A stretch of DNA of 64,000 nt, taken from Photobacterium proteolyticum (lineage in GTDB: Bacteria; Pseudomonadota; Gammaproteobacteria; Enterobacterales; Vibrionaceae). How positions within the stretch are numbered: position 1 is the first letter of the stretch; each line of letters starts with the position of its first letter. Position numbers and translations under genes: made by a program. The stretch spans positions 30,835-94,834 of the forward strand of contig NZ_MJIL01000097.1 in the NCBI RefSeq assembly GCF_001939735.1, written 5' to 3'. The notes under the pieces are model-generated. The model did not search any database, was not told where the DNA came from, and was given only the letters and a program-made list of their open reading frames with translations. Positions 1-64,000 of the stretch are shown here, one piece after another.

Positions 1-69
1 AATTTTTCCTGCGCAACTATCTGAACAACTACTTATCCAGATTGGTATAAAGCATGAATCCGCTCAGTA

Positions 70-1290
70 TTAGTGCTTGGGAGTCAAGGTCGTCGTTTCA
101 TTGAGTATGTCGGCAAAATGATCAACAAAATACCGTCCCACCACCTTTCCTTCTCGATAATCCACTTCAAGATCGTCTTTATCACTCAATAATGCCCGGC
201 TGCGTAATGCTTTTTCCGGTGCTATCTGAATAACTTTCAGACCATCTGGCGGATTAAGCAAAAAACCATTGAGTTCATCATAAGAGCGGTAGTAACGGTT
301 AAGCATATCTATAATTTCTGCACTTTTACCTTTTCCGGTAATCGATAAGAATCGCTCTATATTATCTGCTGACAACAATCGCCAATTACTGTTTCGAGGT
401 GTAATGATTTGGCTGCAGTCATCGCCGGGTTCAATCGACTCATTGCCAGAATCATCATCCGGTTTGTCATTCCACAACTTCCACTGTTCAAGCCGCTGGG
501 TAAGATCACTTCTGATAGCCTTGACCCGATCGATCGACTGATTCAGGCTCAGCCTGTCAATATAGTCCGGCAGCACAGTTTCAATCTTTTCCCGCCAATC
601 ATTAAAGGTACTAGTCTCTCCCTCCGGCAGTTGTACCGGCTCAGTCCGAACCACCACCACCAAATCAGCGCCCCGTTGCCAGGCCTCTTTGACGGGTACA
701 GCCGCACTTACCCCGCCGTCTACCCATTCAAGATCACGTAAATTTACAGGCTGATTATAGATCACCGGAATGGCACAGGATGCGCGCAGCACTTCACGCC
801 AGTCACTATTGAACATTGGCAGGTAGATATCCTGAAGCGTATCTTTGCGCGTTGCACAAGCCAACGCGAGTCGATGCCTGAGTACCTGCCGGGCGGTCTT
901 AACATCAAGCTGCAACGAACCACCAGGCGCAACTGTTTCCAATGCCCAGTCCAGATTCATCGACTTTTGCTTGCTCAGGTATTTATATAAATTGAAGAAC
1001 TCATTGTCTGTGGTGTAATCGACAATAAACTGATAGCCAAACTTGTGTTGACGGCTTATAAACGAAGAAAGATTCAACGCACCTGCAGAGGTGCCGACAT
1101 AAAGCTCAAACGGGTCAAACCCAGCTTCCAGGAAGGCGTCAAAGACCCCGGCGGTAAAGATACCCCGCTGCCCTCCTCCCTGAACGACTAAGGCAATTCT
1201 TTTCTTCCTAGCCCCCAGAAGCTGCGAGGAAAAATTGTTAACAAGTTGTAGATCGGAATCACTTAAACTAAACGGCAGATGATTCACCAT
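70..1290 (-). CDS. Patatin-like phospholipase (YjjU-like)
   Basis: Probable serine lipid acyl hydrolase of 406 residues. The patatin fold is supported by the glycine-rich oxyanion motif GGGQRG at about residues 38-43, the nucleophile elbow GTSAG (Ser68) and the DGG motif with the catalytic Asp191. Only the N-terminal half is patatin; the roughly 200-residue C-terminal region is lineage-specific. There is no signal peptide, so it is probably cytoplasmic. The ATG is preceded by GGGGAG. It resembles E. coli YjjU more than the plant-type exported lipases, but the substrate cannot be read from sequence. It is transcribed away from its neighbours and appears monocistronic. Confidence 0.88.
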   Translation of the reverse strand: MVNHLPFSLSDSDLQLVNNFSSQLLGARKKRIALVVQGGGQRGIFTAGVFDAFLEAGFDPFELYVGTSAGALNLSSFISRQHKFGYQFIVDYTTDNEFFNLYKYLSKQKSMNLDWALETVAPGGSLQLDVKTARQVLRHRLALACATRKDTLQDIYLPMFNSDWREVLRASCAIPVIYNQPVNLRDLEWVDGGVSAAVPVKEAWQRGADLVVVVRTEPVQLPEGETSTFNDWREKIETVLPDYIDRLSLNQSIDRVKAIRSDLTQRLEQWKLWNDKPDDDSGNESIEPGDDCSQIITPRNSNWRLLSADNIERFLSITGKGKSAEIIDMLNRYYRSYDELNGFLLNPPDGLKVIQIAPEKALRSRALLSDKDDLEVDYREGKVVGRYFVDHFADILNETTTLTPKH

Positions 1291-1395
1291 AATCTCCCCA
1301 CATCAAAGAATACGAGAATTTACTGTCGACAGTGTACTATCCTTAGTTTAACCGAAACGGAACATTACTCTTAAAATAGCTAATTTATTAACCTG

Positions 1396-1485
1396 TTACG
1401 CAGTAACTGAGACTATCCCGAAGCTTAACAACACGGTCATGACAACAGCAACAGTGATAAGCGCGAACTTTAGATCAGTTTCCAT
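1396..1485 (-). CDS. ynhF: YnhF-family 29-residue membrane peptide
   Basis: Very short gene of 29 codons plus TAA. The product starts METDLKFAL and continues as a single hydrophobic helix of about 20 residues ending in VSVTA. The N-terminal pattern M-x-T-D-L-K-F followed by one transmembrane segment matches my recollection of E. coli YnhF, a small inner-membrane protein of unknown function. A purine-rich AGGGA lies about 6 bases upstream of the ATG. It sits alone between the patatin gene and a divergently oriented outer membrane protein gene. The assignment rests on motif and length only. Confidence 0.72.
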   Translation of the reverse strand: METDLKFALITVAVVMTVLLSFGIVSVTA

Positions 1486-1630
1486 AATTTATCCCTAGCA
1501 TTAATGATGTTTTAACATACTTTTAACTCTAGTTTAGGGTGAGTTCAAGCTTATGACTAATTAAAAAGCATCATTTTCGGATTACTGTCACAATAAGTTA
1601 TATGTTGAATCAGAGGAATAGAGTCAAAAA

Positions 1631-2233
1631 ATGAAGCTATCAATAATTGCAACTCTCATTAGCGCAGTGTTTACCTCCTTCGTTTCAAGCTCAGCATTCG
1701 CTGAAAATACCATTTACCTTACTCCCTATATCGGCTATAGCTTCTCAAACCAGATCACTGACGAAAACGGTATCGAGATCCGGCCAGAAAGTGATCCCCA
1801 TGCTGCAGTTGCAATTGAAACCGATATGGATCTCGGGCGTGTCGGATTATTCGTTAGCCACCAGCCTAATGAATATAGAGATATCCAGGGTGATGGCTCA
1901 TTCACTTATGTTCACCTTCAAAGCAGCCTTCGCTTTAACGCCTTCACTCACTGGGACTCTTTCTTCGGCGCCAGCCTCGGCGCGACTATCGTTGATGCCG
2001 AATGGTCAAAGGACGATCTGCTGTTCTCAGCCGGCCTCCTGGGTGGCCTTGAATACCGCATCAACAACAACACACGGCTTGTTTTTGAGGCCCGCTGGCT
2101 CGCAAACCTAATAGATGGCGATACTTCTGCTGTCTGTCAGCTGCCAACAGGCTCTCAAACCTGCCTTATCAGTATTGATTCAGAATGGCTTAGCCAACTT
2201 CAAACAAATGTTGGTGTTACGTTTTCTTTCTGA
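1631..2233 (+). CDS. Small outer-membrane beta-barrel protein
   Basis: Encodes 200 residues with a clear Sec signal peptide (Lys near the N terminus, hydrophobic core, cleavage probably after SSAFA at about residue 24). The mature part shows alternating polar/hydrophobic strands rich in aromatic and glycine residues and ends in a C-terminal Phe (VGVTFSF), the usual BAM recognition signature. The size fits an 8-stranded barrel of the OmpA/OmpW class, but I do not recognise a specific family. A Cys pair near residues 163 and 172 could form a loop disulfide. It is monocistronic, with a GGAATAG-type ribosome binding site about 9 bases upstream. Function unknown. Confidence 0.72.
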   Translation: MKLSIIATLISAVFTSFVSSSAFAENTIYLTPYIGYSFSNQITDENGIEIRPESDPHAAVAIETDMDLGRVGLFVSHQPNEYRDIQGDGSFTYVHLQSSLRFNAFTHWDSFFGASLGATIVDAEWSKDDLLFSAGLLGGLEYRINNNTRLVFEARWLANLIDGDTSAVCQLPTGSQTCLISIDSEWLSQLQTNVGVTFSF

Positions 2234-2622
2234 GTATTTGTTCTAAAGGCCGGATTATCTGGCCTTATAGAACCAGACAACCGTTAAGCGCTTAATTTTG
2301 ATGATTTATCAGTCAATATCGTCACTATAAAAAAATAATATTTCACCCTGCCCAATCTTCTGAATGCAGTTGTTTCTTCTATCTATTACCCCCACCACTT
2401 CGATCTTTGTGCGGTATATCGCAATTATCACAAAAGTTAACACCAAGGTATCACTCAGTTAACAAACCTACAGTCTATTGCTTTACATATTTTCTATGGT
2501 TAATCTCAAGTTATTAACGTGGTTGTTCAGTCCAGATCCCACGTTTCAGGAAGTAAATTTCTAGAATAAAACACTTTAAATTACTTGTTTCATAGAGTAT
2601 TGCAGTACATAAGGAGATGTTT
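2234..2622. other. Intergenic region with one hairpin
   Basis: No credible gene in this 389-bp stretch. A hairpin at about 2240-2273 (TTCTAAAGGCC pairing with GGCCTTATAGAA, one bulged base) follows the outer membrane protein gene and is the likely 3' end of that transcript, although it lacks a U-tract. The rest is AT-rich promoter-type DNA ahead of the symporter gene. Confidence 0.55.
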
Positions 2623-4104
2623 ATGAAACGCGAACAATGGGGCTCACGCGCAGGATTTATCCTGGCAGCAGTAGGCTCTGCTATCGGATTAGGGAACATT
2701 TGGCGTTTCCCATATATGGCTTACGAGAACGGCGGCGGCGCATTTTTTATTCCATACCTTTTCGCCATGTTAACTGCCGGTATTCCATTTATGATTATGG
2801 AATTCAGTCTAGGTCATAAACTTCGTGGTGCTGCACCTCGTGCCTTTTCAAAAATGGGCGGCAAGCTAGAGTGGCTGGGATGGTTCCAGGTATTTATTGC
2901 CGCGATTATTGCTGTTTATTACGTTGCGGTTATTGGTTGGGCAATTTCTTACCTAAGCTTTTCCTTCAACCAGAGCTGGGGAAGTGATACCAATGCCTTC
3001 TTCTTCGGCGAATATCTAATGCTGGGTGATAACTCACCGAGCAAGCTGGGTAGCTTACAGATCCATATCGCAATTCCAATGGCAATTGCGTGGGCAATTA
3101 CTTTTGCAGCCATCTTTACCGGCGTAAAAGGCGGTATCGAACGTGCAAGCAAGATCATGATGCCGTTACTATTCCTAATGGTTCTTGGCCTGATCACCCG
3201 TATCGTCTTTTTGCCTGGTGCACTAGACGGCCTGAACTATTTGTTCCAGCCTGACTTCAGCAAGATCCTGGATGCCAAGGTCTGGTCTGCAGCCTACGGT
3301 CAAATCTTCTTCACCCTGAGTGTCGGGTTTGCCATCATGATTGCATACTCTAGCTATCTGCCTGAAAAATCAGATATCAACAACAATGCCTTCATGACAG
3401 TTTTAATCAACTGTGGTTTCTCTATCACAGCCGGTGTTCTGATTTTCGGTGTACTTGGTTACATGGCCCAGGAGCAAGCGAAACCGCTAACTGAAGTGGT
3501 CTCAGCAGGGGTTGGTCTGGCATTTGTTACCATTCCGGCAGCCATCAACCTGTTACCGGCTCCGTATATCCTTGGTCCACTGTTCTTCCTGGCATTGGTT
3601 GTCGCAGGCTTGAGCTCGCATATTTCAATTATCGAGGCCGTCACCTCAGCCATCATCGACAAGCTGAACTGGTCACGTAAAAAAGCAGCTTCTATTGTCT
3701 GTGGTACCGGCTTTGTAGTATCAATGGCCTTTGCGACCAACGGCGGCTTGCTGCTACTGGACTTGGTCGATTACTTCATCAACAACGTAGCACTGCTAAC
3801 AAGTTGTCTGATTGAACTGGCGGTTATTGGTTGGCTGTTCAAGGTTGCCGATGTTCGAAGCTATGTGAACAACATCTCTGAATTCAGTATCGGCAAGTGG
3901 TTCGAGGTATGTATCCGCTTCCTGAGTCCTGCGATGCTGGCGGTTATTCTGGCAACGAACCTTGTCAACACATTCAACGACGGATATGGCGGCTATGCGA
4001 TGTCTGATCTGCTAGTACTGGGCTGGGGACTAGTGGCAGCAATGTTTGTTGTTGCGGTCATTATCAACCTGGCATCTAAACCACAATCTCATCAGGAGGC
4101 ATAA
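2623..4104 (+). CDS. NSS-family Na+-dependent transporter, large subunit
   Basis: Sodium:neurotransmitter-symporter-family protein of 493 residues, probably importing an amino acid by Na+ coupling. The N-terminal signature WGSRAGFILAAVGSAIGLGN followed by WRFPY is the TM1 Na+/substrate-binding segment of LeuT-like proteins, and about 11-12 hydrophobic helices follow. The start is placed at the second ATG because AAGGAG lies 6 bases upstream of it but abuts the earlier ATG at 2617. The gene is followed after two bases by a 33-codon gene for a MetS-like small subunit, an arrangement typical of methionine/alanine importers. The exact substrate is not determined by sequence. Confidence 0.9.
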   Translation: MKREQWGSRAGFILAAVGSAIGLGNIWRFPYMAYENGGGAFFIPYLFAMLTAGIPFMIMEFSLGHKLRGAAPRAFSKMGGKLEWLGWFQVFIAAIIAVYYVAVIGWAISYLSFSFNQSWGSDTNAFFFGEYLMLGDNSPSKLGSLQIHIAIPMAIAWAITFAAIFTGVKGGIERASKIMMPLLFLMVLGLITRIVFLPGALDGLNYLFQPDFSKILDAKVWSAAYGQIFFTLSVGFAIMIAYSSYLPEKSDINNNAFMTVLINCGFSITAGVLIFGVLGYMAQEQAKPLTEVVSAGVGLAFVTIPAAINLLPAPYILGPLFFLALVVAGLSSHISIIEAVTSAIIDKLNWSRKKAASIVCGTGFVVSMAFATNGGLLLLDLVDYFINNVALLTSCLIELAVIGWLFKVADVRSYVNNISEFSIGKWFEVCIRFLSPAMLAVILATNLVNTFNDGYGGYAMSDLLVLGWGLVAAMFVVAVIINLASKPQSHQEA

Positions 4105-4106
4105 CT

Positions 4107-4208
4107 ATGACATTCGGTGCAATCATCATGATGTTATTTGGTTTGGGCATCACATGGGGCGGAGCAGCATATTGCATCTCTGTCGCCATGAGAAAACAGA
4201 ACCAGTAA
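4107..4208 (+). CDS. MetS-type small subunit of NSS transporter
   Basis: 33-residue hydrophobic peptide, starting MTFGAIIMMLFGLGITWGG and ending in a basic polar tail (RKQNQ). One transmembrane helix is predicted. Length, hydrophobic profile and position directly behind an NSS transporter match the methionine/alanine import NSS small subunit family (MetS in Corynebacterium). GGAGG lies 10 bases upstream of the ATG, inside the 3' end of the large-subunit gene, so the two are translationally close and co-transcribed. It is followed by an intrinsic terminator. Confidence 0.85.
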   Translation: MTFGAIIMMLFGLGITWGGAAYCISVAMRKQNQ

Positions 4209-4234
4209 CAGTATTCGCTTGATACACATTTCAT

Positions 4235-4258
4235 AGAGGCTCTTCGGAGCCTCTTTTA
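4235..4258 (+). terminator. Intrinsic terminator of the NSS operon
   Basis: GAGGCTC and GAGCCTC arms around a TTCG loop, followed by TTTTATT. Stable GC-rich stem with UUCG tetraloop and U-tract. Confidence 0.85.
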
Positions 4259-4442
4259 TTTATCTGACTACCCTAACCTTTGCCTACCACTTATTGTCAA
4301 ACATCACAGTACAGATGCGAGATAAAAACTTTGCTAGCTGTGATTCATTCCCTTAAAGAATCCTTTTCCTTATCTCTATCATATCGTTACAATTGCATGC
4401 ACAAGCAAATATAATTAACAAAGTCGCACTCAAGGAAAGGCA

Positions 4443-4955
4443 ATGAAGTTACCTGCTATTTTACTCTCTCTCGCTCTACTCCCGTCGTCTGTACTAGCGG
4501 CATCTACCAGTTGTGAAAGTGACAAGTACCATCAGTATGTCGATGCTTCCCTATCGTGGTATCAAAGCCTGGTTGAACTGGCCGTGAAAAAAGATCAAAA
4601 CCTTGAAGACGTCGGTAAATGGTTCCTGGAAGGCCGCAAACACCATTTTGAATTAAACAGAGAAGCCGTTGACTGGTATCTGAAAAGCGACAAACAGCAG
4701 TTGGATCTGGAACAACCCATCGAAAGCTGGCTAAAACTAACCCAGCAAGATGTTAAAAACCTTGCCCAACAAGATAATGAACTTGGCCGTTTTGCCAAGA
4801 AAGCTTTCGATGATCGTCAAAGCAAGCCACACCCAAAGAACTATGAGCTGCGGAGTGCATTTGCTGATTTGCTGACTCATCCGGGCGACATCGACAAACC
4901 CTTAAATGCTTACAATGAAAAAATGACGGCCATTGCAGCCATTGAGTGTAAGTAA
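4443..4955 (+). CDS. Predicted periplasmic protein, unknown
   Basis: Encodes 170 residues with a typical Sec signal peptide (cleavage probably after SSVLA at about residue 19). The mature protein is mostly helical, rich in Lys, Asp, Glu and Gln. Two cysteines, one just after the signal peptide and one next to the C terminus, could form a disulfide tying the ends together. I recognise no family. AAGGAAAGGCA lies just upstream of the ATG. Monocistronic, and followed by an 11-bp hairpin. Function unknown. Confidence 0.7.
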   Translation: MKLPAILLSLALLPSSVLAASTSCESDKYHQYVDASLSWYQSLVELAVKKDQNLEDVGKWFLEGRKHHFELNREAVDWYLKSDKQQLDLEQPIESWLKLTQQDVKNLAQQDNELGRFAKKAFDDRQSKPHPKNYELRSAFADLLTHPGDIDKPLNAYNEKMTAIAAIECK

Positions 4956-4967
4956 TCATCTGCATAC

Positions 4968-4998
4968 ATCACCGGGAAATCGTCCCCTTCCCGGTGAT
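4968..4998 (+). terminator. Hairpin after the periplasmic protein gene
   Basis: ATCACCGGGAA pairs with TTCCCGGTGAT (11 bp, 9-base loop) thirteen bases after the stop codon. No U-tract follows, so it may be a weak terminator or a 3'-end stabilising structure. Confidence 0.5.
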
Positions 4999-5157
4999 AC
5001 TCCATATTCCATGGCGAATATCGAAGAGGCCATACCTAATAGCAAATTAGTGATTTGACCTTTCAATGACATAGCGTATTCTAGATTGGCGTATAAGTGG
5101 CTTTTTATTAATAAAGTCATAATCTTAAATCTCTTATGGCTTTGCAAGGAGCAATAA

Positions 5158-6135
5158 ATGAAGCCTATAAAACTCTGTCTCGTTGCCAGCTTTGTCTCGA
5201 CATCAGTCTTTGCCAACCAGGGGCTACAATGGTCACCGGGCTTTGGTGGTGACATATCAATACTGACAGGCTACACCAGCACCACATCGCAGTTTAATAC
5301 CGATAATAACGTCACGGCAGATCTGAACAATAACGGCGAGTCTCAGAGTGAGGGCTTCGTCAGTCCGCTAGGGACAATTAGCTACACCATGGCGCAGGCT
5401 GACAAGCAAATCTATTTTGGTACCAGCCGGTCCGATGTTGCACTGGGACGATTTCATGTCGAGCTGGGATACCGCCAGCGCATTCCTGACAACGGTCAGA
5501 TCAGTATCAGCTATGTGCCAGGCCTGCTCTCAAGCGACACATGGGAAGACCCTTTTGTCACCAACAGTCCGCGTACCGAAACTGACAGCACTATAAAAGG
5601 CGTACGCCTGCAATATGACCGCATTCTCGGCTCTAACTTTTCTATCGAGCTCTCAGGCGGCAAGCAGGAGGTTGATTCAGAAAAGAGTGGCCAAACCCTG
5701 ACATCAGAGCAACAGGCATTGCTGGAGCGTGAAGGCGATATCCTGTTTACTCAGCTCAGCTACCTCAAGCCAATCAACCGGGAACAGGTTTTCCGTACTG
5801 CTGTCAATTACACGCGTATTGCGGCCGATGGCGACGCCATGGCCAATAATACCTACGGTGCAGAGATCGGTATCATTCAGATGCTGCCAAGTTCGAGCCT
5901 GGCCTTGACTCTCAGCTATGATCTGGCTGATTTTGATGAAATCAACCCCGTCTTCAATGAGCGTCAGAAAGACAATCGCTGGGGTGTTTTCCTTGCCTAT
6001 GAATACCAGGAACCGTTTGGTTGGGAAAACTGGGGATTGGTTTCTCTGGCAGGTTATAATGAGAGTAACTCCAACATTAACTTCTATGACGAAGACGCCT
6101 TGCTGATTAGTGCAGGTATCAACTACAAGTTCTGA
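5158..6135 (+). CDS. Outer-membrane protein, probably DUF2860 family
   Basis: Encodes 325 residues with a signal peptide ending at about residue 20 (VFA/NQG). The mature protein has the alternating pattern of a beta-barrel and ends in NYKF with a terminal Phe. Segments such as GFGGDISILTGY, DKQIYFGTSRSDVALG and WEDPFVT match my recollection of the DUF2860 family found in Vibrionaceae; no function is established. A GGAGCAATAA ribosome binding site precedes the ATG. Monocistronic and closed by a clear intrinsic terminator. Confidence 0.72.
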   Translation: MKPIKLCLVASFVSTSVFANQGLQWSPGFGGDISILTGYTSTTSQFNTDNNVTADLNNNGESQSEGFVSPLGTISYTMAQADKQIYFGTSRSDVALGRFHVELGYRQRIPDNGQISISYVPGLLSSDTWEDPFVTNSPRTETDSTIKGVRLQYDRILGSNFSIELSGGKQEVDSEKSGQTLTSEQQALLEREGDILFTQLSYLKPINREQVFRTAVNYTRIAADGDAMANNTYGAEIGIIQMLPSSSLALTLSYDLADFDEINPVFNERQKDNRWGVFLAYEYQEPFGWENWGLVSLAGYNESNSNINFYDEDALLISAGINYKF

Positions 6136-6147
6136 TACAAACTCAAG

Positions 6148-6171
6148 ATTGGTCAATTGTGGCCAATTTTT
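6148..6171 (+). terminator. Intrinsic terminator
   Basis: ATTGGTCA pairs with TGGCCAAT (one G-U pair) around an ATTG loop, followed by TTTT. It lies 13 bases after the outer membrane protein stop codon. Confidence 0.8.
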
Positions 6172-6297
6172 GCACCTAGCTCTCTATTTACTGTTAAGTT
6201 GAACAGAAAGCTAAAATCATTTTTTTCGGGACAAGCATGGCAAATTGCATTAAATTAGCAACAATTTGCCAACTTTCACCTTAAGTAACAGCTAAAT

Positions 6298-7947
6298 ATG
6301 GCAGTTGATAACAGACAAGCCGATGCTTCCGAAGAGTCGCTGCATCGCATATTTACCGTGCCGGAGGCACCCGATTCGACACTAGGTCGAATTGAGAAAG
6401 AGATATCGGAAAACCTCAATGCGTTTTTGCAGACACATATCGCGGCACGCGAAAAGCCGCTAGCAGAGATCGAGAAGGATTTCTCTTCGGCTGACATCCC
6501 GGAGAACCCGTCTTTCGTCTCTGAACACACCCATTTTCTGCTCGACAAGCTCGTCGCTCAGTCGGTGCATACTTCCGCCCCGAGCTTTATCGGCCATATG
6601 ACATCGGCACTACCGTACTTTTTGATGCCGCTGTCAAAGATCATGATCGGGCTGAACCAGAACCTGGTGAAGATAGAAACCTCTAAGGCATTTACTCCGC
6701 TTGAACGTCAGGTGCTGGGTATGCTCCATAACCTGATCTTCAATGAGGAAGAAGCTTTCTATCAGCAGTGGATGCACAGTGCCAACCACTCTCTCGGGGC
6801 ATTTTGCTCTGGCGGTACTATCGCCAATATCACAGCCCTGTGGGTTGCACGCAACAATATACTCAAACCCGACGGTGAATTCCGCGGTGTTGCGCAGGAT
6901 GGTTTGTTCCGTGCGATGAAGCACTACGGCTATGATGATCTGGCTGTATTGGTATCAGAACGTGGTCACTATTCATTGAAAAAAGCCGCTGATGTCCTAG
7001 GTATCGGCCGTGATAGTGTCATCTCGATCAAGACCGACGACAATAACCGGGTTTGCCTCGATGAGCTAAACAAAACACTCAACTCACTCAAAGCGCGTAA
7101 CATCAAGCCCTTTGCTATCGTCGGTGTCGCCGGTACGACGGAAACGGGCAATATCGATCCGCTTGAACAACTTGCTGATATCGCCGAACAGCACGGTTGT
7201 CATTTCCATGTCGATGCCGCCTGGGGTGGCGCTACCTTGATGTCGAACAAGTACCGTACCCTTCTGAAAGGTATTGAGCGCGCCGATTCGGTAACGATTG
7301 ACGCCCATAAACAGCTTTATGTCCCTATGGGCGCGGGTATGGTCATTTTCAAAAACCCGGCCTTGATGACGGCTATCGAGCACCATGCCGAATATATTCT
7401 GCGCAAGGGCTCAAAAGACCTGGGCAGCCATACCTTAGAAGGCTCTCGCAGCGGAATGGCCATGTTGTTGTTTGCCAGCATGAACATCATTAGTCGTCCT
7501 GGCTATGAGATGTTGATAAACAACAGCATCGAAAAGGCCAAGTACTTTGCCCAGCTGATTGAGTCACACCCTGACTTTGAATTGATTTCAGAACCTGAGT
7601 TGTGTCTACTGACCTACCGATACGTTCCGGAAACCACCCAACGTGCGCTTAAAATCGCCACGCCGGCGCAAAGAGAAGAACTGCTGGACGCACTGAACGA
7701 CCTGACGAAGTTCATTCAGAAAAGACAGCGTGAATCAGGTAAGTCATTTGTCTCGCGTACTCGCCTTACTCCGGCGAAATGGGACAGGAAGATCACGACG
7801 GTGCTTCGAGTTGTCCTCGCCAACCCGCTGACTACAGATACAATCTTGAACGATGTACTTTGCGAGCAACAAGCGCTTGCAGCTGAAAGCGAGTTTAGTT
7901 TTCCAAAAATCGTCTCATTGACTAAGACAATTTTAGATAAACAATAA
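6298..7947 (+). CDS. panP: PLP-dependent aspartate 1-decarboxylase PanP
   Basis: Group II PLP decarboxylase of 549 residues. In bacteria lacking the pyruvoyl enzyme PanD, PanP makes beta-alanine from aspartate for pantothenate and CoA synthesis. Seen here: the cofactor-binding HVDAAWGG motif with Asp306, and the Schiff-base lysine in TIDAHKQLYVP (Lys338). The length and the N-terminal region fit the Vibrio/Shewanella PanP family better than glutamate decarboxylases, which it resembles in fold. The upstream ribosome binding site is weak. It stands alone between two terminators and is convergent with torR. Aspartate specificity is inferred from the family. Confidence 0.87.
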   Translation: MAVDNRQADASEESLHRIFTVPEAPDSTLGRIEKEISENLNAFLQTHIAAREKPLAEIEKDFSSADIPENPSFVSEHTHFLLDKLVAQSVHTSAPSFIGHMTSALPYFLMPLSKIMIGLNQNLVKIETSKAFTPLERQVLGMLHNLIFNEEEAFYQQWMHSANHSLGAFCSGGTIANITALWVARNNILKPDGEFRGVAQDGLFRAMKHYGYDDLAVLVSERGHYSLKKAADVLGIGRDSVISIKTDDNNRVCLDELNKTLNSLKARNIKPFAIVGVAGTTETGNIDPLEQLADIAEQHGCHFHVDAAWGGATLMSNKYRTLLKGIERADSVTIDAHKQLYVPMGAGMVIFKNPALMTAIEHHAEYILRKGSKDLGSHTLEGSRSGMAMLLFASMNIISRPGYEMLINNSIEKAKYFAQLIESHPDFELISEPELCLLTYRYVPETTQRALKIATPAQREELLDALNDLTKFIQKRQRESGKSFVSRTRLTPAKWDRKITTVLRVVLANPLTTDTILNDVLCEQQALAAESEFSFPKIVSLTKTILDKQ

Positions 7948-7979
7948 CAGCCGCGAAACTGCTAAAATGAGAGATAAAT

Positions 7980-8010
7980 AATAGCCAGGAAATAACACCT
8001 GGCTATTTTT
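7980..8010 (+). terminator. Intrinsic terminator of panP
   Basis: AATAGCCAGG pairs with CCTGGCTATT (10 bp, 8-base loop), followed by TTTATT. It begins 33 bases after the panP stop codon. Confidence 0.9.
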
Positions 8011-8013
8011 ATT

Positions 8014-8320
8014 AATGCCAAGCGCTCATTTTTTACCCACCCAGCCGCCTAAAATTCACCCACCTCAATCTATTGACAACATTTCGCAACCCGCAATATA
8101 AACAGCTAACAATCAAATAAGTGAACAACTCGACATTTATTTCTATGTCTAACATATAAATTTATTTAAAAAACACACGACTTGCATATTGATTTTTAAA
8201 ATTTAAACCGTTGTGACATCAATACTTTCAATAAAAAGCACAATTAGTTCACAACCTGTTTGTTAATAAAAATTAACAACCATTGACCAAGATCAATAAA
8301 AGCACCTTTATCAAGCCGAT
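8014..8320. promoter_or_regulatory. Convergent intergenic DNA with FNR-like box and palindrome
   Basis: Noncoding DNA between the convergent panP and torR genes. It holds a palindrome TGTTAAT-AAAA-ATTAACA at 8261-8278 and, five bases on, TTGAC-CAAG-ATCAA at 8283-8296, which matches the FNR consensus TTGAT-N4-ATCAA at 9 of 10 positions. No gene start lies at a plausible distance on either strand, so the target, if any, would be an unannotated RNA. Confidence 0.35.
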
Positions 8321-8353
8321 AAAAAAGCCGATACACAGGGTATATCGGCTTTT
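8321..8353 (-). terminator. Intrinsic terminator of torR
   Basis: AAAGCCGATA (8324-8333) and TATCGGCTTT (8343-8352) form a 10-bp stem. Read on the minus strand it is followed by a run of six T, as expected 67 bases after the torR stop codon. Confidence 0.85.
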
Positions 8354-8419
8354 ATATTTCAAATTGTTTCAGCCTGCCGGAATAATAATTTGAATATTCA
8401 TTCGACAATCATGGCTGGT

Positions 8420-9133
8420 TTAGTCACCAGCAAACATATAACCTTCACCGTGCACGGTGACAAAGATTTGCGGATTTTTCGGGTCTATTTCCATCTTTGA
8501 TCGCATTCGTCTAATCAGTACATCAATGGTGCGATCATTAGGTGCCTCGACGCGATGGCTGAGCATATTCAGAATACGTTCGCGGCTTAGAACCACATTT
8601 GGGTGAGAAGAAAATGCAACCAAAAGCTCGTACTCAGCCTTAGTGAGTTTTACAGGAACACCGTTATGGGTCAGTGCTCGCTTGTTGATATCGAACTGCC
8701 AGTCACCAAAGCGAATGATACTGTCTTCCTGCATTTCAACCATGGTTTCGTCGCGCGCTTTTTCTACTAAAGATATGCGCCACAACAAGTTTTTCACTCG
8801 GACAAGCAACTCGCGTAATTCGAAAGGCTTGGTAACGTAATCATCAGCGCCCATTTCCAAGCCGACGATACGATCAATACTATCGGTACGTCCGGTAACC
8901 AAAATAATACCGACTTCTGAGCGGCTTCTCAGTTCACGGGTTAATAACAGGCCATCTTCACCTGGCAAGTTAATATCAAGCATCACCAAGTCAATTTTCT
9001 CGCTCGCCATGATCTCACGCATTTGATCACCGCTCTCGGCCTGGCTTACTTTGTAACCTTCATTTTCAAAATACCCGACAAGCTTAGTGCGGGTAACAAT
9101 CTCATCTTCTACAACAAGTACGTGATGACTCAT
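8420..9133 (-). CDS. torR: TMAO response regulator TorR
   Basis: OmpR/PhoB-type response regulator of 237 residues that in E. coli activates the tor operon on TMAO. The receiver domain has the acidic pair E10/D9 region, phospho-acceptor Asp53 and Lys102 (YVTKPFELREL). The C-terminal winged helix ends in TVHGEGYMF. Segments such as GIILVTGR, VGLEMGADDYVTKP and RVKNLLWRI match E. coli TorR more closely than ArcA. The start is the internal ATG preceded by AAAGAGATAAAA; longer in-frame starts lack a ribosome binding site. It is divergent from torC. No torS or torT is adjacent, so its sensor must be encoded elsewhere. Confidence 0.88.
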   Translation of the reverse strand: MSHHVLVVEDEIVTRTKLVGYFENEGYKVSQAESGDQMREIMASEKIDLVMLDINLPGEDGLLLTRELRSRSEVGIILVTGRTDSIDRIVGLEMGADDYVTKPFELRELLVRVKNLLWRISLVEKARDETMVEMQEDSIIRFGDWQFDINKRALTHNGVPVKLTKAEYELLVAFSSHPNVVLSRERILNMLSHRVEAPNDRTIDVLIRRMRSKMEIDPKNPQIFVTVHGEGYMFAGD

Positions 9134-9228
9134 TTTTATCTCTTTATTTATTTCGGCAGTCTTTAAAACGGTAGCACAATACGCGGTTATTAACAATTTG
9201 TCATAAAGCCGACTATCCTGTTAACCGC

Positions 9229-9250
9229 CACCCATATCCTTATTCATATC
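9229..9250 (+). promoter_or_regulatory. Putative TorR boxes upstream of torC
   Basis: Two CATAT-containing direct repeats, CACCCATATC and CTTATTCATAT, are spaced 12 bp apart. The second resembles the E. coli tor box CTGTTCATAT. They lie about 85-105 bp upstream of the torC start, between torR and torC. The same 9-mer CTTATTCAT occurs twice upstream of the second tor operon (49179 and 49425). Confidence 0.5.
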
Positions 9251-9332
9251 GCGGAATTAAGATTAAACCATAAAAAATTATACGTCACCGTTATTTACGG
9301 CAGACACTCATTCTTTTATGGAATCTTCCACT

Positions 9333-10499
9333 ATGAAAAAACTTTGGCAAAAGTTGATTAAACCAAGCAGCAAGTATCCAATTCTTGCACTGGTTTTAGT
9401 CGGTATCGGTATTACACTTGCGGGCACTTTTGTGGTCCACAAGGGCTTTCAAGTCACTTCGACTATCGAATTCTGTACCTCTTGCCACACCATGCAGCAG
9501 AACTACGACGAATACAAAGAAACTGTTCACTTCAAAAATGCTTCTGGTGTTCAAGCAATCTGTGTTGACTGTCACCAACCGAAAGACTTCCCGGGCAAAG
9601 TATTCCGCAAGCTCGAAGCAGCCAAAGATCTCTACCACCACTTCGTGACAGGTAAGATTGATACCCCTGAGAAATTCGAAGACCACCGTCTCGAAATGGC
9701 CCAGGCGGTTTGGGATCGAATGAGTGGCCAGAAATCCAAGACCTGTAAGAGCTGTCACTCTTACGACGACATGGATCACAGCAAGCAATCTGCTAAAGCG
9801 GCAATGGAAATGAAGAAGGCCGCAGCTGCCGACATGAACTGTATTGAGTGTCACAAAGGTATTGCACACGAACTACCGAACATGGCAGGCGGATTCCAGA
9901 AAGACTTCCAGGAGCTTCAGGCAACCGCTAACTCCCAAGGCGCCGCTGCCGAGACACTTTACTCGCTGGGTGAGAAAGATCTATTTGCCTCTGCGGATGC
10001 TAGCAGCAAAGCCGAAGGTAAGCTGCTTCCAGCCTCAGAAGTGACAGTGCTTGAGCGCAAAGACAACATGCTGAAGATCAAGGTTGACGGCTGGCTTGAA
10101 AAATCCGGCAAAGGCCGCGTAATGACCGAGTACATGGGTAAGCGTGTCTTCAAGGCAACCATTCGTGGCGATGTTAAGGCAACCCAGCAGCTAATCGAAG
10201 AACAAACTGACAGCGCCACTGACATTGTATGGCAGCACGTGTCTGTTGAAGCTTGGATCACAGCCGAAGACATGATCGACAACATCCAGCCAATCTGGAA
10301 CTACGCAGAAGATATCTACGGCTCGACCTGCAATGCCTGTCACGCCGCCCCAGACCCAGGCCACTTCACGGCGAACGGTTGGATCTCAGGCCTGAACGCA
10401 ATGAGTGCCTACTACCGTCTTAGTAAAACCGAAGAACGCACTCTGCTGAAGTACCTGCAGAACCACGGTAAAGACACCGGCGGCGCTGGCGCACACTAA
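9333..10499 (+). CDS. torC: Pentaheme c-type cytochrome TorC (operon 1)
   Basis: Membrane-anchored quinol-oxidising cytochrome of 388 residues that passes electrons to periplasmic TorA. It has an uncleaved N-terminal anchor (residues about 14-36), a NapC/NirT domain with four CXXCH motifs (CTSCH, CVDCH, CKSCH, CIECH), and a C-terminal domain with the fifth (CNACH). The length matches E. coli TorC (390). The second ATG is chosen because it gives the canonical MKKLW start and has GGAA upstream; the ATG at 9318 lacks a ribosome binding site. It is followed by torA and torD, the classical torCAD order. The C-terminal domain of TorC also acts in signalling to TorS in E. coli. Confidence 0.93.
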   Translation: MKKLWQKLIKPSSKYPILALVLVGIGITLAGTFVVHKGFQVTSTIEFCTSCHTMQQNYDEYKETVHFKNASGVQAICVDCHQPKDFPGKVFRKLEAAKDLYHHFVTGKIDTPEKFEDHRLEMAQAVWDRMSGQKSKTCKSCHSYDDMDHSKQSAKAAMEMKKAAAADMNCIECHKGIAHELPNMAGGFQKDFQELQATANSQGAAAETLYSLGEKDLFASADASSKAEGKLLPASEVTVLERKDNMLKIKVDGWLEKSGKGRVMTEYMGKRVFKATIRGDVKATQQLIEEQTDSATDIVWQHVSVEAWITAEDMIDNIQPIWNYAEDIYGSTCNACHAAPDPGHFTANGWISGLNAMSAYYRLSKTEERTLLKYLQNHGKDTGGAGAH

Positions 10500-10574
10500 T
10501 TCCTGATACGCGGTGGGGCAACAAGTACTCCCCCATCGCCTTTCGAAAAAGAATTTTAATTTAAGGATTTATCT

Positions 10575-13106
10575 ATGGCGACTCAAATTCTAAATAAAGG
10601 CGTTTCTCGCCGTCGCTTCCTATCCGGTATGGTTGCAGCAAGTGCTGCCACTGTAGTGGGCACAAGCCTGCTTGCTCCACGCAAAGCCATGGCTGCTACT
10701 GACACTAAAGCTACATTCACCGGAGACGTACTTTCAGGCTCTCACTGGGGTGCATTCCGTGCAAAAGTCGAGAATGGCGTCTGGGTTGATACTGTTCCGT
10801 TCGAGAAAGACAAGCACCCGACAACCATGATCAACGGCGTCCGTGAAGTTGTCTATAATCCGGCTCGTGTCAAATATCCAATGGTCCGTATCGACTGGCT
10901 GAAACACGGCTACAAGTCAGATACGACCCAACGTGGCGACAACCGTTTCGTTCGTGTGCCTTGGTCTCAGGCGCTTGACTTCTTCTACCACGAAATGGAG
11001 CGCGTTCAGAACTCATACGGACCTAGCGCACTATATGCTGGTCACACCGGTTGGCAGTCAGTCGGTAAACTGCACTCTGCCGGTACTATGATGAGCCGCG
11101 CAATCGGTCTTCACGGCACATACCTGGGCAAAATGGGTGACTACTCAACAGGTGCGGCGCAGGTTGTCCTGCCATACGTTGCCGGTGCGATGGAAGTCTA
11201 CGAGCAGCAGACATCATGGCCGTTGGTACTTGAGCACTCAGACACCATTGTTATCTGGGGCTCGGATCCGGTTAAAAACCTACAGGTTGGCTGGCTAGTA
11301 CCGGACCACAGTCCGTATGCCTACTACCATCAGCTTGCCGAGAAAGTGAAGAACAACGAGATCAAGGTGATCTACATTGATCCAGTTCGTTCTGATACTC
11401 AGAAACTTGTCGGCGGTGAGCAGGTGCCTGTTAACCCGCAGACTGACGTTCCGCTAATGCTGGCTATCGCTCATACCCTATACAGCGAGAATCTGTACAA
11501 CAAAGACTTTATCGCTGACTACACGACAGGTTTCGACAAGTTCGTTCCGTACCTGACAGGCGAGAAAGACGGTGTTGAGAAAACACCGGAATGGGCAGAA
11601 AAAATCTGTGGCATCAAGGCCGACGAGATCCGCGCCCTTGCTCGACAGATGGCTTCCGGCCGTACTCAGATCATCGGCGGCTGGTGTCTGCAGCGAATGC
11701 AGCACGGTGAGCAGTACGCGTGGATGCTGGTTGTTATTGCTGCGATGCTTGGCCAAATCGGCCTGCCGGGCGGTGGCTTCGGCTTTGGTTGGCACTACAA
11801 CGATGCTGGCTCGACAACGTCAAACGGTCCGTTGATGTCTGGCTTTAGCGGTGTGACTGGCGTTGATCCTATCCACAACGGTTCATTCAAAGGCTACTCG
11901 ACCTACATCCCTGTAGCGCGCTTCGTTGACTGTATTGAAAATCCAGGCAAGACCATTCAATGGAACGGCCACGATGTGAAGTACCCTGAAATGAAGATGG
12001 CGGTCTTCTGTGGTAACAACCCGTTCCATCACCACCAGGATCGCAACAAGATGATCAAGGTGTGGCGCAAGCTTGAAACGGTTGTGTCTGTTGATCACCA
12101 GTGGACGGCGACCTGTCGTTTTGCCGATATCGTTCTGCCGGCAACAACAACGCACGAACGTAACGACATCGAACAGTACGGTAACCACTCGAACGCAGGT
12201 GTGATTGCCCTGCCGAAAGTTGTCGAGCCTATGTTCGAAGCGAAAGACGACTTTGATATCTTCCGTGAACTGTGCCGTCGCTACGACCGCGAAGAAGCCT
12301 TCACCGGCGGTAAAACGCAAATGGAATGGATCGAGCAGATCTATAACGGTGCTCGCCTGCAGGGCCGCGGCCTTGGCGTGCGTATGCCAAACTTCAAAAA
12401 GTTCTGGGAAGGCGAAGGCTTTGTCGAGTTCCCGGCTGGTAAAGAGTGGGTTCGTCACGAGTCTTTCCGTAAAGAACCGGATCTTGAGCCTCTAGGTACA
12501 GCCTCGGGTCTGATCGAAATCTACTGTAAGACAATCGCAGAAATGGGCTATGACGACTGTCAGGGCCACCCAATGTGGTTTGAGAAGAACGAGCGCAGCC
12601 ACGGTGGCCCGCGTTCTAACAAGTTCCCGATCAACTTGCAAAGCACGCACCCGAAACACCGCCTGCACTCGCAGCTGTGTTCATCAACCGAGCACCGTGC
12701 AACCTATTCAGTCGCAGACCGTGAGCCGATCTACATCAACACGGAAGACGCAAAAGCACGTGGTATTAAGTCTGGTGATATTGTTCGCGTATTTAACGAC
12801 CGCGGCCAGGTGCTTGCCGGTGCTGTTGTTACCGATGACTACAAGTCGGGTGTTTGCCGTATTCATGAGGGCGCATGGTATAGCCCGCTGGAAGGTGGCA
12901 AGGCGGGTACAATCTGCACCTACGGTGATCCAAACGTTCTAACTCAGGATGTGGGTTCATCGAAACTGGCACAAGCTACATCAGCGGCATCTGCACTGGT
13001 CGATATTGAAAAATATACCGGTAAGGTACCGGCTGTAACTGGCTTCAGCGGCCCGGAAGAAGTAACGGACATTAACCCGTTATTCCCGGCGATGGATCTG
13101 GCGTAA
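10575..13106 (+). CDS. torA: Trimethylamine-N-oxide reductase TorA (operon 1)
   Basis: Periplasmic molybdopterin reductase of 843 residues that reduces TMAO to trimethylamine as terminal electron acceptor. A twin-arginine signal (SRRRFLSG, hydrophobic core, AMA cleavage at about residue 40) shows folded export after cofactor insertion. SGSHWGAF just after the signal is the TorA/BisC hallmark, and the Mo-coordinating serine lies in MGDYSTGAAQ near residue 193. No N-terminal Fe-S cysteine motif is present, as expected for TorA. The ribosome binding site AAGGATTTATCT precedes the ATG. It is the middle gene of torCAD and has a paralogue at 51019-53481. Confidence 0.95.
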   Translation: MATQILNKGVSRRRFLSGMVAASAATVVGTSLLAPRKAMAATDTKATFTGDVLSGSHWGAFRAKVENGVWVDTVPFEKDKHPTTMINGVREVVYNPARVKYPMVRIDWLKHGYKSDTTQRGDNRFVRVPWSQALDFFYHEMERVQNSYGPSALYAGHTGWQSVGKLHSAGTMMSRAIGLHGTYLGKMGDYSTGAAQVVLPYVAGAMEVYEQQTSWPLVLEHSDTIVIWGSDPVKNLQVGWLVPDHSPYAYYHQLAEKVKNNEIKVIYIDPVRSDTQKLVGGEQVPVNPQTDVPLMLAIAHTLYSENLYNKDFIADYTTGFDKFVPYLTGEKDGVEKTPEWAEKICGIKADEIRALARQMASGRTQIIGGWCLQRMQHGEQYAWMLVVIAAMLGQIGLPGGGFGFGWHYNDAGSTTSNGPLMSGFSGVTGVDPIHNGSFKGYSTYIPVARFVDCIENPGKTIQWNGHDVKYPEMKMAVFCGNNPFHHHQDRNKMIKVWRKLETVVSVDHQWTATCRFADIVLPATTTHERNDIEQYGNHSNAGVIALPKVVEPMFEAKDDFDIFRELCRRYDREEAFTGGKTQMEWIEQIYNGARLQGRGLGVRMPNFKKFWEGEGFVEFPAGKEWVRHESFRKEPDLEPLGTASGLIEIYCKTIAEMGYDDCQGHPMWFEKNERSHGGPRSNKFPINLQSTHPKHRLHSQLCSSTEHRATYSVADREPIYINTEDAKARGIKSGDIVRVFNDRGQVLAGAVVTDDYKSGVCRIHEGAWYSPLEGGKAGTICTYGDPNVLTQDVGSSKLAQATSAASALVDIEKYTGKVPAVTGFSGPEEVTDINPLFPAMDLA

Positions 13107-13118
13107 GCTGACTTTGGC

Positions 13119-13144
13119 TGCCGGGGGCTAATTGGCTCCCGGTA
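13119..13144 (+). other. Intercistronic hairpin between torA and torD
   Basis: CCGGGGGC pairs with GCTCCCGG (one G-U pair) 14 bases after the torA stop. Without a U-tract it is more likely a processing or mRNA-stability structure, or partial terminator, than a full stop. Confidence 0.5.
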
Positions 13145-13314
13145 CCTACTAAGTTTACAGGTACGGCCCGTTTTTATTACCTTTTATACCTATAAAGAGC
13201 CTATTCTCATATAATCATTCATTAAGTTAATGTTCTATCTGAATATGTTTTATGCAAACCGGCAGGATGACATTTTAAACCTTATAAGCCGGAACGCTTT
13301 ACTCTGGAGTGCCC

Positions 13315-13968
13315 ATGCAAGAGTTTATTGCTTTCAACGAACAACGTGCAGAAATTTACTGGTGGATGTCTTCTCTTCTATCTCGTGAACTCACACAAGA
13401 AGATATCACTGAATATCATGGCGGAGAGATGTACACATTCTTGTCCGGCCTTGGTATGACACCGGAGCTGAAACAACCTGTCGAAGCATTTCGTGATGCT
13501 TTGAAAAAGCTAGAGGCCCGAGAAGATGCGCAACTTGAGTTGGCGGCAGATTTTTGTGGCCTGTTCCTAAGCACACCTAAAACCGGTGCCCTGCCCTACG
13601 CGTCTATGTATGTTGGCGAAAGTGGCCTGCTAAATGACAAGCCGGCGCAGGATATGAACAAGCTAATGACGGAATACAATATTGCCCAGCGTAAGGAGTT
13701 CAACGAACCCGCTGACCACATTGCCGTCGAGTTAGACTTCATGGGCAACCTGATCATTCTAGCCAACCAGCAGGAAGACGAGCAAAAAGCAGAAGATGTC
13801 ATGCAGGCACAGCATAAGTTCCTTGAAACCATGTTACTGAACTGGTTGCCTGCCTTTTCCCAGGCATGTAGTGCCCGAGATAAATTTGGTTTCTATGCTG
13901 CGGCAGTCGATCTGCTGCTGGCATTCTGTAAATTAGATACCGCCTTCCTGGCGGGTGAAGAACAATAA
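13315..13968 (+). CDS. torD: TorA-specific chaperone TorD
   Basis: Cytoplasmic all-helical chaperone of 217 residues that binds the TorA twin-arginine signal and apoenzyme and assists molybdenum cofactor insertion. The family motif region [14 protein letters not shown] near residues 122-136 is clear (the E-P-x-D-H motif of the TorD/DmsD family). The ATG at 13315 is chosen because TGGAG lies 6 bases upstream; a GTG two codons earlier overlaps that site. It is the third gene of torCAD, separated from torA by 208 bp. No second torD accompanies the torA paralogue at 51 kb, so this chaperone may serve both. Confidence 0.93.
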
Positions 13969-14011
13969 TCCAATCAGCCTATCACCAAGGCTGAAATCAC
14001 TATCTCATGTT

Positions 14012-14038
14012 GCCGGCAGATGGATTGCCGGCTTTTTT
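14012..14038 (+). terminator. Intrinsic terminator of torCAD
   Basis: GCCGGCA and TGCCGGC arms with a 7-base loop, followed by TTTTTT. Confidence 0.92.
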
Positions 14039-14170
14039 CTACCGTTTTCTCACCATACCGCCTCCCACTATCTGTTCAGCTAACGCACAGCTTTCATGAC
14101 ATTTAACTGACATTTCTCACTTTGCGCTCCGTTAGATTAAAGACATACAGACAACAAAGAGATATCAGTA

Positions 14171-14737
14171 ATGCATAATATCAATACTATTACGAAACCA
14201 TCCCCTGCCATGAAGAGCTGGTTTATTAAAATGTCTTTGCCTCTGGTACTTTTATCCATGATGTTGCTGGCTCCGCAGGTAAATGCCAGCAATGTATCAG
14301 CTGATTCACCGACAGCAAAAAAAGAGACGGTAAACAGAATTAACGCAATTCAACGCGATCTCACCAGTATCCGGCAGCAAACCCTGCAAAAGAACCCTGA
14401 GCTTGCCGAACAGGCCAAACAACTTGAGCATGACTTTAAGAAAAAGGCCGATGAAATTGGTTATGAGCCAGAAGAGTTCATTACCAAGGCCCAAGAGATC
14501 CAGGAACAAGTAAGAGACACTTCGCTCAGCGACGAGGAGCGCAGCGAACTTATTCAGGAATTTGCCGCTGCCAAGCAAAAAATGGCCGAACAGCGCCAGG
14601 CTATTCTTGACGACAAAGAGCTAATGGCCAAACAAGACAAGCTTCAGGAAGACATGCTAGTTGCAATGAAGGCGCAAGATCCGAAAACAGAACAGCTTGT
14701 CGAAGAACTCAACACGCTCGTAAGAACCATTCAGTAG
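14171..14737 (+). CDS. Secreted or membrane-anchored coiled-coil protein, unknown
   Basis: Encodes 188 residues. A polar N-terminal stretch of about 20 residues is followed by a hydrophobic segment (residues 22-36) and VNASN, consistent with a signal peptide or signal anchor. The rest is highly charged and helical, rich in Glu, Lys and Gln with heptad-like spacing, so a long coiled coil is likely. A purine-rich AAGAGAT lies about 10 bases upstream of the ATG. Monocistronic between torD and a convergent response regulator gene. I recognise no family, and a link to TMAO respiration is only positional. Confidence 0.6.
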   Translation: MHNINTITKPSPAMKSWFIKMSLPLVLLSMMLLAPQVNASNVSADSPTAKKETVNRINAIQRDLTSIRQQTLQKNPELAEQAKQLEHDFKKKADEIGYEPEEFITKAQEIQEQVRDTSLSDEERSELIQEFAAAKQKMAEQRQAILDDKELMAKQDKLQEDMLVAMKAQDPKTEQLVEELNTLVRTIQ

Positions 14738-14767
14738 TGCAACACACTCTGAACCTGTAAAAACAAT

Positions 14768-14806
14768 GCAACCTGTCAGTTTTAATCCCTTGTTCTGACA
14801 GGTTGT
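14768..14806. terminator. Hairpin between convergent genes
   Basis: CAACCTGTCAG pairs with CTGACAGGTTG (11 bp) around a 15-base loop, 31 bases after the coiled-coil gene. No long U-tract follows on either strand, so termination efficiency is uncertain. Confidence 0.5.
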
Positions 14807-14864
14807 ATCTAGGCTTGCTGAAACTTGGCAATTCAAAAACCAATCATACCACCACCAAAGTGAC

Positions 14865-15476
14865 CTAACTCAGTAGTTCAAGGATCCTTTGCCCTTCAAA
14901 TGCAAGTTGAATGCCCGAGGACACCCCCATCTTCTTAAATAAATTATGGCGATGAATTTCGGCTGTTCGTAATGCAATACATAATTCATCAGCAATTACT
15001 TTGTTTGTTTTACCCTGAATAATGAGTGGAATAAGGTCTTTTTCCCGCTCTGTCAAGGTAGCGACTTTCGCTTTCAAATCGTCGCTACTCTGTCTTGACA
15101 TTGAAATGCTAAGAGCCAAATCCTGTGCCTGCGTAACCGCATTACAAAGCTCCTCGCCATTAACAGGCTTTTGCAGTAAATCATTGGCACCACGTTTAAA
15201 CGCAAGTTTAGTAATTTCCACATTGGCATGCCCGGTAAGAAATACAATAACCAAACATGTTTGATGTTCACATAGTGTTTTTTGCAACTCCAGACCATCA
15301 ATACCTGGCATATTAATATCTAACAGCACGACACCGGGATTGGCCGTATCAACCTGGCTTAAAAAACTCTCGGCATCCGGAAACGTATATACATCCAACC
15401 CTTCCCCTTCCAATAACCAGGATACCGAATCGATTATGGCAATATCATCGTCGACCAAATAAACCGGACAAGACAT
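14865..15476 (-). CDS. FixJ/TtrR-type response regulator
   Basis: Two-domain response regulator of 203 residues. The receiver domain has the acidic cluster DDD at 9-11, phospho-acceptor Asp53 (LLDINMPG) and Lys at about 103 (LLQKPV). The LuxR/FixJ-type helix-turn-helix at the C terminus begins LTEREKDLIPLI. It lies two bases downstream of the sensor kinase gene, so they form a pair. The kinase's PhnD-like sensor is the TtrS architecture, making this a TtrR-like regulator. Its obvious target is the divergent flavoprotein operon rather than a tetrathionate reductase, since no ttrBCA genes are present here. Confidence 0.85.
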   Translation of the reverse strand: MSCPVYLVDDDIAIIDSVSWLLEGEGLDVYTFPDAESFLSQVDTANPGVVLLDINMPGIDGLELQKTLCEHQTCLVIVFLTGHANVEITKLAFKRGANDLLQKPVNGEELCNAVTQAQDLALSISMSRQSSDDLKAKVATLTEREKDLIPLIIQGKTNKVIADELCIALRTAEIHRHNLFKKMGVSSGIQLAFEGQRILELLS

Positions 15477-15478
15477 AA

Positions 15479-17245
15479 TTATTCCTCTTCTACTGTTAGT
15501 GGCAAGGTGATAAGAAAACGAGTCCCCAATGCTTGTTGGTAAGCGCTGATGGTACCATTATGCGACTCGATGATCCGCTTGCATATCACCATCCCAAGCC
15601 CCAACCCTTCAGGCTTGCTGCTTTGGAAAGGCATAAATAACTGCTGTAGTTGTGCATCAGAAATACCACAGCCACTATCTGAAAGCTCAATAGTTAAGAC
15701 CTGCTCATCATCATCAACACGTATAGCAATCTCCTTTGGGTTACTAGAAGAAACTTTTAGCGCATCAATACTATTTTGAATAAGGTTGGCAATCACTTGC
15801 TGGATCAATACGGGATCGATATAGATACGCGTATTGCAAATATCCGTGTTCAGCTGAATATTCTGGCGTTTAAGAGTGTGCTGAAAAGTCAGCAATGTAT
15901 TGTTAATCAATGACCTAATTGAAACACTTTTTTTTTCATGACTATGGATTTTCATGAAGTTGCGCATTCGCTGGATGATTTCGCTAGCATTCAGTGTCTG
16001 CTGTTCAATCTTTTCTAGCGCTATTAAGAGTTCCTGCGGGTCGAGCTTTGAGCGTTCAACTCTCCGTTTACAGCCGGTGGCATAGGTACTGATTGCCATT
16101 AATGGCTGATTCAGCTCATGGGCTACACCCGAGGCCAACTCGCCACTCAATAAGATACGCTGTGCCTTGTAAAGTTGATTTGTCTCTCTCTCCAACTGAT
16201 TAGTTGTCTGCTTGTGCTGCTCAATCTCTTCACGGAGCTGGGCTGATCGGACATGAACAAGATAGTTAACACGTAAGTGATAGCAGACAAACAGTAATAG
16301 CAAGCCAGTAGCAACCATGAGCCAGCCCCGATATTGCATCCAGATGCGGGTCAAGTACGAAGGCTGGAGACTCAGCCCAATCTCATCCATCAACTGGTAG
16401 ATAGCACTGTCATCAATAGGCACAGACCAACCACCATAGAGGCCAGACACAGCTATTTGGCTTGTCGGAGGTATCGTGAGCAGAATTCTGGCAATATGGT
16501 TAGCATAGTCTGCCGGTACGTGCTTCATACGCGCCAGAGTCCAGTTTGGGTAGAGCTGGCTAGATGTATGGCAAGTAAAAGCAGATTCTGGCACCTGCCG
16601 GCGCACCACTTTTAATGCATTCGCGGGAATAGTGCCATCCCGTACTTTCCTTTCTAACAGGCAAGTCGGTGCGATAGCAAAGTCAGACTCACCCTTTAGT
16701 ACCTCAGTTAACAAATTCTGCTGTGGGTAACCAATAAATGACAGCTTCTTTAGATCCTCCTTCTCAACCCCCTCGGACATAAACTCCCTGAGCATAACTT
16801 TAAAGCCACCAAAAGCATTCTCGCTAACCGACACAATGGAGCGATTACGTAACGCTTTAAGAGTTACAATTTCCGGCTCGTCTGCCCGGGCTATCAGAGC
16901 GGAACCAATAGCATGTCTAGCATCACCATGGAACGGATTAAGATTGAGCATTTTCACTGCCTGGTGATTGTACTTATACATCAGGAATTTAATGCCGTTA
17001 GTTAAGGTGAAATCAATAAGGCCACTACTTACCAGGCTATCTAAAGTCGGAATATCAGCAGGTACTATCACAAAGTGATAGTCCGGTAATGCATAGTTGA
17101 GGTAGTCAATAGTCGGCTGCCAGCGCGTTAACGTATAGGCAGGTCCGTTAAATGCGAGCACACCAATTCTGACCAGTTTCTGCTCGGCAAAAGTCGAAAA
17201 ACTGAGAAACAAGCTCACTGCGAATATCAGAAGGTTTGTTTTCAA
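15479..17245 (-). CDS. TtrS-like sensor histidine kinase with PhnD-type periplasmic domain
   Basis: Membrane sensor kinase of 588 residues. Signal peptide (residues 1-20), a periplasmic phosphonate-binding-like (PhnD superfamily) domain to about residue 305, one transmembrane helix near 308-325, a short coiled coil, then HisKA with GVAHELNQPL (phospho-accepting His) and a HATPase domain with N-box NLIQNSID, GCGIS and GLGLGM motifs. Architecture and length match TtrS, the tetrathionate sensor. The start codon is TTG with GAGG 9 bases upstream, giving a canonical signal peptide. It is divergent from the flavoprotein reductase operon, so it probably senses that operon's periplasmic acceptor. Confidence 0.87.
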   Translation of the reverse strand: MKTNLLIFAVSLFLSFSTFAEQKLVRIGVLAFNGPAYTLTRWQPTIDYLNYALPDYHFVIVPADIPTLDSLVSSGLIDFTLTNGIKFLMYKYNHQAVKMLNLNPFHGDARHAIGSALIARADEPEIVTLKALRNRSIVSVSENAFGGFKVMLREFMSEGVEKEDLKKLSFIGYPQQNLLTEVLKGESDFAIAPTCLLERKVRDGTIPANALKVVRRQVPESAFTCHTSSQLYPNWTLARMKHVPADYANHIARILLTIPPTSQIAVSGLYGGWSVPIDDSAIYQLMDEIGLSLQPSYLTRIWMQYRGWLMVATGLLLLFVCYHLRVNYLVHVRSAQLREEIEQHKQTTNQLERETNQLYKAQRILLSGELASGVAHELNQPLMAISTYATGCKRRVERSKLDPQELLIALEKIEQQTLNASEIIQRMRNFMKIHSHEKKSVSIRSLINNTLLTFQHTLKRQNIQLNTDICNTRIYIDPVLIQQVIANLIQNSIDALKVSSSNPKEIAIRVDDDEQVLTIELSDSGCGISDAQLQQLFMPFQSSKPEGLGLGMVICKRIIESHNGTISAYQQALGTRFLITLPLTVEEE

Positions 17246-17438
17246 TGGCGTAGCCTCAGCAATCGTTTGTTCAAATCTGTGTTTAGCCTCTCATATTGAT
17301 AGAAAGCTTTTTTGCTGTAGATCAATCATCAAGGGGAACTGCGGTTTACCACTATAGAGGTACTCGCAGCCACTGCGCACAATACTCCATATCTTATTGA
17401 GAACAACAGTACGCAGCAATGTACATGGAGCAAAAGTT
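17246..17438. promoter_or_regulatory. Divergent control region with FNR-like box
   Basis: Shared regulatory region between the sensor kinase and the flavoprotein operon. TTGCT-GTAG-ATCAA at 17312-17325 matches the FNR consensus at 9 of 10 positions, about 115-125 bp upstream of the flavoprotein start. This fits oxygen-repressed expression. I could not identify the response-regulator operator by eye. Confidence 0.55.
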
Positions 17439-19034
17439 ATGTCTGAAAGTAATTCACGTCGTAGTTTCTTAAAACTGGGTTTAGGTGCAGCAGCCATAGC
17501 CCCGGTATCAGCGCTTGGCCTGTCATCAGCAGCTTTTGCTGCCACTAATCCTAACAACATCCAGTGGGATGACGAGATGGACGTACTCGTCATTGGCTCT
17601 GGCATGGCCGGAATGATTGCAGCGATTCGCGCAGCAGAAACCGATGCAAACGCAAAAGTTGTTGTAGCAGATAAAATGTCACGGCTGGGTGGTTCATCGC
17701 TGATCTCGGGCCTGAATATGGCTGTTGTCGGTTCTGATCTGCAGCAGAATATCGGGGTTACCGATGATTCATGGGAGTTGCTACTAAAAGATATTGAACG
17801 AGAAGCAAAAGGCTACAACCATCGAGAACTAACCGAAGTAGCAGCAAAAGGGACGTTAAAACTGTATAACTTCCTCAAAGAGCATGGTGTGAAATATGAC
17901 ATGTCGATCGGTGGCGGAACGGGTGTCAAAAAGCTTGGTGGTCACTCAAGAGCTCGTTGCGTCTGGCCCCAAGGTGGGGGTACCGAGGTTATCAAAAAAC
18001 TACAAGGGTACTGTAGTAGTCAATTAACCAATGTTGAGATACGCAAAAAAATTCTTCTTGACGAGATCCTGCGAAATGACGAAGGCCGGGTCATTGGCGT
18101 AAAAGTCCGTGAAAAATATCGCTTTAGCAGAAAACATGACGATCTGGGTGACAACGACAACCCGACCATCAACGGCTCAGGCAAGGTGAAATACTACAAA
18201 GTTAAGCGTGGTCTGGTAATGGCAACTGGCGGCTATAACCAAGACCGTAAATTCCGTGGTGATGAAGTCGGTACTATGTATAACGCAGCTTCAACCACCC
18301 AGCCTGGTGCAACAGGGGGCGCAATCAAAGCGATGATCAAGGCCGGATTTAAGCCAATCCATATGACCCTGTTCCGTTTTGCTTTCCCTATTCCAACCGA
18401 AGATATTCGATGGGGTATTCTGGTAAACCCTCGTACAGGTGAGCGCTTTGTTGATGAGTACAACAACAATGATCGTCAAGCTATTGGCATGGCGATTCTC
18501 GAAGAACGCCGCCACATTGATGGTGAGCACACTGTGCTGATTTATGATCAGAAAGGGGCTGAGCATTACCATGACCAACAGCGTTTCCATCTGTCTCTTG
18601 AAGGCAAAAACGGTATCAACGGTACTATTTGGAAATTCGATACCTTAGAAGCGCTGGCTGATAATTTCAAAATGAATACCAGCCTGCTTAAAGCCAATAT
18701 AGATAAATACAACAAAAATATGGCGCGTGATCAGGACGAGTTCCATAAGCCCAAAGCCATACTAAAAGAAGCCTCTTCTATCTCTCAGCCGCCTTACTAC
18801 GCAATGCAACTTAACCCTCGTTACAACTATGCGCAAGGAGGAGCAATGATCACGCCGAAAGCAGAAGCGGTTGATGTGGTAACGGGTGAACCGATCAAAG
18901 GGGCATTCGTATGCGGAGAAGCATCTGCTGGTACCTACGGCTATATCCGCTTAACGGCATGCTCAACAATCGATTGTGGGACATTCGGTATGGTAGCTGG
19001 TGAAAACGCTGCAAAAACAGAGCCTTGGGCATAA
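17439..19034 (+). CDS. Tat-exported FAD reductase, fumarate-reductase/flavocytochrome c family
   Basis: Periplasmic flavoprotein of 531 residues. Twin-arginine signal SRRSFLKLG at residues 6-14, cleavage near AFA at 34; FAD-binding fold GSGMAG at 53-58; second FAD region MATGGYNQD at 261-269; ERFVDEYNNNDR at 335-346; C-terminal RLTACSTIDCGTFG near 504-517. It belongs with the flavoprotein subunits of fumarate, urocanate and methacrylate reductases, with the haems on separate proteins encoded just downstream. The Arg of the TTRD motif that donates the proton in fumarate reductases appears to be Asn344 here, so the acceptor is probably not fumarate. GGAG precedes the chosen ATG; earlier in-frame starts would spoil the Tat signal. 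Confidence 0.85.
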   Translation: MSESNSRRSFLKLGLGAAAIAPVSALGLSSAAFAATNPNNIQWDDEMDVLVIGSGMAGMIAAIRAAETDANAKVVVADKMSRLGGSSLISGLNMAVVGSDLQQNIGVTDDSWELLLKDIEREAKGYNHRELTEVAAKGTLKLYNFLKEHGVKYDMSIGGGTGVKKLGGHSRARCVWPQGGGTEVIKKLQGYCSSQLTNVEIRKKILLDEILRNDEGRVIGVKVREKYRFSRKHDDLGDNDNPTINGSGKVKYYKVKRGLVMATGGYNQDRKFRGDEVGTMYNAASTTQPGATGGAIKAMIKAGFKPIHMTLFRFAFPIPTEDIRWGILVNPRTGERFVDEYNNNDRQAIGMAILEERRHIDGEHTVLIYDQKGAEHYHDQQRFHLSLEGKNGINGTIWKFDTLEALADNFKMNTSLLKANIDKYNKNMARDQDEFHKPKAILKEASSISQPPYYAMQLNPRYNYAQGGAMITPKAEAVDVVTGEPIKGAFVCGEASAGTYGYIRLTACSTIDCGTFGMVAGENAAKTEPWA

Positions 19035-19044
19035 GACTTTCTCT

Positions 19045-19062
19045 GGGTGGCGAAAGCCACCC
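19045..19062 (+). other. Intercistronic GNRA-loop hairpin
   Basis: GGGTGGC and GCCACCC form a perfect 7-bp stem with a GAAA tetraloop, 10 bases after the flavoprotein stop codon and 23 bases before the cytochrome start. With no U-tract, it more likely stabilises the upstream message or attenuates downstream expression. Confidence 0.65.
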
Positions 19063-19085
19063 TTCACCCGACAAAAGTATTGCTT

Positions 19086-19484
19086 ATGAAAACCATCTTA
19101 ACTGCAATGTTATCGTTACTGCTTACAGTAACGGCTTCTTGGGTGTACGCCGATGCTGAACCAGACTGGAAATCATTGGCAACTGAGTACACCTTAAAAC
19201 CTCATCATCAGAAGCTGAAGTTTGACTGTGTTATGTGCCATCAGGGAAATGATCCTGAAGCGTTTGAACCGTTGGAAACAGAAAGTTGCCTGTCATGCCA
19301 TGGCAGCGCAAAGATAGTGGCCGATCGTCTTCAGTTTATGGATCCCAATCACACTAACCCGCACAACTCTTTTCACGACGGGCTATCACTGGATTGCTAT
19401 GAGTGCCACGCCGAGCACGAACCATCAACCAACCTTTGCGCCGATTGTCACACCACCACCTCTTGGATGGGCAAGGTGCCATAA
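19086..19484 (+). CDS. Small periplasmic tetraheme cytochrome c
   Basis: Encodes 132 residues with a Sec signal peptide (cleavage near VYA/DAE at about 22) and four CXXCH haem motifs (CVMCH, CLSCH, CYECH, CADCH), plus additional histidines for bis-His ligation. Size and motif count resemble the tetraheme domain of Shewanella flavocytochrome c and small tetraheme cytochromes. It probably carries electrons from the membrane NapC-type protein to the flavoprotein encoded upstream. The ATG at 19086 is chosen because it starts the signal peptide directly; a GTG at 19047 lies inside the intercistronic hairpin. The ribosome binding site is weak. Confidence 0.88.
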   Translation: MKTILTAMLSLLLTVTASWVYADAEPDWKSLATEYTLKPHHQKLKFDCVMCHQGNDPEAFEPLETESCLSCHGSAKIVADRLQFMDPNHTNPHNSFHDGLSLDCYECHAEHEPSTNLCADCHTTTSWMGKVP

Positions 19485-19493
19485 GGAGATACT

Positions 19494-20060
19494 ATGAATA
19501 GAAAGTGGTTTATTGTGATCCTGCTGGCGATAGGTGGATTACTTGGAACGGGTGCCAGCCTTGTTACAGCTGAAATCGCCCACAGTACAGGTGATGCGGC
19601 GTTTTGCGGCTCCTGCCATTCAATGGAACCAATGGCGAATACCTTCAAGCTTGATGTTCACGGAGGTAACAACAACCATGGGTTTGTAGCGCAGTGTGTT
19701 GATTGCCACCTTCCGCAAGACTCAGTTTTCGCTTACATGCTGGATAAAACTAAACACGGTATCAACGATATCTTGGTCGAAAACTTTACTAATACGGAGG
19801 AAATTGACTGGATAGCTCGCAGGGAGGAACGAGAGCGGTTTGTATTTGACAGTGGCTGCTTAAACTGTCACCAAGCGTTATTAGACAGGAAAGAAGCTGA
19901 AAACCCCAAATCGTTGCAAACACATGCTCACTATAAAAATCAGTTGGCATCAGGGGATCCTATCCAGTGTGTCTCTTGTCACGTGACCGTTGGACATAAC
20001 GGAATGCTAAGAAGTGAACTGAACAAGCGCTATCCCGAATACTCTTTTGAGTCCAAATAA
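19494..20060 (+). CDS. NapC/NirT-type membrane tetraheme quinol dehydrogenase
   Basis: Encodes 188 residues with one N-terminal transmembrane anchor (residues about 5-25) and four CXXCH motifs (CGSCH, CVDCH, CLNCH, CVSCH). This is the standard form of NapC/NrfH/CymA-type proteins, which oxidise quinol at the inner membrane and feed periplasmic reductases. AAGGAGATACT gives a strong ribosome binding site. It starts 9 bases after the small tetraheme cytochrome and completes a quinol to NapC-type to tetraheme to flavoprotein chain. A strong terminator follows. Confidence 0.9.
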   Translation: MNRKWFIVILLAIGGLLGTGASLVTAEIAHSTGDAAFCGSCHSMEPMANTFKLDVHGGNNNHGFVAQCVDCHLPQDSVFAYMLDKTKHGINDILVENFTNTEEIDWIARREERERFVFDSGCLNCHQALLDRKEAENPKSLQTHAHYKNQLASGDPIQCVSCHVTVGHNGMLRSELNKRYPEYSFESK

Positions 20061-20068
20061 CCTGATAT

Positions 20069-20101
20069 AAGCCGCCATATTTTCTTCTATGGCGGCTTTT
20101 T
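20069..20101 (+). terminator. Intrinsic terminator of the flavoprotein operon
   Basis: AAGCCGCCAT pairs with ATGGCGGCTT (10 bp, 10-base loop), followed by TTT. It lies between this operon and the convergent cysS. Confidence 0.9.
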
Positions 20102-20109
20102 ACACTACG

Positions 20110-21483
20110 CTAACGCGGCGTGATGGTAAACGACTGATCCGCACTATCGTTAACTTGATAGCCGTAAGCCAGAATCTGGTCTCGAATACTATCTGCCTCA
20201 TCATATAGGCCTTGTTGCTTCATAATCTGTCGCTGCTCAGCAAGCCGCTGTACCTCATCCGGGATAGCCACCTGAATGACCTTTTCAAGCTCCAGACCAA
20301 AGGCTTGATCGAAATAGAGTAATGTTGCTTTTTTATCTGCCGGGGCAATGTCACTGTCAATCACATTCCAGACCAGAGCGAGTGCCTGAGGCATATTCAA
20401 ATCACGGTTGATATACCCCAGAAATGCCACTTTATACTCGTCATCAACCTTGCCACCAGCTGGCATGTCGGCGACCTTCCCTCTTAACCGGCGCAATGCC
20501 TTTTGGGCACCGGCCAATCCTTCCCATGAAAAGCTCAGGTGGCTGCGATAGTGGCTGGTCAGTGTCAAGTAACGATACGCCAGCGGCTCATAGCCTTGCT
20601 CAATCAGACTCTCCAGGCGCAGAGATACCCCGGACTTGGAGATCTTCTCATTGTTAATATTCAAGAAGTAACCATGCATCCAGTAATTTGCCTGCACCTT
20701 GCCATTTTTAGCCTGGCACTGGGCGATTTCATTGGTGTGGTGGACCGGAATATGATCTTCACCACCGATATGGATATCGAACGTTTCTCCAAGGTATTTC
20801 TCGGCCATCGCTGAACATTCAATATGCCAGCCAGGAAAACCGATCCCCCATGGACTTTGCCACTCCATTTGCCGCTTCTGCCCGCTACTGAACTTCCATA
20901 AGGCAAAATCCGTCGGATGCCTTTTCTCGGCCATATCAACGCGTATACCCGCTGCCAGCCCTTGCTTGTCTAACCGGGCAAGCTTGCCATAATCCGGCAT
21001 TTTTTCTGTATCGAAATAGATACCGTCATTGGTTTGATAGGTGTAGCCTTTCTCTTCCAGTGACTGGATAAAAGCAATTTGATCTTGGATATGCTCTGTT
21101 GCCCGGCAGGTAATAGAGGGTTTTAAAATGTTAAGCCGTTCCAAGTCGGTAAAAAAGGCGCTTTCAAATAAAGTAGCAATCTCCCACGCCGACTTGTGCT
21201 GGCTTCGTGCCCCTTTTTCCATTTTATCTTCGCCGCTGTCGCCATCTGACACGAGATGGCCAACATCTGTGATGTTCATGACATGGTTTACCTGATAGCC
21301 GTTCAGTTGTAACACGCGCTTTAAAGTATCCACGAACAAATAGGTACGCAAATTCCCGACATGGGCGTAGTCATAAACGGTCGGGCCACACGCATACAGA
21401 CCAACCTTGAGCGGTTCAATCGAATTAAACGGGGTCAGCTGCCGGTTCAGCGTGTTATAAAAATGCAGTGTCGTTTGTGCCAT
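20110..21483 (-). CDS. cysS: Cysteinyl-tRNA synthetase, divergent type
   Basis: Class I aminoacyl-tRNA synthetase of 457 residues that charges tRNA-Cys. Seen: zinc ligands in YACGPT, HIECSAM and the HH/E of [10 protein letters not shown]; the HIGH-type motif in AHVGNLRT; and the KMSKS-type motif as KISKSG. The sequence departs from the enterobacterial/Vibrio housekeeping enzyme (which has MYVCGITVYD, GGGSDLMFPHHENE and KMSKSLGN): here these read [24 protein letters not shown] and KISKSGVSL. It therefore looks like a second, possibly acquired, CysS rather than the standard copy. AAGGAA lies 7 bases upstream of the ATG. It is preceded by a leader peptide with four Cys codons and a terminator. 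Confidence 0.9.
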
Positions 21484-21503
21484 CGTTCATTTCCTTATAA
21501 ATA

Positions 21504-21537
21504 CAAAAAGGCCGCGGATGTAAACATCAACGGCCTG
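21504..21537 (-). terminator. Leader terminator (attenuator) upstream of cysS
   Basis: On the minus strand AGGCCG and CGGCCT arms, with an inner GATG-TTTA-CATC stem, form a long hairpin followed by TTTTTG. It ends about 21 bases before the cysS start codon and just upstream of its ribosome binding site. Its 5' arm (GGCCGT) is complementary to ACGGCC in the leader reading frame (21614-21619), which allows a competing antiterminator. Confidence 0.85.
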
Positions 21538-21596
21538 GGAGATAGTGCGATATATTCGTTAGCGGATAGCTTTTCTAGGCGATAGATTTGCTAGGT
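21538..21596 (-). repeat. Three imperfect 16-bp tandem repeats in cysS leader
   Basis: On the minus strand three consecutive units read CTATCACCTAGCAAAT, CTATCGCCTAGAAAAG and CTATCCGCTAACGAAT, followed by a partial fourth. The first unit contains the leader-peptide stop codon TAG. The units sit between the leader frame and the terminator. Confidence 0.7.
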
Positions 21597-21677
21597 GATA
21601 GCTACACGAAAGCGGCCGTAAATTAAGTATTTACAGCAACAACATAGAGGGTGAGTAAGTGCAGTCATCATCGTCAT
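21591..21677 (-). CDS. Cysteine-rich leader peptide for cysS attenuation
   Basis: 28-codon frame with the product beginning MTMMTALTHPL, then four consecutive Cys codons (TGT TGT TGC TGT, 21633-21644), then KYLIYGRFRVAIT and TAG. It precedes an intrinsic terminator that in turn precedes cysS. This is the layout of his, trp and leu leader peptides, with Cys as the regulatory residue matching the downstream gene. Only 13 bases separate the last Cys codon from the antiterminator segment ACGGCC, so a ribosome stalled for lack of Cys-tRNA would leave it free. The Shine-Dalgarno site is weak and any of three nearby ATGs (21677, 21671, 21668) could be used. Translation is unproven. Confidence 0.75.
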   Translation of the reverse strand: MTMMTALTHPLCCCCKYLIYGRFRVAIT

Positions 21678-21734
21678 AATAGTTTCAAACTAAAATAGAT
21701 AATCTGCAAAATCAACCGTTTATTTCTCAATACT
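21678..21734 (-). promoter_or_regulatory. Probable cysS leader promoter
   Basis: On the minus strand TTGATT and TAGTTT hexamers are separated by 17 bases, placing a start site just upstream of the leader-peptide ATG. No terminator for the upstream sgrR-like gene is visible here. Confidence 0.4.
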
Positions 21735-23480
21735 TTAATCTTCAGACCAGACGTCCTTAATTGCCGGCCAGCCCCAGGCAGTCATAGACACTCCCTTTAG
21801 TATGCCCTCGAAGCGCAGTGTCTGCCGGTGGTGGAACAAAGGCATTAACCAGTGCTCATTGAGCATCACAGTAGCAATAGCATCCAGCTCGCTAAGATAC
21901 TCATCCAAAGGACTGTGCTGGCGAATGTTCATCAACACAGAGTCTAACCATTGGCTATCATCAGGGGACATACACTGATGGAGCACAGAATTAGACAGCA
22001 TCCAGCGAAATGCTGAAGTAGGACGATTGTCATCCAGGTTCAGGCTGGTCAGGACAAGGTCCTCACCTAAAGCCTCCCTGCGGGCCTTGTCATGAAAGTC
22101 ATCAAACGCATACACTGTTACCTGACACTCAATCCCAGCCTGTCGCAAAATATCGCTGATGGCTTTCGAGCAGTCAACCAGGGCCTTATGATCGAAAACA
22201 GCAATGGTTAGCCTTTTAGGCAACTGCTGTTGTGCAGCCTTTGGCCTGTAGATTCTGGTCCAGCTTGGGAGCAGATTGCGAGCAGGAACCGCCTCTATGT
22301 GGGTGTTGAGCTGTCGCAACTTCGCCATCAGATCATCCGTTGACAGAAGCTGGGCAAGGTATTTCCGTTGCAGCAATTGGAGCCCGGACTGATGGTTAAA
22401 CAGCATCAGCAAACAGCCGTTTTCAATTCTGGTCTGCTGGCTCTCTTCGCTCCCCTCGCCCTCCCCACTGATGGAAACATAATGCGAGCAACTGGACTGG
22501 CTTTCTTGAGCAATATCAGCCTGAAGTACAGTTTTACCAAATGCGCTGCTAGCTTGCGCAGACACTTGCCATACCGTGACAGAATCAGTCAGTGCCCGGC
22601 ATCCGTAATAGTTATCAAACGCCTGTAGGTGTAGCCGCTTGCCAGAGTGCTCCTGAACCTGAAATGCACCACTTCCGACGATCATGGCTGCCTGTTCGAG
22701 TTGCTTAGCAGGCTGGATCGAATACCTGACATCAGAGACTAACCCGGCAAGGCCAGGATCTGGCTGGCTTAACGTGAACTCGACGCAATGCGGATTAATC
22801 ACAGAAACGCTGTCCATATGAGCCAGCTCTTTTTGATATTCAGGCAGTGCCTTGAGGTCTCTAAACAGCTCGGCGACTTTTTCTGCATTAATCTCCTTAC
22901 CGTCATGAAACGAAAGCTGCGGACGCAAGTAAAAACGCCATCGACATGCCTCTTCATGATAGGTCCAGTGATGGGCTAACTGCGGGGTAAGGGTCCCATT
23001 CTCATCACAGGAAGTCAGACAGCTATAGACCTGACGCAGAAAAAAACGCTCACTGTTTCTCTGCGCTACATGAGGCAGTATCGGTGAAAACGGACGACGG
23101 TAGGTAAGCTGAATATGCAGCAACCCCTCACGCCGAGAGGCACCTGATGTCGTCTGTAACAACTGGCCAAAGAGCACTTGGTCATTATCGATAAGTGCCA
23201 GTGCTTTTTCATACTTTCCAGTCGAGATATGCTGCTTGGCAAGATCGGCTCTCAGTTCATCAGGACTGTATTTAAGATGAAGTAAAGAGCGTTGGTTACG
23301 CCCCACCTTTGGCACCCACTCCAGCCAACCGACAGTGTGCATTTCCTTCAGTAACGTTCTGCTGTGCCGGGGGCTGGTAAACATAGCTTCCGCAACATCA
23401 TGAAGGGTAATTAGGATCTCCTTTCTCACCCCGAGCTTAGCCGTGCGTGTATAGTAAAGCAGTAATTTATCCTTCAACAA
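21735..23480 (-). CDS. sgrR: SgrR-family transcriptional regulator
   Basis: Encodes 581 residues. The N-terminal winged helix-turn-helix (residues about 1-115, containing SPRHSRTLLKEMHTVGWLEW) is the SgrR_N type, and the C-terminal part is an ABC oligopeptide-binding-like solute domain (SBP_bac_5). In E. coli SgrR responds to glucose-phosphate stress and activates the sRNA SgrS. Here no SgrS-like RNA, sgrT or sugar efflux gene is adjacent, so the regulon may differ. It is divergent from a small two-gene operon with a glyoxalase-like protein, which is a possible target. The family is certain; the orthologous role is not. Confidence 0.82.
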   Translation of the reverse strand: MLKDKLLLYYTRTAKLGVRKEILITLHDVAEAMFTSPRHSRTLLKEMHTVGWLEWVPKVGRNQRSLLHLKYSPDELRADLAKQHISTGKYEKALALIDNDQVLFGQLLQTTSGASRREGLLHIQLTYRRPFSPILPHVAQRNSERFFLRQVYSCLTSCDENGTLTPQLAHHWTYHEEACRWRFYLRPQLSFHDGKEINAEKVAELFRDLKALPEYQKELAHMDSVSVINPHCVEFTLSQPDPGLAGLVSDVRYSIQPAKQLEQAAMIVGSGAFQVQEHSGKRLHLQAFDNYYGCRALTDSVTVWQVSAQASSAFGKTVLQADIAQESQSSCSHYVSISGEGEGSEESQQTRIENGCLLMLFNHQSGLQLLQRKYLAQLLSTDDLMAKLRQLNTHIEAVPARNLLPSWTRIYRPKAAQQQLPKRLTIAVFDHKALVDCSKAISDILRQAGIECQVTVYAFDDFHDKARREALGEDLVLTSLNLDDNRPTSAFRWMLSNSVLHQCMSPDDSQWLDSVLMNIRQHSPLDEYLSELDAIATVMLNEHWLMPLFHHRQTLRFEGILKGVSMTAWGWPAIKDVWSED

Positions 23481-23648
23481 AACCAGCCCCGCCCATCTCT
23501 GTTACTTCCTCATTTTCATTAATTTCGAGCTAACTTCTACATTAAACCAGAAAAATCGCTGATAACAGGAAGAAATCCAAAAATTAATGTCTGTGTTTTT
23601 GTTCCTAGTTTAAATGAATAATATACCCAAACAGTGGAGGACGAAGAT

Positions 23649-23828
23649 ATGTTAGCCAGTATCAAAAGTATCATTCATCAGAAAGCAGGCGGTACAGCAT
23701 TAGCTGAGTACTATCGTTCACGGTTGAATACCGCGCATAGTGTTCTTGAGCAAGAAGCCATTCTTTATATGTCCTCACTGCTGTCACTTTACGACTGGGA
23801 TACCCAGGATAATCAGGAGCGGAAATGA
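23649..23828 (+). CDS. Small protein, unknown (59 aa)
   Basis: 59-residue helical, acidic protein (MLASIKSII start, ending DNQERK). GGAGGAC about 10 bases upstream supports the ATG; a GTG 15 bases earlier overlaps that ribosome binding site. Its TGA overlaps the next gene's start as ATGA, so the two are translationally coupled. I recognise no family. It is probably a functional partner or modulator of the VOC-family protein. Confidence 0.65.
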   Translation: MLASIKSIIHQKAGGTALAEYYRSRLNTAHSVLEQEAILYMSSLLSLYDWDTQDNQERK

Positions 23829-24214
23829 AGATTGAACATGTCGCGATTTGGTGTAATTGCCTTGAAACCATGAAACTGTTTTACCAGCGTTATTTTGACG
23901 CCAAGTGCAGTGATATATATAAAAACCCGGAAAAGAAGTTTTCATCATATTTTTTGACGCTGCCAGACGGGCCACGCATTGAGCTGATGAATATGGACTC
24001 TTTTCAGGTGCTACCTGCCGATCCTTATATTCAGTTCACCGGACTGGCGCATATTGCTTTTTCTCTGGGCTCTGAAGAAAAAGTGAATCAAATGACTGAG
24101 AGATTTACCGCTGACGGTTTCAAGCTCCTGGACGGTCCGCGCTGGACCGGTGATGGTTACTATGAAAGTGTCATTCTAGACCCGGAAGGCAATCGTCTGG
24201 AACTGACCGTGTGA
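23825..24214 (+). CDS. Glyoxalase/VOC-superfamily protein
   Basis: 129-residue protein with two beta-alpha-beta-beta-beta modules. Candidate metal ligands typical of the family are His5 (IEHVAIW), Glu in RIELM, His in LAHIAFSL and Glu near the C terminus in NRLELTV. These are the positions used by glyoxalase I and related lyases, so a divalent metal site is likely. The substrate cannot be inferred. It is coupled by ATGA overlap to the upstream 59-residue gene. Confidence 0.85.
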   Translation: MKIEHVAIWCNCLETMKLFYQRYFDAKCSDIYKNPEKKFSSYFLTLPDGPRIELMNMDSFQVLPADPYIQFTGLAHIAFSLGSEEKVNQMTERFTADGFKLLDGPRWTGDGYYESVILDPEGNRLELTV

Positions 24215-24268
24215 CAACAACTCCTCACCGCAATAAACCTATTGCGGTAAGTCCTCTCATTGATCAAG

Positions 24269-24469
24269 CTATGAACAATCATCTTCATAATCACTTAGAT
24301 TGATTCCCATTTCTTCTGCCACTTCGGCCCAATACGGCTCGGCTTCGCAAACACAGCAGTCACACCAGGGTGCTATCCCTTCGTGCATGTTCTTGCGTTT
24401 ATTGCGATCCAATTGACGGGAAACTTGGCGTGCTCTCTCCTTATCGAGACCAACAGACACACTTGCCAT
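24269..24469 (-). CDS. Small Cys-rich protein, unknown (66 aa)
   Basis: 66 residues with a basic helical N-terminal half and a cysteine cluster WCDCCVCEAEPYW around residues 35-47, suggesting metal binding or redox chemistry, then an acidic tail ending DDCS. A very strong ribosome binding site (GGGAGGAGG) lies just upstream of the ATG, so it is likely translated. I recognise no named family. Monocistronic. Confidence 0.65.
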   Translation of the reverse strand: MASVSVGLDKERARQVSRQLDRNKRKNMHEGIAPWCDCCVCEAEPYWAEVAEEMGINLSDYEDDCS

Positions 24470-24562
24470 AAGTTACCTCCTCCCACCTTTACGGGGATAT
24501 CAATGAAAATATAGCCCGACTCCGGCAAGTAGGTGATCACTTCCGCGATAGTGGTAAGGACA

Positions 24563-24595
24563 TAAAAAAACCGGAACGATAATTCATTCCGGTTT
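24563..24595 (-). terminator. Intrinsic terminator of the DUF4870-like gene
   Basis: AAACCGGAA pairs with TTCCGGTTT (9 bp, 10-base loop). Read on the minus strand it is followed by a T-run, 22 bases after the gene's stop codon. Confidence 0.88.
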
Positions 24596-24616
24596 CAGTG
24601 TGTCATACAATGTTGC

Positions 24617-25012
24617 TTATAGCTCTATCGCTTTATTCTGACTAAGCAATTTCATCCCCTGAATATGCTTGACGAACCATTTAACGATTGCCAATGCAGC
24701 AATCACAAGCCCAACAACCGGAATAGCGCTTAGTAGCTTATCGAGAAAATCACTCTGTACCCAGTATTCAGCACCGGCAACCATACCGCTGGTCGTAGCA
24801 GCCGTTACACCCAATACCACAAAGAAAGTGAAGAATAAGAAGAAGGTACGGATGATGGTGTAATAATGGCTGTATGTCAGCTCATCGGTGCCCTTATTCA
24901 ACTTATAAGCAGAATAAATAACAGCAACAATGCCTGATATCATAAAAGTCAAAGGGGTTAGAAAACTGGCGATATACGCAAAGCGCACACCGCTTTTAGT
25001 ATCACTGGACAT
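24617..25012 (-). CDS. Membrane protein, DUF4870/Tic20-like
   Basis: 131 residues with about three transmembrane helices (residues roughly 10-32, 50-75 and 88-112) and polar ends. The arrangement, with a short helix-loop after the first TM (YKLNKGTDELTYSHY), resembles the DUF4870 family of small membrane proteins of unknown role. Monocistronic, with its own terminator. Confidence 0.65.
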   Translation of the reverse strand: MSSDTKSGVRFAYIASFLTPLTFMISGIVAVIYSAYKLNKGTDELTYSHYYTIIRTFFLFFTFFVVLGVTAATTSGMVAGAEYWVQSDFLDKLLSAIPVVGLVIAALAIVKWFVKHIQGMKLLSQNKAIEL

Positions 25013-25202
25013 AAATGAAACTCGTTTTTTTTGTCATCAATAGAATAATTATCACACGTTTTTTTTGCTCAGCAAGCGAGCCCTCGTATTACGATGATCC
25101 GGATCAAGCGATTCCGTCAGAGTCCGTAATAACGACCTAAACGAACAAAGACCTGTCGATTGCCAAGCAGCGATATGCTGCATGAATAACCACCCAGGCC
25201 CT

Positions 25203-25238
25203 TGTTCTTAATTCTTGTTAGTTCTTGTTAGTTCTTGC
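25203..25238. repeat. 10-bp tandem repeat downstream of hutZ
   Basis: The decamer TTCTTGTTAG occurs twice in tandem, followed by the variant TTCTTGCTAA. The unit is one helical turn. On the minus strand it can also form small GTTAG/CTAAC hairpins just after the hutZ stop codon, so it may contribute to transcript ending. Confidence 0.5.
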
Positions 25239-25241
25239 TAA

Positions 25242-25799
25242 CTATAATTCTTCGTTTGGTGTCGTGATCTCGCTGCCGTCCTTGATTCGTTTATGCCCTT
25301 CCTGCAAATGAACAAAATCAACCAGATCGTCACCGCTTACCTGAAATGCCTGGCCAAACCCCTTCACAAACAACCCTTGAGTTGGCTCAAGGCGGAACAA
25401 AGTAAAGTCTTCCAGGCCACTTAAACCATCGACTACCTCACCAAAGCGCGCTTTCAATCCCTCTACAGCAACAAGCCAGCGTTCACTGTTTCGTTCTACT
25501 ACAACCACGTTTGCCTCAAAGGTCAATCGCTTGCGTGCATAGATGGTCTTCGATGTCCCCTCATCTTCAATCATCATCAATGATACCTGCGGATTTTCAA
25601 GCAGGTTACGGGCATGTTTGGCAATTTGGCTGATTAACACATAGTAGCCATCTTCCAGCAGGGCAAACGGCGCATAGCTAACGTTAGGCTTGCCTTCGGC
25701 ATCCACGGTTGCCAATTGCAGTGTCAGACATGATTCTCGAAACTCTTTGATTTCAGGGCCAAGTCGATTTTGAAGGCGTTCTTGCTTTACTTCATTCAT
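25242..25799 (-). CDS. hutZ: Haem utilisation protein HutZ
   Basis: 185-residue protein of the pyridoxamine-phosphate-oxidase-like split-barrel fold. HutZ of V. cholerae binds haem and degrades it to release iron, with electrons and haem delivered by HutX. The region IYARKRLTF and the C-terminal EGH tripeptide (the haem-ligating His in V. cholerae HutZ) are present. It follows hutX by two bases and is the last gene of the hutW-hutX-hutZ operon, divergent from the tonB-exb-hutBCD operon. Confidence 0.9.
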   Translation of the reverse strand: MNEVKQERLQNRLGPEIKEFRESCLTLQLATVDAEGKPNVSYAPFALLEDGYYVLISQIAKHARNLLENPQVSLMMIEDEGTSKTIYARKRLTFEANVVVVERNSERWLVAVEGLKARFGEVVDGLSGLEDFTLFRLEPTQGLFVKGFGQAFQVSGDDLVDFVHLQEGHKRIKDGSEITTPNEEL

Positions 25800-25801
25800 G
25801 T

Positions 25802-26329
25802 TTACTTTTCTCCAAGGTATTTTTGTTTTAATTGTTTGAATTTTTCGATTTGATCCGGAAATAGCTGACGTTGCTTGTCACGCCCCAGATAGACTTTAAA
25901 AACACATTCACCGGCTTGAGCAAAAAAACCGATAAAATAACTTTCCTGTCCCATGAACGATTTACTGACCAACGCAATATCTGTGACAAGGTCTAAACGC
26001 AAGTGACCGTGTAACTCCCCTGGTTTCCCCATTAAGTTGTAATAGCCACGCGCTTCCTTGCCTTTCGGAAACGGCGCTTTCACCTCAAAAATTGACCCCA
26101 TAGAGTGAACAATAGTCGTGACTTGTCCCCAGGCTGGTAAATCTTCAAGAATAACTTTTGCATCCTCTCCCGGCACAGGCACAACCAGTTCGTCAGGAAA
26201 TGCCATTACTACCTCACCTTCTGTTACACCTAAAGTCTCAGCAATAGCCATTGCATGCAGCTTAGGATCGGATGCCAGTAGTTCAGCAACTTGGGACTTC
26301 ATTGCTTCAAAAGACTTGTTCTCGAACAC
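25802..26329 (-). CDS. hutX: Haem utilisation cystosolic carrier HutX
   Basis: 175-residue protein of the HutX/ChuX/HuvX family. In V. cholerae HutX binds haem and passes it to HutZ. Seen: the N-terminal MAIAETLGVTEGEV helix pair and the GKEARGYYNLMG region characteristic of the family, plus YFIGFFAQ. The ATG lies in a short gap after hutW. The pairing hutX-hutZ with a 2-base gap supports a functional unit. Confidence 0.9.
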   Translation of the reverse strand: MFENKSFEAMKSQVAELLASDPKLHAMAIAETLGVTEGEVVMAFPDELVVPVPGEDAKVILEDLPAWGQVTTIVHSMGSIFEVKAPFPKGKEARGYYNLMGKPGELHGHLRLDLVTDIALVSKSFMGQESYFIGFFAQAGECVFKVYLGRDKQRQLFPDQIEKFKQLKQKYLGEK

Positions 26330-26416
26330 AGTATTTCTCCAGATAAGGTCATTTCTAAGCTAACTCAGGACGCCGTATTCAGAACACCTTTGATAACTTA
26401 TTTATATAGCTAAATA

Positions 26417-27790
26417 TTAGGCGGCTTTCGACAATGGGTACTTTTGCAATACTTCTATCATTGCCTGCGCCAGCGACACTGACCAGAACTCTCCAGCCAA
26501 TGTAAGTGACAAATAGTCACCTTCAAGGTTTACCAATCCATTGCGCTGCCAGATAGCAAACAGCGGTCGGCAATAATGGAAAATGTCCCAGCCGAACTTG
26601 TTACTCAATTCAGCAGCAGACAAAAATCCCCGATCAAAGCTCGCTTTGACTTCAGAGTGCAGCGCAGCCTGAGAGGCAACACGCGTCATCATGACTACCG
26701 GGATTTGCTCCGCTTTCACAGCAGCAATGTAGTCATCCAGGTTCCGTTGCTGCATAAGGCCAAAGCCACCCAAATTACCGCCGGCGCCTGCACCCAATGG
26801 CAGTACTTCGGCTGACGTTTTCGCCAGGCTGTTGTAAATGCTACGTTCTCTGTTATCGCGAGCCCAGTGGTTGACACTTAAGCGGCGAAGGTGATGCTTG
26901 GCCATAAAGCTCACACCATTTTCGAACATCGTTGCTTTTGTCGGAGTGTCGGCCGGATCTGGCAGGCGACCTTGCTCGACCATGCCTTTCATCGGAGTTC
27001 CACCCATTTCGATCAGCTGATACAGATCAACGCCATGGGCACCGCTATCTAAAAAGTCATTCAGATCTTGCTGCCAGATAGCGATATCCTGGAAAGGCAG
27101 GCCATACAGAAGATCAATCACAATAGGTGCCGCATTGGTCGCGCTTAATTCCTGTATACGCTTGAGGACAACATCGCGGTCATCAAGTCGCTTTGCCTTT
27201 CTCCGTACTTGCGTATCAAAGCTCTGTACCCCGAAGGAAAAGCGATTAAATCCCCCGTCTAGCGCCGCATCGAACATACTGTCATCAAAGCGATTAATAC
27301 GACCTTCAAGCGTGAGTTCACAATCTGTAGTAAGCGGAAAATGTTGGCGTATCATTTTGCCAAGGCGGTTAACCTGGGCGGGCGTCAGATCCGTTGGGGT
27401 TCCGCCACCAATATAGACCGCATGAAACGGTGCTGACTGCGTCCATGGCATCTTTGCCTTGAACGTCAGTTCAGCCATTAAGGCTTCAAAATACTCGTCA
27501 ATTAGAGACTGGCTCGATGCATACTGGAAAAAATTGCAATAGGTGCACCGGACTCTACAAAACGGAATGTGAACATATAGGCATCGCTTTCCATTTTGAT
27601 TTGCCGCCATTTCACTATTCAGGGCGGTTAGAATCATCGGTTGCCGTTCCTCTTCAGCAACCATGGCACTCATTCCCCCTGCATGCGCCGAACGTTTACT
27701 TGAAAAAGCAAACCGCAGAGGGTCAGGCGTGTTTTTACCCGTTATTTCAATGGTTAGATTTTCAGGGTTTATCTGTTGTTCTACATTCAT
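26417..27790 (-). CDS. hutW: Radical SAM haem-utilisation enzyme HutW (ChuW-like)
   Basis: Radical SAM enzyme of the HemN/ChuW family, 457 residues from the chosen ATG. The Fe4S4-binding CXXXCXXC is in PFCRVRCTYCNFF, followed by GGGTPTDL for SAM binding. The E. coli O157 homologue ChuW opens the haem ring anaerobically by a radical methylation, releasing iron without oxygen, which suits this organism's anaerobic metabolism. A TTG at 27805 with GAGGAGGAG about 11 bases upstream is an alternative start adding five residues; the ATG at 27790 has no strong ribosome binding site, so the start is uncertain. Confidence 0.88.
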   Translation of the reverse strand: MNVEQQINPENLTIEITGKNTPDPLRFAFSSKRSAHAGGMSAMVAEEERQPMILTALNSEMAANQNGKRCLYVHIPFCRVRCTYCNFFQYASSQSLIDEYFEALMAELTFKAKMPWTQSAPFHAVYIGGGTPTDLTPAQVNRLGKMIRQHFPLTTDCELTLEGRINRFDDSMFDAALDGGFNRFSFGVQSFDTQVRRKAKRLDDRDVVLKRIQELSATNAAPIVIDLLYGLPFQDIAIWQQDLNDFLDSGAHGVDLYQLIEMGGTPMKGMVEQGRLPDPADTPTKATMFENGVSFMAKHHLRRLSVNHWARDNRERSIYNSLAKTSAEVLPLGAGAGGNLGGFGLMQQRNLDDYIAAVKAEQIPVVMMTRVASQAALHSEVKASFDRGFLSAAELSNKFGWDIFHYCRPLFAIWQRNGLVNLEGDYLSLTLAGEFWSVSLAQAMIEVLQKYPLSKAA

Positions 27791-28211
27791 AGGTAATACG
27801 AGCAAACGATGGTCTGCTCCTCCTCACCAAATCTCTTTATCAGCTATCAAGACAGTCATCATAAGACTGATTCATGATGATTATTCGTTGAGCAGCTTGC
27901 TGATTACTTTCATTATTTTTTGTACCACTCAGAGGCATTAAAAGCCCTATACCTGAAAGCGCTTTTCTGCGCCCAAATGATAAACAATCTTATTTGCAAG
28001 CATCATAATTTCGCGCAAATGAGATTGCAAATGATAATTGATATTATTTAATCTTTATGGATAATGAAGAACATTCTCACCCCAAAACTGACTTTTGATA
28101 GTTCTGTTATTAGCTTTTTATATTTAAATCAGAAATTTATTCACGAAAAGTATTGAAGTGATTATAAAACTAACTAACAGGCGATTGACCTTGTGAGATG
28201 GAGAAAAATCA
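27791..28211. promoter_or_regulatory. Divergent hut/tonB control region with Fur box
   Basis: Regulatory region between hutW and tonB. AATGATAATTGATATTATT at 28030-28048 contains the TGATAAT half-site of the Fur consensus followed by an AT-rich half, making it a good candidate Fur box. A weaker GATTCATGATGATTATTCG lies at about 27869-27887, closer to hutW. Iron repression of both operons is expected from V. cholerae. Confidence 0.6.
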
Positions 28212-29027
28212 GTGAACACAAAACGATATGTAATTGCCGGCGCTACATCGATAATTATCCACAGCGTCCTTCTGTCAGCAGTCCCCAACAAGATTGTCAT
28301 GGCTATGCCCGTCGGTACTGAGTCGACTCGAGTATCACTGAACCTTGTATCCGCTCCCAAACCCGCACCTCAGCCAACAGTAGTAAAGGAAGTGGCTCAA
28401 GAAGCCGTTCAAAAAACGACACCGGTTTCCGAACCCATGCCGGTAGTAAAAGAAACGAAAGTCAAAAAGCTGGTCAAAAAGAAAGAGCCTGAGGCCGTGA
28501 AAAAAGCACTGGCACCTAAACCTAAACCTAAACCTAAACCTGAACCTGAACCTGAACCTGAACCTAAGATAACCAAGCCGGAGCCAAAAAAAGTATCAGA
28601 AAACCCGGTCAAAGAGGTTACCAAAAAGATTGATAAGCCAGAGCCACCAAAGAAAGTGGACGAGGCCAAGCCAGCAACGCCAAAATCGGTCGCTAAACCC
28701 AAAGCAGAGATGAAATCTGAACAAGCCGCTGGAGTGAATAGTTCTCCCAGGCTGGTTACCCGTCCGACATTTGCAACCCGCCCGAGCCCGGTCAAATACC
28801 CCAAAATCGCAAAGCGTCGAGGTATAGAAGGACAAGTAATGATTGAGGTATGGATCGACAAAAATGGCAAACAGATCAAACAGACACTCGTACAATCTTC
28901 TGGTGCCCAAGTGCTTGATAAAGCAGCTATTGAAGCCATAAAACGCTGGCAATTCTCTTCTCATACCGTAGACGGACAAGCAATTGCACACCGTGTACAA
29001 ATTCCTGTTCGTTTTAAGTTGGATTAA
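28212..29027 (+). CDS. tonB: Energy-transducing protein TonB
   Basis: 271-residue periplasm-spanning protein that transmits proton-motive force to TonB-dependent receptors. N-terminal signal anchor (residues about 6-28), a long Pro/Lys/Glu spacer (about 45-175), and a C-terminal TonB domain with PKIAKRRGIEGQVMIEVWID and the strand ending IPVRFKLD. The start is GTG, with GGAG 8 bases upstream. The spacer includes nine 6-bp units encoding PK/PE repeats. It heads the tonB-exbB-exbD-hutBCD operon. Confidence 0.94.
   Translation: MNTKRYVIAGATSIIIHSVLLSAVPNKIVMAMPVGTESTRVSLNLVSAPKPAPQPTVVKEVAQEAVQKTTPVSEPMPVVKETKVKKLVKKKEPEAVKKALAPKPKPKPKPEPEPEPEPKITKPEPKKVSENPVKEVTKKIDKPEPPKKVDEAKPATPKSVAKPKAEMKSEQAAGVNSSPRLVTRPTFATRPSPVKYPKIAKRRGIEGQVMIEVWIDKNGKQIKQTLVQSSGAQVLDKAAIEAIKRWQFSSHTVDGQAIAHRVQIPVRFKLD
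28515..28568 (+). repeat. Hexanucleotide repeat in the tonB spacer
   Basis: Four CCTAAA units, four CCTGAA units and one CCTAAG in tandem, 54 bp, encoding Pro-Lys then Pro-Glu dipeptides. Unit length keeps frame, so slippage would change spacer length without frameshift. Confidence 0.9.
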
Positions 29028-29030
29028 ACA

Positions 29031-29717
29031 ATGGACAACATCTATCAGCTACAAAACCAATTTGGCCTAATGACCTGGCCACTTCTTATTTGTTCGGCAC
29101 TTACCGTGATGATCCTATTAGAGAGGTGTATTCAGGTCTTGTTGTGTACAGGAGTCGGAAGAAACAAAATTACGGCCTTGCTTGCCAGGCAAGACCGTAA
29201 CGATGATTCGTCACTCAACCAATTTGCTGAAAACCTGAATAGTCAGCGTCCATTACTCTATAAGGGCGTAGCAATGCTTATCTCTCACCGGCACTTCAAC
29301 AAACCGCTACGTGAAGATGCGGCAGGGATCTGGCTGCAGCAAAAACGTACCCAGCTTCGTTCTGGCTTGCGACTACTGACCTTAATTGGCGTCATTAGTC
29401 CCCTGCTCGGCCTACTGGGAACAGTGCTCGGTCTGATAGAAATGTTCAAAGGCATCGCGGTTTCAACCGGCTCTGTAACCCCTAACGATCTGGCCGATGG
29501 CCTGGGACTGGCGATGCGTACCACTGCGGCAGGACTGATCATTGCCTTGCCGGCAATTACCGGTGCCCAGCTACTCGGGCTTTGGGCAGACAAGGTGACG
29601 GCTAAGCTGGAACATACCCTCAATTATTGCAACCTATGGCTCGAAGGGCTGAATCTGGTTCCGAACGGCCAGCCTGACTCTCTCATGCAACATAATCAGG
29701 CCGGGGTTCAGCAATGA
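29031..29717 (+). CDS. exbB: TonB-system proton channel protein ExbB
   Basis: 228-residue inner membrane protein of the ExbB/MotA/TolQ family, with three transmembrane helices (residues about 14-34, 112-135 and 155-178) and a cytoplasmic loop between the first and second. LGLLGTVLGLIEMF and DGLGLAMRTTAAGL are the conserved channel-lining segments. It starts three bases after tonB and overlaps exbD as ATGA. Confidence 0.93.
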   Translation: MDNIYQLQNQFGLMTWPLLICSALTVMILLERCIQVLLCTGVGRNKITALLARQDRNDDSSLNQFAENLNSQRPLLYKGVAMLISHRHFNKPLREDAAGIWLQQKRTQLRSGLRLLTLIGVISPLLGLLGTVLGLIEMFKGIAVSTGSVTPNDLADGLGLAMRTTAAGLIIALPAITGAQLLGLWADKVTAKLEHTLNYCNLWLEGLNLVPNGQPDSLMQHNQAGVQQ

Positions 29718-30136
29718 TCCGCACCAACAATACCGGCCAGTTCGAAAATGAGCTCACCCCTGATCTGACGCCACTGCTGGACATCATTTTTATCGTCATG
29801 GTTTTTCTGCTCCTCACTGCCAGTGTCAAGCTGGAGTCACTTGAGGTCGAGCTGCCTCAGACAGAAACAAAAGTGCTGCAAACCACCGACTCCGATCCTG
29901 TCACGATCAACCTGACAGCACAGCCACCTTACTGGGCCTTGCAAGGCAAAGCGGTAGAAGGGTGGGAAGCGTTTCAGCAGGCAGTGCTCAAAGAAATCAA
30001 AACCAACCCGGAGAAGCCAGTGGTTATCGGCGCCGATAAGGCTGGCTCAGTGGAGAACATGCTTAAGTTACTCGCCTTTCTTCAACAACATGACATAAAA
30101 GCCACCCAACTATTAATGGAAGAGGACAACTCATGA
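29714..30136 (+). CDS. exbD: TonB-system protein ExbD
   Basis: 140-residue inner membrane protein with a single transmembrane helix (about 20-40) preceded by LTPDLTPLLDIIFIVMVF; the Asp in LLDI is the conserved protonatable residue of the family. The periplasmic domain follows. Coupled by ATGA overlap to exbB upstream and hutB downstream. Confidence 0.93.
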   Translation: MIRTNNTGQFENELTPDLTPLLDIIFIVMVFLLLTASVKLESLEVELPQTETKVLQTTDSDPVTINLTAQPPYWALQGKAVEGWEAFQQAVLKEIKTNPEKPVVIGADKAGSVENMLKLLAFLQQHDIKATQLLMEEDNS

Positions 30137-30969
30137 AGCGTATCGCTCTGGCTACTACATTACTATTTGCTGCCTGTTCCGTCTGGGCCAATGAACGCAT
30201 CATCAGTGCCGGTGCCGCCATTACAGAACTCATCTATGCGCTTGAGGCTCAAGAGCAGCTTGTTGCTGTCGACATTACCAGCAAATCGATGGTCGACAGC
30301 TCAGTTCCGACTCTGGGATATCACCGCCAGCTATCTGCTGAGAGTTTAATTGCGTTCAACCCGACCCGGTTATTAGGTTCGAACGAAATGGGTCCCAAAA
30401 CGACCTTGGAACTGATCCAGCAAGCCGGTATTGAGGTCGATATTGTTAATTCTGGTGAAACTGTCGATGATTTACTGGCTCGGATTGATGAAATCGCCCT
30501 GTTAACGAATAAAAAAACGGAAGCCAACCAACTGCACGCTGTCGTAAAACAGCAGGTTACGGCGATCAATGCTACCCTTGCCGCTCATAAAGAGCGCAAG
30601 AAAGTCCTCTTCCTGATGATTCATGATGGCCGTCCCGCTAACGTTGCCGGGCGTAACACTACGGCTGATACCGTCATCCGACTTGCTGGTGCAATCAATC
30701 CTGCCGCCAGTGCAGTGGAATCATATAAACCGATATCGACCGAAGCCATGGTTCAAATGCAGCCAGACATTATTTTGATCAGCTCCCGTACACTGCACAA
30801 TATCGGCAGCATCGAGGATCTGCTTAAAAAGATGCCGCTACTGGCAGCAACACCAGCCGGACAAAATAAAGCACTTGCCACCATTGACGGTACCGCACTT
30901 ATTGGCGGCCTTGGCCTAAAAAGCCTGAGCGAAGCCGAGCGCCTAAATAGCGTTTTCTACAACCACTGA
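30133..30969 (+). CDS. hutB: Haem ABC transporter periplasmic binding protein HutB
   Basis: 278-residue periplasmic binding protein (class III, BtuF/HmuT type) with a Sec signal cleaved near VWA at residue 17. The mature N terminus RIISAGAAITELIYAL and the domain-linking long helix are typical. It would capture haem delivered by TonB-dependent receptors and pass it to HutC. ATGA overlap with exbD. Confidence 0.92.
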   Translation: MKRIALATTLLFAACSVWANERIISAGAAITELIYALEAQEQLVAVDITSKSMVDSSVPTLGYHRQLSAESLIAFNPTRLLGSNEMGPKTTLELIQQAGIEVDIVNSGETVDDLLARIDEIALLTNKKTEANQLHAVVKQQVTAINATLAAHKERKKVLFLMIHDGRPANVAGRNTTADTVIRLAGAINPAASAVESYKPISTEAMVQMQPDIILISSRTLHNIGSIEDLLKKMPLLAATPAGQNKALATIDGTALIGGLGLKSLSEAERLNSVFYNH

Positions 30970-30993
30970 TCCTGAAGCTTTCTACGGTTACTT

Positions 30994-32046
30994 ATGCACT
31001 CAAGAACACTACAGCCCCAGCGAATGCCTGTCGGCATTATCTTTCCATTGAGCTTTTTGCTACTCACAATTGCCGTCATCACGTCGGTAGCTGTCGGACC
31101 TATGGCGATCAGCTTTTCTGACAGCCTTAAGGCACTGTTACCATGGCAAACCGATCTACCGACCCATATCGAGATTGTGATCCATAAGATTCGTCTTCCA
31201 CGTACCCTGCTCTGTATCGCGGTCGGCAGCATACTGGCACTCTGTGGTGCTGTCATGCAGGGACTTTTTCGCAATCCTCTGGCTGACCCCGGTATTATTG
31301 GCGTTTCAGGGGGTGCAAGCCTTGGCGCAGCGCTTGCCATTGTTATCTTTGCCCCTCTGGCAGCATCATTTCCGCTTCTACTTACCATGGGAACCGTACC
31401 GGTGTTCGCCTTTATTGGCGGCGCAGCCAGTACCTATCTGGTTTATCGGCTTGGTACCGATAAGAACGGTACCTCTGTGACTATTATGCTGTTGGCAGGT
31501 GTCGCTATTGGCGCATTATCCGGAGCCGGGCTTGGATTAATGAATTACTTTGCCGACGATCAGGCGCTGCGCGACTTGTCGCTTTGGTCTATGGGCTCCC
31601 TGGCTGGGGCTACCTGGCCGGGTATCACCCTTGCCTTTGTCACACTTGGCGTATTGCTACTGGCTTTCGACCGCTATGCCAATGCACTTAACGCCTTCCT
31701 GCTGGGAGAAGGTGAAGCCAAGCACATGGGCGTAAATGTACAAAAACTCAAGCGGCTGCTCATTTTGCTCTGTGCCGCCGGTGTCGGGGTTACCGTTTCT
31801 CTCACTGGTGTTATCGGATTTATCGGCCTCATTATTCCGCACCTTTGCAGAATGCTTACCGGGCCAAACCACAAGACACTGCTACCGCTATCTGCACTAC
31901 TCGGAGCCCTGATCCTGCTGATCGCCGACATGCTGGCCCGGGTGGTTGCCGCCCCGGCAGAATTACCCGTTGGGATCATCACCGCAATCCTCGGTGCACC
32001 TTTCTTTATCCTCCTCCTTACCAGACAAAAGGGGAAAATGTCATGA
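30994..32046 (+). CDS. hutC: Haem ABC transporter permease HutC
   Basis: 350-residue FecCD-family permease with about 9-10 transmembrane helices. The segments RLPRTLLCIAVGSILALCGAVMQGLFRNPLADPGIIGVSGGASLGA and GVIGFIGLIIPHLCRMLTG carry the family signatures, here named by their cores PRTL, NPLADP and GFIGLIIPH. It works with HutB and HutD to import haem. ATGA overlap with hutD. Confidence 0.92.
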   Translation: MHSRTLQPQRMPVGIIFPLSFLLLTIAVITSVAVGPMAISFSDSLKALLPWQTDLPTHIEIVIHKIRLPRTLLCIAVGSILALCGAVMQGLFRNPLADPGIIGVSGGASLGAALAIVIFAPLAASFPLLLTMGTVPVFAFIGGAASTYLVYRLGTDKNGTSVTIMLLAGVAIGALSGAGLGLMNYFADDQALRDLSLWSMGSLAGATWPGITLAFVTLGVLLLAFDRYANALNAFLLGEGEAKHMGVNVQKLKRLLILLCAAGVGVTVSLTGVIGFIGLIIPHLCRMLTGPNHKTLLPLSALLGALILLIADMLARVVAAPAELPVGIITAILGAPFFILLLTRQKGKMS

Positions 32047-32867
32047 TTTCATCAGATACAGTGCAGAAAGCTGCCATCAACGCCAAGGGCTTGCACTTGA
32101 GCCTAGGCGGAAAAACATTACTCAGTGACTTCGACATTTCAATTGCCAGTGGTGAGCTGACTGCACTACTGGGCCCTAATGGCGCGGGAAAGAGCACGCT
32201 GCTCAAAGTACTGTGCGGCGAAGTTGATGCAGGGGGAGACATCGAATTCTTTGGCAAACCGCGGGCTGAATTTAAACCAGAACATCTTGCCAAGCACCTA
32301 GGAGTCCTGCCACAGCACAGTAATTTAACTTTCGCCTTTACTGCACAGGAAGTGGTAGAGCTTGGCAGCATCCCCCTTCAGATTCCTAATGCTGTAACCC
32401 AGCAGATTGCTAAGGAAAAAATGCAGATTGTCGATGTGCTCTCATTAAGAGAGCGCCTCTACCCCACCCTTTCCGGTGGTGAAAAGCAACGAGTACATTT
32501 TGCCAGAGTGCTTACTCAGCTCAGTCATGCAGGTGAACAATGTGTCCTAATGCTCGATGAACCAACCTCCGCACTTGATCTCGCCCACCAGCACCGTACT
32601 CTTGAGGTTGCCCGCGAACTTGCCCGTTTAGGGGCCGCGGTTATCGTTGTGATCCATGATCTCAATTTGGCTGCACAGTATGCCGATCGCCTGGTCATAA
32701 TCAACGAAGGAAAAATCCAGGCAGATGGCTCCCCGTGGCAGGCTCTGACCAGTGAAACGATCAACAGAGTTTACGGCTGGCCTGTGCACATCACAGCACA
32801 TCCGACAGATGATTATCCGGTAGTCATATCTTCTGGTATACCAACGGTCTACTCGGAAGCCACCTAA
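32043..32867 (+). CDS. hutD: Haem ABC transporter ATPase HutD
   Basis: 274-residue ABC ATPase. Walker A GPNGAGKST, signature LSGGEKQR, Walker B VLMLDEPT followed by SALD, and the H-loop in VIHDLNLA are all intact. The ATG overlapping the hutC stop is chosen; upstream in-frame codons run inside hutC. It is the last gene of the tonB-exbBD-hutBCD operon. Confidence 0.92.
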   Translation: MISSDTVQKAAINAKGLHLSLGGKTLLSDFDISIASGELTALLGPNGAGKSTLLKVLCGEVDAGGDIEFFGKPRAEFKPEHLAKHLGVLPQHSNLTFAFTAQEVVELGSIPLQIPNAVTQQIAKEKMQIVDVLSLRERLYPTLSGGEKQRVHFARVLTQLSHAGEQCVLMLDEPTSALDLAHQHRTLEVARELARLGAAVIVVIHDLNLAAQYADRLVIINEGKIQADGSPWQALTSETINRVYGWPVHITAHPTDDYPVVISSGIPTVYSEAT

Positions 32868-32950
32868 ATAGGATATGCATCTAGTTTGTGTAAAATCGCA
32901 TTGAGTTTGTTGATATCTATCAAGAATTTCAAGGTTGGGATACAGAAACG

Positions 32951-32998
32951 TTGCACTGTGCGCTACACTCAGTAGAATGTGAACGCAAGCGATTACAC
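32951..32998 (+). promoter_or_regulatory. Promoter with PUR-box-like operator ahead of purR
   Basis: TTGCAC and TAGAAT are separated by 16 bases, giving a start site near 32985. ACGCAAGCGATTACAC at 32983-32998 overlaps that site and resembles the PurR operator ACGCAAACGTTTGCGT, mainly in its left half. PurR autoregulation is plausible. Confidence 0.5.
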
Positions 32999-33026
32999 AA
33001 TGAAACGCCCCGTAAGGCAAGAGAAC

Positions 33027-33055
33027 AAAGCCGCTCGTGAATGAAGCGGCTTTTT
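33027..33055 (+). terminator. Intrinsic terminator between hutD and purR
   Basis: AAAGCCGCT pairs with AGCGGCTTT (9 bp, 9-base loop), followed by TT. An outer AAACGCC/GGCGTTT pairing (33003-33009 with 33056-33062) can extend the structure. It may end the hut operon, or act as an attenuator in the purR leader if transcription starts near 32985. Confidence 0.8.
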
Positions 33056-33070
33056 GGCGTTTTAGACGCT

Positions 33071-33123
33071 GTACCAAACAGACTAATTATCTAATGCAGT
33101 CAGATAATTACTCTGTTTGGTAC
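33071..33123. repeat. 53-bp near-perfect inverted repeat upstream of purR
   Basis: Two 22-bp arms (33071-33092 and 33102-33123) are complementary except for one C-C mismatch and flank a 9-base loop, AATGCAGTC. The outer ends read GTACCAAACAG and CTGTTTGGTAC. No U-tract follows. It lies 68 bp upstream of the purR start. Confidence 0.85.
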
Positions 33124-33191
33124 TATTGATTACAAGTGATTATGAAATGGTCGGTTCTGACCTCTGATCTTAAATTATTAGAAGAATAAAT

Positions 33192-34199
33192 ATGGCAACG
33201 ATTAAAGATGTTGCACGTATGGCTGGTGTATCAACGACAACAGTATCTCACGTGATCAACAAAACACGCTTTGTTGCAGAAGCAACACAGAAAAAAGTAT
33301 TAGCGGCTGTAGATGAATTAAATTACGCACCAAGTGCTGTTGCACGAAGCCTCAAGTGCAATACAACCCGTACTATCGGTATGCTAGTTACCAAATCGAC
33401 TAACCCTTTCTTTGCCGAGGTTGTACATGGTGTGGAAGAGTATTGCTATGGTGAAGGCTATACGCTGATCTTGTGTAATACCGAAGGCAACCTTGAAAAA
33501 CAACGCGATTACCTGCGCATGCTGGCAGAAAAGCGTGTTGATGGTCTGTTGGTCATGTGCTCTGATCTTGACGAAAAGCTTCTCGAGCTACTTGAGCGTA
33601 AGAAAGATCTGCCGATGGTGATCATGGATTGGGGGCCGGAAAGCCCGCACACTGACAAAATCCAGGACAACGCTGAACTCGGTGGCTATGTTGCGACCAA
33701 ATACTTCATTGAACACGGTCATACCAACATTGGCTGCTTGTCTGGCCACCCAGATAAATCAACCTGTCGTGAGCGTCTGAAGGGCTTCTATAAAGCGATG
33801 GACGAAGCAAAGCTTGATGTCAATGAAAGCTGGCTGCTTGAAGGTGACTTCGAGTGTGAGTCTGCTGTTATTGCCGCCAACAAGTTCATTGCCATGAAAG
33901 ATCGTCCAACCGCAATCTTCTGCTTCAATGACATTATGGCAATGGCGCTTATCAGTACCTTTGAACAGGCTGGTTTACGGGTTCCTGATGATATCTCTAT
34001 CATCGGTTACGACAACATCGATCTGGCTCCCTATTTCTCGCCACCTCTTACTACAATCCACCAGCCTAAGCGTCGATTGGGTAAAACAGCGATTGAAATC
34101 CTGATGGAGCGTGTCAAAGATAAAGAGCACGAACGACGTATCTTTGAGATGGCCCCGGAGCTCGTTGTACGTAAATCAGTAAAAGACCTGAACGCATAA
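33192..34199 (+). CDS. purR: Purine repressor PurR
   Basis: 335-residue LacI/GalR-family repressor. The N-terminal helix-turn-helix [21 protein letters not shown] and hinge helix (SAVARSLK) match E. coli PurR closely, as do [18 protein letters not shown] and the C-terminal [21 protein letters not shown]. With hypoxanthine or guanine bound it would repress purine synthesis genes. Monocistronic between two terminators, with a complex leader containing a PUR-box-like site, a hairpin terminator and a large inverted repeat. Confidence 0.94.
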
Positions 34200-34220
34200 A
34201 TGACCTAGCACGCCCCCATC

Positions 34221-34252
34221 AAAAAAGCCGATATCTGATATCGGTTTTTTTT
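34221..34252 (+). terminator. Intrinsic terminator of purR
   Basis: CCGATAT pairs with ATATCGG around a CTG loop, with A-run before and eight T after, so it could work in both directions. Confidence 0.92.
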
Positions 34253-34397
34253 GTCTTTAACTCTTTTTTTACTGTAAATATTTTAAGGCATTTATGCTGC
34301 TCTCATCCCATAACTGGGATCTATTACTTGAAGCAAGATCACAGTTTTCAAAGTGGGAGCAAGTTCAAAAATATTATCTGAGATATTCTTAAATAGT

Positions 34398-34502
34398 CAC
34401 GAACAAGGCAAACCATCCGAAAGGATGGGACGCAAAGCTTCCGGCCTAAAAGTGGTTAGTTTATCAATAACTAAGTTGCTTATGGTAGCGGGGTTGCCGA
34501 TG
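34398..34502 (+). ncRNA. c-di-GMP-I (GEMM) riboswitch upstream of tfoY
   Basis: All GEMM-I hallmarks are readable: AAGGCAAACC, a stem CCATCC-GAAA-GGATGG with the GNRA tetraloop, GGGACGCAAAGC, CGGCCTAAA, then ATGGTAGCGGGGTTGCCGATGG closing the structure. It lies about 126 bases before the tfoY-type gene. The same arrangement (Vc2) controls V. cholerae VC1722/tfoY. No clear terminator follows, so control of translation start is as likely as control of transcription. Confidence 0.95.
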
Positions 34503-34628
34503 GATCTAGCAATAAGTGATGTCATGAATCCTGACATATTTCTGACATAACTTTTTTGTGAAATTTGCTAATCTGAAATCCTCGCTCTGTTGTTAGGTGA
34601 CTCAAGATATTTTTCACCGAGAAGAAGC

Positions 34629-35219
34629 ATGGACAAACCAGTACTTAAAGAATCACTACGATTATTCAATTGTTTCGAGAATGTAAAATCTCGCTCGATG
34701 TTTGGCGGTTTTGGTATATTCGCGGGTGAAACCATGTTTGCACTTGTGGTAAACGATAAGTTGCATCTCCGAGCTAATGCCGACAATGAAGAAGAATTTA
34801 AGCAGGCAGGTTTAACTCCTTACGTTTATAAAAAGCGCGGGTTTCCTGTTGTGACTAAGCATTACGCTATTCCGCAGGAATGGTGGGATGAACCTGGAAA
34901 AATTCTTTGCCAAGCGAAGCGTTCTTTTACTGCCGCTAAACAAGATAAAGAAACCAAAAGCAAATCAGGTCCTAGTCGTATAAAAGATTTACCGAACCTA
35001 CGTTTAGCTAACGAACGTATGCTGAAAAAGGCCGGTATTACGACCGTTGAAGAGCTCTTTGAAGCCGGTGCACTCAATGCCTATAAAGCATTGCAGCAAA
35101 CCCATCAAGAGTCGGTAAATATCGAGTTGCTATGGGCCCTTGAGGGTGCAGTTAGCGGCCAGCATTGGTCGGTAATTACTAAGCAGCGTCGTTCGGAACT
35201 TCTTTCTGAATTACCGTGA
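34629..35219 (+). CDS. tfoY: TfoX/Sxy-family regulator, TfoY type
   Basis: 196-residue protein with an N-terminal TfoX_N domain ([20 protein letters not shown]) and a C-terminal TfoX_C domain ([26 protein letters not shown]). The upstream c-di-GMP riboswitch identifies it as the TfoY branch, which in V. cholerae drives motility and type VI secretion at low c-di-GMP, rather than TfoX, the competence regulator. The ATG at 34629 is chosen because the protein then aligns with the family start MDKP. A terminator follows. Confidence 0.9.
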
Positions 35220-35240
35220 ACAACCCTATAGATATTTATA

Positions 35241-35268
35241 AAAAGAGGTGCTAAGCACCTCTTTTTTT
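35241..35268 (+). terminator. Intrinsic terminator of tfoY
   Basis: AAAGAGGTGCT pairs with AGCACCTCTTT, directly followed by more T. Confidence 0.93.
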
Positions 35269-35493
35269 ATTACCTATTTTCAGCATACCCAACTAATGGA
35301 AATAAAAATATACGCATAGCCACTTATGCATAATTATTTTATTACCACTTTTTTGCTCCCCCCAATGACAATTTTTTGTCATATAACGTCAAATATTGAT
35401 ACCTCTCACAAAGCTGTTCATAAAAGCATCAATATCCTTTTCATCAATATTGTCATTAGTAGAATTGGGCTGTCATTCTAGCAGGAGGTTGTC

Positions 35494-35886
35494 ATGCACT
35501 GTTCCAAGCCTTTTCCTGGACAAGCAGACCAGATGTTCAAAGACAAGTTTTGCAAGTGGCCCAAGCTTATGCGTGCCTTGGTGATCATTAGCTTATTTCC
35601 ACCCGCTGCTGCCTTGTTTATGGTTACCCGACAACTGGCACCAATAGACGCACTTGATGACACCCTGTCGCTAACGATTGGCTTTAATGTCATATTGCTG
35701 CTTTGGGGCATATTGCTGAAAATACGCTCCAGAAAATACTGGTACCGCAACTACCATATAGGTAAAACGATGGCCTTGGCTGTCATGCCGCTTATCGCAT
35801 CCGGCTATATATTGTTACAACAGCCTGAAGTGCCGAGTATGGCAAAACAGCAAAAGAGCCAAACTGTTTACATTTCACTCAACTAG
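35494..35886 (+). CDS. Membrane protein, unknown (130 aa)
   Basis: 130 residues with about three hydrophobic helices (residues roughly 27-45, 57-75 and 90-108) separated by basic loops (KIRSRKYWYRNYHIGK). Two Cys residues lie near the N terminus. AGGAGG 8 bases upstream of the ATG is a strong ribosome binding site, so translation is likely. I recognise no family. Monocistronic. Confidence 0.65.
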   Translation: MHCSKPFPGQADQMFKDKFCKWPKLMRALVIISLFPPAAALFMVTRQLAPIDALDDTLSLTIGFNVILLLWGILLKIRSRKYWYRNYHIGKTMALAVMPLIASGYILLQQPEVPSMAKQQKSQTVYISLN

Positions 35887-36049
35887 TCGAAATTAAAGAT
35901 TTTTCCCTAGTTTTTTGAAATTAATTTGCCCTTTATTCGGTCTCTGTCTCATACCAATCTCGTATTTTGTTTGATCATTGCATCTACCAGATTGATATAC
36001 TCGTTGTAGCATAAAGTTATAACCAGACAGGCATTATTAAGGGGCTCAT

Positions 36050-36655
36050 GTGCGTATTCCAGCCAAACAACACTATTCTTTACTTATCAAGCCATTGCTT
36101 TGGCTACAGAAACGCCACTACGGTAATGTACTAAACCCCGCTCTGCTTTGGGGACGCCGCCCTACTCTATTCTGGCTTGTGGCTGGCTTTTTTGGCTACC
36201 TGGACCGAAAATCATCACCTGTGACCCCAGTTACGCGTTCTTTGGTCTGCGTGCGGGTGTCGCAACTCAATAACTGCGAATTTTGCGTCGATGCCAATGG
36301 CATGAAGTTAGCCGAACGTTGCGACTCTGTCGAAAAAATCAAATCACTCGCCAACTGGCAAGCCAGTGATCTTTTCGAACAGCAGGAACGTGCCGTGCTC
36401 GCCTATGTGGAAGCCATTACCATCACAGGCCAACGTGTTGATGAAGAAATGATCGCACAGCTGAAACAATGGTATGACGATGATGCCATTGTCGAACTCA
36501 CCGCCTTGATTTCATTCCAGAACCTGTCTGCAAAATTTAACACAGCCCTTGATGTACCGAAGCAGGATTTTTGCCATCTTCCTATTCAGCCAGACGATAT
36601 TCAGCTGCCAACAGAAGAGCCTATAGCCTCTCCTTCGGACGACGATAAAAGGTAA
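36050..36655 (+). CDS. ynjA: AhpD/carboxymuconolactone-decarboxylase-like protein, YnjA type
   Basis: 201-residue member of the AhpD-like/CMD superfamily. The redox motif NNCEFCVDANG (C-x-x-C with a downstream Asp/Asn where AhpD has His) is near residues 81-91. The start is GTG, with AAGGGG 5 bases upstream; the overlapping ATG is in another frame. It opens an operon whose order (ynjA, membrane/oxidoreductase fusion, ynjB, ynjC, ynjD, ynjF) mirrors the E. coli ydjX-ynjF region. A peroxidase or redox role is inferred from the family only. Confidence 0.78.
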   Translation: MRIPAKQHYSLLIKPLLWLQKRHYGNVLNPALLWGRRPTLFWLVAGFFGYLDRKSSPVTPVTRSLVCVRVSQLNNCEFCVDANGMKLAERCDSVEKIKSLANWQASDLFEQQERAVLAYVEAITITGQRVDEEMIAQLKQWYDDDAIVELTALISFQNLSAKFNTALDVPKQDFCHLPIQPDDIQLPTEEPIASPSDDDKR

Positions 36656-36659
36656 AGTC

Positions 36660-38882
36660 ATGGATAGAAAAAAACTCCTGTTACTTGCTGCAATAGGCAG
36701 CCTTGTTGGCCTATGGTTTGTTCTCGATCTGGGACAGTACTTCACGCTTGAACAGGCTAAGGCTCAGCAAGTTGCACTGCAAGACACCATAGCCCAGCAG
36801 CCGCTTTTATCAAGCTCTGTCTATTTTGTCCTGTACGTGATTGTTACAGCCCTCTCGCTGCCGGGAGCAGCTATTATGACGCTGCTAGGGGCGGCCTTAT
36901 TTGGGTTCTGGTGGAGCCTGCTGCTGGTTTCCTTTGCCAGTACGATTGGTGCAACCCTGGCTTTCCTGTTCAGCCGCTTTATTTTACGCGACTGGGTCCA
37001 GAGTAAGTTTGGCCACCGTCTGGCACCGATTAACGCAGGGATTGCCAAAGACGGCCCTATTTACCTATTTACCTTACGCCTGATCCCGGTATTTCCTTTT
37101 TTCGTGGTCAACCTGCTCATGGGTTTAACCCCAATCAGTACCCGCATGTTCTACCTCGTCAGTCAGGTCGGGATGCTGGCAGGAACCATGGTATATATCA
37201 ATGCAGGTACCCAACTTGGTGAAATTGAATCGCTCAGCGGCATCATTTCGGCACCGGTACTGATTTCACTGGCATTGCTTGGGCTCTTCCCGTTAGTGGC
37301 CAAATTCGTTATCAACCAGATCAACCAACGCCGTGTCTATGCCAACTGGCAGCGTCCTTCGCAATTCGATCAAAATATGGTCGTGATCGGTGCAGGTGCA
37401 GGCGGATTGGTCAGCTCCTATATCGCAGCTGCGGTAAAAGCCAGAGTAACACTGATCGAACGGCATAAGATGGGAGGTGACTGCCTCAACACGGGTTGTG
37501 TTCCTTCTAAGGCGATCATTCGTGCCGCCCATACTATGGCCGAAATATCCCGTGCCAACGAGTTTGGTATTTCAACAGGAAAGCCTGACGTTAATTTCGA
37601 AAAGGTAATGGCACGGGTACACAAGGTGATTGCCAAGATCGAACCCCATGATTCGATAGAGCGCTACTCCAAACTCGGTGTCAACTGCATTGAAGGCGAT
37701 GCCAAAATCCTCTCGCCTTGGGAAGTAGAAGTAAACGGGAAACGTATTACGACAAGAAATATCGTTATCGCTACTGGCGCACGTCCGCTGGTACCGAATA
37801 TTCCGGGAATTGATACGGTCAACTATCTGACCTCTGACTCCATCTGGTCGCTTAAAGCGCAACCGAAGCGCCTGCTGGTACTCGGAGGCGGCCCTATAGG
37901 CTGTGAACTGGCACAAAGTTTCAGCCGCCTGGGCAGCGAGGTCACCTTGGTAGAAATGGCTGATCAGCTCTTGATCCGTGAAGATAACGACGCAGCGGAG
38001 CTGGTTAAGCAAAGCCTGCACAATGACGGCGTTGATATCAAACTTGGCCACCGTGCAATGCGCTTTGAATCTGTCACCGAGCAAGACGGGAACATGGTTC
38101 AGCGAGCGTACCTTGATTTCAACGATGAAAAGCAACAAGTTGTTGTCGAGTTCGATACCGTCATGCTGGCACTCGGCCGTATCGCCAATGTACAAGGGTT
38201 TGGTCTTGAAGAACTCGGCATAACCACAACTGATCGTGGTACTGTGCAGGTGAATGAGTACTTACAAACCGAATACCCAAACATCTATGCTGTCGGTGAT
38301 GTTGCCGGTCCGTTCCAGCTCACCCATGCTGCAGCGCACCAGGCATGGTATGCCGCTGTCAACGGGCTGTTCGGCCAGTTCAAAAAATTCAAGGCGGACT
38401 ACTCTGTCCTACCGGCGGCGACCTACACCTCACCGGAAGTTGCCCGAGTAGGAATAAACGAAAAAGAAGCCGAAGCACAAGGTATTGATTATGAAGTCGT
38501 TACTTATGGAATTGATGATCTTGACCGCGCCATCACAGATGGAGAAGATCATGGCTTTATTAAAGTGATTACGCCGAAAGGAAAGGATAAAATCCTTGGC
38601 GCAACCGTTGTTGGAAACAATGCTGGTGAGCTACTTGCCGAGTTTACCCTTGCTATGCGTCACGGACTAGGACTGAACAAAATACTGGGAACAGTTCACC
38701 CCTACCCGACCATGAGCGAAGCGGCCAAATATACTGCAGGCGTCTGGAAACAAGCCAATGCACCAAAAGGTCTGCTTGCCTGGGTTGAGAAATACCACGG
38801 CTGGATGCGCAAGGAGAATAGCGAAAAGCAGCCAGATTCCGAGACAGCCAATTCCGTATTAAAAGAAGAAAGGGATAGTTAA
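36660..38882 (+). CDS. Fusion of VTT/DedA-like membrane domain and FAD disulfide oxidoreductase
   Basis: 740-residue bifunctional protein. Residues 1 to about 225 are a TVP38/TMEM64 (VTT, SNARE-associated) membrane domain with [10 protein letters not shown] and [16 protein letters not shown]. Residues about 238-720 are a class I pyridine-nucleotide disulfide oxidoreductase like mercuric reductase or lipoamide dehydrogenase: FAD site GAGAGGLVS, redox-active [17 protein letters not shown] site [12 protein letters not shown], second FAD motif IYAVGDV, and the C-terminal HPYPTMSE with catalytic His. In E. coli the homologous membrane proteins YdjX and YdjZ are separate. No Hg-binding HMA domain or C-terminal Cys pair is present, so mercury reduction is unlikely. 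It ends four bases before ynjB. Confidence 0.9.
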
Positions 38883-38886
38883 TCAT

Positions 38887-40065
38887 ATGAAGAAATTACT
38901 GTTGGGTGCAGCCATTTCGCTTGCTACCAGCTTGATACCGGCCCAAGCCTCTACCGAGGCTGCCAGCGACACGTGGCAGCAAACCGTCGCTAAAGCCCAG
39001 GGACAAACAGTTTATTTTAATGCCTGGGGAGGCAGCCAGGAAATCAACGACTATCTGCGCTGGGCCGGGCGTCAGCTCCAGACCCAATACGGTGTGACGC
39101 TAAAGCATGTCAAAGTGGCCGACATCGCCGAGACAACCCAGCGGCTGTTGGCAGAAAAAACAGCCGGCAAAAACGGCGGCGGCAGTGTCGATATGGTTTG
39201 GATCAATGGTGAGAACTTCCGCTCAATGAAGCAAAGTGGCCTTCTGTACGGTCCGTTTACCAAGCAGTTGCCTAATTGGGAATACGTCGATAAGTCTCTG
39301 CCGATAGACGAAGATTTCACCGAACCAACCGACGGTCTCGAAGCGCCTTGGGGGGTAGGTCAGCTTGTCTTCATTCATGACAAGCAAACACTGAATAATC
39401 CCCCGCAAAACTTCAGCGAGTTGCTAAGTTTGGCAAAAGCGTTCCCGGGCAAGGTCAGTTACCCGCAGCCGCCGGAGTTTCACGGTAGTAGCTTCCTCAA
39501 AGCGGCCCTGATTGAACTGACTGACAACAAAGAAGCCTTATACCAGCCGCTTGACAGCGAGAAGGACAAAGCCAAGTTTGACCAGGTTACGGCTCCGCTG
39601 TGGCAATATCTGGATCAGCTTCACCCGGTATCCTGGCAGCAAGGAAAACGCTTCCCGTCCGGTACCAGCGAAACCATCCAGTTACTGGATGACAAGCAGC
39701 TGTTACTGGCAATTACCTTTAACCCCAATGCTGCGCGGGCTGCCATTGAGCACGGTAATCTGGTCGAAACCGCTCAAACCTATGCCTTCAACCAAGGTGC
39801 ATTGTCAAATATTCACTTTTTGGCCGTTCCCTGGAATGCCTCGGCTAAAGAAGGGGCTCTGGTTGCGATTAACTTCCTGATGAGTCCGGAAGCGCAAGCT
39901 CGCAAGGCTGACTCCTCAATTTGGGGCGATCCGTCTGTTCTGAAGCACAGTGCGCTAGCCGAAGGGGGCGCTCAGGGTTTCTCGCTGTTTAAATCTATAC
40001 CGGAGCCTCACCCAAGCTGGCTGACTGCGCTGGAACTCGAGTGGCAAAAACGCTACGGTAGCTAA
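38887..40065 (+). CDS. ynjB: ABC transporter periplasmic binding protein YnjB
   Basis: 392-residue periplasmic solute-binding protein with a Sec signal cleaved near AQA at residue 21. The mature N terminus has the family motif VYFNAWGGS followed by INDYLRW, and the conserved block [10 protein letters not shown]. It matches the YnjB family, a class II binding protein of unknown substrate related to iron and spermidine/putrescine binders. It is encoded just before the permease and ATPase and followed by a 12-bp hairpin that would favour its expression over the permease. Confidence 0.87.
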
Positions 40066-40071
40066 AACTGT

Positions 40072-40108
40072 ATGGGTATTGGCCTTAAACAACGGAGCCA
40101 ATACCCAT
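40072..40108 (+). other. Intercistronic hairpin between ynjB and ynjC
   Basis: ATGGGTATTGGC (40072-40083) is perfectly complementary to GCCAATACCCAT (40097-40108), a 12-bp stem with a 13-base loop. There is no U-tract. It lies between the binding-protein and permease genes, as in other ABC operons where such hairpins protect the upstream message. Confidence 0.8.
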
Positions 40109-40122
40109 TCATTAGGTTGTTT

Positions 40123-41853
40123 ATGATTCGTTTGCTATACCTTTTCACCCTTGCTCTCTGCGCGCTGCCATTCGTACCCGGGGTACTAGGTATTTTAATT
40201 CCCGCCTTTTCCTGGCTTCCGCCTTTAGGACTAACCACCCCTAATCTGTCTGCTTTTGATGCAGTTATCCAATGGCCGGCTCTAACACAGTCCCTTTGGC
40301 TAACACTGTTTACGGGCCTTGGCAGTACCGGACTGGCGGTTCTGTTTTGCTTTCTGATCCTTCGCCAATACTGGAATAGCCCTCACTGGCAACGGGTGGA
40401 ACATTCTCTATCTCCCATGCTGGCGATGCCTCATGTCGCCTTTGCCATCGGTTTTGCATTTACTTTTGCCCCTGCAGGCTGGTTCTTCCGATTGCTTGAG
40501 GCCATGGGCCTTGATACCAATGGCTGGTTTAGCTTAATCAAAGACGAGTATGGCATTGGCCTCCTGCTGGCCCTTGCCATCAAGGAAACCCCGTTCCTTT
40601 TGTTGATGAGCATTTCTGTCCTTCAGCAAATTAAGGTCAACCGCCTGACCGCTGTTGCGTCCGGATTGGGATATAGCCATAAGGAAAGCTGGCTAAAGGT
40701 TATTTTGCCCCAGTGGCTGCCGGGCATGCGACTGCCGATTTTTGCCGTCGCGGCGTACGGTATTTCGGTTGTCGATGTGGCACTTATTTTAGGGCCGGCC
40801 AGACCGCCTACCTTCTCGGTACTGGTGTGGCAGTGGTTCAATGAACCTGAACTGACATTGCTTCCGCGAGCCGCAGTCGGCGCTATCGTTTTATTGGGCC
40901 TTGCCCTGCTGACACTCGGGTTCATCCGTTTGGCAGAGTGGCTCCTGCTACAACGATGCCGCCAATGGCAAATCGACCGTCCACGCCAATCAAAAGAGAT
41001 TCGCCGCAATTTGCACCTGCCCCATCCTAAGCTGCGCTTTCCAAGCTATGCGCCGTTTGTTCTGATCCCTGTTCTGGTGATTCCGGTATTAGTACTCTGG
41101 TCTTTTGCCCATCGCTGGCGGTTTCCTGACTTATTGCCGAGCCGGTATAGTCTTCGCTTCTGGCAGCAGGAGTCTCTGTCACTAGTCGAGCTTGCTGCCA
41201 ACAGTCTCAGTCTGGCGTTGGTGAGTAGTCTTTGTGCCCTGGTTTTGGCTATTGCCTGCCTTGAGTACCGCCAACAATACCAGCGGGCAATACCGAGCTG
41301 GCTTATTGCGCTTCCTATGGTACTTCCTCAGTTATCGCTGCTATTTGGTATTCAAATAACAACCTATTTAATTCCCGGCCAGTGGTATTGGCTCTGGGTC
41401 GCATGGAGTCATCTGTTTTTCGTTTTCCCATACCTGTATCTGGCATTGGATGGTCCATGGCGAAATTACGATATTCGCCTAGATCAATCCGCCCGAAGCC
41501 TGGGCCTTAATGGCTGGCAAACCTGGTGGCGTGTCAAGCGCCCGCTGTTACTGCCGGCGATTTGGCTAGGCCTGGCTGTCGGGGTAAGTGTCAGTCTTGC
41601 CCAATACCTGCCGACCCAAATGCTCGGTGCCGGCCGTATTTCTACCCTCACAACAGAGGCGGTAGCACTTGCCAGCGGACAGGATCGCCGTGTCAGTGCG
41701 ATCTATGGCCTACTGCAGGGAGTATTACCTTTCCTATTCTTTACCTTGGCTATCGCGGCAAGTCGCTACTCTGCCCGCTTTACCCGACGAACTCAGCAAC
41801 AACGGAGAGAACGCCCGGATGATATTATCTGTGGAAAACCTCACTATAAGTAA
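40123..41853 (+). CDS. ynjC: ABC transporter permease YnjC
   Basis: 576-residue permease containing two fused BPD_transp_1 units, each with about six transmembrane helices. EAA-type loops are visible in GLGYSHKESWLKVILPQWLPG and SLGLNGWQTWWRVKRPLLLPA (cores given). The ATG at 40123 is preferred over 40072, because the latter lies inside a perfect 12-bp hairpin and lacks a ribosome binding site while AGG precedes 40123. Its 3' end overlaps ynjD by 35 bases. Substrate unknown. Confidence 0.85.
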   Translation: MIRLLYLFTLALCALPFVPGVLGILIPAFSWLPPLGLTTPNLSAFDAVIQWPALTQSLWLTLFTGLGSTGLAVLFCFLILRQYWNSPHWQRVEHSLSPMLAMPHVAFAIGFAFTFAPAGWFFRLLEAMGLDTNGWFSLIKDEYGIGLLLALAIKETPFLLLMSISVLQQIKVNRLTAVASGLGYSHKESWLKVILPQWLPGMRLPIFAVAAYGISVVDVALILGPARPPTFSVLVWQWFNEPELTLLPRAAVGAIVLLGLALLTLGFIRLAEWLLLQRCRQWQIDRPRQSKEIRRNLHLPHPKLRFPSYAPFVLIPVLVIPVLVLWSFAHRWRFPDLLPSRYSLRFWQQESLSLVELAANSLSLALVSSLCALVLAIACLEYRQQYQRAIPSWLIALPMVLPQLSLLFGIQITTYLIPGQWYWLWVAWSHLFFVFPYLYLALDGPWRNYDIRLDQSARSLGLNGWQTWWRVKRPLLLPAIWLGLAVGVSVSLAQYLPTQMLGAGRISTLTTEAVALASGQDRRVSAIYGLLQGVLPFLFFTLAIAASRYSARFTRRTQQQRRERPDDIICGKPHYK

Positions 41854-42466
41854 TGATGAGCAACACTTGTTTCAGCCAATAAACTTTTCTGTTGAACCGG
41901 GCAGTATTCTCACTTTGATGGGCCCCAGCGGCTGTGGTAAGTCAACTTTACTCAGCGCCATTGCCGGCCACCTGAGCCCGGAATTCGTCCTCAAGGGAAC
42001 GGTTACTCTAGACGGGCAGAGTATGATAGACATGGCGCCCGATCAGCGCCGTATTGGCATTTTGTTCCAGGATGATCTCTTGTTTCCGCATCTCAATATC
42101 TGGGAAAACCTGGCTTTCGGCTTACCCAAAACAATCCGGGGAAATGAGCGCAAGAAAAAAGCACTAGAAACGCTACAACAAATTGGCCTGCCGGAACTGG
42201 CCAATAAGATGCCGACGGAGATATCAGGCGGACAACGGGCCCGTGTTAGCTTAATGCGTATGTTATTATCCAAACCACATGCAGTGTTGCTTGATGAGCC
42301 GTTTAGCAAGCTCGACAAAGCCCTACGCTGCGAGTTCAGAAGTTTTGTCTTCAACCAGATAAGACAACAACAAATCCCCGCGTTGATGGTCACCCATGAC
42401 GATGATGATATACCCGAAGATGGCAGCGTACTTCGCTGGCCATGGACCGACACACCTCAGGACTGA
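41819..42466 (+). CDS. ynjD: ABC transporter ATPase YnjD
   Basis: 215-residue ABC ATPase: Walker A GPSGCGKST, Q-loop in LFQDDLLFPHL, signature ISGGQRAR, Walker B VLLDEPFS and H-loop MVTHDDDD. The length matches E. coli YnjD (217). GGAGAG lies upstream of the chosen ATG inside the ynjC end; longer in-frame starts run through ynjC in another frame. It pairs with YnjB and YnjC. Confidence 0.88.
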   Translation: MILSVENLTISNDEQHLFQPINFSVEPGSILTLMGPSGCGKSTLLSAIAGHLSPEFVLKGTVTLDGQSMIDMAPDQRRIGILFQDDLLFPHLNIWENLAFGLPKTIRGNERKKKALETLQQIGLPELANKMPTEISGGQRARVSLMRMLLSKPHAVLLDEPFSKLDKALRCEFRSFVFNQIRQQQIPALMVTHDDDDIPEDGSVLRWPWTDTPQD

Positions 42467-42477
42467 AGAGAAACACT

Positions 42478-43101
42478 ATGTTAGACCGCTATGCCATCAA
42501 GGTCATTCGATGGCCACTACAAACCTTTTCTGCCCTACCGGACAAACTGGGGATCACGGCCAACCAAATCACCATTGCAGGATTTATTCTCGGCTTGATG
42601 GCGCTGCCTGCTTTAATGATGCAAGAATACTATTGGGCGCTGGCATTTATCCTGCTCAACCGGATCTTTGACGGGCTCGACGGGGCGGTGGCCCGGAGGC
42701 AGGGGATCTCCGATTGCGGCGGTTTTTTAGATATCACCTTTGACTTCCTGTTTTATTCGATGGTGCCGTTCGGATTCGTTCTTGCTAATCCTGAAGCCAA
42801 TGCCGTTGCCGGGGCTTTTTTGATCTTTTCGTTCATCGGAACAGGTTCAAGCTTTCTCGCCTTTGCCATTATGGCTAGCAAACGTAATATCGAAAGCCCT
42901 GTTTATAAACAGAAATCCCTTTACTATATCGGCGGACTGACAGAAGGCACCGAAACCATTGGTTGTTTCGTGCTGTTCTGCCTCCTCCCCCAGCACTTTG
43001 CTGTTATTGCCTGGATATTCGGCACGCTCTGCTGGATCACAACAGCCACTCGAATTTGGGCAGGTTACCAAACACTTAAAGATACACTTCCCAAAGCGTA
43101 G
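42478..43101 (+). CDS. ynjF: CDP-alcohol phosphatidyltransferase family protein YnjF
   Basis: 207-residue integral membrane enzyme with the CDP-alcohol phosphotransferase motif D-x2-D-G-x2-A-R-x8-G-x3-D-x3-D, read here as DGLDGAVARR followed by GGFLDITFD near residues 64-87. About five to six transmembrane helices. The family transfers a phosphoalcohol from or to a CDP-linked lipid, but the acceptor for YnjF is unknown. Last gene of the ydjX-ynjF-like operon. The sulfurtransferase gene ynjE found in E. coli is absent. Confidence 0.87.
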   Translation: MLDRYAIKVIRWPLQTFSALPDKLGITANQITIAGFILGLMALPALMMQEYYWALAFILLNRIFDGLDGAVARRQGISDCGGFLDITFDFLFYSMVPFGFVLANPEANAVAGAFLIFSFIGTGSSFLAFAIMASKRNIESPVYKQKSLYYIGGLTEGTETIGCFVLFCLLPQHFAVIAWIFGTLCWITTATRIWAGYQTLKDTLPKA

Positions 43102-43126
43102 CCCTCGCTCGGCTCAGGTACTCATC

Positions 43127-43148
43127 CAGCCCCGTTTCACCGGGGCTG
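43127..43148 (+). terminator. Hairpin closing the ynj operon
   Basis: CAGCCCCG pairs with CGGGGCTG (8 bp, 6-base loop), 26 bases after ynjF. GC-rich but followed by ATTGG rather than a U-tract. Confidence 0.55.
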
Positions 43149-43314
43149 ATTGGATCCTGCTTAGCGATTGATATTATCGTTCCATGCCACAATAACATAT
43201 GCCTACTGGACAAACTCACCCTATCTGTCACTGATAAAAGCTAAGATTGTACTTGTCTTCGATCTGGATACCGCTACAATCACCGCCTTACTTTGACAAG
43301 CAGGCACCGATACG

Positions 43315-43530
43315 ATGAACCGCAAGAAAAAAATCAACGAAGTACTGAAAAAGAAGCTAAAGAAAAAAAATGCCAAGCTTCATCGCAGCAACAAGCCTCG
43401 CTATATCTCTAAGGCAGAACGCGCAAAGATGGAAGCGGAAGCTGCCCAGCAGCAAGAAGCGATGCCCGAGACACCAGAAGCCCAGCCTCAGTCAACTGAC
43501 AGTGAGCAGGCTGAACCTGCAGATAAATAA
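43315..43530 (+). CDS. Small basic/acidic protein, DUF2986-like
   Basis: 71 residues with a very basic N-terminal half (MNRKKKINEVLKKKLKKKN) then NKPRYISKAERAKMEAEA, and an acidic Pro/Glu/Gln-rich tail. This matches my recollection of the DUF2986 family in Vibrionaceae. The charge pattern suggests nucleic-acid or ribosome association, which is only inference. Confidence 0.72.
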   Translation: MNRKKKINEVLKKKLKKKNAKLHRSNKPRYISKAERAKMEAEAAQQQEAMPETPEAQPQSTDSEQAEPADK

Positions 43531-43587
43531 GGTTCGATTGAAGCTCGCCATCTCGGCAAACTATTTGCAGCGAGCTATTTCCCGTGT

Positions 43588-44490
43588 TTATCTCATCCAT
43601 TCACGGTGAAGCTGCTCGCTATCCCCTAAATATTCCAACAGCCAGTCAATCGCCGGATTCCGGCTTTCCTTATTCCAGGCCAAACAACACGGGCTGGCAG
43701 CAAGTTTGGTTGCCAACTGTTTTTCCACCAGCTCTCCAGCAACAATCCGCGGCAGCGCCATATGCTCAGGTACAACACCAATCCCCAATCCGGCTTTCAA
43801 GCACTGAATAGCACTGTACCAGTTAGGCACCATCAGGCGACGTTGGTTGTCCATCACCCAGGTGATACGTTTAGGCAGCACCCTTGACGTGTCCTCGATA
43901 CAGATACCCGGATATTTCACCAGCTCCTCAGGCTCGATATCATATTCTGCCACCGCCAGAGGGTGATCGGGCGCTACCACAAATTTCCAATTCAGGCTTC
44001 CCATATCCCTGTAATCAAACGAACCACTGACAGGAACTGCTGCGGTTGCACCGATTACCACATCCGCCCTACCGCCAGCCAGTGCATCCCATACACCGTT
44101 ATATACTTCCATCGACAAATGCAGCTCGACGTCAGGAAACTCCCGGTAGAAATCTCGCACCAGGGTATTCACCCGGCTTTCCCTCACCACGGTATCGAGG
44201 GCAACCGACACACTCTGGGACCAGCCATTGGCAACACGCTGGGTTTGAGATTTTATCTGTTCCATCCGTTTTATTAGATCGCGCGCCTCTTCAACAAAGT
44301 ACTCACCGGCAGGTGTTAGCTGTACCTGTCGGTGTAACCTAACAAATAAATCAACAGCAAGACGCTCTTCTATTAGCCTTACCGTGTAACTGATTGCGCT
44401 TGGAACCTTATGCAACTCTTCCGCAGCAGCAGAAAAACTGCCTCTTCTGGCCACAACATCAATAACTTGCAAATCATTGTATGAAAACAT
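43588..44490 (-). CDS. punR: LysR-family regulator PunR
   Basis: 300-residue LysR-type regulator. The winged helix-turn-helix is residues about 1-60 (VVARRGSFSAAAEELHKVPSAISYTV) and the effector domain runs from about 90 to 290. Blocks such as NGVWDAL, IGATAAVPV, DTSRVLPKRITW and WLLEYLGDS match E. coli PunR (YdhB), the activator of the purine nucleoside importer PunC. It is divergent from the punC-like gene, as in E. coli. Confidence 0.86.
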   Translation of the reverse strand: MFSYNDLQVIDVVARRGSFSAAAEELHKVPSAISYTVRLIEERLAVDLFVRLHRQVQLTPAGEYFVEEARDLIKRMEQIKSQTQRVANGWSQSVSVALDTVVRESRVNTLVRDFYREFPDVELHLSMEVYNGVWDALAGGRADVVIGATAAVPVSGSFDYRDMGSLNWKFVVAPDHPLAVAEYDIEPEELVKYPGICIEDTSRVLPKRITWVMDNQRRLMVPNWYSAIQCLKAGLGIGVVPEHMALPRIVAGELVEKQLATKLAASPCCLAWNKESRNPAIDWLLEYLGDSEQLHREWMR

Positions 44491-44530
44491 AACGAATCAA
44501 ATTTTTTGAAAGCAATGTTTAAATATTACC

Positions 44531-44545
44531 GTTTCACAGTGAAAC
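44531..44545. promoter_or_regulatory. 15-bp palindrome, candidate PunR operator
   Basis: GTTTCAC-A-GTGAAAC is a perfect palindrome in the 105-bp region between divergent punR and punC, and it includes a T-N11-A LysR-type box. Confidence 0.55.
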
Positions 44546-44595
44546 AAAGCAAGATTAAACTGGCCGCAAATGTAATACAGATAAAGTCTTCTTTT

Positions 44596-45804
44596 ATGAA
44601 CAAACAACCTTCAAAAATCACCATATTTTGGTTTGCATGTCTAAGTATGCTGGGTTTCCTTGCAACTGACATGTACCTGCCTGCTTTTGAAACAATGCGG
44701 TCAGATTTCAATACATCACAATCACTTATAGGTTTGTCATTAAGTATTTTCTTGCTTGGTATGGCCTTAGGACAACTTATCTACGGACCACTCTCCGATC
44801 GTGTCGGCCGCATTAAAGTTCTGATGGGAGGGATGATTTTATTCAGCCTTGCATCTGTACTTTGTGCTTTCGCCCCGAACGTCGAGTTCTTGCTGGTTGC
44901 TCGATTTGCTCAAGCGCTAGGCGCTTGTAGTGCAACGGTTATCTGGCAGGCTGTAGTAGTGGATCGCTACGAAGGAAAAGTGTCGGAGCGTGTCTTTGCC
45001 ACTATAATGCCTCTTGTGGCATTATCTCCTGCGCTTGCTCCGCTTGCTGGTGCATTACTTGAACACCAGTTTGGTTGGCGCAGTATCTTTATTGCACTTG
45101 TTGGTTTTGGGGCAGTTTTGTCCGTTATGACACTAAAAGAGCCTGAAAGCGCAAATTTAGAAAAGAAGCAGGAAAAGATCAGCGTTCAGCTACGTCGCGA
45201 TTACCAGCAAATCCTTAGCTCAAAAAAATTCATTGGTAACATGATGATTTTTGCAGCCTGTTCTGCGGCTTTCTTTGCCTACCTGACAGGCTCACCTTTT
45301 GTCATGTCAGAGATGGGCTACTCAGGTTCAGACATCGGCTTAAGTTATGCACCTCAGACTGTTGCCTTTATTATCGGCGGTTATGGCTGCCGAACATTGC
45401 TGAACAAGTTCGACAGTCAGCAGCTTCTTCCTTGGATCCTGAAGCTGTTCATTACCAGCGTTACCGTTATGTTCCTGATTTCGGTCAACACTGAACCAAC
45501 AACTATCTGGCCAATCTTAGTGCCATTCTGTCTGCTGGCAGTAGCTAATGGTGCTATCTACCCAATCATTATCAGCAAAGCACTGGAAGACTTTAAAAAC
45601 TGCAGTGCAACGGCTGCAGGTCTGCTGAACTTCCTGCAAACCATGGTGTGTTTCGCAGCCAGTGGTATCGTATCGGCACTCTCCGTATACGGATTGATCA
45701 CTGTCACCTCGACAATGTTTGCGACCGCCTTTGTCGCGCTGATGGGCTATGCGTTGGTTGTCCAAGCCCGCAGACAGTCGCTTCAAAACGCGCAGACTGC
45801 ATAA
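44596..45804 (+). CDS. punC: MFS purine nucleoside transporter PunC
   Basis: 402-residue major facilitator with 12 predicted transmembrane helices. FLATDMYLPAF, GQLIYGPLSDRVGR, ACSAAFFAYLTGSPF and GLSYAPQTVAFIIGGYGCR match E. coli PunC (YdhC), shown to import adenosine and other purine nucleosides. The internal ATG at 44596 is chosen because it gives the family length (403) and start; the earlier in-frame start would add a charged stretch overlapping the operator. Divergent from punR. Confidence 0.86.
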   Translation: MNKQPSKITIFWFACLSMLGFLATDMYLPAFETMRSDFNTSQSLIGLSLSIFLLGMALGQLIYGPLSDRVGRIKVLMGGMILFSLASVLCAFAPNVEFLLVARFAQALGACSATVIWQAVVVDRYEGKVSERVFATIMPLVALSPALAPLAGALLEHQFGWRSIFIALVGFGAVLSVMTLKEPESANLEKKQEKISVQLRRDYQQILSSKKFIGNMMIFAACSAAFFAYLTGSPFVMSEMGYSGSDIGLSYAPQTVAFIIGGYGCRTLLNKFDSQQLLPWILKLFITSVTVMFLISVNTEPTTIWPILVPFCLLAVANGAIYPIIISKALEDFKNCSATAAGLLNFLQTMVCFAASGIVSALSVYGLITVTSTMFATAFVALMGYALVVQARRQSLQNAQTA

Positions 45805-45835
45805 AATTCCATTTTTAATCTAATCCCCCTCTCTT

Positions 45836-45859
45836 GGCCACCTCCGGGTGGCCTTGTTA
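45836..45859 (+). terminator. Intrinsic terminator of punC
   Basis: GGCCACC and GGTGGCC with a TCCG loop, followed by TTGTTAT. Confidence 0.8.
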
Positions 45860-46114
45860 TATCTAGTGCCCCTCTCCTTCCCAACCAAGAAAAAGATGAC
45901 TAAAATCTCACCCCCCACTTAGCCTTTCCTTTTCCCTCACACCATTATTTAACAAACCAGCTCTAACAGACTGGTTAAACCAGCAATAAACACCAACAAT
46001 CAAACAATTAATAAACAATCATATAACACAAGAGATTATTTATACATTTTTCTTGCATAAGATCCCACTTTAGGTAATATAAAAAACTAATGACGATTAA
46101 TGCAGTATGTCAGC
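45860..46114 (+). promoter_or_regulatory. artP upstream region with possible ArgR half-sites
   Basis: AT-rich noncoding DNA. TTATACA (46040-46046) and TGCATAA (46054-46060) form an imperfect inverted repeat with a 7-bp spacer that resembles, without fully matching, ArgR-type boxes. Promoter elements are not clear-cut. Confidence 0.3.
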
Positions 46115-46843
46115 ATGAGTATTCAAGTAACCAATATCAATAAATTCTACGGACCCACGCAGGTTCTTCATGATGTGAACTTCAGTTGTGACAAGGGCGA
46201 TACCCTAGTATTGCTCGGTCCTAGTGGTGCCGGTAAAAGCTCATTGCTACGCATCCTGAATCTCCTTGAAACAGCCAGCAGCGGTGAATTACATATTGCC
46301 AGCGAGCAATTCAATTTCGGTGCGTCTGTCGCAGAGAAGGAAGGACTGAAACTGCGCCGTAAGGTTGGCATGGTTTTTCAACAATACAATCTGTGGCCTC
46401 ACCTGACGGTATTGGAAAACTTAATAGAAGCCCCAATCAAAGTAGCAGGGATTAACAAAGAAGCAGCAGTTACGGATGCACTCGCAATCCTTTCGACTCT
46501 TCAGCTTGAAGACAAGGCTGATGCCTGGCCGTTACAGCTATCAGGTGGTCAGCAGCAACGTGTTGCGATCGCCCGTGCTCTGATGATGAAGCCGGATGTT
46601 TTATTGTTCGATGAACCAACAGCTGCACTGGATCCGGAAATCACCAACCAGGTCGTCAAGATCATTAATCAATTAAGTGAAACCGGTATTACTCAGGTTG
46701 TGGTAACACATGAAGTCGATTTTGCCCGAAAAATAGCCAGCCATGTTTTGTACCTTGAACAAGGTCGAATTGTCGAACACGGCAGCAAAGAGGCATTCAT
46801 CAATCCGACCACGCCGGAATTTGCCGAGTACCTGACACACTGA
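46115..46843 (+). CDS. artP: Arginine ABC transporter ATPase ArtP
   Basis: 242-residue ABC ATPase with Walker [11 protein letters not shown]-loop [12 protein letters not shown], signature [17 protein letters not shown], Walker [15 protein letters not shown] and H-loop VTHEVDFA. The start MSIQ and the length equal E. coli ArtP (242); the in-frame ATG at 46100 would add five residues. First gene of artPIQM. Confidence 0.92.
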
Positions 46844-46925
46844 TTTATCCCTTTATTTTTATTACCTAATTTCCTGCATCATTCTTGCCAACGATGCAGA
46901 GCACAGTTATGCACGGAGTATCGCG

Positions 46926-47657
46926 ATGAAAAAAGTTCTACTAGCTTCCCTAATCGGCCTGGTTTCATTTCAGTCAGCAGCTCAGGAAGAAATCAAGTTT
47001 GCCATGGAAGCCACTTACGCCCCTTTCGAGTATGTTGATGAAAACAACCAGATTCAGGGCTTCGATGTCGATCTGGCCAATGCGCTATGTGAAGAGCTCA
47101 AGGCAACGTGTTCTTTCCATAACCAGCCGTTTGACAGCCTGATCCCGGCGCTGAAATTCCGTCGTTATGATGCAGCCATTTCCGGTATTGATATCACCGA
47201 GCAGCGCTTGCAGCAGGTCAACTTTACTAACGCCTACTACGAGAACTCAGCGGCTTTCGTTGCTATTGAAGGCAAGGTTAACAGCCAGAAAGCTCTGGTT
47301 GGTAAACGTGTTGGTGTCCAGAACGGCTCAACCCACCAGAGCTACCTGATGGAACAAATGGACGGTGTGACTGCAGTCCCTTATGCAAGCTATCAAGATG
47401 CATTCATCGATATGCAAAACGGCCGTATTGATTCTGTATTTGGTGACACCGCTGTCGTTGCTGAGTGGTTTGAAAAGAACAATAAGCTTGCCTACGTAGG
47501 AGAGCAGGTCACCAATGCACAGTATTTCGGTAACGGTTTCGGTATCGCCGTAAACAAGAACAACCAAGAGCTGGTAGATAAACTAAACACCGCGTTGAAA
47601 ACAGTGAAAGCGAACGGTAAATACCAGGTGATCTTCGACAAGTATTTCGGTAAGTAA
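46926..47657 (+). CDS. artI: Arginine-binding periplasmic protein ArtI/ArtJ
   Basis: 243-residue periplasmic amino-acid-binding protein with a Sec signal cleaved near residue 19 (SAAQ/EEI). The mature part has [47 protein letters not shown] and [10 protein letters not shown] typical of ArtI and ArtJ. It delivers arginine to ArtQM. GGAG lies 8 bases before the ATG. Two bases separate it from artQ. Confidence 0.92.
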
Positions 47658-47658
47658 T

Positions 47659-48348
47659 ATGGCGTTATCAGGTTATGCGCTTACCCTGGCAGAAGCTGGC
47701 TGGCTGACATTGCAGCTGGCTTTTGCCAGCTTGTTGGTAGGACTTGTATTAGCGGTACTTTTTGCCGGGGGCGAAATGTCCCGTTACCGCTTTATCTCAT
47801 GGCCGACAACCGCACTGGTTACTATTCTGCGTGGTCTGCCCGAATTACTGGTTGTGCTATTCATTTTCTTTGGCTCGACGCAGGTATTGTTCATTGTGAC
47901 GGGTGATTATGTCGAAGTCAGTCCGTTTCTGTCCGGCGTTATTGCCCTGTCGCTGATATTTGCCGCCTATGCCGCCCAAACATTGCGTGGTGCATTAAAA
48001 GCAGTTCCTAATGGACAACGTGAAGCCGCCAGTGCCCTTGGGATCAGCAAGTTTCAGGCATTTATCCGGATAGTGCTTCCTCAGGCTGTCCGCCACGCGC
48101 TGCCGGGGCTCACTAACCAATGGCTGGTTCTCCTCAAAGATACTGCGCTGGTTTCACTCATTGGTGTGACTGATCTCTTGAAACAGGCTCAGCTAACTGC
48201 CGCCGCCACCCACGAGAGTTTTACCTGGTATGCCTGTGCAGCGGCCATTTATCTGGTGATCACCCTGATCACTCAAAAAGCAGTAAAGGTAATGGACAAA
48301 AAGTTTAGCGCACAAGGGCTGAGCAGTGCACAAGGAGCATCAGCATGA
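47659..48348 (+). CDS. artQ: Arginine ABC transporter permease ArtQ
   Basis: 229-residue HisM/ArtQ-type permease with about five transmembrane helices and the EAA loop [27 protein letters not shown] (core EAASALG). [17 protein letters not shown] is the characteristic membrane entry. ATGA overlap with artM. Confidence 0.92.
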
Positions 48349-49016
48349 ACCAACAGCATCTCTGGCAACTTCTCGAAGGCCTCATAACCAGTATTGAACT
48401 CACCGCCGTTTCTCTATTTGTCGGCTGTCTGCTGGCGCTGTTAATGACATTGACGCTGATCCTACGTACACCTGTTGTTCACTGGCTAAGTCGCGGTGTG
48501 ATCACCCTTTTCACCGGCACACCGCTGCTTGTACAGATCTTCCTCATCTACTATGGGCCGGGACAGTTTGATGCAGTTCGTGAAAGTATCTTCTGGGATT
48601 GGCTCAGCCAGCCCTGGTTTTGTGCAATGCTTGCGCTGGCCTTGAACACGGCAGCATACAGTACTCAGTTATTTAAGGGCGCTTTCAATGCCATTCCTCC
48701 CGGCCAGTGGCATGCCTGTCAGGCATTGGGCATGGGGAAAAAGGCAACCCTAGGTGTGCTCTTGCCTTACGCAATACGGCGCGCTATTCCAGCCTATTCC
48801 AACGAAGTGATCCTACTATTTAAGGGTACGTCGCTCGCAAGCACAATTACCATTATGGACATCATGGGGTATGCCCAGCGTATTAATGCCCAAACCTATG
48901 ACACGCTGGTTGTATTTAGCGTTGCCGGTTTATTCTATCTCACTGTAAACGGTATGCTTACCATCGCTTTTCGCCAAGTTGAAAAGAAAGCACTGGCATT
49001 TGAAACTGCACGTTAA
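48345..49016 (+). CDS. artM: Arginine ABC transporter permease ArtM
   Basis: 223-residue permease partner of ArtQ, with about five transmembrane helices and the EAA loop [28 protein letters not shown] (core ACQALGMGK). [20 protein letters not shown] is typical of ArtM. It ends the artPIQM operon. Confidence 0.92.
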
Positions 49017-49034
49017 TATACCTACCTATAGAAA

Positions 49035-49076
49035 TTCATAAAAAAAACCAGTTGCTAACGCAGCTGGTTTTATTTT
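49035..49076 (+). terminator. Intrinsic terminator of artPIQM
   Basis: AAACCAGTTGC pairs with GCAGCTGGTTT (11 bp including one wobble) around TAAC, followed by TATTTTTAT. Confidence 0.9.
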
Positions 49077-49589
49077 TATATGAAGACCGAACCATTAAGA
49101 AATCAACCTTCCAAATGATATTTGTTATTATTTAGCCTCACGACTACCCCCACAATAATATTCATATGCACATTTACACTTATTCATAGTTGATTCACAT
49201 CTCTTACTTCTTTATGGTAATTGGAAATAACCCGTAAGTTGCTAATATCGTTAACGCATAATCATAACCTGACAGACCCCGTTTATAATCAGTAAGAATT
49301 AACACCTGAGCAACACAACCCACACCTCGACAACAATTAATAAACATATACCAAGCCGATTATATTTTATTTATCCATTAACATTTATTAACAAGTAAAT
49401 ATAAAGAATCACAACCATTTTATTCTTATTCATGTTTCCGTTGAGGATCAAAAAACATAACAATTAAATATATTAATACCGCCAACCTAATTGAATTGCT
49501 GTAAATATATATTTTATGATCTTGCTAAAAATAGAATTGTAAAATTCATTCTTTGTTTTTTGTTAAACAAATAATATACAGGTAGCTCT
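49077..49589 (+). promoter_or_regulatory. torE upstream region with phased tor-box-like repeats
   Basis: 513 bp of AT-rich noncoding DNA ahead of torE. Three direct repeats, ATATTCATAT (49158), CTTATTCATAG (49179) and TTGATTCACAT (49190), have their ATTCA cores at 49160, 49182 and 49193, i.e. 22 and 11 bp apart, in helical phase. A further CTTATTCATGT lies at 49425. They resemble the E. coli tor box CTGTTCATAT and the repeat upstream of torC at 9239, so TorR is the likely regulator. Confidence 0.5.
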
Positions 49590-49766
49590 ATGAACAATGG
49601 CATAAGCACAGCAAGCCAAGACAAGCGAAAGCTTGAATGGCGCACTTTCTTTTTAATCACAGTCGTTCTCTTCCCTATTCTCAGCGTTATGACAGTAGGT
49701 GGATATGGCTTCTTTGTGTGGATGATGCAGGTGTTTTTCCTGGGTCCTCCTGGTCACGGCGGCTAA
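49590..49766 (+). CDS. torE: Small membrane protein TorE (NapE/TorE family)
   Basis: 58-residue protein: a charged N terminus (SQDKRKLEWRTFF), one transmembrane helix (about residues 20-50) with the family core FPILSVMTVGGYGFFVWMMQ, and a GPPGHGG tail. This matches the NapE/TorE family, whose torE member precedes torC and torA in Shewanella. Its function is not established. It is followed after 44 bases by torC. Confidence 0.9.
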   Translation: MNNGISTASQDKRKLEWRTFFLITVVLFPILSVMTVGGYGFFVWMMQVFFLGPPGHGG

Positions 49767-49810
49767 CTCCTTCACGATACTAACCAGAATCAACAATAAG
49801 AGAACCCGAT

Positions 49811-50995
49811 ATGAAATCATTATTAACCAAAACTTGGCAGACGTTGTCTCGTCCAAGTATCCATATCAGTCTTGGTGTACTAACACTAGGCGGCTTTCTA
49901 GCCGGTATCATTTTTTGGGGTGGATTTAATACTGCACTGGAAGCAACCAATACCGAAGAATTCTGTATTGGCTGCCACACAATGGAAAACAATGTTTACC
50001 AGGAGTTGCAGGAAACTGTTCACTGGAAAAATACCTCTGGTGTACGTGCAACCTGCCCTGACTGTCACGTTCCTCATGACTGGACAGCAAAAATCGCCCG
50101 TAAAATGCAGGCAAGTAAAGAAGTGTTCGCCCAACTTTTTGGTGATCTAGACACCCGTGAAAAATTCGAAGAACGCCGAATTACCCTAGCCCAGCACGAA
50201 TGGGATCGTTTCTCTGCCAACAAATCTCTTGAATGTAAAAACTGCCACAACTACGAGAGCATGGATTTCGATAACATGCGCCCAACCGCTCGCATTCAGA
50301 TGAAGCAGGCTGCAGAGCGCGACCAGAGCTGTATTGACTGTCACAAAGGTATCGCGCACAACCTGCCGAAAAATATGGACAGCACCGGCGGAATGATTTC
50401 TCAGCTTGAACAACTTGCATCTAACACCAAGTTCACGACCGGCCAAGAGTACATCAGTGTTCGTCATCTGCCGCTTTATGAAGAGAAAAGCCTGGCAACA
50501 GAAGCCGGTCTGCTAAACCCGGCGTCTTCGGTGAAAATTATCGACCAGTCTAATGATGCAATCCAGGTTGAAGTATCTGGCTGGCGTAAAGATAAAGGCT
50601 TCGGCCGTGTTATCCAGGAAGACTTCGGTATGAACATCGCCGTTGCCTCGCTGCTTAAAGAATCTGCCACCAACGATCAGATCGTCGAGAAGTTCGAGCG
50701 TAAAGAAGACGACCTGACCGGTCTGCCATGGCAGCGTGTTACCGCCAAGCTGTGGATGAAGAAAGAAGCATTACTTGATGATGTACAACCAATCTGGGAT
50801 CAGGCGAAACAGTCATACCAAACGAACTGTTCTGTATGTCATACCCAACCTGATGAGGCACACTTTGATGCCAACACCTGGCCTGGCATGTTTAACGGCA
50901 TGATGGCATTCGTTAACTTCGATACCGATAGCAAAGCGCTGGTACTGAAGTATCTACAAAAACATTCATCAGATTTTTCTGACGGCCACCACTAA
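49811..50995 (+). CDS. torC: Pentaheme c-type cytochrome TorC (operon 2)
   Basis: 394-residue paralogue of the TorC at 9333. N-terminal membrane anchor (about 17-38), four NapC-domain CXXCH motifs (CIGCH, CPDCH, CKNCH, CIDCH) and a fifth in the C-terminal domain (CSVCH). It would oxidise quinol and reduce TorA encoded directly downstream. It lies behind torE in the Shewanella-type order torECA. Confidence 0.93.
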   Translation: MKSLLTKTWQTLSRPSIHISLGVLTLGGFLAGIIFWGGFNTALEATNTEEFCIGCHTMENNVYQELQETVHWKNTSGVRATCPDCHVPHDWTAKIARKMQASKEVFAQLFGDLDTREKFEERRITLAQHEWDRFSANKSLECKNCHNYESMDFDNMRPTARIQMKQAAERDQSCIDCHKGIAHNLPKNMDSTGGMISQLEQLASNTKFTTGQEYISVRHLPLYEEKSLATEAGLLNPASSVKIIDQSNDAIQVEVSGWRKDKGFGRVIQEDFGMNIAVASLLKESATNDQIVEKFERKEDDLTGLPWQRVTAKLWMKKEALLDDVQPIWDQAKQSYQTNCSVCHTQPDEAHFDANTWPGMFNGMMAFVNFDTDSKALVLKYLQKHSSDFSDGHH

Positions 50996-51018
50996 GAGAT
51001 TGATGGAGTATTTTAAGT

Positions 51019-53481
51019 ATGTCTGTTAGCAGAAGAAGTTTTCTTAAAGGTCTGGCAACCACAAGTGCCGTCTCCGTCATTGGCCCTAGCCTACTGGCTT
51101 CAGCCAAGGCAACTGCCGCGGAAACCACCGGAACATGGAAAATGTCGGGCTCACACTGGGGGGCTTTCCGTGCCCACATCTATGCGGGCAAGGTTCAGGA
51201 AATCAAACCATTAGAGCTTGATAAGCACCCAACCGATATGATGAACGGCATTAAGGGCATTATCTATAGCCCCTCACGTGTCCGTTACCCAATGGTGCGC
51301 TTGGACTGGCTGAAAAAGCACAAATACAGTGGCGAAACCCGTGGTAACAACCGCTTCATCCGTGTCACCTGGGATGAGGCTCTGGATCTTTTCTACCGCG
51401 AGCTAGAGCGAGTTCAGAAAGATTACGGTCCTTGGGCACTTCACGCCGGTCAAACCGGCTGGCGCCAGACGGGCCAGTTCCACAGCTGTACCAGCCACAT
51501 GCAACGTGCCGTTGGTATGCACGGTAACTTCATTACCAAAGTGGGTGACTACTCTACAGGTGCCGGTCAGACGATCCTGCCTTATATACTCGGTTCAACC
51601 GAAGTCTATGCACAAGGTACGTCTTGGTCGGAGATCCTTGACCACAGTAAGAACATCGTACTTTGGGCAACTGACCCGGTTAAAAACCTGCAGGTTGGCT
51701 GGAACTGTGAAACTCACGAGTCATATGCTTACCTGGAGAAATTGAAAGAGAAAGTAGCCAACGGCGAGATCAACGTCCTTTCAGTTGACCCGGTTAAGAA
51801 CAAAACTCAGCGTTACCTTGGTAACGACCACATGTACATTAACCCGCAGACTGACGTTGCATTCATGCTTGCAGTGGCGCACACCCTGTACACCGAAGAG
51901 CTATACGACAAAAAGTTCATCAAAACATACTGCCTGGGCTTTGATGACTTTGTGCCTTACTTCATGGGTACGAGCAAAGACAAGATCGAGAAGACACCTG
52001 AATGGGCGGCTGAGATCTGTGGTGTCGATGCCGACAAGATCCGTGAATTTGCCCGTATGCTGGTTAATGGCCGTACCCAAATCCTGTTTGGCTGGTGTAT
52101 CCAACGTCAGGAGCATGGTGAGCAACCATATTGGATGGGTGCTGTTATTGCTGCAATGGTGGGCCAGATTGGTCTGCCTGGCGGTGGCGTCTCCTACGGC
52201 CACCACTACAGCTCTATCGGTGTTCCTTCAACAGGCTTCGCTGCACCCGGTGGTTTCCCGCGTAACGTTGACCAAGGCCAAAAGCCTAAATGGGACAACA
52301 ATGATTTCAATGGCTACAGCCGTACTATCCCGGTTGCCCGTTGGGTTGACTGCCTGCTAGAGCCTGGTAAAGAAATCAAATACAACGGCTCTAAGGTGAT
52401 TCTGCCGGACTATAAGATGATGGTGATCAGCGGCAACAACCCTTGGCACCATCATCAGGATCGCAACCGCATGAAGCAAGCGTTCCAGAAGCTGCAGACA
52501 GTTGTCACCGTAGACTTCGCCTGGACGGCTACCTGCCGCTTCTCAGATATCGTACTGCCGGCCTGTACGCAGTTCGAACGTAACGATATCGATGTCTACG
52601 GCTCATACAGTGGTCGCGGTCTGATTGCCATGCACAAACTGGTTGATCCACTGTATCAGTCTAAGACTGATTTCGAGATTTTCACTGAGCTCTCTCGCCG
52701 TTTCGGTCGCCATAAGGAATACACCCGTGGTATGGACGAGATGGAATGGGTACGCAAGCTATACGCTGATTGTCGCGAGGCAAACAAAGCGTCATTCGAT
52801 ATGCCTGAATTTGATGAGTTCTGGGAAAAAGGCGTTCTAGATTTTGGTGAGGGTAAACCATGGGTTCGTCATGCCGACTTCCGTGAAGACCCAGAGATCA
52901 ATGCACTAGGTACACCATCAGGCTTCATCGAGATCTCCAGCCGTAAAATCGACCGTTTCGGTTACGAGCACTGTCAGGGCCACCCAATGTGGTTTGAGAA
53001 AAGTGAGCGCTCCCACGGTGGTCCGGGCTCTGAAAAACACCCGTTCTGGATGCAATCTTGTCACCCTGACAAACGTCTGCACTCCCAGATGTGTGAATCG
53101 GAAGAGTACCGCGCAACTTATGCAGTAAAAGGTCGTGAACCGGTTTACATCAACCCGAAAGATGCAGCGGAAAAAGGCATTAAAGATGGCGATATCGTTC
53201 GTGTATTTAATGACCGTGGCCAGCTTCTTGCCGGTGCGGTACTCACCGATAGCTATGCTCGCGGCGTGATCCGTATTGAAGAAGGTGCCTGGTATGGTCC
53301 GCTTAACGAGAAAGTCGGTGCGGTTTGTACCTATGGCGATCCGAACACCTTGACTCAGGATATCCCGTCATCCGAGCTTGCTCAGGCAACCAGTGCCAAT
53401 ACTTGTCTGGTTGATTTCGAGAAATTCACCGGTGAGGTACCGCCAGTGACGTCATTCGGCGGACCAATCGAAATACACTAA
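51019..53481 (+). CDS. torA: Trimethylamine-N-oxide reductase TorA (operon 2)
   Basis: 820-residue paralogue of the TorA at 10575. Twin-arginine signal SRRSFLKGL (shorter than in TorA1), MSGSHWGAF hallmark, Mo-ligand serine in [10 protein letters not shown], and an overall layout collinear with TorA1 up to [14 protein letters not shown] and [12 protein letters not shown]. It should reduce TMAO or a related N- or S-oxide in the periplasm. No torD lies in this operon, so maturation may use the TorD encoded at 13.3 kb. Confidence 0.94.
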
Positions 53482-53509
53482 GCCTCTGCTCTTAGCTGGT
53501 AAGTAACAT

Positions 53510-53551
53510 AAAGCCCCGACCCACATATTAAACCGTGGCCCGGGGCTTTTT
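53510..53551 (+). terminator. Intrinsic terminator of torECA
   Basis: AAGCCCCG pairs with CGGGGCTT, with an inner CCCAC/GTGG extension, followed by TTT. It is also placed to insulate the convergent oxidoreductase gene. Confidence 0.9.
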
Positions 53552-53562
53552 ACCTTTGAAAG

Positions 53563-54138
53563 CTACAACTTCGCTGCAAGAGCGGAAACTTGCTTACTCC
53601 ATTTTTCTCGTTGCTGTTCAGATGAGCTAATAACCGGACCGATATAGGTTGGCGATCCGACTTTGATGCCACAGAACTCCAACACTGTTCTCTTAAGTTG
53701 TTTGTAGACCGGATTACCCTGAATCCAACGATAATAAAGAGGCGGTGTATCCATAGTAAGAATAATATCGGCACTTCGCCCGCTAAGAAGCTTGTCTGGA
53801 GTCATCTTGCCTTCTTGATAGTTAAAGGCAAAACCAGATAAAAAAGTCCGGTCTATCAGCCCCTTTAACTTGGCTGGCATTCCCCCCCACCACACCGGAA
53901 AAATAAAGACCACATGCTCGGCCCATTTCAGCAGCGATTGAAATTCGCTCAGATCAGCTTCAAGGGGCTGATTTTCATCATAGCCATGGTGCAAATCAGG
54001 CTCGAACGTCAACTCACTGAGAGCAAGCACCTTTACTTGATGCTTATTCCGGCTTGATAAAACGTATTGCTCAGTTAACTCATGACAAAAACTGTTTGCC
54101 TTCGGGTTTCCATTGATTACCAGTATTTTTCGGCTCAT
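53563..54138 (-). CDS. NAD(P)H-dependent oxidoreductase, flavodoxin-like fold
   Basis: 191-residue FMN/FAD quinone-reductase-type protein (NQO/KefF/MdaB family). Nucleotide-binding start KILVINGNPKANSF, and the conserved FPVWWGGMPAKLKGLIDRTF loop near residues 80-100. Members reduce quinones or electrophiles. On the minus strand it lies downstream of a degraded merR fragment, and MerR regulators commonly neighbour such genes. Substrate unknown. Confidence 0.87.
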   Translation of the reverse strand: MSRKILVINGNPKANSFCHELTEQYVLSSRNKHQVKVLALSELTFEPDLHHGYDENQPLEADLSEFQSLLKWAEHVVFIFPVWWGGMPAKLKGLIDRTFLSGFAFNYQEGKMTPDKLLSGRSADIILTMDTPPLYYRWIQGNPVYKQLKRTVLEFCGIKVGSPTYIGPVISSSEQQREKWSKQVSALAAKL

Positions 54139-54192
54139 AACGCTCTTCCTCTATAACTGAGGGCAGCATAAACCTTGCCCCTAGGGAAAGAG

Positions 54193-54318
54193 TCAATAAG
54201 CTTTTTTCGTTTGATATATAAGTGATTTAAAGCTCTGAAGGCAATATTCAGTTTCTGTACGATACAAAGATATCTGTTCACTCAACGCCTTCAGAGCCTC
54301 GGTTTCGATCGTTAAGAT
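54193..54318 (-). pseudogene. Degraded MerR-family C-terminal fragment
   Basis: Reading the minus strand between stop codons gives IETEALKALSEQISLYRTE followed by TEYCLQSF and a short foreign tail. This aligns with the C terminus of the intact MerR protein at 55764-56114 (AEIEALKEMNKQISMYRTE then IEECLKNL): about half the residues agree over 27 positions. The DNA-binding part and start codon are missing. An inverted repeat GCTCTGAAGGC/GCCTTCAGAGC (54232-54242 and 54287-54297) lies inside it. It is a relic of a merR paralogue that once preceded the oxidoreductase gene. Confidence 0.75.
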
Positions 54319-54330
54319 TCAGTGACTCCC

Positions 54331-55527
54331 TCAGTATATCCGCAACTCAATACCTGCAGGTGCTATCATCTCCGGGCCTTGTCTCAGATGCTGGTCAAAG
54401 AATTGAACCAGCATAGCATTGCTGGCGTTATGCATTACCTCTGAGTCGATACTGCCAAGGATACCTGCATATTTTAGATACGGGAGGTGATTCAGAATGC
54501 TGAAATTCATGTGCGCTGCCCCCGTAAATACGGCCTCACAACCACCGCCTGAATTCGCCTTTGCTACTTGCTGATCCATCCATGAATAATCATGAGTCAC
54601 ACCTTCTAACTGGGTGTCAGTCGTATAGGCAAAACAAACCGGCGCATTATTATCCGGTTTTAGCGAGAATGAGAAATGCTGACCGTCTAAATTAAATCCA
54701 GCTTTCACCCGCTCATCGTTCATCGCCAAATGTGATGCCATGGAACCACCGAAAGAGTGACCAAAAGCAGCAAGTTTGTTGAGGTCCAGATGTCCAGTTA
54801 ACCGCGTTTGTCGTATACCACTGGCAATATCCGGCAGTGCATCCAATAATAGCTGATTGTTCTTCAACCACGGTTGAAAATTACTTACCGCTTTTCTCAT
54901 GAGGTCTTGCTCATACTGTTGCGATTTCTGCTGCCATTCAACCAATGATTGGCTCTGACGTATACGCTCAATAGATATCGAAATTCTGTTTGCAATGTCG
55001 GCATCAAAATCATCGGCACTGATAGCAACGCTCTGCTGCTGAGGCACAAGATCACCATTTACGCGCTTCACAATCAGACTATGACCAGGATGGCCTAGTG
55101 CCAGAACCACAAAGCCATGACTGGCCAGCTGCTCCATATTGGTTAAGTTTTGTTGCGCAAAAGAGCCGTAGCCGTGATTAAAGAGAAGAACAGGATGTTG
55201 TCCGGCCAACACCTCTACATCAATAATCGACTTTGTAAGGCGTTCATCCGTCATCAGTTCTCCGGGAAAGCCCTGTTGCTTACCTAATGCTTCGGCTAAA
55301 TAGGCTGGCATATAGGGTAACCGTTCACCCTCTGCATTATTTACTGCAGGATACCAGGCAGTCACATGAACAAAGCTATCCCCATCTTGCACTTCAAACT
55401 CAGTCACTCCAACTTTATGCTCACCATCGGGCTCTGGTATCTCCGGAGCTGGTAACAACATAACAACTCCCACCAGCAAGACAAAAATGCAAACCAAACC
55501 CGCGCTAAACCGAACAAACCACTTCAT
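54331..55527 (-). CDS. Alpha/beta hydrolase, PAF-acetylhydrolase-like
   Basis: 398-residue hydrolase with an N-terminal membrane anchor or uncleaved signal (residues about 6-27). FNHGYGSFAQQNLTNMEQLASHG is typical of the platelet-activating-factor acetylhydrolase II/dienelactone hydrolase group. The nucleophile elbow is GHSFGGS and a candidate catalytic His is in GAAHMNFS. It is probably an esterase acting outside the cytoplasm. It sits between an intact merR gene and a merR relic, all on the minus strand. Confidence 0.83.
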   Translation of the reverse strand: MKWFVRFSAGLVCIFVLLVGVVMLLPAPEIPEPDGEHKVGVTEFEVQDGDSFVHVTAWYPAVNNAEGERLPYMPAYLAEALGKQQGFPGELMTDERLTKSIIDVEVLAGQHPVLLFNHGYGSFAQQNLTNMEQLASHGFVVLALGHPGHSLIVKRVNGDLVPQQQSVAISADDFDADIANRISISIERIRQSQSLVEWQQKSQQYEQDLMRKAVSNFQPWLKNNQLLLDALPDIASGIRQTRLTGHLDLNKLAAFGHSFGGSMASHLAMNDERVKAGFNLDGQHFSFSLKPDNNAPVCFAYTTDTQLEGVTHDYSWMDQQVAKANSGGGCEAVFTGAAHMNFSILNHLPYLKYAGILGSIDSEVMHNASNAMLVQFFDQHLRQGPEMIAPAGIELRIY

Positions 55528-55763
55528 TTCGCCTCCTTACACATCAACTTGTAAGGAATTTGACAGCAGTTCCCGCAGGCAGCAAGCGTATTTACGCTTC
55601 CACTTTCTGTCTTATCATTTGCATGGTAAGTCTTCGGGGCATTTCACAAAACTATGGCCACATGTACAAAATTGCTCATCAACGTCTGAACACAAATGTG
55701 CTTTTTTGCCCCAAAAATTTGCAGTTATCCCTTCTCTGTCAGTTTAGGGTCATCGCGAACCGA

Positions 55764-56114
55764 CTAAAGGTTCTTTAGACACTCCTCAATTTCAGTCCGA
55801 TACATGGATATCTGTTTGTTCATCTCCTTCAGCGCCTCGATTTCGGCATTAACCTTACGCTGCTTATGGTCCAGTAGTTCTATCACCGCGTACCAGTCAA
55901 GTGTGTTACGGCTCACCACCAGCTTCTTTAGCTCAGTTAAGCTAATACCTAGCTGTTGGGCCTGCTTGATGAGTTTGACGAACTCAACATCCTCGGTGTT
56001 GTAAACCCGATAGCTACCTTCTCGCAGGACATGAGTGAGCAACCCCATGGTCTCGTACAATCGAATAGCTTTTGGAGAGGCTCCGGTACGCTTGGCGATT
56101 TCACCGATATACAC
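55764..56114 (-). CDS. MerR-family transcriptional regulator
   Basis: 116-residue regulator: helix-turn-helix MYIGEIAKRTGASPKAIRLYETMGLL, second wing with YRVYNTEDVEFVKLIKQAQQLG, and a coiled-coil dimerisation helix ending EIEECLKNL. The C-terminal effector region is short and lacks the Cys set of metal sensors, so it belongs with small redox- or drug-type MerR proteins. A candidate operator for such a protein, ATACC-CACTTTA-GGTAT, lies at 56294-56310 before the divergent PfpI gene. Confidence 0.87.
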   Translation of the reverse strand: MYIGEIAKRTGASPKAIRLYETMGLLTHVLREGSYRVYNTEDVEFVKLIKQAQQLGISLTELKKLVVSRNTLDWYAVIELLDHKQRKVNAEIEALKEMNKQISMYRTEIEECLKNL

Positions 56115-56293
56115 TGTCGTTTTCCTTATAAAAACTGCATCAACAACGAATAGTAATATCAGTTTTCAAATCAACAATATAGCTATCATTCTCATCATCA
56201 AATGCTTCAACTCCATCACAAGGTAGAACCATGATTTCACTAACCATCTGAGCATTAAGACATTTTCACAACCATTGAGATACCTTCTCGTAC

Positions 56294-56310
56294 ATACCCA
56301 CTTTAGGTAT
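56294..56310 (+). promoter_or_regulatory. Palindromic MerR-type operator candidate
   Basis: ATACC and GGTAT arms separated by seven bases, about 57 bp upstream of the PfpI-family gene and 180 bp from the divergent merR start. Confidence 0.4.
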
Positions 56311-56366
56311 ACACTTCTTTAAGAGCTCCAATGAGGCATTGCGGCAAACAAAGAGGAAGCTGGAAC

Positions 56367-57053
56367 ATGGCAAAAGCATTAATTGTATTGACCAGTCACT
56401 CGCAAATGGGTGAGACAGAAGAAAAAACCGGTTTTTGGCTATCAGAGCTCACCCACCCCTACTACGCTATTGCTGATCGAGGAATTCAGACCGACATTGT
56501 TTCGATCCAGGGCGGCGAAGCCCCTGTTGATCCACGTAGCTGGGACGAAGAAGACAAGCTAAATGTACGATTTATGTCAACGCCTGAGTTGACCCTGCTA
56601 CTTAAAAACAGTCCTTCGCTGGATGATATCGATCCAAGTGACTATCAGGCCATTGTCTTTGCTGGTGGTCATGGAACCATGTGGGATTTTCCCGATGACC
56701 CGGATGTACAGGACAAAGCGGCAACCATTTACGAACAAGGTGGGATCGTCGCAGCCATTTGCCATGGCCCTGCTGCCCTACTCAATATCAAGCTGTCTGA
56801 CGATACATTGCTTATTGATGGCAAACAAGTTACGGCTTTTAGCAACGCTGAAGAAGAGGCAGTACAATTAACCGAAGTTGTTCCGTTTTCCCTTCAGGAT
56901 GAACTGATTATCAATGGTGCCAAATATATCGAGCAACCGCCATGGAGTGCCAATGTTGTTACTGATGGTCGGCTTATAACAGGTCAAAATCCTCAGTCAG
57001 CAGCTGGGGTCGGAAATGCCATCTGCGATTTACTGCAGGAGCTAACCAGTTAG
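56367..57053 (+). CDS. DJ-1/PfpI-family protein (Hsp31-like)
   Basis: 228-residue class I glutamine-amidotransferase-like protein. The nucleophile elbow AAICHGPAALL carries the conserved Cys, and GGHGTMWDFPDD provides a nearby acidic residue; this is the Hsp31/DJ-1 layout, with roles in chaperoning and glyoxal/methylglyoxal detoxification. The ATG at 56367 follows GAGGAAG and gives the normal MAKALIVLTS start; the ATG at 56331 would add a 12-residue non-conserved extension. Divergent from merR. Confidence 0.88.
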   Translation: MAKALIVLTSHSQMGETEEKTGFWLSELTHPYYAIADRGIQTDIVSIQGGEAPVDPRSWDEEDKLNVRFMSTPELTLLLKNSPSLDDIDPSDYQAIVFAGGHGTMWDFPDDPDVQDKAATIYEQGGIVAAICHGPAALLNIKLSDDTLLIDGKQVTAFSNAEEEAVQLTEVVPFSLQDELIINGAKYIEQPPWSANVVTDGRLITGQNPQSAAGVGNAICDLLQELTS

Positions 57054-57125
57054 GGAGTGTAATTCAATAGAAATGAGAGTTGATGGCAAAGCAGAACGTT
57101 TCTGCTTTGCCATATGCCTTATCGC

Positions 57126-59081
57126 TTATTTTTCATCCTGAGGCTTATAGTAATCATTCTGATAGGCAAGGCTGCCCCAAAGAGCGTTGGCATGCGCCAT
57201 CTTCACCATCTTTTTCGGTTGCGCCTGCTCAATGAGAACGGAGGTATCCTTATTGTATTCAAACCCTTTCGGCCCCTTATCCGGCTGGAAAATGACGACA
57301 TTATTATTATCATCCATCCAGGCAAAGTTCTTGTAGAACTGCATCATTGCCCGCAAGTCCTTGCTCTCGACATCCTGGGTTAGATCATGACCTATCATAG
57401 GGTTATAGCTATCGACACCGATAAGGGACAGCAACGTAGGAGGAAGGTCAATCTGGCTGGCCAGACGCGAATCCTGTTTCGCCTCAATATCCTTACCTAC
57501 GATGACAGCAGGAATATGAAAACTATCGATAGGCACCAATTGACTGCCATATGCGCGTGAGTCGTGGTCAGCAACGACGACAAAAACGGTATCATTCCAA
57601 TAGTCAGACTCTTTGGCCTGCTTAAAGAACTCTCCCAATGCATAGTCTGAATATTTCGCCGCATTTTCTCGCGTTTGCTTCGGCTCATTATACGGCGTTA
57701 TACGGCCATCCGGATATTCGAATGGACTATGGTTAGAAGACGTAAACACTAAGCTGAAGAACGGCTTCTCTGACGTAGCCAGCTTGGTAAATTGCTCATG
57801 GGCTTTCTGGTACAAATCCTCATCAGACGCACCCCAAGAACCAACGAAAGTCGGGTTCTCAAAAGTCGGAAAGTCCTGCATGTCCTCAAAGCCGTTACCT
57901 AGGAAGAAGCTCTTCATATTATCGAAGTGGCTCTCTCCGCCGTATATAAATTGGGTATGGTAACCTTTGCTCCGCAATAAACCCGCAATCGTAAAGAAAC
58001 CTGTCTGACTCTTGCCAAGTTTAACCACGGCACGTGAAGGTGTTGGCGAAAAACCGGTTATAACGGCTTCAATACCACGTATCGAGCGGGTGCCTGTTGA
58101 ATACATTCGGGTAAAGTTCCACCCCTCCTGCATCAGGCCATCAAGGTTCGGTGTAAGCGGCATGCCACCCAAACCGCCAACATACCGAGCCCCGAGGCTT
58201 TCCTGCAGCAAGATTACAAGGTTCTTGGGCTTCCCTTTATAGCTTGCAGGATGGTAGGCCATCGTCGGGATGTCATCGGAGATAAACGCTTTGCTCTCTC
58301 GACCTGTAGACTGACGGACAAGGTCTATAACATCGTCACGATCCATGCTGTCGTAATATTTGCTCGCGCTATCTTCCGCTGACATTTGCTTCACAGCAAA
58401 CACCATTGAATACGACGAATTCAGAACCAAATCATTCACCAGCGGATCGGTTGCAAAGGCGACCATGGCAGGATTAAGCGGACGGTGTCCAAGAGTCGAT
58501 CTTGCCCCCATAACCCCCAGAGCAACAACCAGGAACCCCAAAGGGATGCGCCAGTACCAACGAGGAAAAACAAGGCCTGATACCAAATGGCGAGTCAGCT
58601 TCCAGCCGAAAAAAATCGTTGCCATGCTGACAACAGCTCCGATAAACAGCTCAATTTTATAGCCGCTCCAGAGCATACCAAACACTTCTTTGGGGTAAAT
58701 CAAGTACTCGACAAACAGCCTGTTAGGACGGACATCATATTCCATGATAAATGATGGTGTCGCCAGCTCCATATATACCAGCAGCCACAGACCCACGACT
58801 AACCATAACCGCAACGCAAACAGCCACGTTCTACCAATGACTCCCTTACCGGCTAAAAGACACGTCAAGAGCCCGGGTAATATAAGCAGATAACTGAGTG
58901 TTGCGATATCAATACGAATGCCGCTAACAATGATATCTAACCAACCATTAGCGTCCGAAACACGATCACTCTGCCATAGGCTCAAGCCAAGGCGGGATAA
59001 AGAGAGCAAGAAAAGAAAAATAAAAAAAGCAGTAGCAATTGGGTAAATCACACCCAGTCGCTTTTTGACAATATTTGTCAT
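57126..59081 (-). CDS. LTA-synthase-family sulfatase-fold membrane enzyme
   Basis: 651-residue inner membrane protein with five transmembrane helices in residues 1 to about 190, and a periplasmic alkaline-phosphatase/sulfatase domain from about 270. The nucleophile is probably the Thr in MYSTGTRSIRGIEAV, and metal-binding motifs include ILLQESLG and VVVADHDSR. It resembles phosphoglycerol transferases (LtaS, OpgB), which take phosphoglycerol from phosphatidylglycerol and release diacylglycerol. The gene directly upstream encodes diacylglycerol kinase, which would recycle that product. Acceptor unknown. Confidence 0.87.
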   Translation of the reverse strand: MTNIVKKRLGVIYPIATAFFIFLFLLSLSRLGLSLWQSDRVSDANGWLDIIVSGIRIDIATLSYLLILPGLLTCLLAGKGVIGRTWLFALRLWLVVGLWLLVYMELATPSFIMEYDVRPNRLFVEYLIYPKEVFGMLWSGYKIELFIGAVVSMATIFFGWKLTRHLVSGLVFPRWYWRIPLGFLVVALGVMGARSTLGHRPLNPAMVAFATDPLVNDLVLNSSYSMVFAVKQMSAEDSASKYYDSMDRDDVIDLVRQSTGRESKAFISDDIPTMAYHPASYKGKPKNLVILLQESLGARYVGGLGGMPLTPNLDGLMQEGWNFTRMYSTGTRSIRGIEAVITGFSPTPSRAVVKLGKSQTGFFTIAGLLRSKGYHTQFIYGGESHFDNMKSFFLGNGFEDMQDFPTFENPTFVGSWGASDEDLYQKAHEQFTKLATSEKPFFSLVFTSSNHSPFEYPDGRITPYNEPKQTRENAAKYSDYALGEFFKQAKESDYWNDTVFVVVADHDSRAYGSQLVPIDSFHIPAVIVGKDIEAKQDSRLASQIDLPPTLLSLIGVDSYNPMIGHDLTQDVESKDLRAMMQFYKNFAWMDDNNNVVIFQPDKGPKGFEYNKDTSVLIEQAQPKKMVKMAHANALWGSLAYQNDYYKPQDEK

Positions 59082-59108
59082 TGTTACATCCTGTAATTTA
59101 ACCGGGTG

Positions 59109-59480
59109 TTAATAAACCATGGTTGAAGAAACGATATACACCCAAGTTAATATCGCCATAATAAGTGTAAGCAGCACGGCAGCTGAGCCCATGTCTTTCG
59201 CTTGGCCGGAAAGATCATGCTTTTCCAAGCCGATACGATCAACAACAGCCTCAATGGCTGAGTTTAATAACTCAATTACAATAACCGCGACCACAGACCC
59301 AATCAGCAATAACTTTTCCAATCCAGTTACGGGGAGAAATAGAGCGATAGGGGACAAAATCAAAAATGCGACCAACTCTTGCCTAAAAGCTGCTTCGCAA
59401 CGCCAGGCAGCACGCAGACCTAACCAAGAGTATTTCGTTGCGTAAATAAGGCGAATAAATCCTGTTTGTTTGCTTTTCAC
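59109..59480 (-). CDS. dgkA: Diacylglycerol kinase DgkA
   Basis: 123-residue integral membrane kinase with three transmembrane helices and an amphipathic N terminus. The catalytic/metal motif ELLNSAIEAVVDRIG is intact, as is the N-terminal AWRCEAAFRQE. It phosphorylates diacylglycerol to phosphatidic acid. It lies 27 bases upstream of the LTA-synthase-like gene on the same strand, so the pair is probably an operon. Confidence 0.93.
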   Translation of the reverse strand: MKSKQTGFIRLIYATKYSWLGLRAAWRCEAAFRQELVAFLILSPIALFLPVTGLEKLLLIGSVVAVIVIELLNSAIEAVVDRIGLEKHDLSGQAKDMGSAAVLLTLIMAILTWVYIVSSTMVY

Positions 59481-59898
59481 ACCACACCTGTTTTATACAC
59501 GTCATAAATATGCCTTAATGGCATTATTTGGTTAGAAAATAGGTGAAAAGTTCCCGGCTGTATACTTATTTATTACAGAACCTTTAATCCTGTACCAAAT
59601 ATAGAAGCAGAAAAATGCGCGTGATTTCATATGAATTTTTGCTGCTTAAAAGGCGCTGTATTAGTTATGGTATTCCCGCTTATTTGAGATATTTAAATAA
59701 ACCCAGAAGCGTCAACTTTATGACGCACACCTTCCTCCTCATCTTCTTAGCCCTGTCTAGTTATCAGTCACCAATACACAGCAAGTTGCCCCCTATTCAT
59801 GTGATCAAGCGTGAAATTACTACTATTCATATGCGCCTTTTTTCATTGCCACACTATACTGTTAGCAGATAAGTGTTCAATGAGATCATGGATGATAT
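59481..59898. other. Intergenic region, no supported gene
   Basis: 418 bp between divergent dgkA and the GGDEF-EAL gene. A reading frame at 59615-59872 exists, but lacks a ribosome binding site and recognisable content. I see no strong operator. Confidence 0.5.
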
Positions 59899-62800
59899 AT
59901 GAAGCTAGCTTTTCTCCGCTTTTTGGCACTGCTACTGCCGTTATTATCAATAACAGCAGCGGCTGCTTTCTATATCTATCATGGTGATGTGATTCAACTA
60001 GAGCAACGGATACAGGAGAGAGAACGCAGTTTTCACCAGTCAGCCCTGCATATCACGCGGCTGCATTTCGCCCCCATTATTGATGATCTGCGCTACCTGA
60101 CTCAAAAAGCCGATGAGGTCAGTATCAGCACACACAGTAGCAGTGAAAAGAAAGATATTCTTGCCAATACCTTCAAGCGCATGACTCAGACTCGAGCCTA
60201 TTACGATCAAATAAGACTGATTAATGCTCAAGGCCAAGAAGTTATTCGTATCAATATGAAAGACGACAAGGCATATCGTGTTCAGGAAAGCCAGCTTCAG
60301 GATAAAAGCCTACGGCCATATGTACAAGAGTCACTTAAGATCAAACCCGGCACTTTCTATACATCACAGTTTGACCTGAACATAGAAAATGGGGAAATTG
60401 AAACGCCCATCAAACCCATGCTTCGCTTTATCAGTCACTTCACTATCAACGGTGAAAGCTGGCTAATCGCGCTTAATTATCTCGGCCGCGATTATCTAAC
60501 TGAGCTGGATAACCAATATGACTGGAACAGCGGACAATCTTGGCTTATCAATAACCAAGGGCGCTGGTTGCTGGGTCCTACATCAGACAGTGCCTGGCAA
60601 TTCATGCCATCACGGCAGAAAACAAACGGGCAAGACTTCTTCGAAGCCCACCCTAATCTGTGGGAGCAAATCCAGAAAGGTGAAAGCGGGCAGGTACTTA
60701 AACAGGATCATCTCTATACCTTTACCCGATTTTTCTCTGGTGACAGGTTCTTAGGAGATGAGCTTTTCACGCTTCCTTTTGATGGTACAGATCTACCATG
60801 GACGATCATTTCGCACATCAATATGAATGAAGCTGTTTTTGACCTCGCATTTTCACAACAGCGAATTCTGAAGTTTACTATTTTCTCCCTCTTGATCATG
60901 ACATTGGTTTCGGGCTGTATTGTCCTGGCCTGGCACCTTTTGCAAATGCTCCGTCACGAAAAGCGCCTAAAACAAAATATCGAAGATGTCGCACTTCAAT
61001 ATGCCACTGTACTGGAGCATGCACCTGACGGCCTCATTACAGTCAATCAAGATATGACAATCAATAGCATCAACAAGGCTGCAGCGCATATTCTTAATAT
61101 TAATGATCAGTCAGCCAAGGGAAAGAGCCTTCTAAAACTCATCAGCGGACACAAAAACCGTGAACAAATCAGGCAGCTAGTTGACGATGTTCACGAAAAT
61201 AAGACCAGAAACAATCCGCGGCCGGTGAAAACACGCATCCAGCTAAGAAACCTCAAAACACGACACATTGAGTTTGTAGCAACCGAGACAACCTACAGTT
61301 CAAGCAGTGAAATCCTGTTGAACTTCAGAGATGTGACCTATTGGATTGAACGCGAGGAAAAGCTTAAAAGCATGTCTCGCGCCCTAGAGCAGAGCAACGA
61401 TTCGATTATCATCACCAACCATCGCGGTATTATTGAATATGTCAACCGAGCTTTTGAAAAATTCACCGGCATGAAGTCCGAAGATATCATTGGTTCCCAG
61501 TCATCCAACCTTCTCAAGCAAACACTAAATAATGATACAGATGTCAGAGAAGTTCAGAAGCAGTTAAAAGATGGCCAGACAATTCAGCGTGTACTAGCAC
61601 GAAGGCAAAAGGACGACTGTATTCTCTACGAAGAAAAAACCATTTCCCCTATTCTTAACAACCGAGGAAAGATAAGCCACTATATCTCAACAGGAAAGGA
61701 TATCACTGAACGCGTACTATTTGAGAGTAAGCTGCACAAACTTGCACACTACGATATCTTAACCGAACTACCCAACCGAACGTTGCTCCAGCAATACCTG
61801 GAAAAAGCCATCGAAGATGCCAAAACAAGCCACGGCAGCATAGCTTTGCTCGCCATCGATCTTGACCATTTTAAGAAAATCAACGATTCGCTAAGCCATG
61901 AAACCGGTGACAAAGTCCTCCTCGCAGTTTCAAAGCGTATCAGCAACTCGCTACGCGGCGATGATCTTCTTGCTCGATTAGGTGGAGACGAGTTCGCCAT
62001 TATCATCAAACAAGAAGTGGAGCCCGAGAATCTGGTCAATATGGCAAACCGTATTATTCATCATATCAGTAAGCCTCTTTGTATTGATAACAAAGAGCTG
62101 TTTATTACCGCCAGTATGGGAATTAGCTTGTACCCCGATGACAGTGATAGTGTTGAGACCTTATTCAAGAATGCCGACATTGCCCTATACCGAGCCAAAG
62201 AAGAAAGCCGTAACAAATTTTGCTTCTTTACCCAACAGATGGGACTGGACAGTATCAAGCGTATCCAGCTTGAATCTGAGTTAAGAAGAACAATTGGCAC
62301 CCATAGATACCAGTTCTACTACCAACCCAAAGTAAATGCGATCACCCATGACCTCTGCGGTATTGAAGCCCTGCTTCGTTGGGAGGATGAAAATGGCGAA
62401 ATACAGTCTCCACTTGATATCATCCCTATTCTTGAATATTCCGGGCTCATTATCGAAGTGGGAGAAGACCTGATCCAACGAGCATGCCGTCAGCTAAAAC
62501 AGTGGCAAGATGACAACCATTTACTTCATTTTGCCCTCAATATTTCTGCTCGCCAATTACTGAACTCCAACATAGTCGAGACGGTAAGCAAGGCAATAGA
62601 AGAAACTGGCTGCGATCCGCAATATCTAGAACTTGAAATCACCGAGAGCGTGATCATGGCAGATGTCAAAGCTGCACTGGATAGATTAAGAGGACTGGAA
62701 GCACTTGGTGTTAAAATCGCGATCGATGATTTTGGTACCGGTTATTCATCGTTAGCCTATCTCAGCCGCTTCCCGGTCCATATCCTGAAAGTTGATCGTG

Positions 62801-63063
62801 AGTTCGTTAAAGATTTACCTAAAAACAAGGATAACATTACGATCACTCGTTCTATCGTTGAGCTTGCCCATAACCTCGAGATGATCGTTGTTGCCGAAGG
62901 TGTAGAAACCGAGGCACAAGAGCAATTCCTGGCCAGCATCGGGGTAGAGGAATTTCAGGGGTATTACTTTGGTGCCCCAATGCCACTAAAAGACTTTGAG
63001 CAGCAGTACCTCACCTTGCCAGATCCACAGCTGATCAGTGAGCAGATTTGTCAGGGTATATAA
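59899..63063 (+). CDS. Sensor protein with PAS-GGDEF-EAL domains (c-di-GMP turnover)
   Basis: 1054-residue inner membrane protein. TM1 (about 7-26), a large periplasmic Cache-type sensor domain, TM2 (about 330-352), two PAS domains (about 365-480 and 490-615, the second with EYVNRAFEKFTGM and a PAC segment), GGDEF (about 620-790) and EAL (about 800-1045). The cyclase motif is intact (ARLGGDEFAI) with an RGDD I-site five residues upstream. The phosphodiesterase motifs are intact too (EALLRW, ELEITES, IDDFGTGYSS, AEGVETEAQ). Both activities are therefore possible. The periplasmic signal is unknown. Monocistronic. Confidence 0.92.
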   Translation: MKLAFLRFLALLLPLLSITAAAAFYIYHGDVIQLEQRIQERERSFHQSALHITRLHFAPIIDDLRYLTQKADEVSISTHSSSEKKDILANTFKRMTQTRAYYDQIRLINAQGQEVIRINMKDDKAYRVQESQLQDKSLRPYVQESLKIKPGTFYTSQFDLNIENGEIETPIKPMLRFISHFTINGESWLIALNYLGRDYLTELDNQYDWNSGQSWLINNQGRWLLGPTSDSAWQFMPSRQKTNGQDFFEAHPNLWEQIQKGESGQVLKQDHLYTFTRFFSGDRFLGDELFTLPFDGTDLPWTIISHINMNEAVFDLAFSQQRILKFTIFSLLIMTLVSGCIVLAWHLLQMLRHEKRLKQNIEDVALQYATVLEHAPDGLITVNQDMTINSINKAAAHILNINDQSAKGKSLLKLISGHKNREQIRQLVDDVHENKTRNNPRPVKTRIQLRNLKTRHIEFVATETTYSSSSEILLNFRDVTYWIEREEKLKSMSRALEQSNDSIIITNHRGIIEYVNRAFEKFTGMKSEDIIGSQSSNLLKQTLNNDTDVREVQKQLKDGQTIQRVLARRQKDDCILYEEKTISPILNNRGKISHYISTGKDITERVLFESKLHKLAHYDILTELPNRTLLQQYLEKAIEDAKTSHGSIALLAIDLDHFKKINDSLSHETGDKVLLAVSKRISNSLRGDDLLARLGGDEFAIIIKQEVEPENLVNMANRIIHHISKPLCIDNKELFITASMGISLYPDDSDSVETLFKNADIALYRAKEESRNKFCFFTQQMGLDSIKRIQLESELRRTIGTHRYQFYYQPKVNAITHDLCGIEALLRWEDENGEIQSPLDIIPILEYSGLIIEVGEDLIQRACRQLKQWQDDNHLLHFALNISARQLLNSNIVETVSKAIEETGCDPQYLELEITESVIMADVKAALDRLRGLEALGVKIAIDDFGTGYSSLAYLSRFPVHILKVDREFVKDLPKNKDNITITRSIVELAHNLEMIVVAEGVETEAQEQFLASIGVEEFQGYYFGAPMPLKDFEQQYLTLPDPQLISEQICQGI

Positions 63064-63153
63064 TCAGCGAATAGCATTTGTTGCTTCTCACGTTCAAGCA
63101 TATAATCGATGTTATCGAACCAAGTAATACCAAATAGCCTGACAGGTAATCTT

Positions 63154-63489
63154 ATGAGTTTTAGTGACCACTTAGATAACTTTCTTAAACAACGTGACCA
63201 AAAAGCTCAACCTTCTACCAAGGGGACTTTTCGCCGTCAGTATACTGTCCAGGAACCAACCAACCAAAGTGTAGCCCGCGAGGCGTTAGCAAAGGCACAA
63301 GAAGATGCTTCTGAGCAAGCAACCATAGATACCAAGGCCCCCCATATCCGGGTCAATGGCCGATGTGTTACTGAAAGCGAGGCACAGGCACTTGAACAAC
63401 TAAAAGTTGACGCAGCACCAGCCAATCCAAATCGTATTGACTATATTAAGCAGCTAAGAAAAGAGCTGAAGCTTAAAAAACGCTCTTAA
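63154..63489 (+). CDS. Hypothetical protein (111 aa), polar and low-complexity
   Basis: 111 residues, highly polar, Ala/Gln/Glu/Lys-rich, with a basic C terminus ending KELKLKKRS. No transmembrane segment or signal peptide. The ATG at 63154 is chosen because AGGT lies 8 bases upstream; an ATG at 63109 would add 15 residues without a ribosome binding site. It is 90 bases after the GGDEF-EAL gene. I recognise no family. Confidence 0.6.
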   Translation: MSFSDHLDNFLKQRDQKAQPSTKGTFRRQYTVQEPTNQSVAREALAKAQEDASEQATIDTKAPHIRVNGRCVTESEAQALEQLKVDAAPANPNRIDYIKQLRKELKLKKRS

Positions 63490-64000
63490 AGTAATATCCC
63501 GCCGCTTAAATCGTCGCGCTAACCAGCAATTGAATCTTTATACTCAAGCGAGTTAGCGCTCTTCTTTGCTTTTTATCTCCCTTATGCATCTACTCTTTCA
63601 ATTCATCAACCATAATACTTGTATCCAAGCGTAAATTTTATTAATTGAGTAATATACAACTCGCCAAAACGTACAAAAAACAAGCAAAAAAGAGTAAAAC
63701 CAAGGATATCTTGAATGCTTAGCAAAAATTTCGTTGAAAATTTCAAAAATAAAGCAGACCAAAAAACAAGCTAAACGACCACCTTTTATACTTGCAAGCA
63801 AATATACAGATTTTTTATATTTCCGACACGCCCATCAACAAAACACTCACATCAACAGTTCCTCTGTTTTTTTTTATCAAAATGAGCATCAAGTTGAATT
63901 TTTTTATCTAAGCCATTGTATATAAACATATTTATATCTTCATATATGTTCTCACATGTGTGGTTCATGAAATATCCAATTTCATTCAATTATTTACAAA
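63490..64000. other. AT-rich tail without a supported gene
   Basis: Strongly AT-rich sequence with long A and T runs. Short frames on both strands consist of low-complexity hydrophobic or basic residues and have no ribosome binding site. It may be promoter DNA of a gene beyond the window or the edge of an acquired island. Confidence 0.5.

Follow-up and report, generated by a model that had tools for sequence, protein, structure and literature searches.

On the minus strand of the window, by which we mean the whole stretch of 64,000 nucleotides that was analyzed, a gene for a cysteinyl-tRNA synthetase (CysRS), cysS, is preceded by a short reading frame with a run of Cys codons and by a hairpin terminator (Table 1). 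The first-pass annotation had described the 28-codon leader, the terminator, and the cysS ribosome binding site, and their coordinates hold on direct reading; the complementarity that it claimed between ACGGCC and GGCCGT is likewise correct, as are the positions of both segments and the distance of 13 bases between ACGGCC and the last Cys codon. At the leader, no site rose above threshold in generic scans for promoters and terminators. A T-box or another known riboswitch would suit an aminoacyl-tRNA synthetase gene as target, but Rfam gave no match at the leader, either at the gathering threshold or even at an E-value of 5, and we give this alternative almost no credence. Elsewhere in the window (34398–34502, plus strand), a c-di-GMP-I-GGC riboswitch was matched with 70.2 bits. 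Some 30 extra bases lie between the leader stop and the terminator in the window (21610–21540, minus strand) and in a related locus (L003), with imperfect repeats like GCTATCACCTAGCAAA.

Table 1 Features of the cysS leader region in the window.
Feature	Position	Strand	Remarks
-35-like hexamer TTGATT, leader promoter	21715-21710	minus	sequence; relatives with same placement
-10-like hexamer TAGTTT	21692-21687	minus	17-nt spacer; 9 nt before leader ATG; weak, 3/6 consensus bases
Leader peptide ORF	21677-21591	minus	28 codons, MTMMTALTHPLCCCCKYLIYGRFRVAIT, then stop; codons 12-15 all Cys
Four regulatory Cys codons TGT TGT TGC TGT	21644-21633	minus	read from sequence
Protector hairpin 1:2	21637-21615	minus	GCTGTAAAT (21637-21629) with ATTTACGGC (21623-21615); spans last Cys codons
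Region 2, ACGGCC	21619-21614	minus	partner of terminator 5' arm in stalled state
Intrinsic terminator	21536-21505	minus	hairpin AGGCCGTTGATGTTTACATCCGCGGCCT (21536-21509) and TTTT (21508-21505); -16.4 kcal/mol
Region 3, GGCCGT	21535-21530	minus	terminator 5' arm; pairs with region 2
cysS ribosome binding site AAGGAA	21496-21491	minus	sequence
cysS, accessory cysteinyl-tRNA synthetase, 457 aa	21483-20110	minus	ATG at 21483; TIGR00435 match

Two copies of the codon run TGYTGYTGYTGY are present in the window where 0.30 would be expected, and at least two copies arose in 3 of 100 shuffles. The other copy (1453–1442), also a TGY run, was dropped because it is out of frame within a small hydrophobic ORF. 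With two copies by this shuffle test and one of them out of frame, the Cys run alone is weak evidence; the strong evidence for the putative attenuator is recurrence in relatives.

The enzyme encoded by the window scores 391 bits against TIGR00435 (cut-off 340), and a second CysRS in the same genome is 41% identical to it over residues 5–374. That the target is the only or the housekeeping cysS is ruled out by this other enzyme; the window gene is an accessory cysS. The match that had been pointed out between the regulatory codon and the amino acid of the enzyme stands as far as cysS is the target, but it concerns an accessory CysRS in a genome that has another. We call the other CysRS the presumed housekeeping enzyme because its type is present in nearly all relatives: some CysRS match was found in 58 of 60 genomes, most of them with the housekeeping type only, and among the rows compared its nearest neighbors outside the genus were from Vibrionaceae. 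The host is plausibly one of the Vibrionaceae and probably a Photobacterium; the decaheme marker TIGR03507, sought on suspicion of a Shewanella, was absent. The accessory type was detected in 5 of the 52 genomes examined from the genus (E-value of 1e-100 or better), 5 of 394 drawn from the order (1e-120), and 4 of 369 drawn from the class (1e-100), each count including the genome of the window. Both types occurred together in all 11 order genomes checked (the window's own, G009, G015, G022, G028, G057, G060, G061, G718, G736, and G766), and one further copy, L032, is known from a plasmid record alone. Among the best 80 of 583 confirmed matches, relatives of the accessory type were also present in Burkholderiales, Chloroflexota, Patescibacteria, and archaea. 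Within the genus, a 37-residue stretch at G029:C60:104780-104890, 70% identical to residues 276–312 of the accessory CysRS, is perhaps the remnant of a lost accessory copy. The accessory cysS match in Amantichitinum ursilacus (L064) contains one in-frame TAG, and in L120 (10364–10912) and L036 (6440–7258) the accessory cysS adjoins a gene for a methyltransferase that is TehB-like or UbiE-like by its Pfam match.

A Cys-run leader with a terminator stands before accessory-type cysS at 10 of the 12 loci read from the order, in line with the leader-frame conservation that the first-pass annotation proposed as a check. The ten are the window, L003–L007, L036 (Vibrio sinus), L037 (an Aliivibrio MAG), L126, and L127; the loci without a leader are L032, from a Vibrio coralliilyticus plasmid, and L128, a distant copy that is 50% identical. 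L032, L036, and L037 are named Vibrionaceae, and their place in the order is taken from that. In betaproteobacteria, a Cys leader, with variations, precedes cysS at 23 of the 24 loci read (L033, L034, L040, L043, L047, L049, L055–L059, L061, L062, L064, L065, L069, L073, L078, L081, and L131–L134), the exception being L041; a further Paraburkholderia plasmid match (H75) lies outside these 24. Adjacent Cys codons are present in 21 of these leaders, and L040 and L078, with a single Cys codon each, were included by eye. As a control, upstream ORFs with adjacent Cys codons were found before 2 of 25 housekeeping-type cysS genes, far upstream in L011 and with a TTG start in L017.

No Cys leader with a terminator was found in any of 11 mostly gammaproteobacterial genomes in which only the accessory type was detected (G431, G194, G314, L039, L044, L046, L051, L052, L053, L068, and L070), although "only" is uncertain for a set in which many are metagenome genomes that are perhaps incomplete and one, L053, is labeled just Proteobacteria. 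In L039, a frame that starts with TTG contains two adjacent Cys codons but comes without a terminator. Four betaproteobacterial genomes with a leader (L043, L047, L057, and L081) yielded no full second CysRS, and a leader is missing despite another CysRS in the genome at L038, L041, L042, L045, L048, L050, and L060. The tie between the predicted leader and a second CysRS copy is looser in other groups.

On a gene tree of 56 rows, 31 of them with a leader and with L004 and L006 omitted as near copies, the leader label required 5 changes compared to a shuffled mean of 18.7; none of 500 shuffles was as low, a contrast that near-copies inflate. L128 lies elsewhere on the tree, on a long branch. 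L032 falls inside the leader clade (fork 100/99), its exact place there being weakly supported (fork 93/57), and from this position loss of the leader is the simplest reading.

The region upstream of the leader start is likewise patterned. In a test that is not blind, the pattern having been spotted by eye and then fixed, and in which many rows are close kin, TTGNNN-16/18-TANNNT ended 5–9 nt before the in-frame leader ATG in 27 of 33 leaders, most often at 7 nt; those without it were L040, L043, L047, L057, L078, and L081. None of the 169 other ATGs in these regions showed this spacing, it was present at 1 of 178 ATGs before the 25 housekeeping-type cysS genes, and 1000 shuffles gave a mean of 0.45 and a maximum of 4 of 33. 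When the leaders were scanned with a weight matrix, the best -10 element ended 4–9 nt before the in-frame ATG in 26 of 29, compared to a mean of 3.72 and a maximum of 10 in 200 shuffle runs. No Shine-Dalgarno-like string (AGGA, GGAG, or GAGG) was found before the leader ATG of the window, nor in 25 of the 29 leaders within the stretch tested; the matches that did occur were inside the -10 element (L036, L065, and L069) or at a far ATG (L073), and in L037 a GGAG outside the tested stretch stands two bases before the ATG, too near to serve. Because the promoter-like pair ends so close to the ATG in most leaders, the leader mRNA is probably leaderless, with transcription beginning no more than a few bases from the leader ATG. 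Classical enterobacterial leaders, such as those of his and trp, have a 5' UTR and a Shine-Dalgarno sequence, and the window leader differs from them in having no Shine-Dalgarno sequence.

The 185-nt leader of the window folds better than its shuffled counterparts (z = -2.92; 3 of 200 as good). A hairpin with a strength of at least -10 kcal/mol and a T tract lies between the Cys codons and cysS in 30 of 33 leaders, the window included, the misses being L043, L061 (where the script picked a different hairpin, at -9.1), and L081. With a ribosome placed so that its A site holds the last Cys codon, folding of the RNA beyond it paired the terminator 5' arm with an upstream segment in all 7 gammaproteobacterial leaders of one set, which includes two near-identical pairs, and in all 7 of a second set of distinct leaders. 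Counted from the first base of that codon, this upstream partner begins 12–19 nt further on and lies within 12–26 nt, reaching +44 as well in L127. The 2:3 energy of the window was matched by 8.3% of mononucleotide shuffles, a weak margin, and that of the other six gammaproteobacterial leaders by 0–5.3%. With arms chosen by eye at seven loci, hairpin 1:2 pairs at 10–12 of 12 positions, 2:3 forms 6–8 base pairs, and the terminator pairs at 9–11 of 12. Between the window and L005 there is a one-base frame shift past the Cys codons, yet the RNA stays alike.

Covariation in relatives, which the first-pass annotation had also put forward as a check, was found for one pairing and not for the other. 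By arm swapping among seven distinct leaders, protector hairpin 1:2 covaries (-13.34 kcal/mol native versus -11.04 swapped; matched by 15 of 5040 permutations), but no covariation was detected for antiterminator 2:3, for which 2448 of 5040 permutations did as well as the native arms. The betaproteobacterial 2:3 pairing, as tested, was mostly no better than shuffles; an alternative candidate, seen by eye in the alignment, pairs GCCnnGGGG with CCYCnnGGC at the terminator edge. An antiterminator without covariation, the single Cys codon of L040 and L078, and the want of a strong terminator in L043 and L081 would all fit a leader that acts on translation or on Rho-dependent termination, or a terminator that ends upstream readthrough behind a chance Cys run; we consider this improbable, as Cys runs, terminators, and promoter spacing recur across two classes and the leader label clusters on the tree. 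The statement that all parts of his/trp-type attenuation are present can be kept for the leader, the terminator, and the protector hairpin; the antiterminator folds in the stalled state but does not covary, and the start of the leader has no Shine-Dalgarno sequence and is probably leaderless.

We regard it as very probable that the locus is a ribosome-mediated transcription attenuator that senses the charging of tRNA-Cys and controls the accessory CysRS. Transcription would begin on the leader ATG or only a few bases from it, and ribosomes would start on this leaderless mRNA. With Cys-tRNA plentiful, the ribosome would pass the four Cys codons and hairpin 1:2 would form behind it, allowing terminator 3:4 to stop transcription ahead of cysS. 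With tRNA-Cys uncharged, the ribosome would stall on the Cys codons and cover arm 1; arm 2 (ACGGCC) would be free to pair with arm 3 (GGCCGT) while arm 4 is still to be made, and the polymerase would read through into the spare synthetase. The parts and their ability to fold are properties of the sequence itself, from which we infer stalling, termination, and induction.

Cys-codon attenuation of cysS and leaderless polycysteine attenuators are already in print, and the design in the window is a variant. The first-pass annotation knew of no such design on cysS in Vibrionaceae, a novelty that has to be narrowed: the leader is also in betaproteobacteria, and Cys-codon attenuation of cysS has already been proposed for Rhodobacterales (PMC8632094). 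There, in the accessible text of the report, uORFC-8-2 comprises 145 examples before cysS with tandem Cys codons (PMC8632094). It shares with the window an upstream ORF with adjacent Cys codons, the U run of an intrinsic terminator, cysS as the target, and a proposed ribosome-mediated attenuation, but it is described from Rhodobacterales exclusively and has two Cys codons, whereas the window design has four, serves an accessory CysRS, and occurs in gamma- and betaproteobacteria; the word "leaderless" is absent from the main text of that report (PMC8632094). Four Paracoccus plasmid cysS genes were read as possible examples of uORFC-8-2 and rejected: at three of them a short ORF contains, by eye, one Cys codon, and at the fourth the frame with adjacent Cys codons proved to be the tail of the preceding gene. 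In Sinorhizobium meliloti (L135), a short ORF, MKTVICIICRNIIR, lies about 150 nt upstream of cysS, just after a promoter-like TTGACC...GATAAG seen by eye, and is possibly a leaderless Cys-containing leader on another cysS.

Mycobacteria have polycysteine leaderless short ORFs with cysteine-responsive attenuation, according to the title of Canestrari 2020 (cited in PMC13236596), and mycobacterial Cys leaders had been predicted earlier (PMC1262725). The likeness to the window lies in Cys runs within a leaderless leader ORF and, going by that title, in cysteine-responsive attenuation, whereas the mycobacterial leaders precede Cys operons without conserved terminator hairpins, as far as the accessible text goes (PMC1262725), and that of the window precedes cysS with an intrinsic terminator. 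trpL/rnTrpL of Sinorhizobium meliloti is also a leaderless leader ORF in a proteobacterial attenuator but concerns tryptophan and trpE in an alphaproteobacterium (PMC10117765). Regulatory codons and 1:2, 2:3, and 3:4 pairings are shared with the his, trp, and pheST attenuators of proteobacteria, which are mentioned in PMC1262725. A search of the literature, with subscription journals thinly covered, returned no report of the design for an accessory CysRS, nor any from gamma- or betaproteobacteria.

As for the purpose of the spare enzyme, we see about an even chance that it is a standby for failure or inhibition of the other CysRS. A zinc-sparing backup, like the paralogues made in zinc starvation, is brought to mind by one Klebsiella plasmid record in which the neighbors of a second cysS are folE2, dksA, and genes that encode a transcriptional repressor and a GTP-binding protein; such a combination is characteristic of zinc starvation. 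That cysS, however, is of the housekeeping type (34.5% identity to the window's), and only an 11-codon frame precedes it, which begins with GTG, contains two Cys, and ends a few bases from cysS, leaving no room for a terminator. Moreover, Cys codons would sense charging and not zinc, and the residues presumed to bind Zn by analogy with the E. coli enzyme (C32, C223, H248/H249, and E252) are retained in the window enzyme; this last is a weak point, as they are kept in the Klebsiella and Salmonella plasmid copies too. We find the zinc reading unsupported and highly improbable. Klebsiella accounts for 503 of the 624 plasmid records with a CysRS-like match, and the one copy read (L129) is from Klebsiella pneumoniae NZ_CP097652.1.

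Tentatively, the accessory CysRS might serve self-protection or resistance against a natural CysRS inhibitor, with the attenuator as its inducer, because inhibiting the other CysRS would uncharge tRNA-Cys; this is a reading of purpose and is compatible with the attenuation mechanism. It is consistent with the patchy occurrence of the accessory type in the genus and with its coexistence with the housekeeping type in the order genomes described above. On the Vibrio coralliilyticus plasmid pOCN014, a copy that is 71% identical lies convergent at the end of an NRPS/PKS cluster (L116, region 190000–238000), beside phosphopantetheinyl transferase and serine acetyltransferase genes; the cluster holds genes of the NRPS and hybrid NRPS/PKS kinds together with one for an MFS pump. 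In the hybrid enzyme, the motif DxxxxDxxS is of the Cy type and the A domain contains FDLSVYD...GGATEASIW, so that this module is likely to be Cys-activating and of the cysteine heterocyclisation type. The pOCN014 copy is L032, which has no leader in the midst of the leader clade, as expected if it had been made constitutive. Its place beside the cluster hints at an inhibitor-resistant spare enzyme. Against resistance, there is one such cluster only, no NRPS/PKS genes were seen among the few neighbors examined in the window, L036, L037, L120, and L122, and we know of no natural CysRS inhibitor; a literature search found none. A precedent is auxiliary TrpRS1, which is controlled by attenuation. 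This indolmycin-resistant enzyme is, like that of the window, an accessory synthetase, but it differs in amino acid and phylum, and resistance is shown there and guessed for the window CysRS (PMC9437257). A title cited in the same source refers to one of two TrpRS as being induced, and a table in it gives no auxiliary function for CysRS (PMC9437257). Bolder, and rather unlikely as a whole, is the proposal that the leaderless Cys-codon attenuator is an antibiotic-inducible switch on a mobile, inhibitor-resistant CysRS of Vibrionaceae, their kin, and Burkholderiales, such that natural CysRS inhibitors would exist and one would be made by the pOCN014 NRPS/PKS cluster, whose producer would have lost the attenuator.

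In two classes of Proteobacteria, comparison of related loci argues that a spare synthetase is under attenuation that senses Cys-tRNA, through a leader ORF that is probably leaderless. To our knowledge, such leaderless ORFs have otherwise been described from actinobacteria and alphaproteobacteria alone. What the accessory CysRS is for can now be put to the test, and the pOCN014 cluster may make a CysRS inhibitor.
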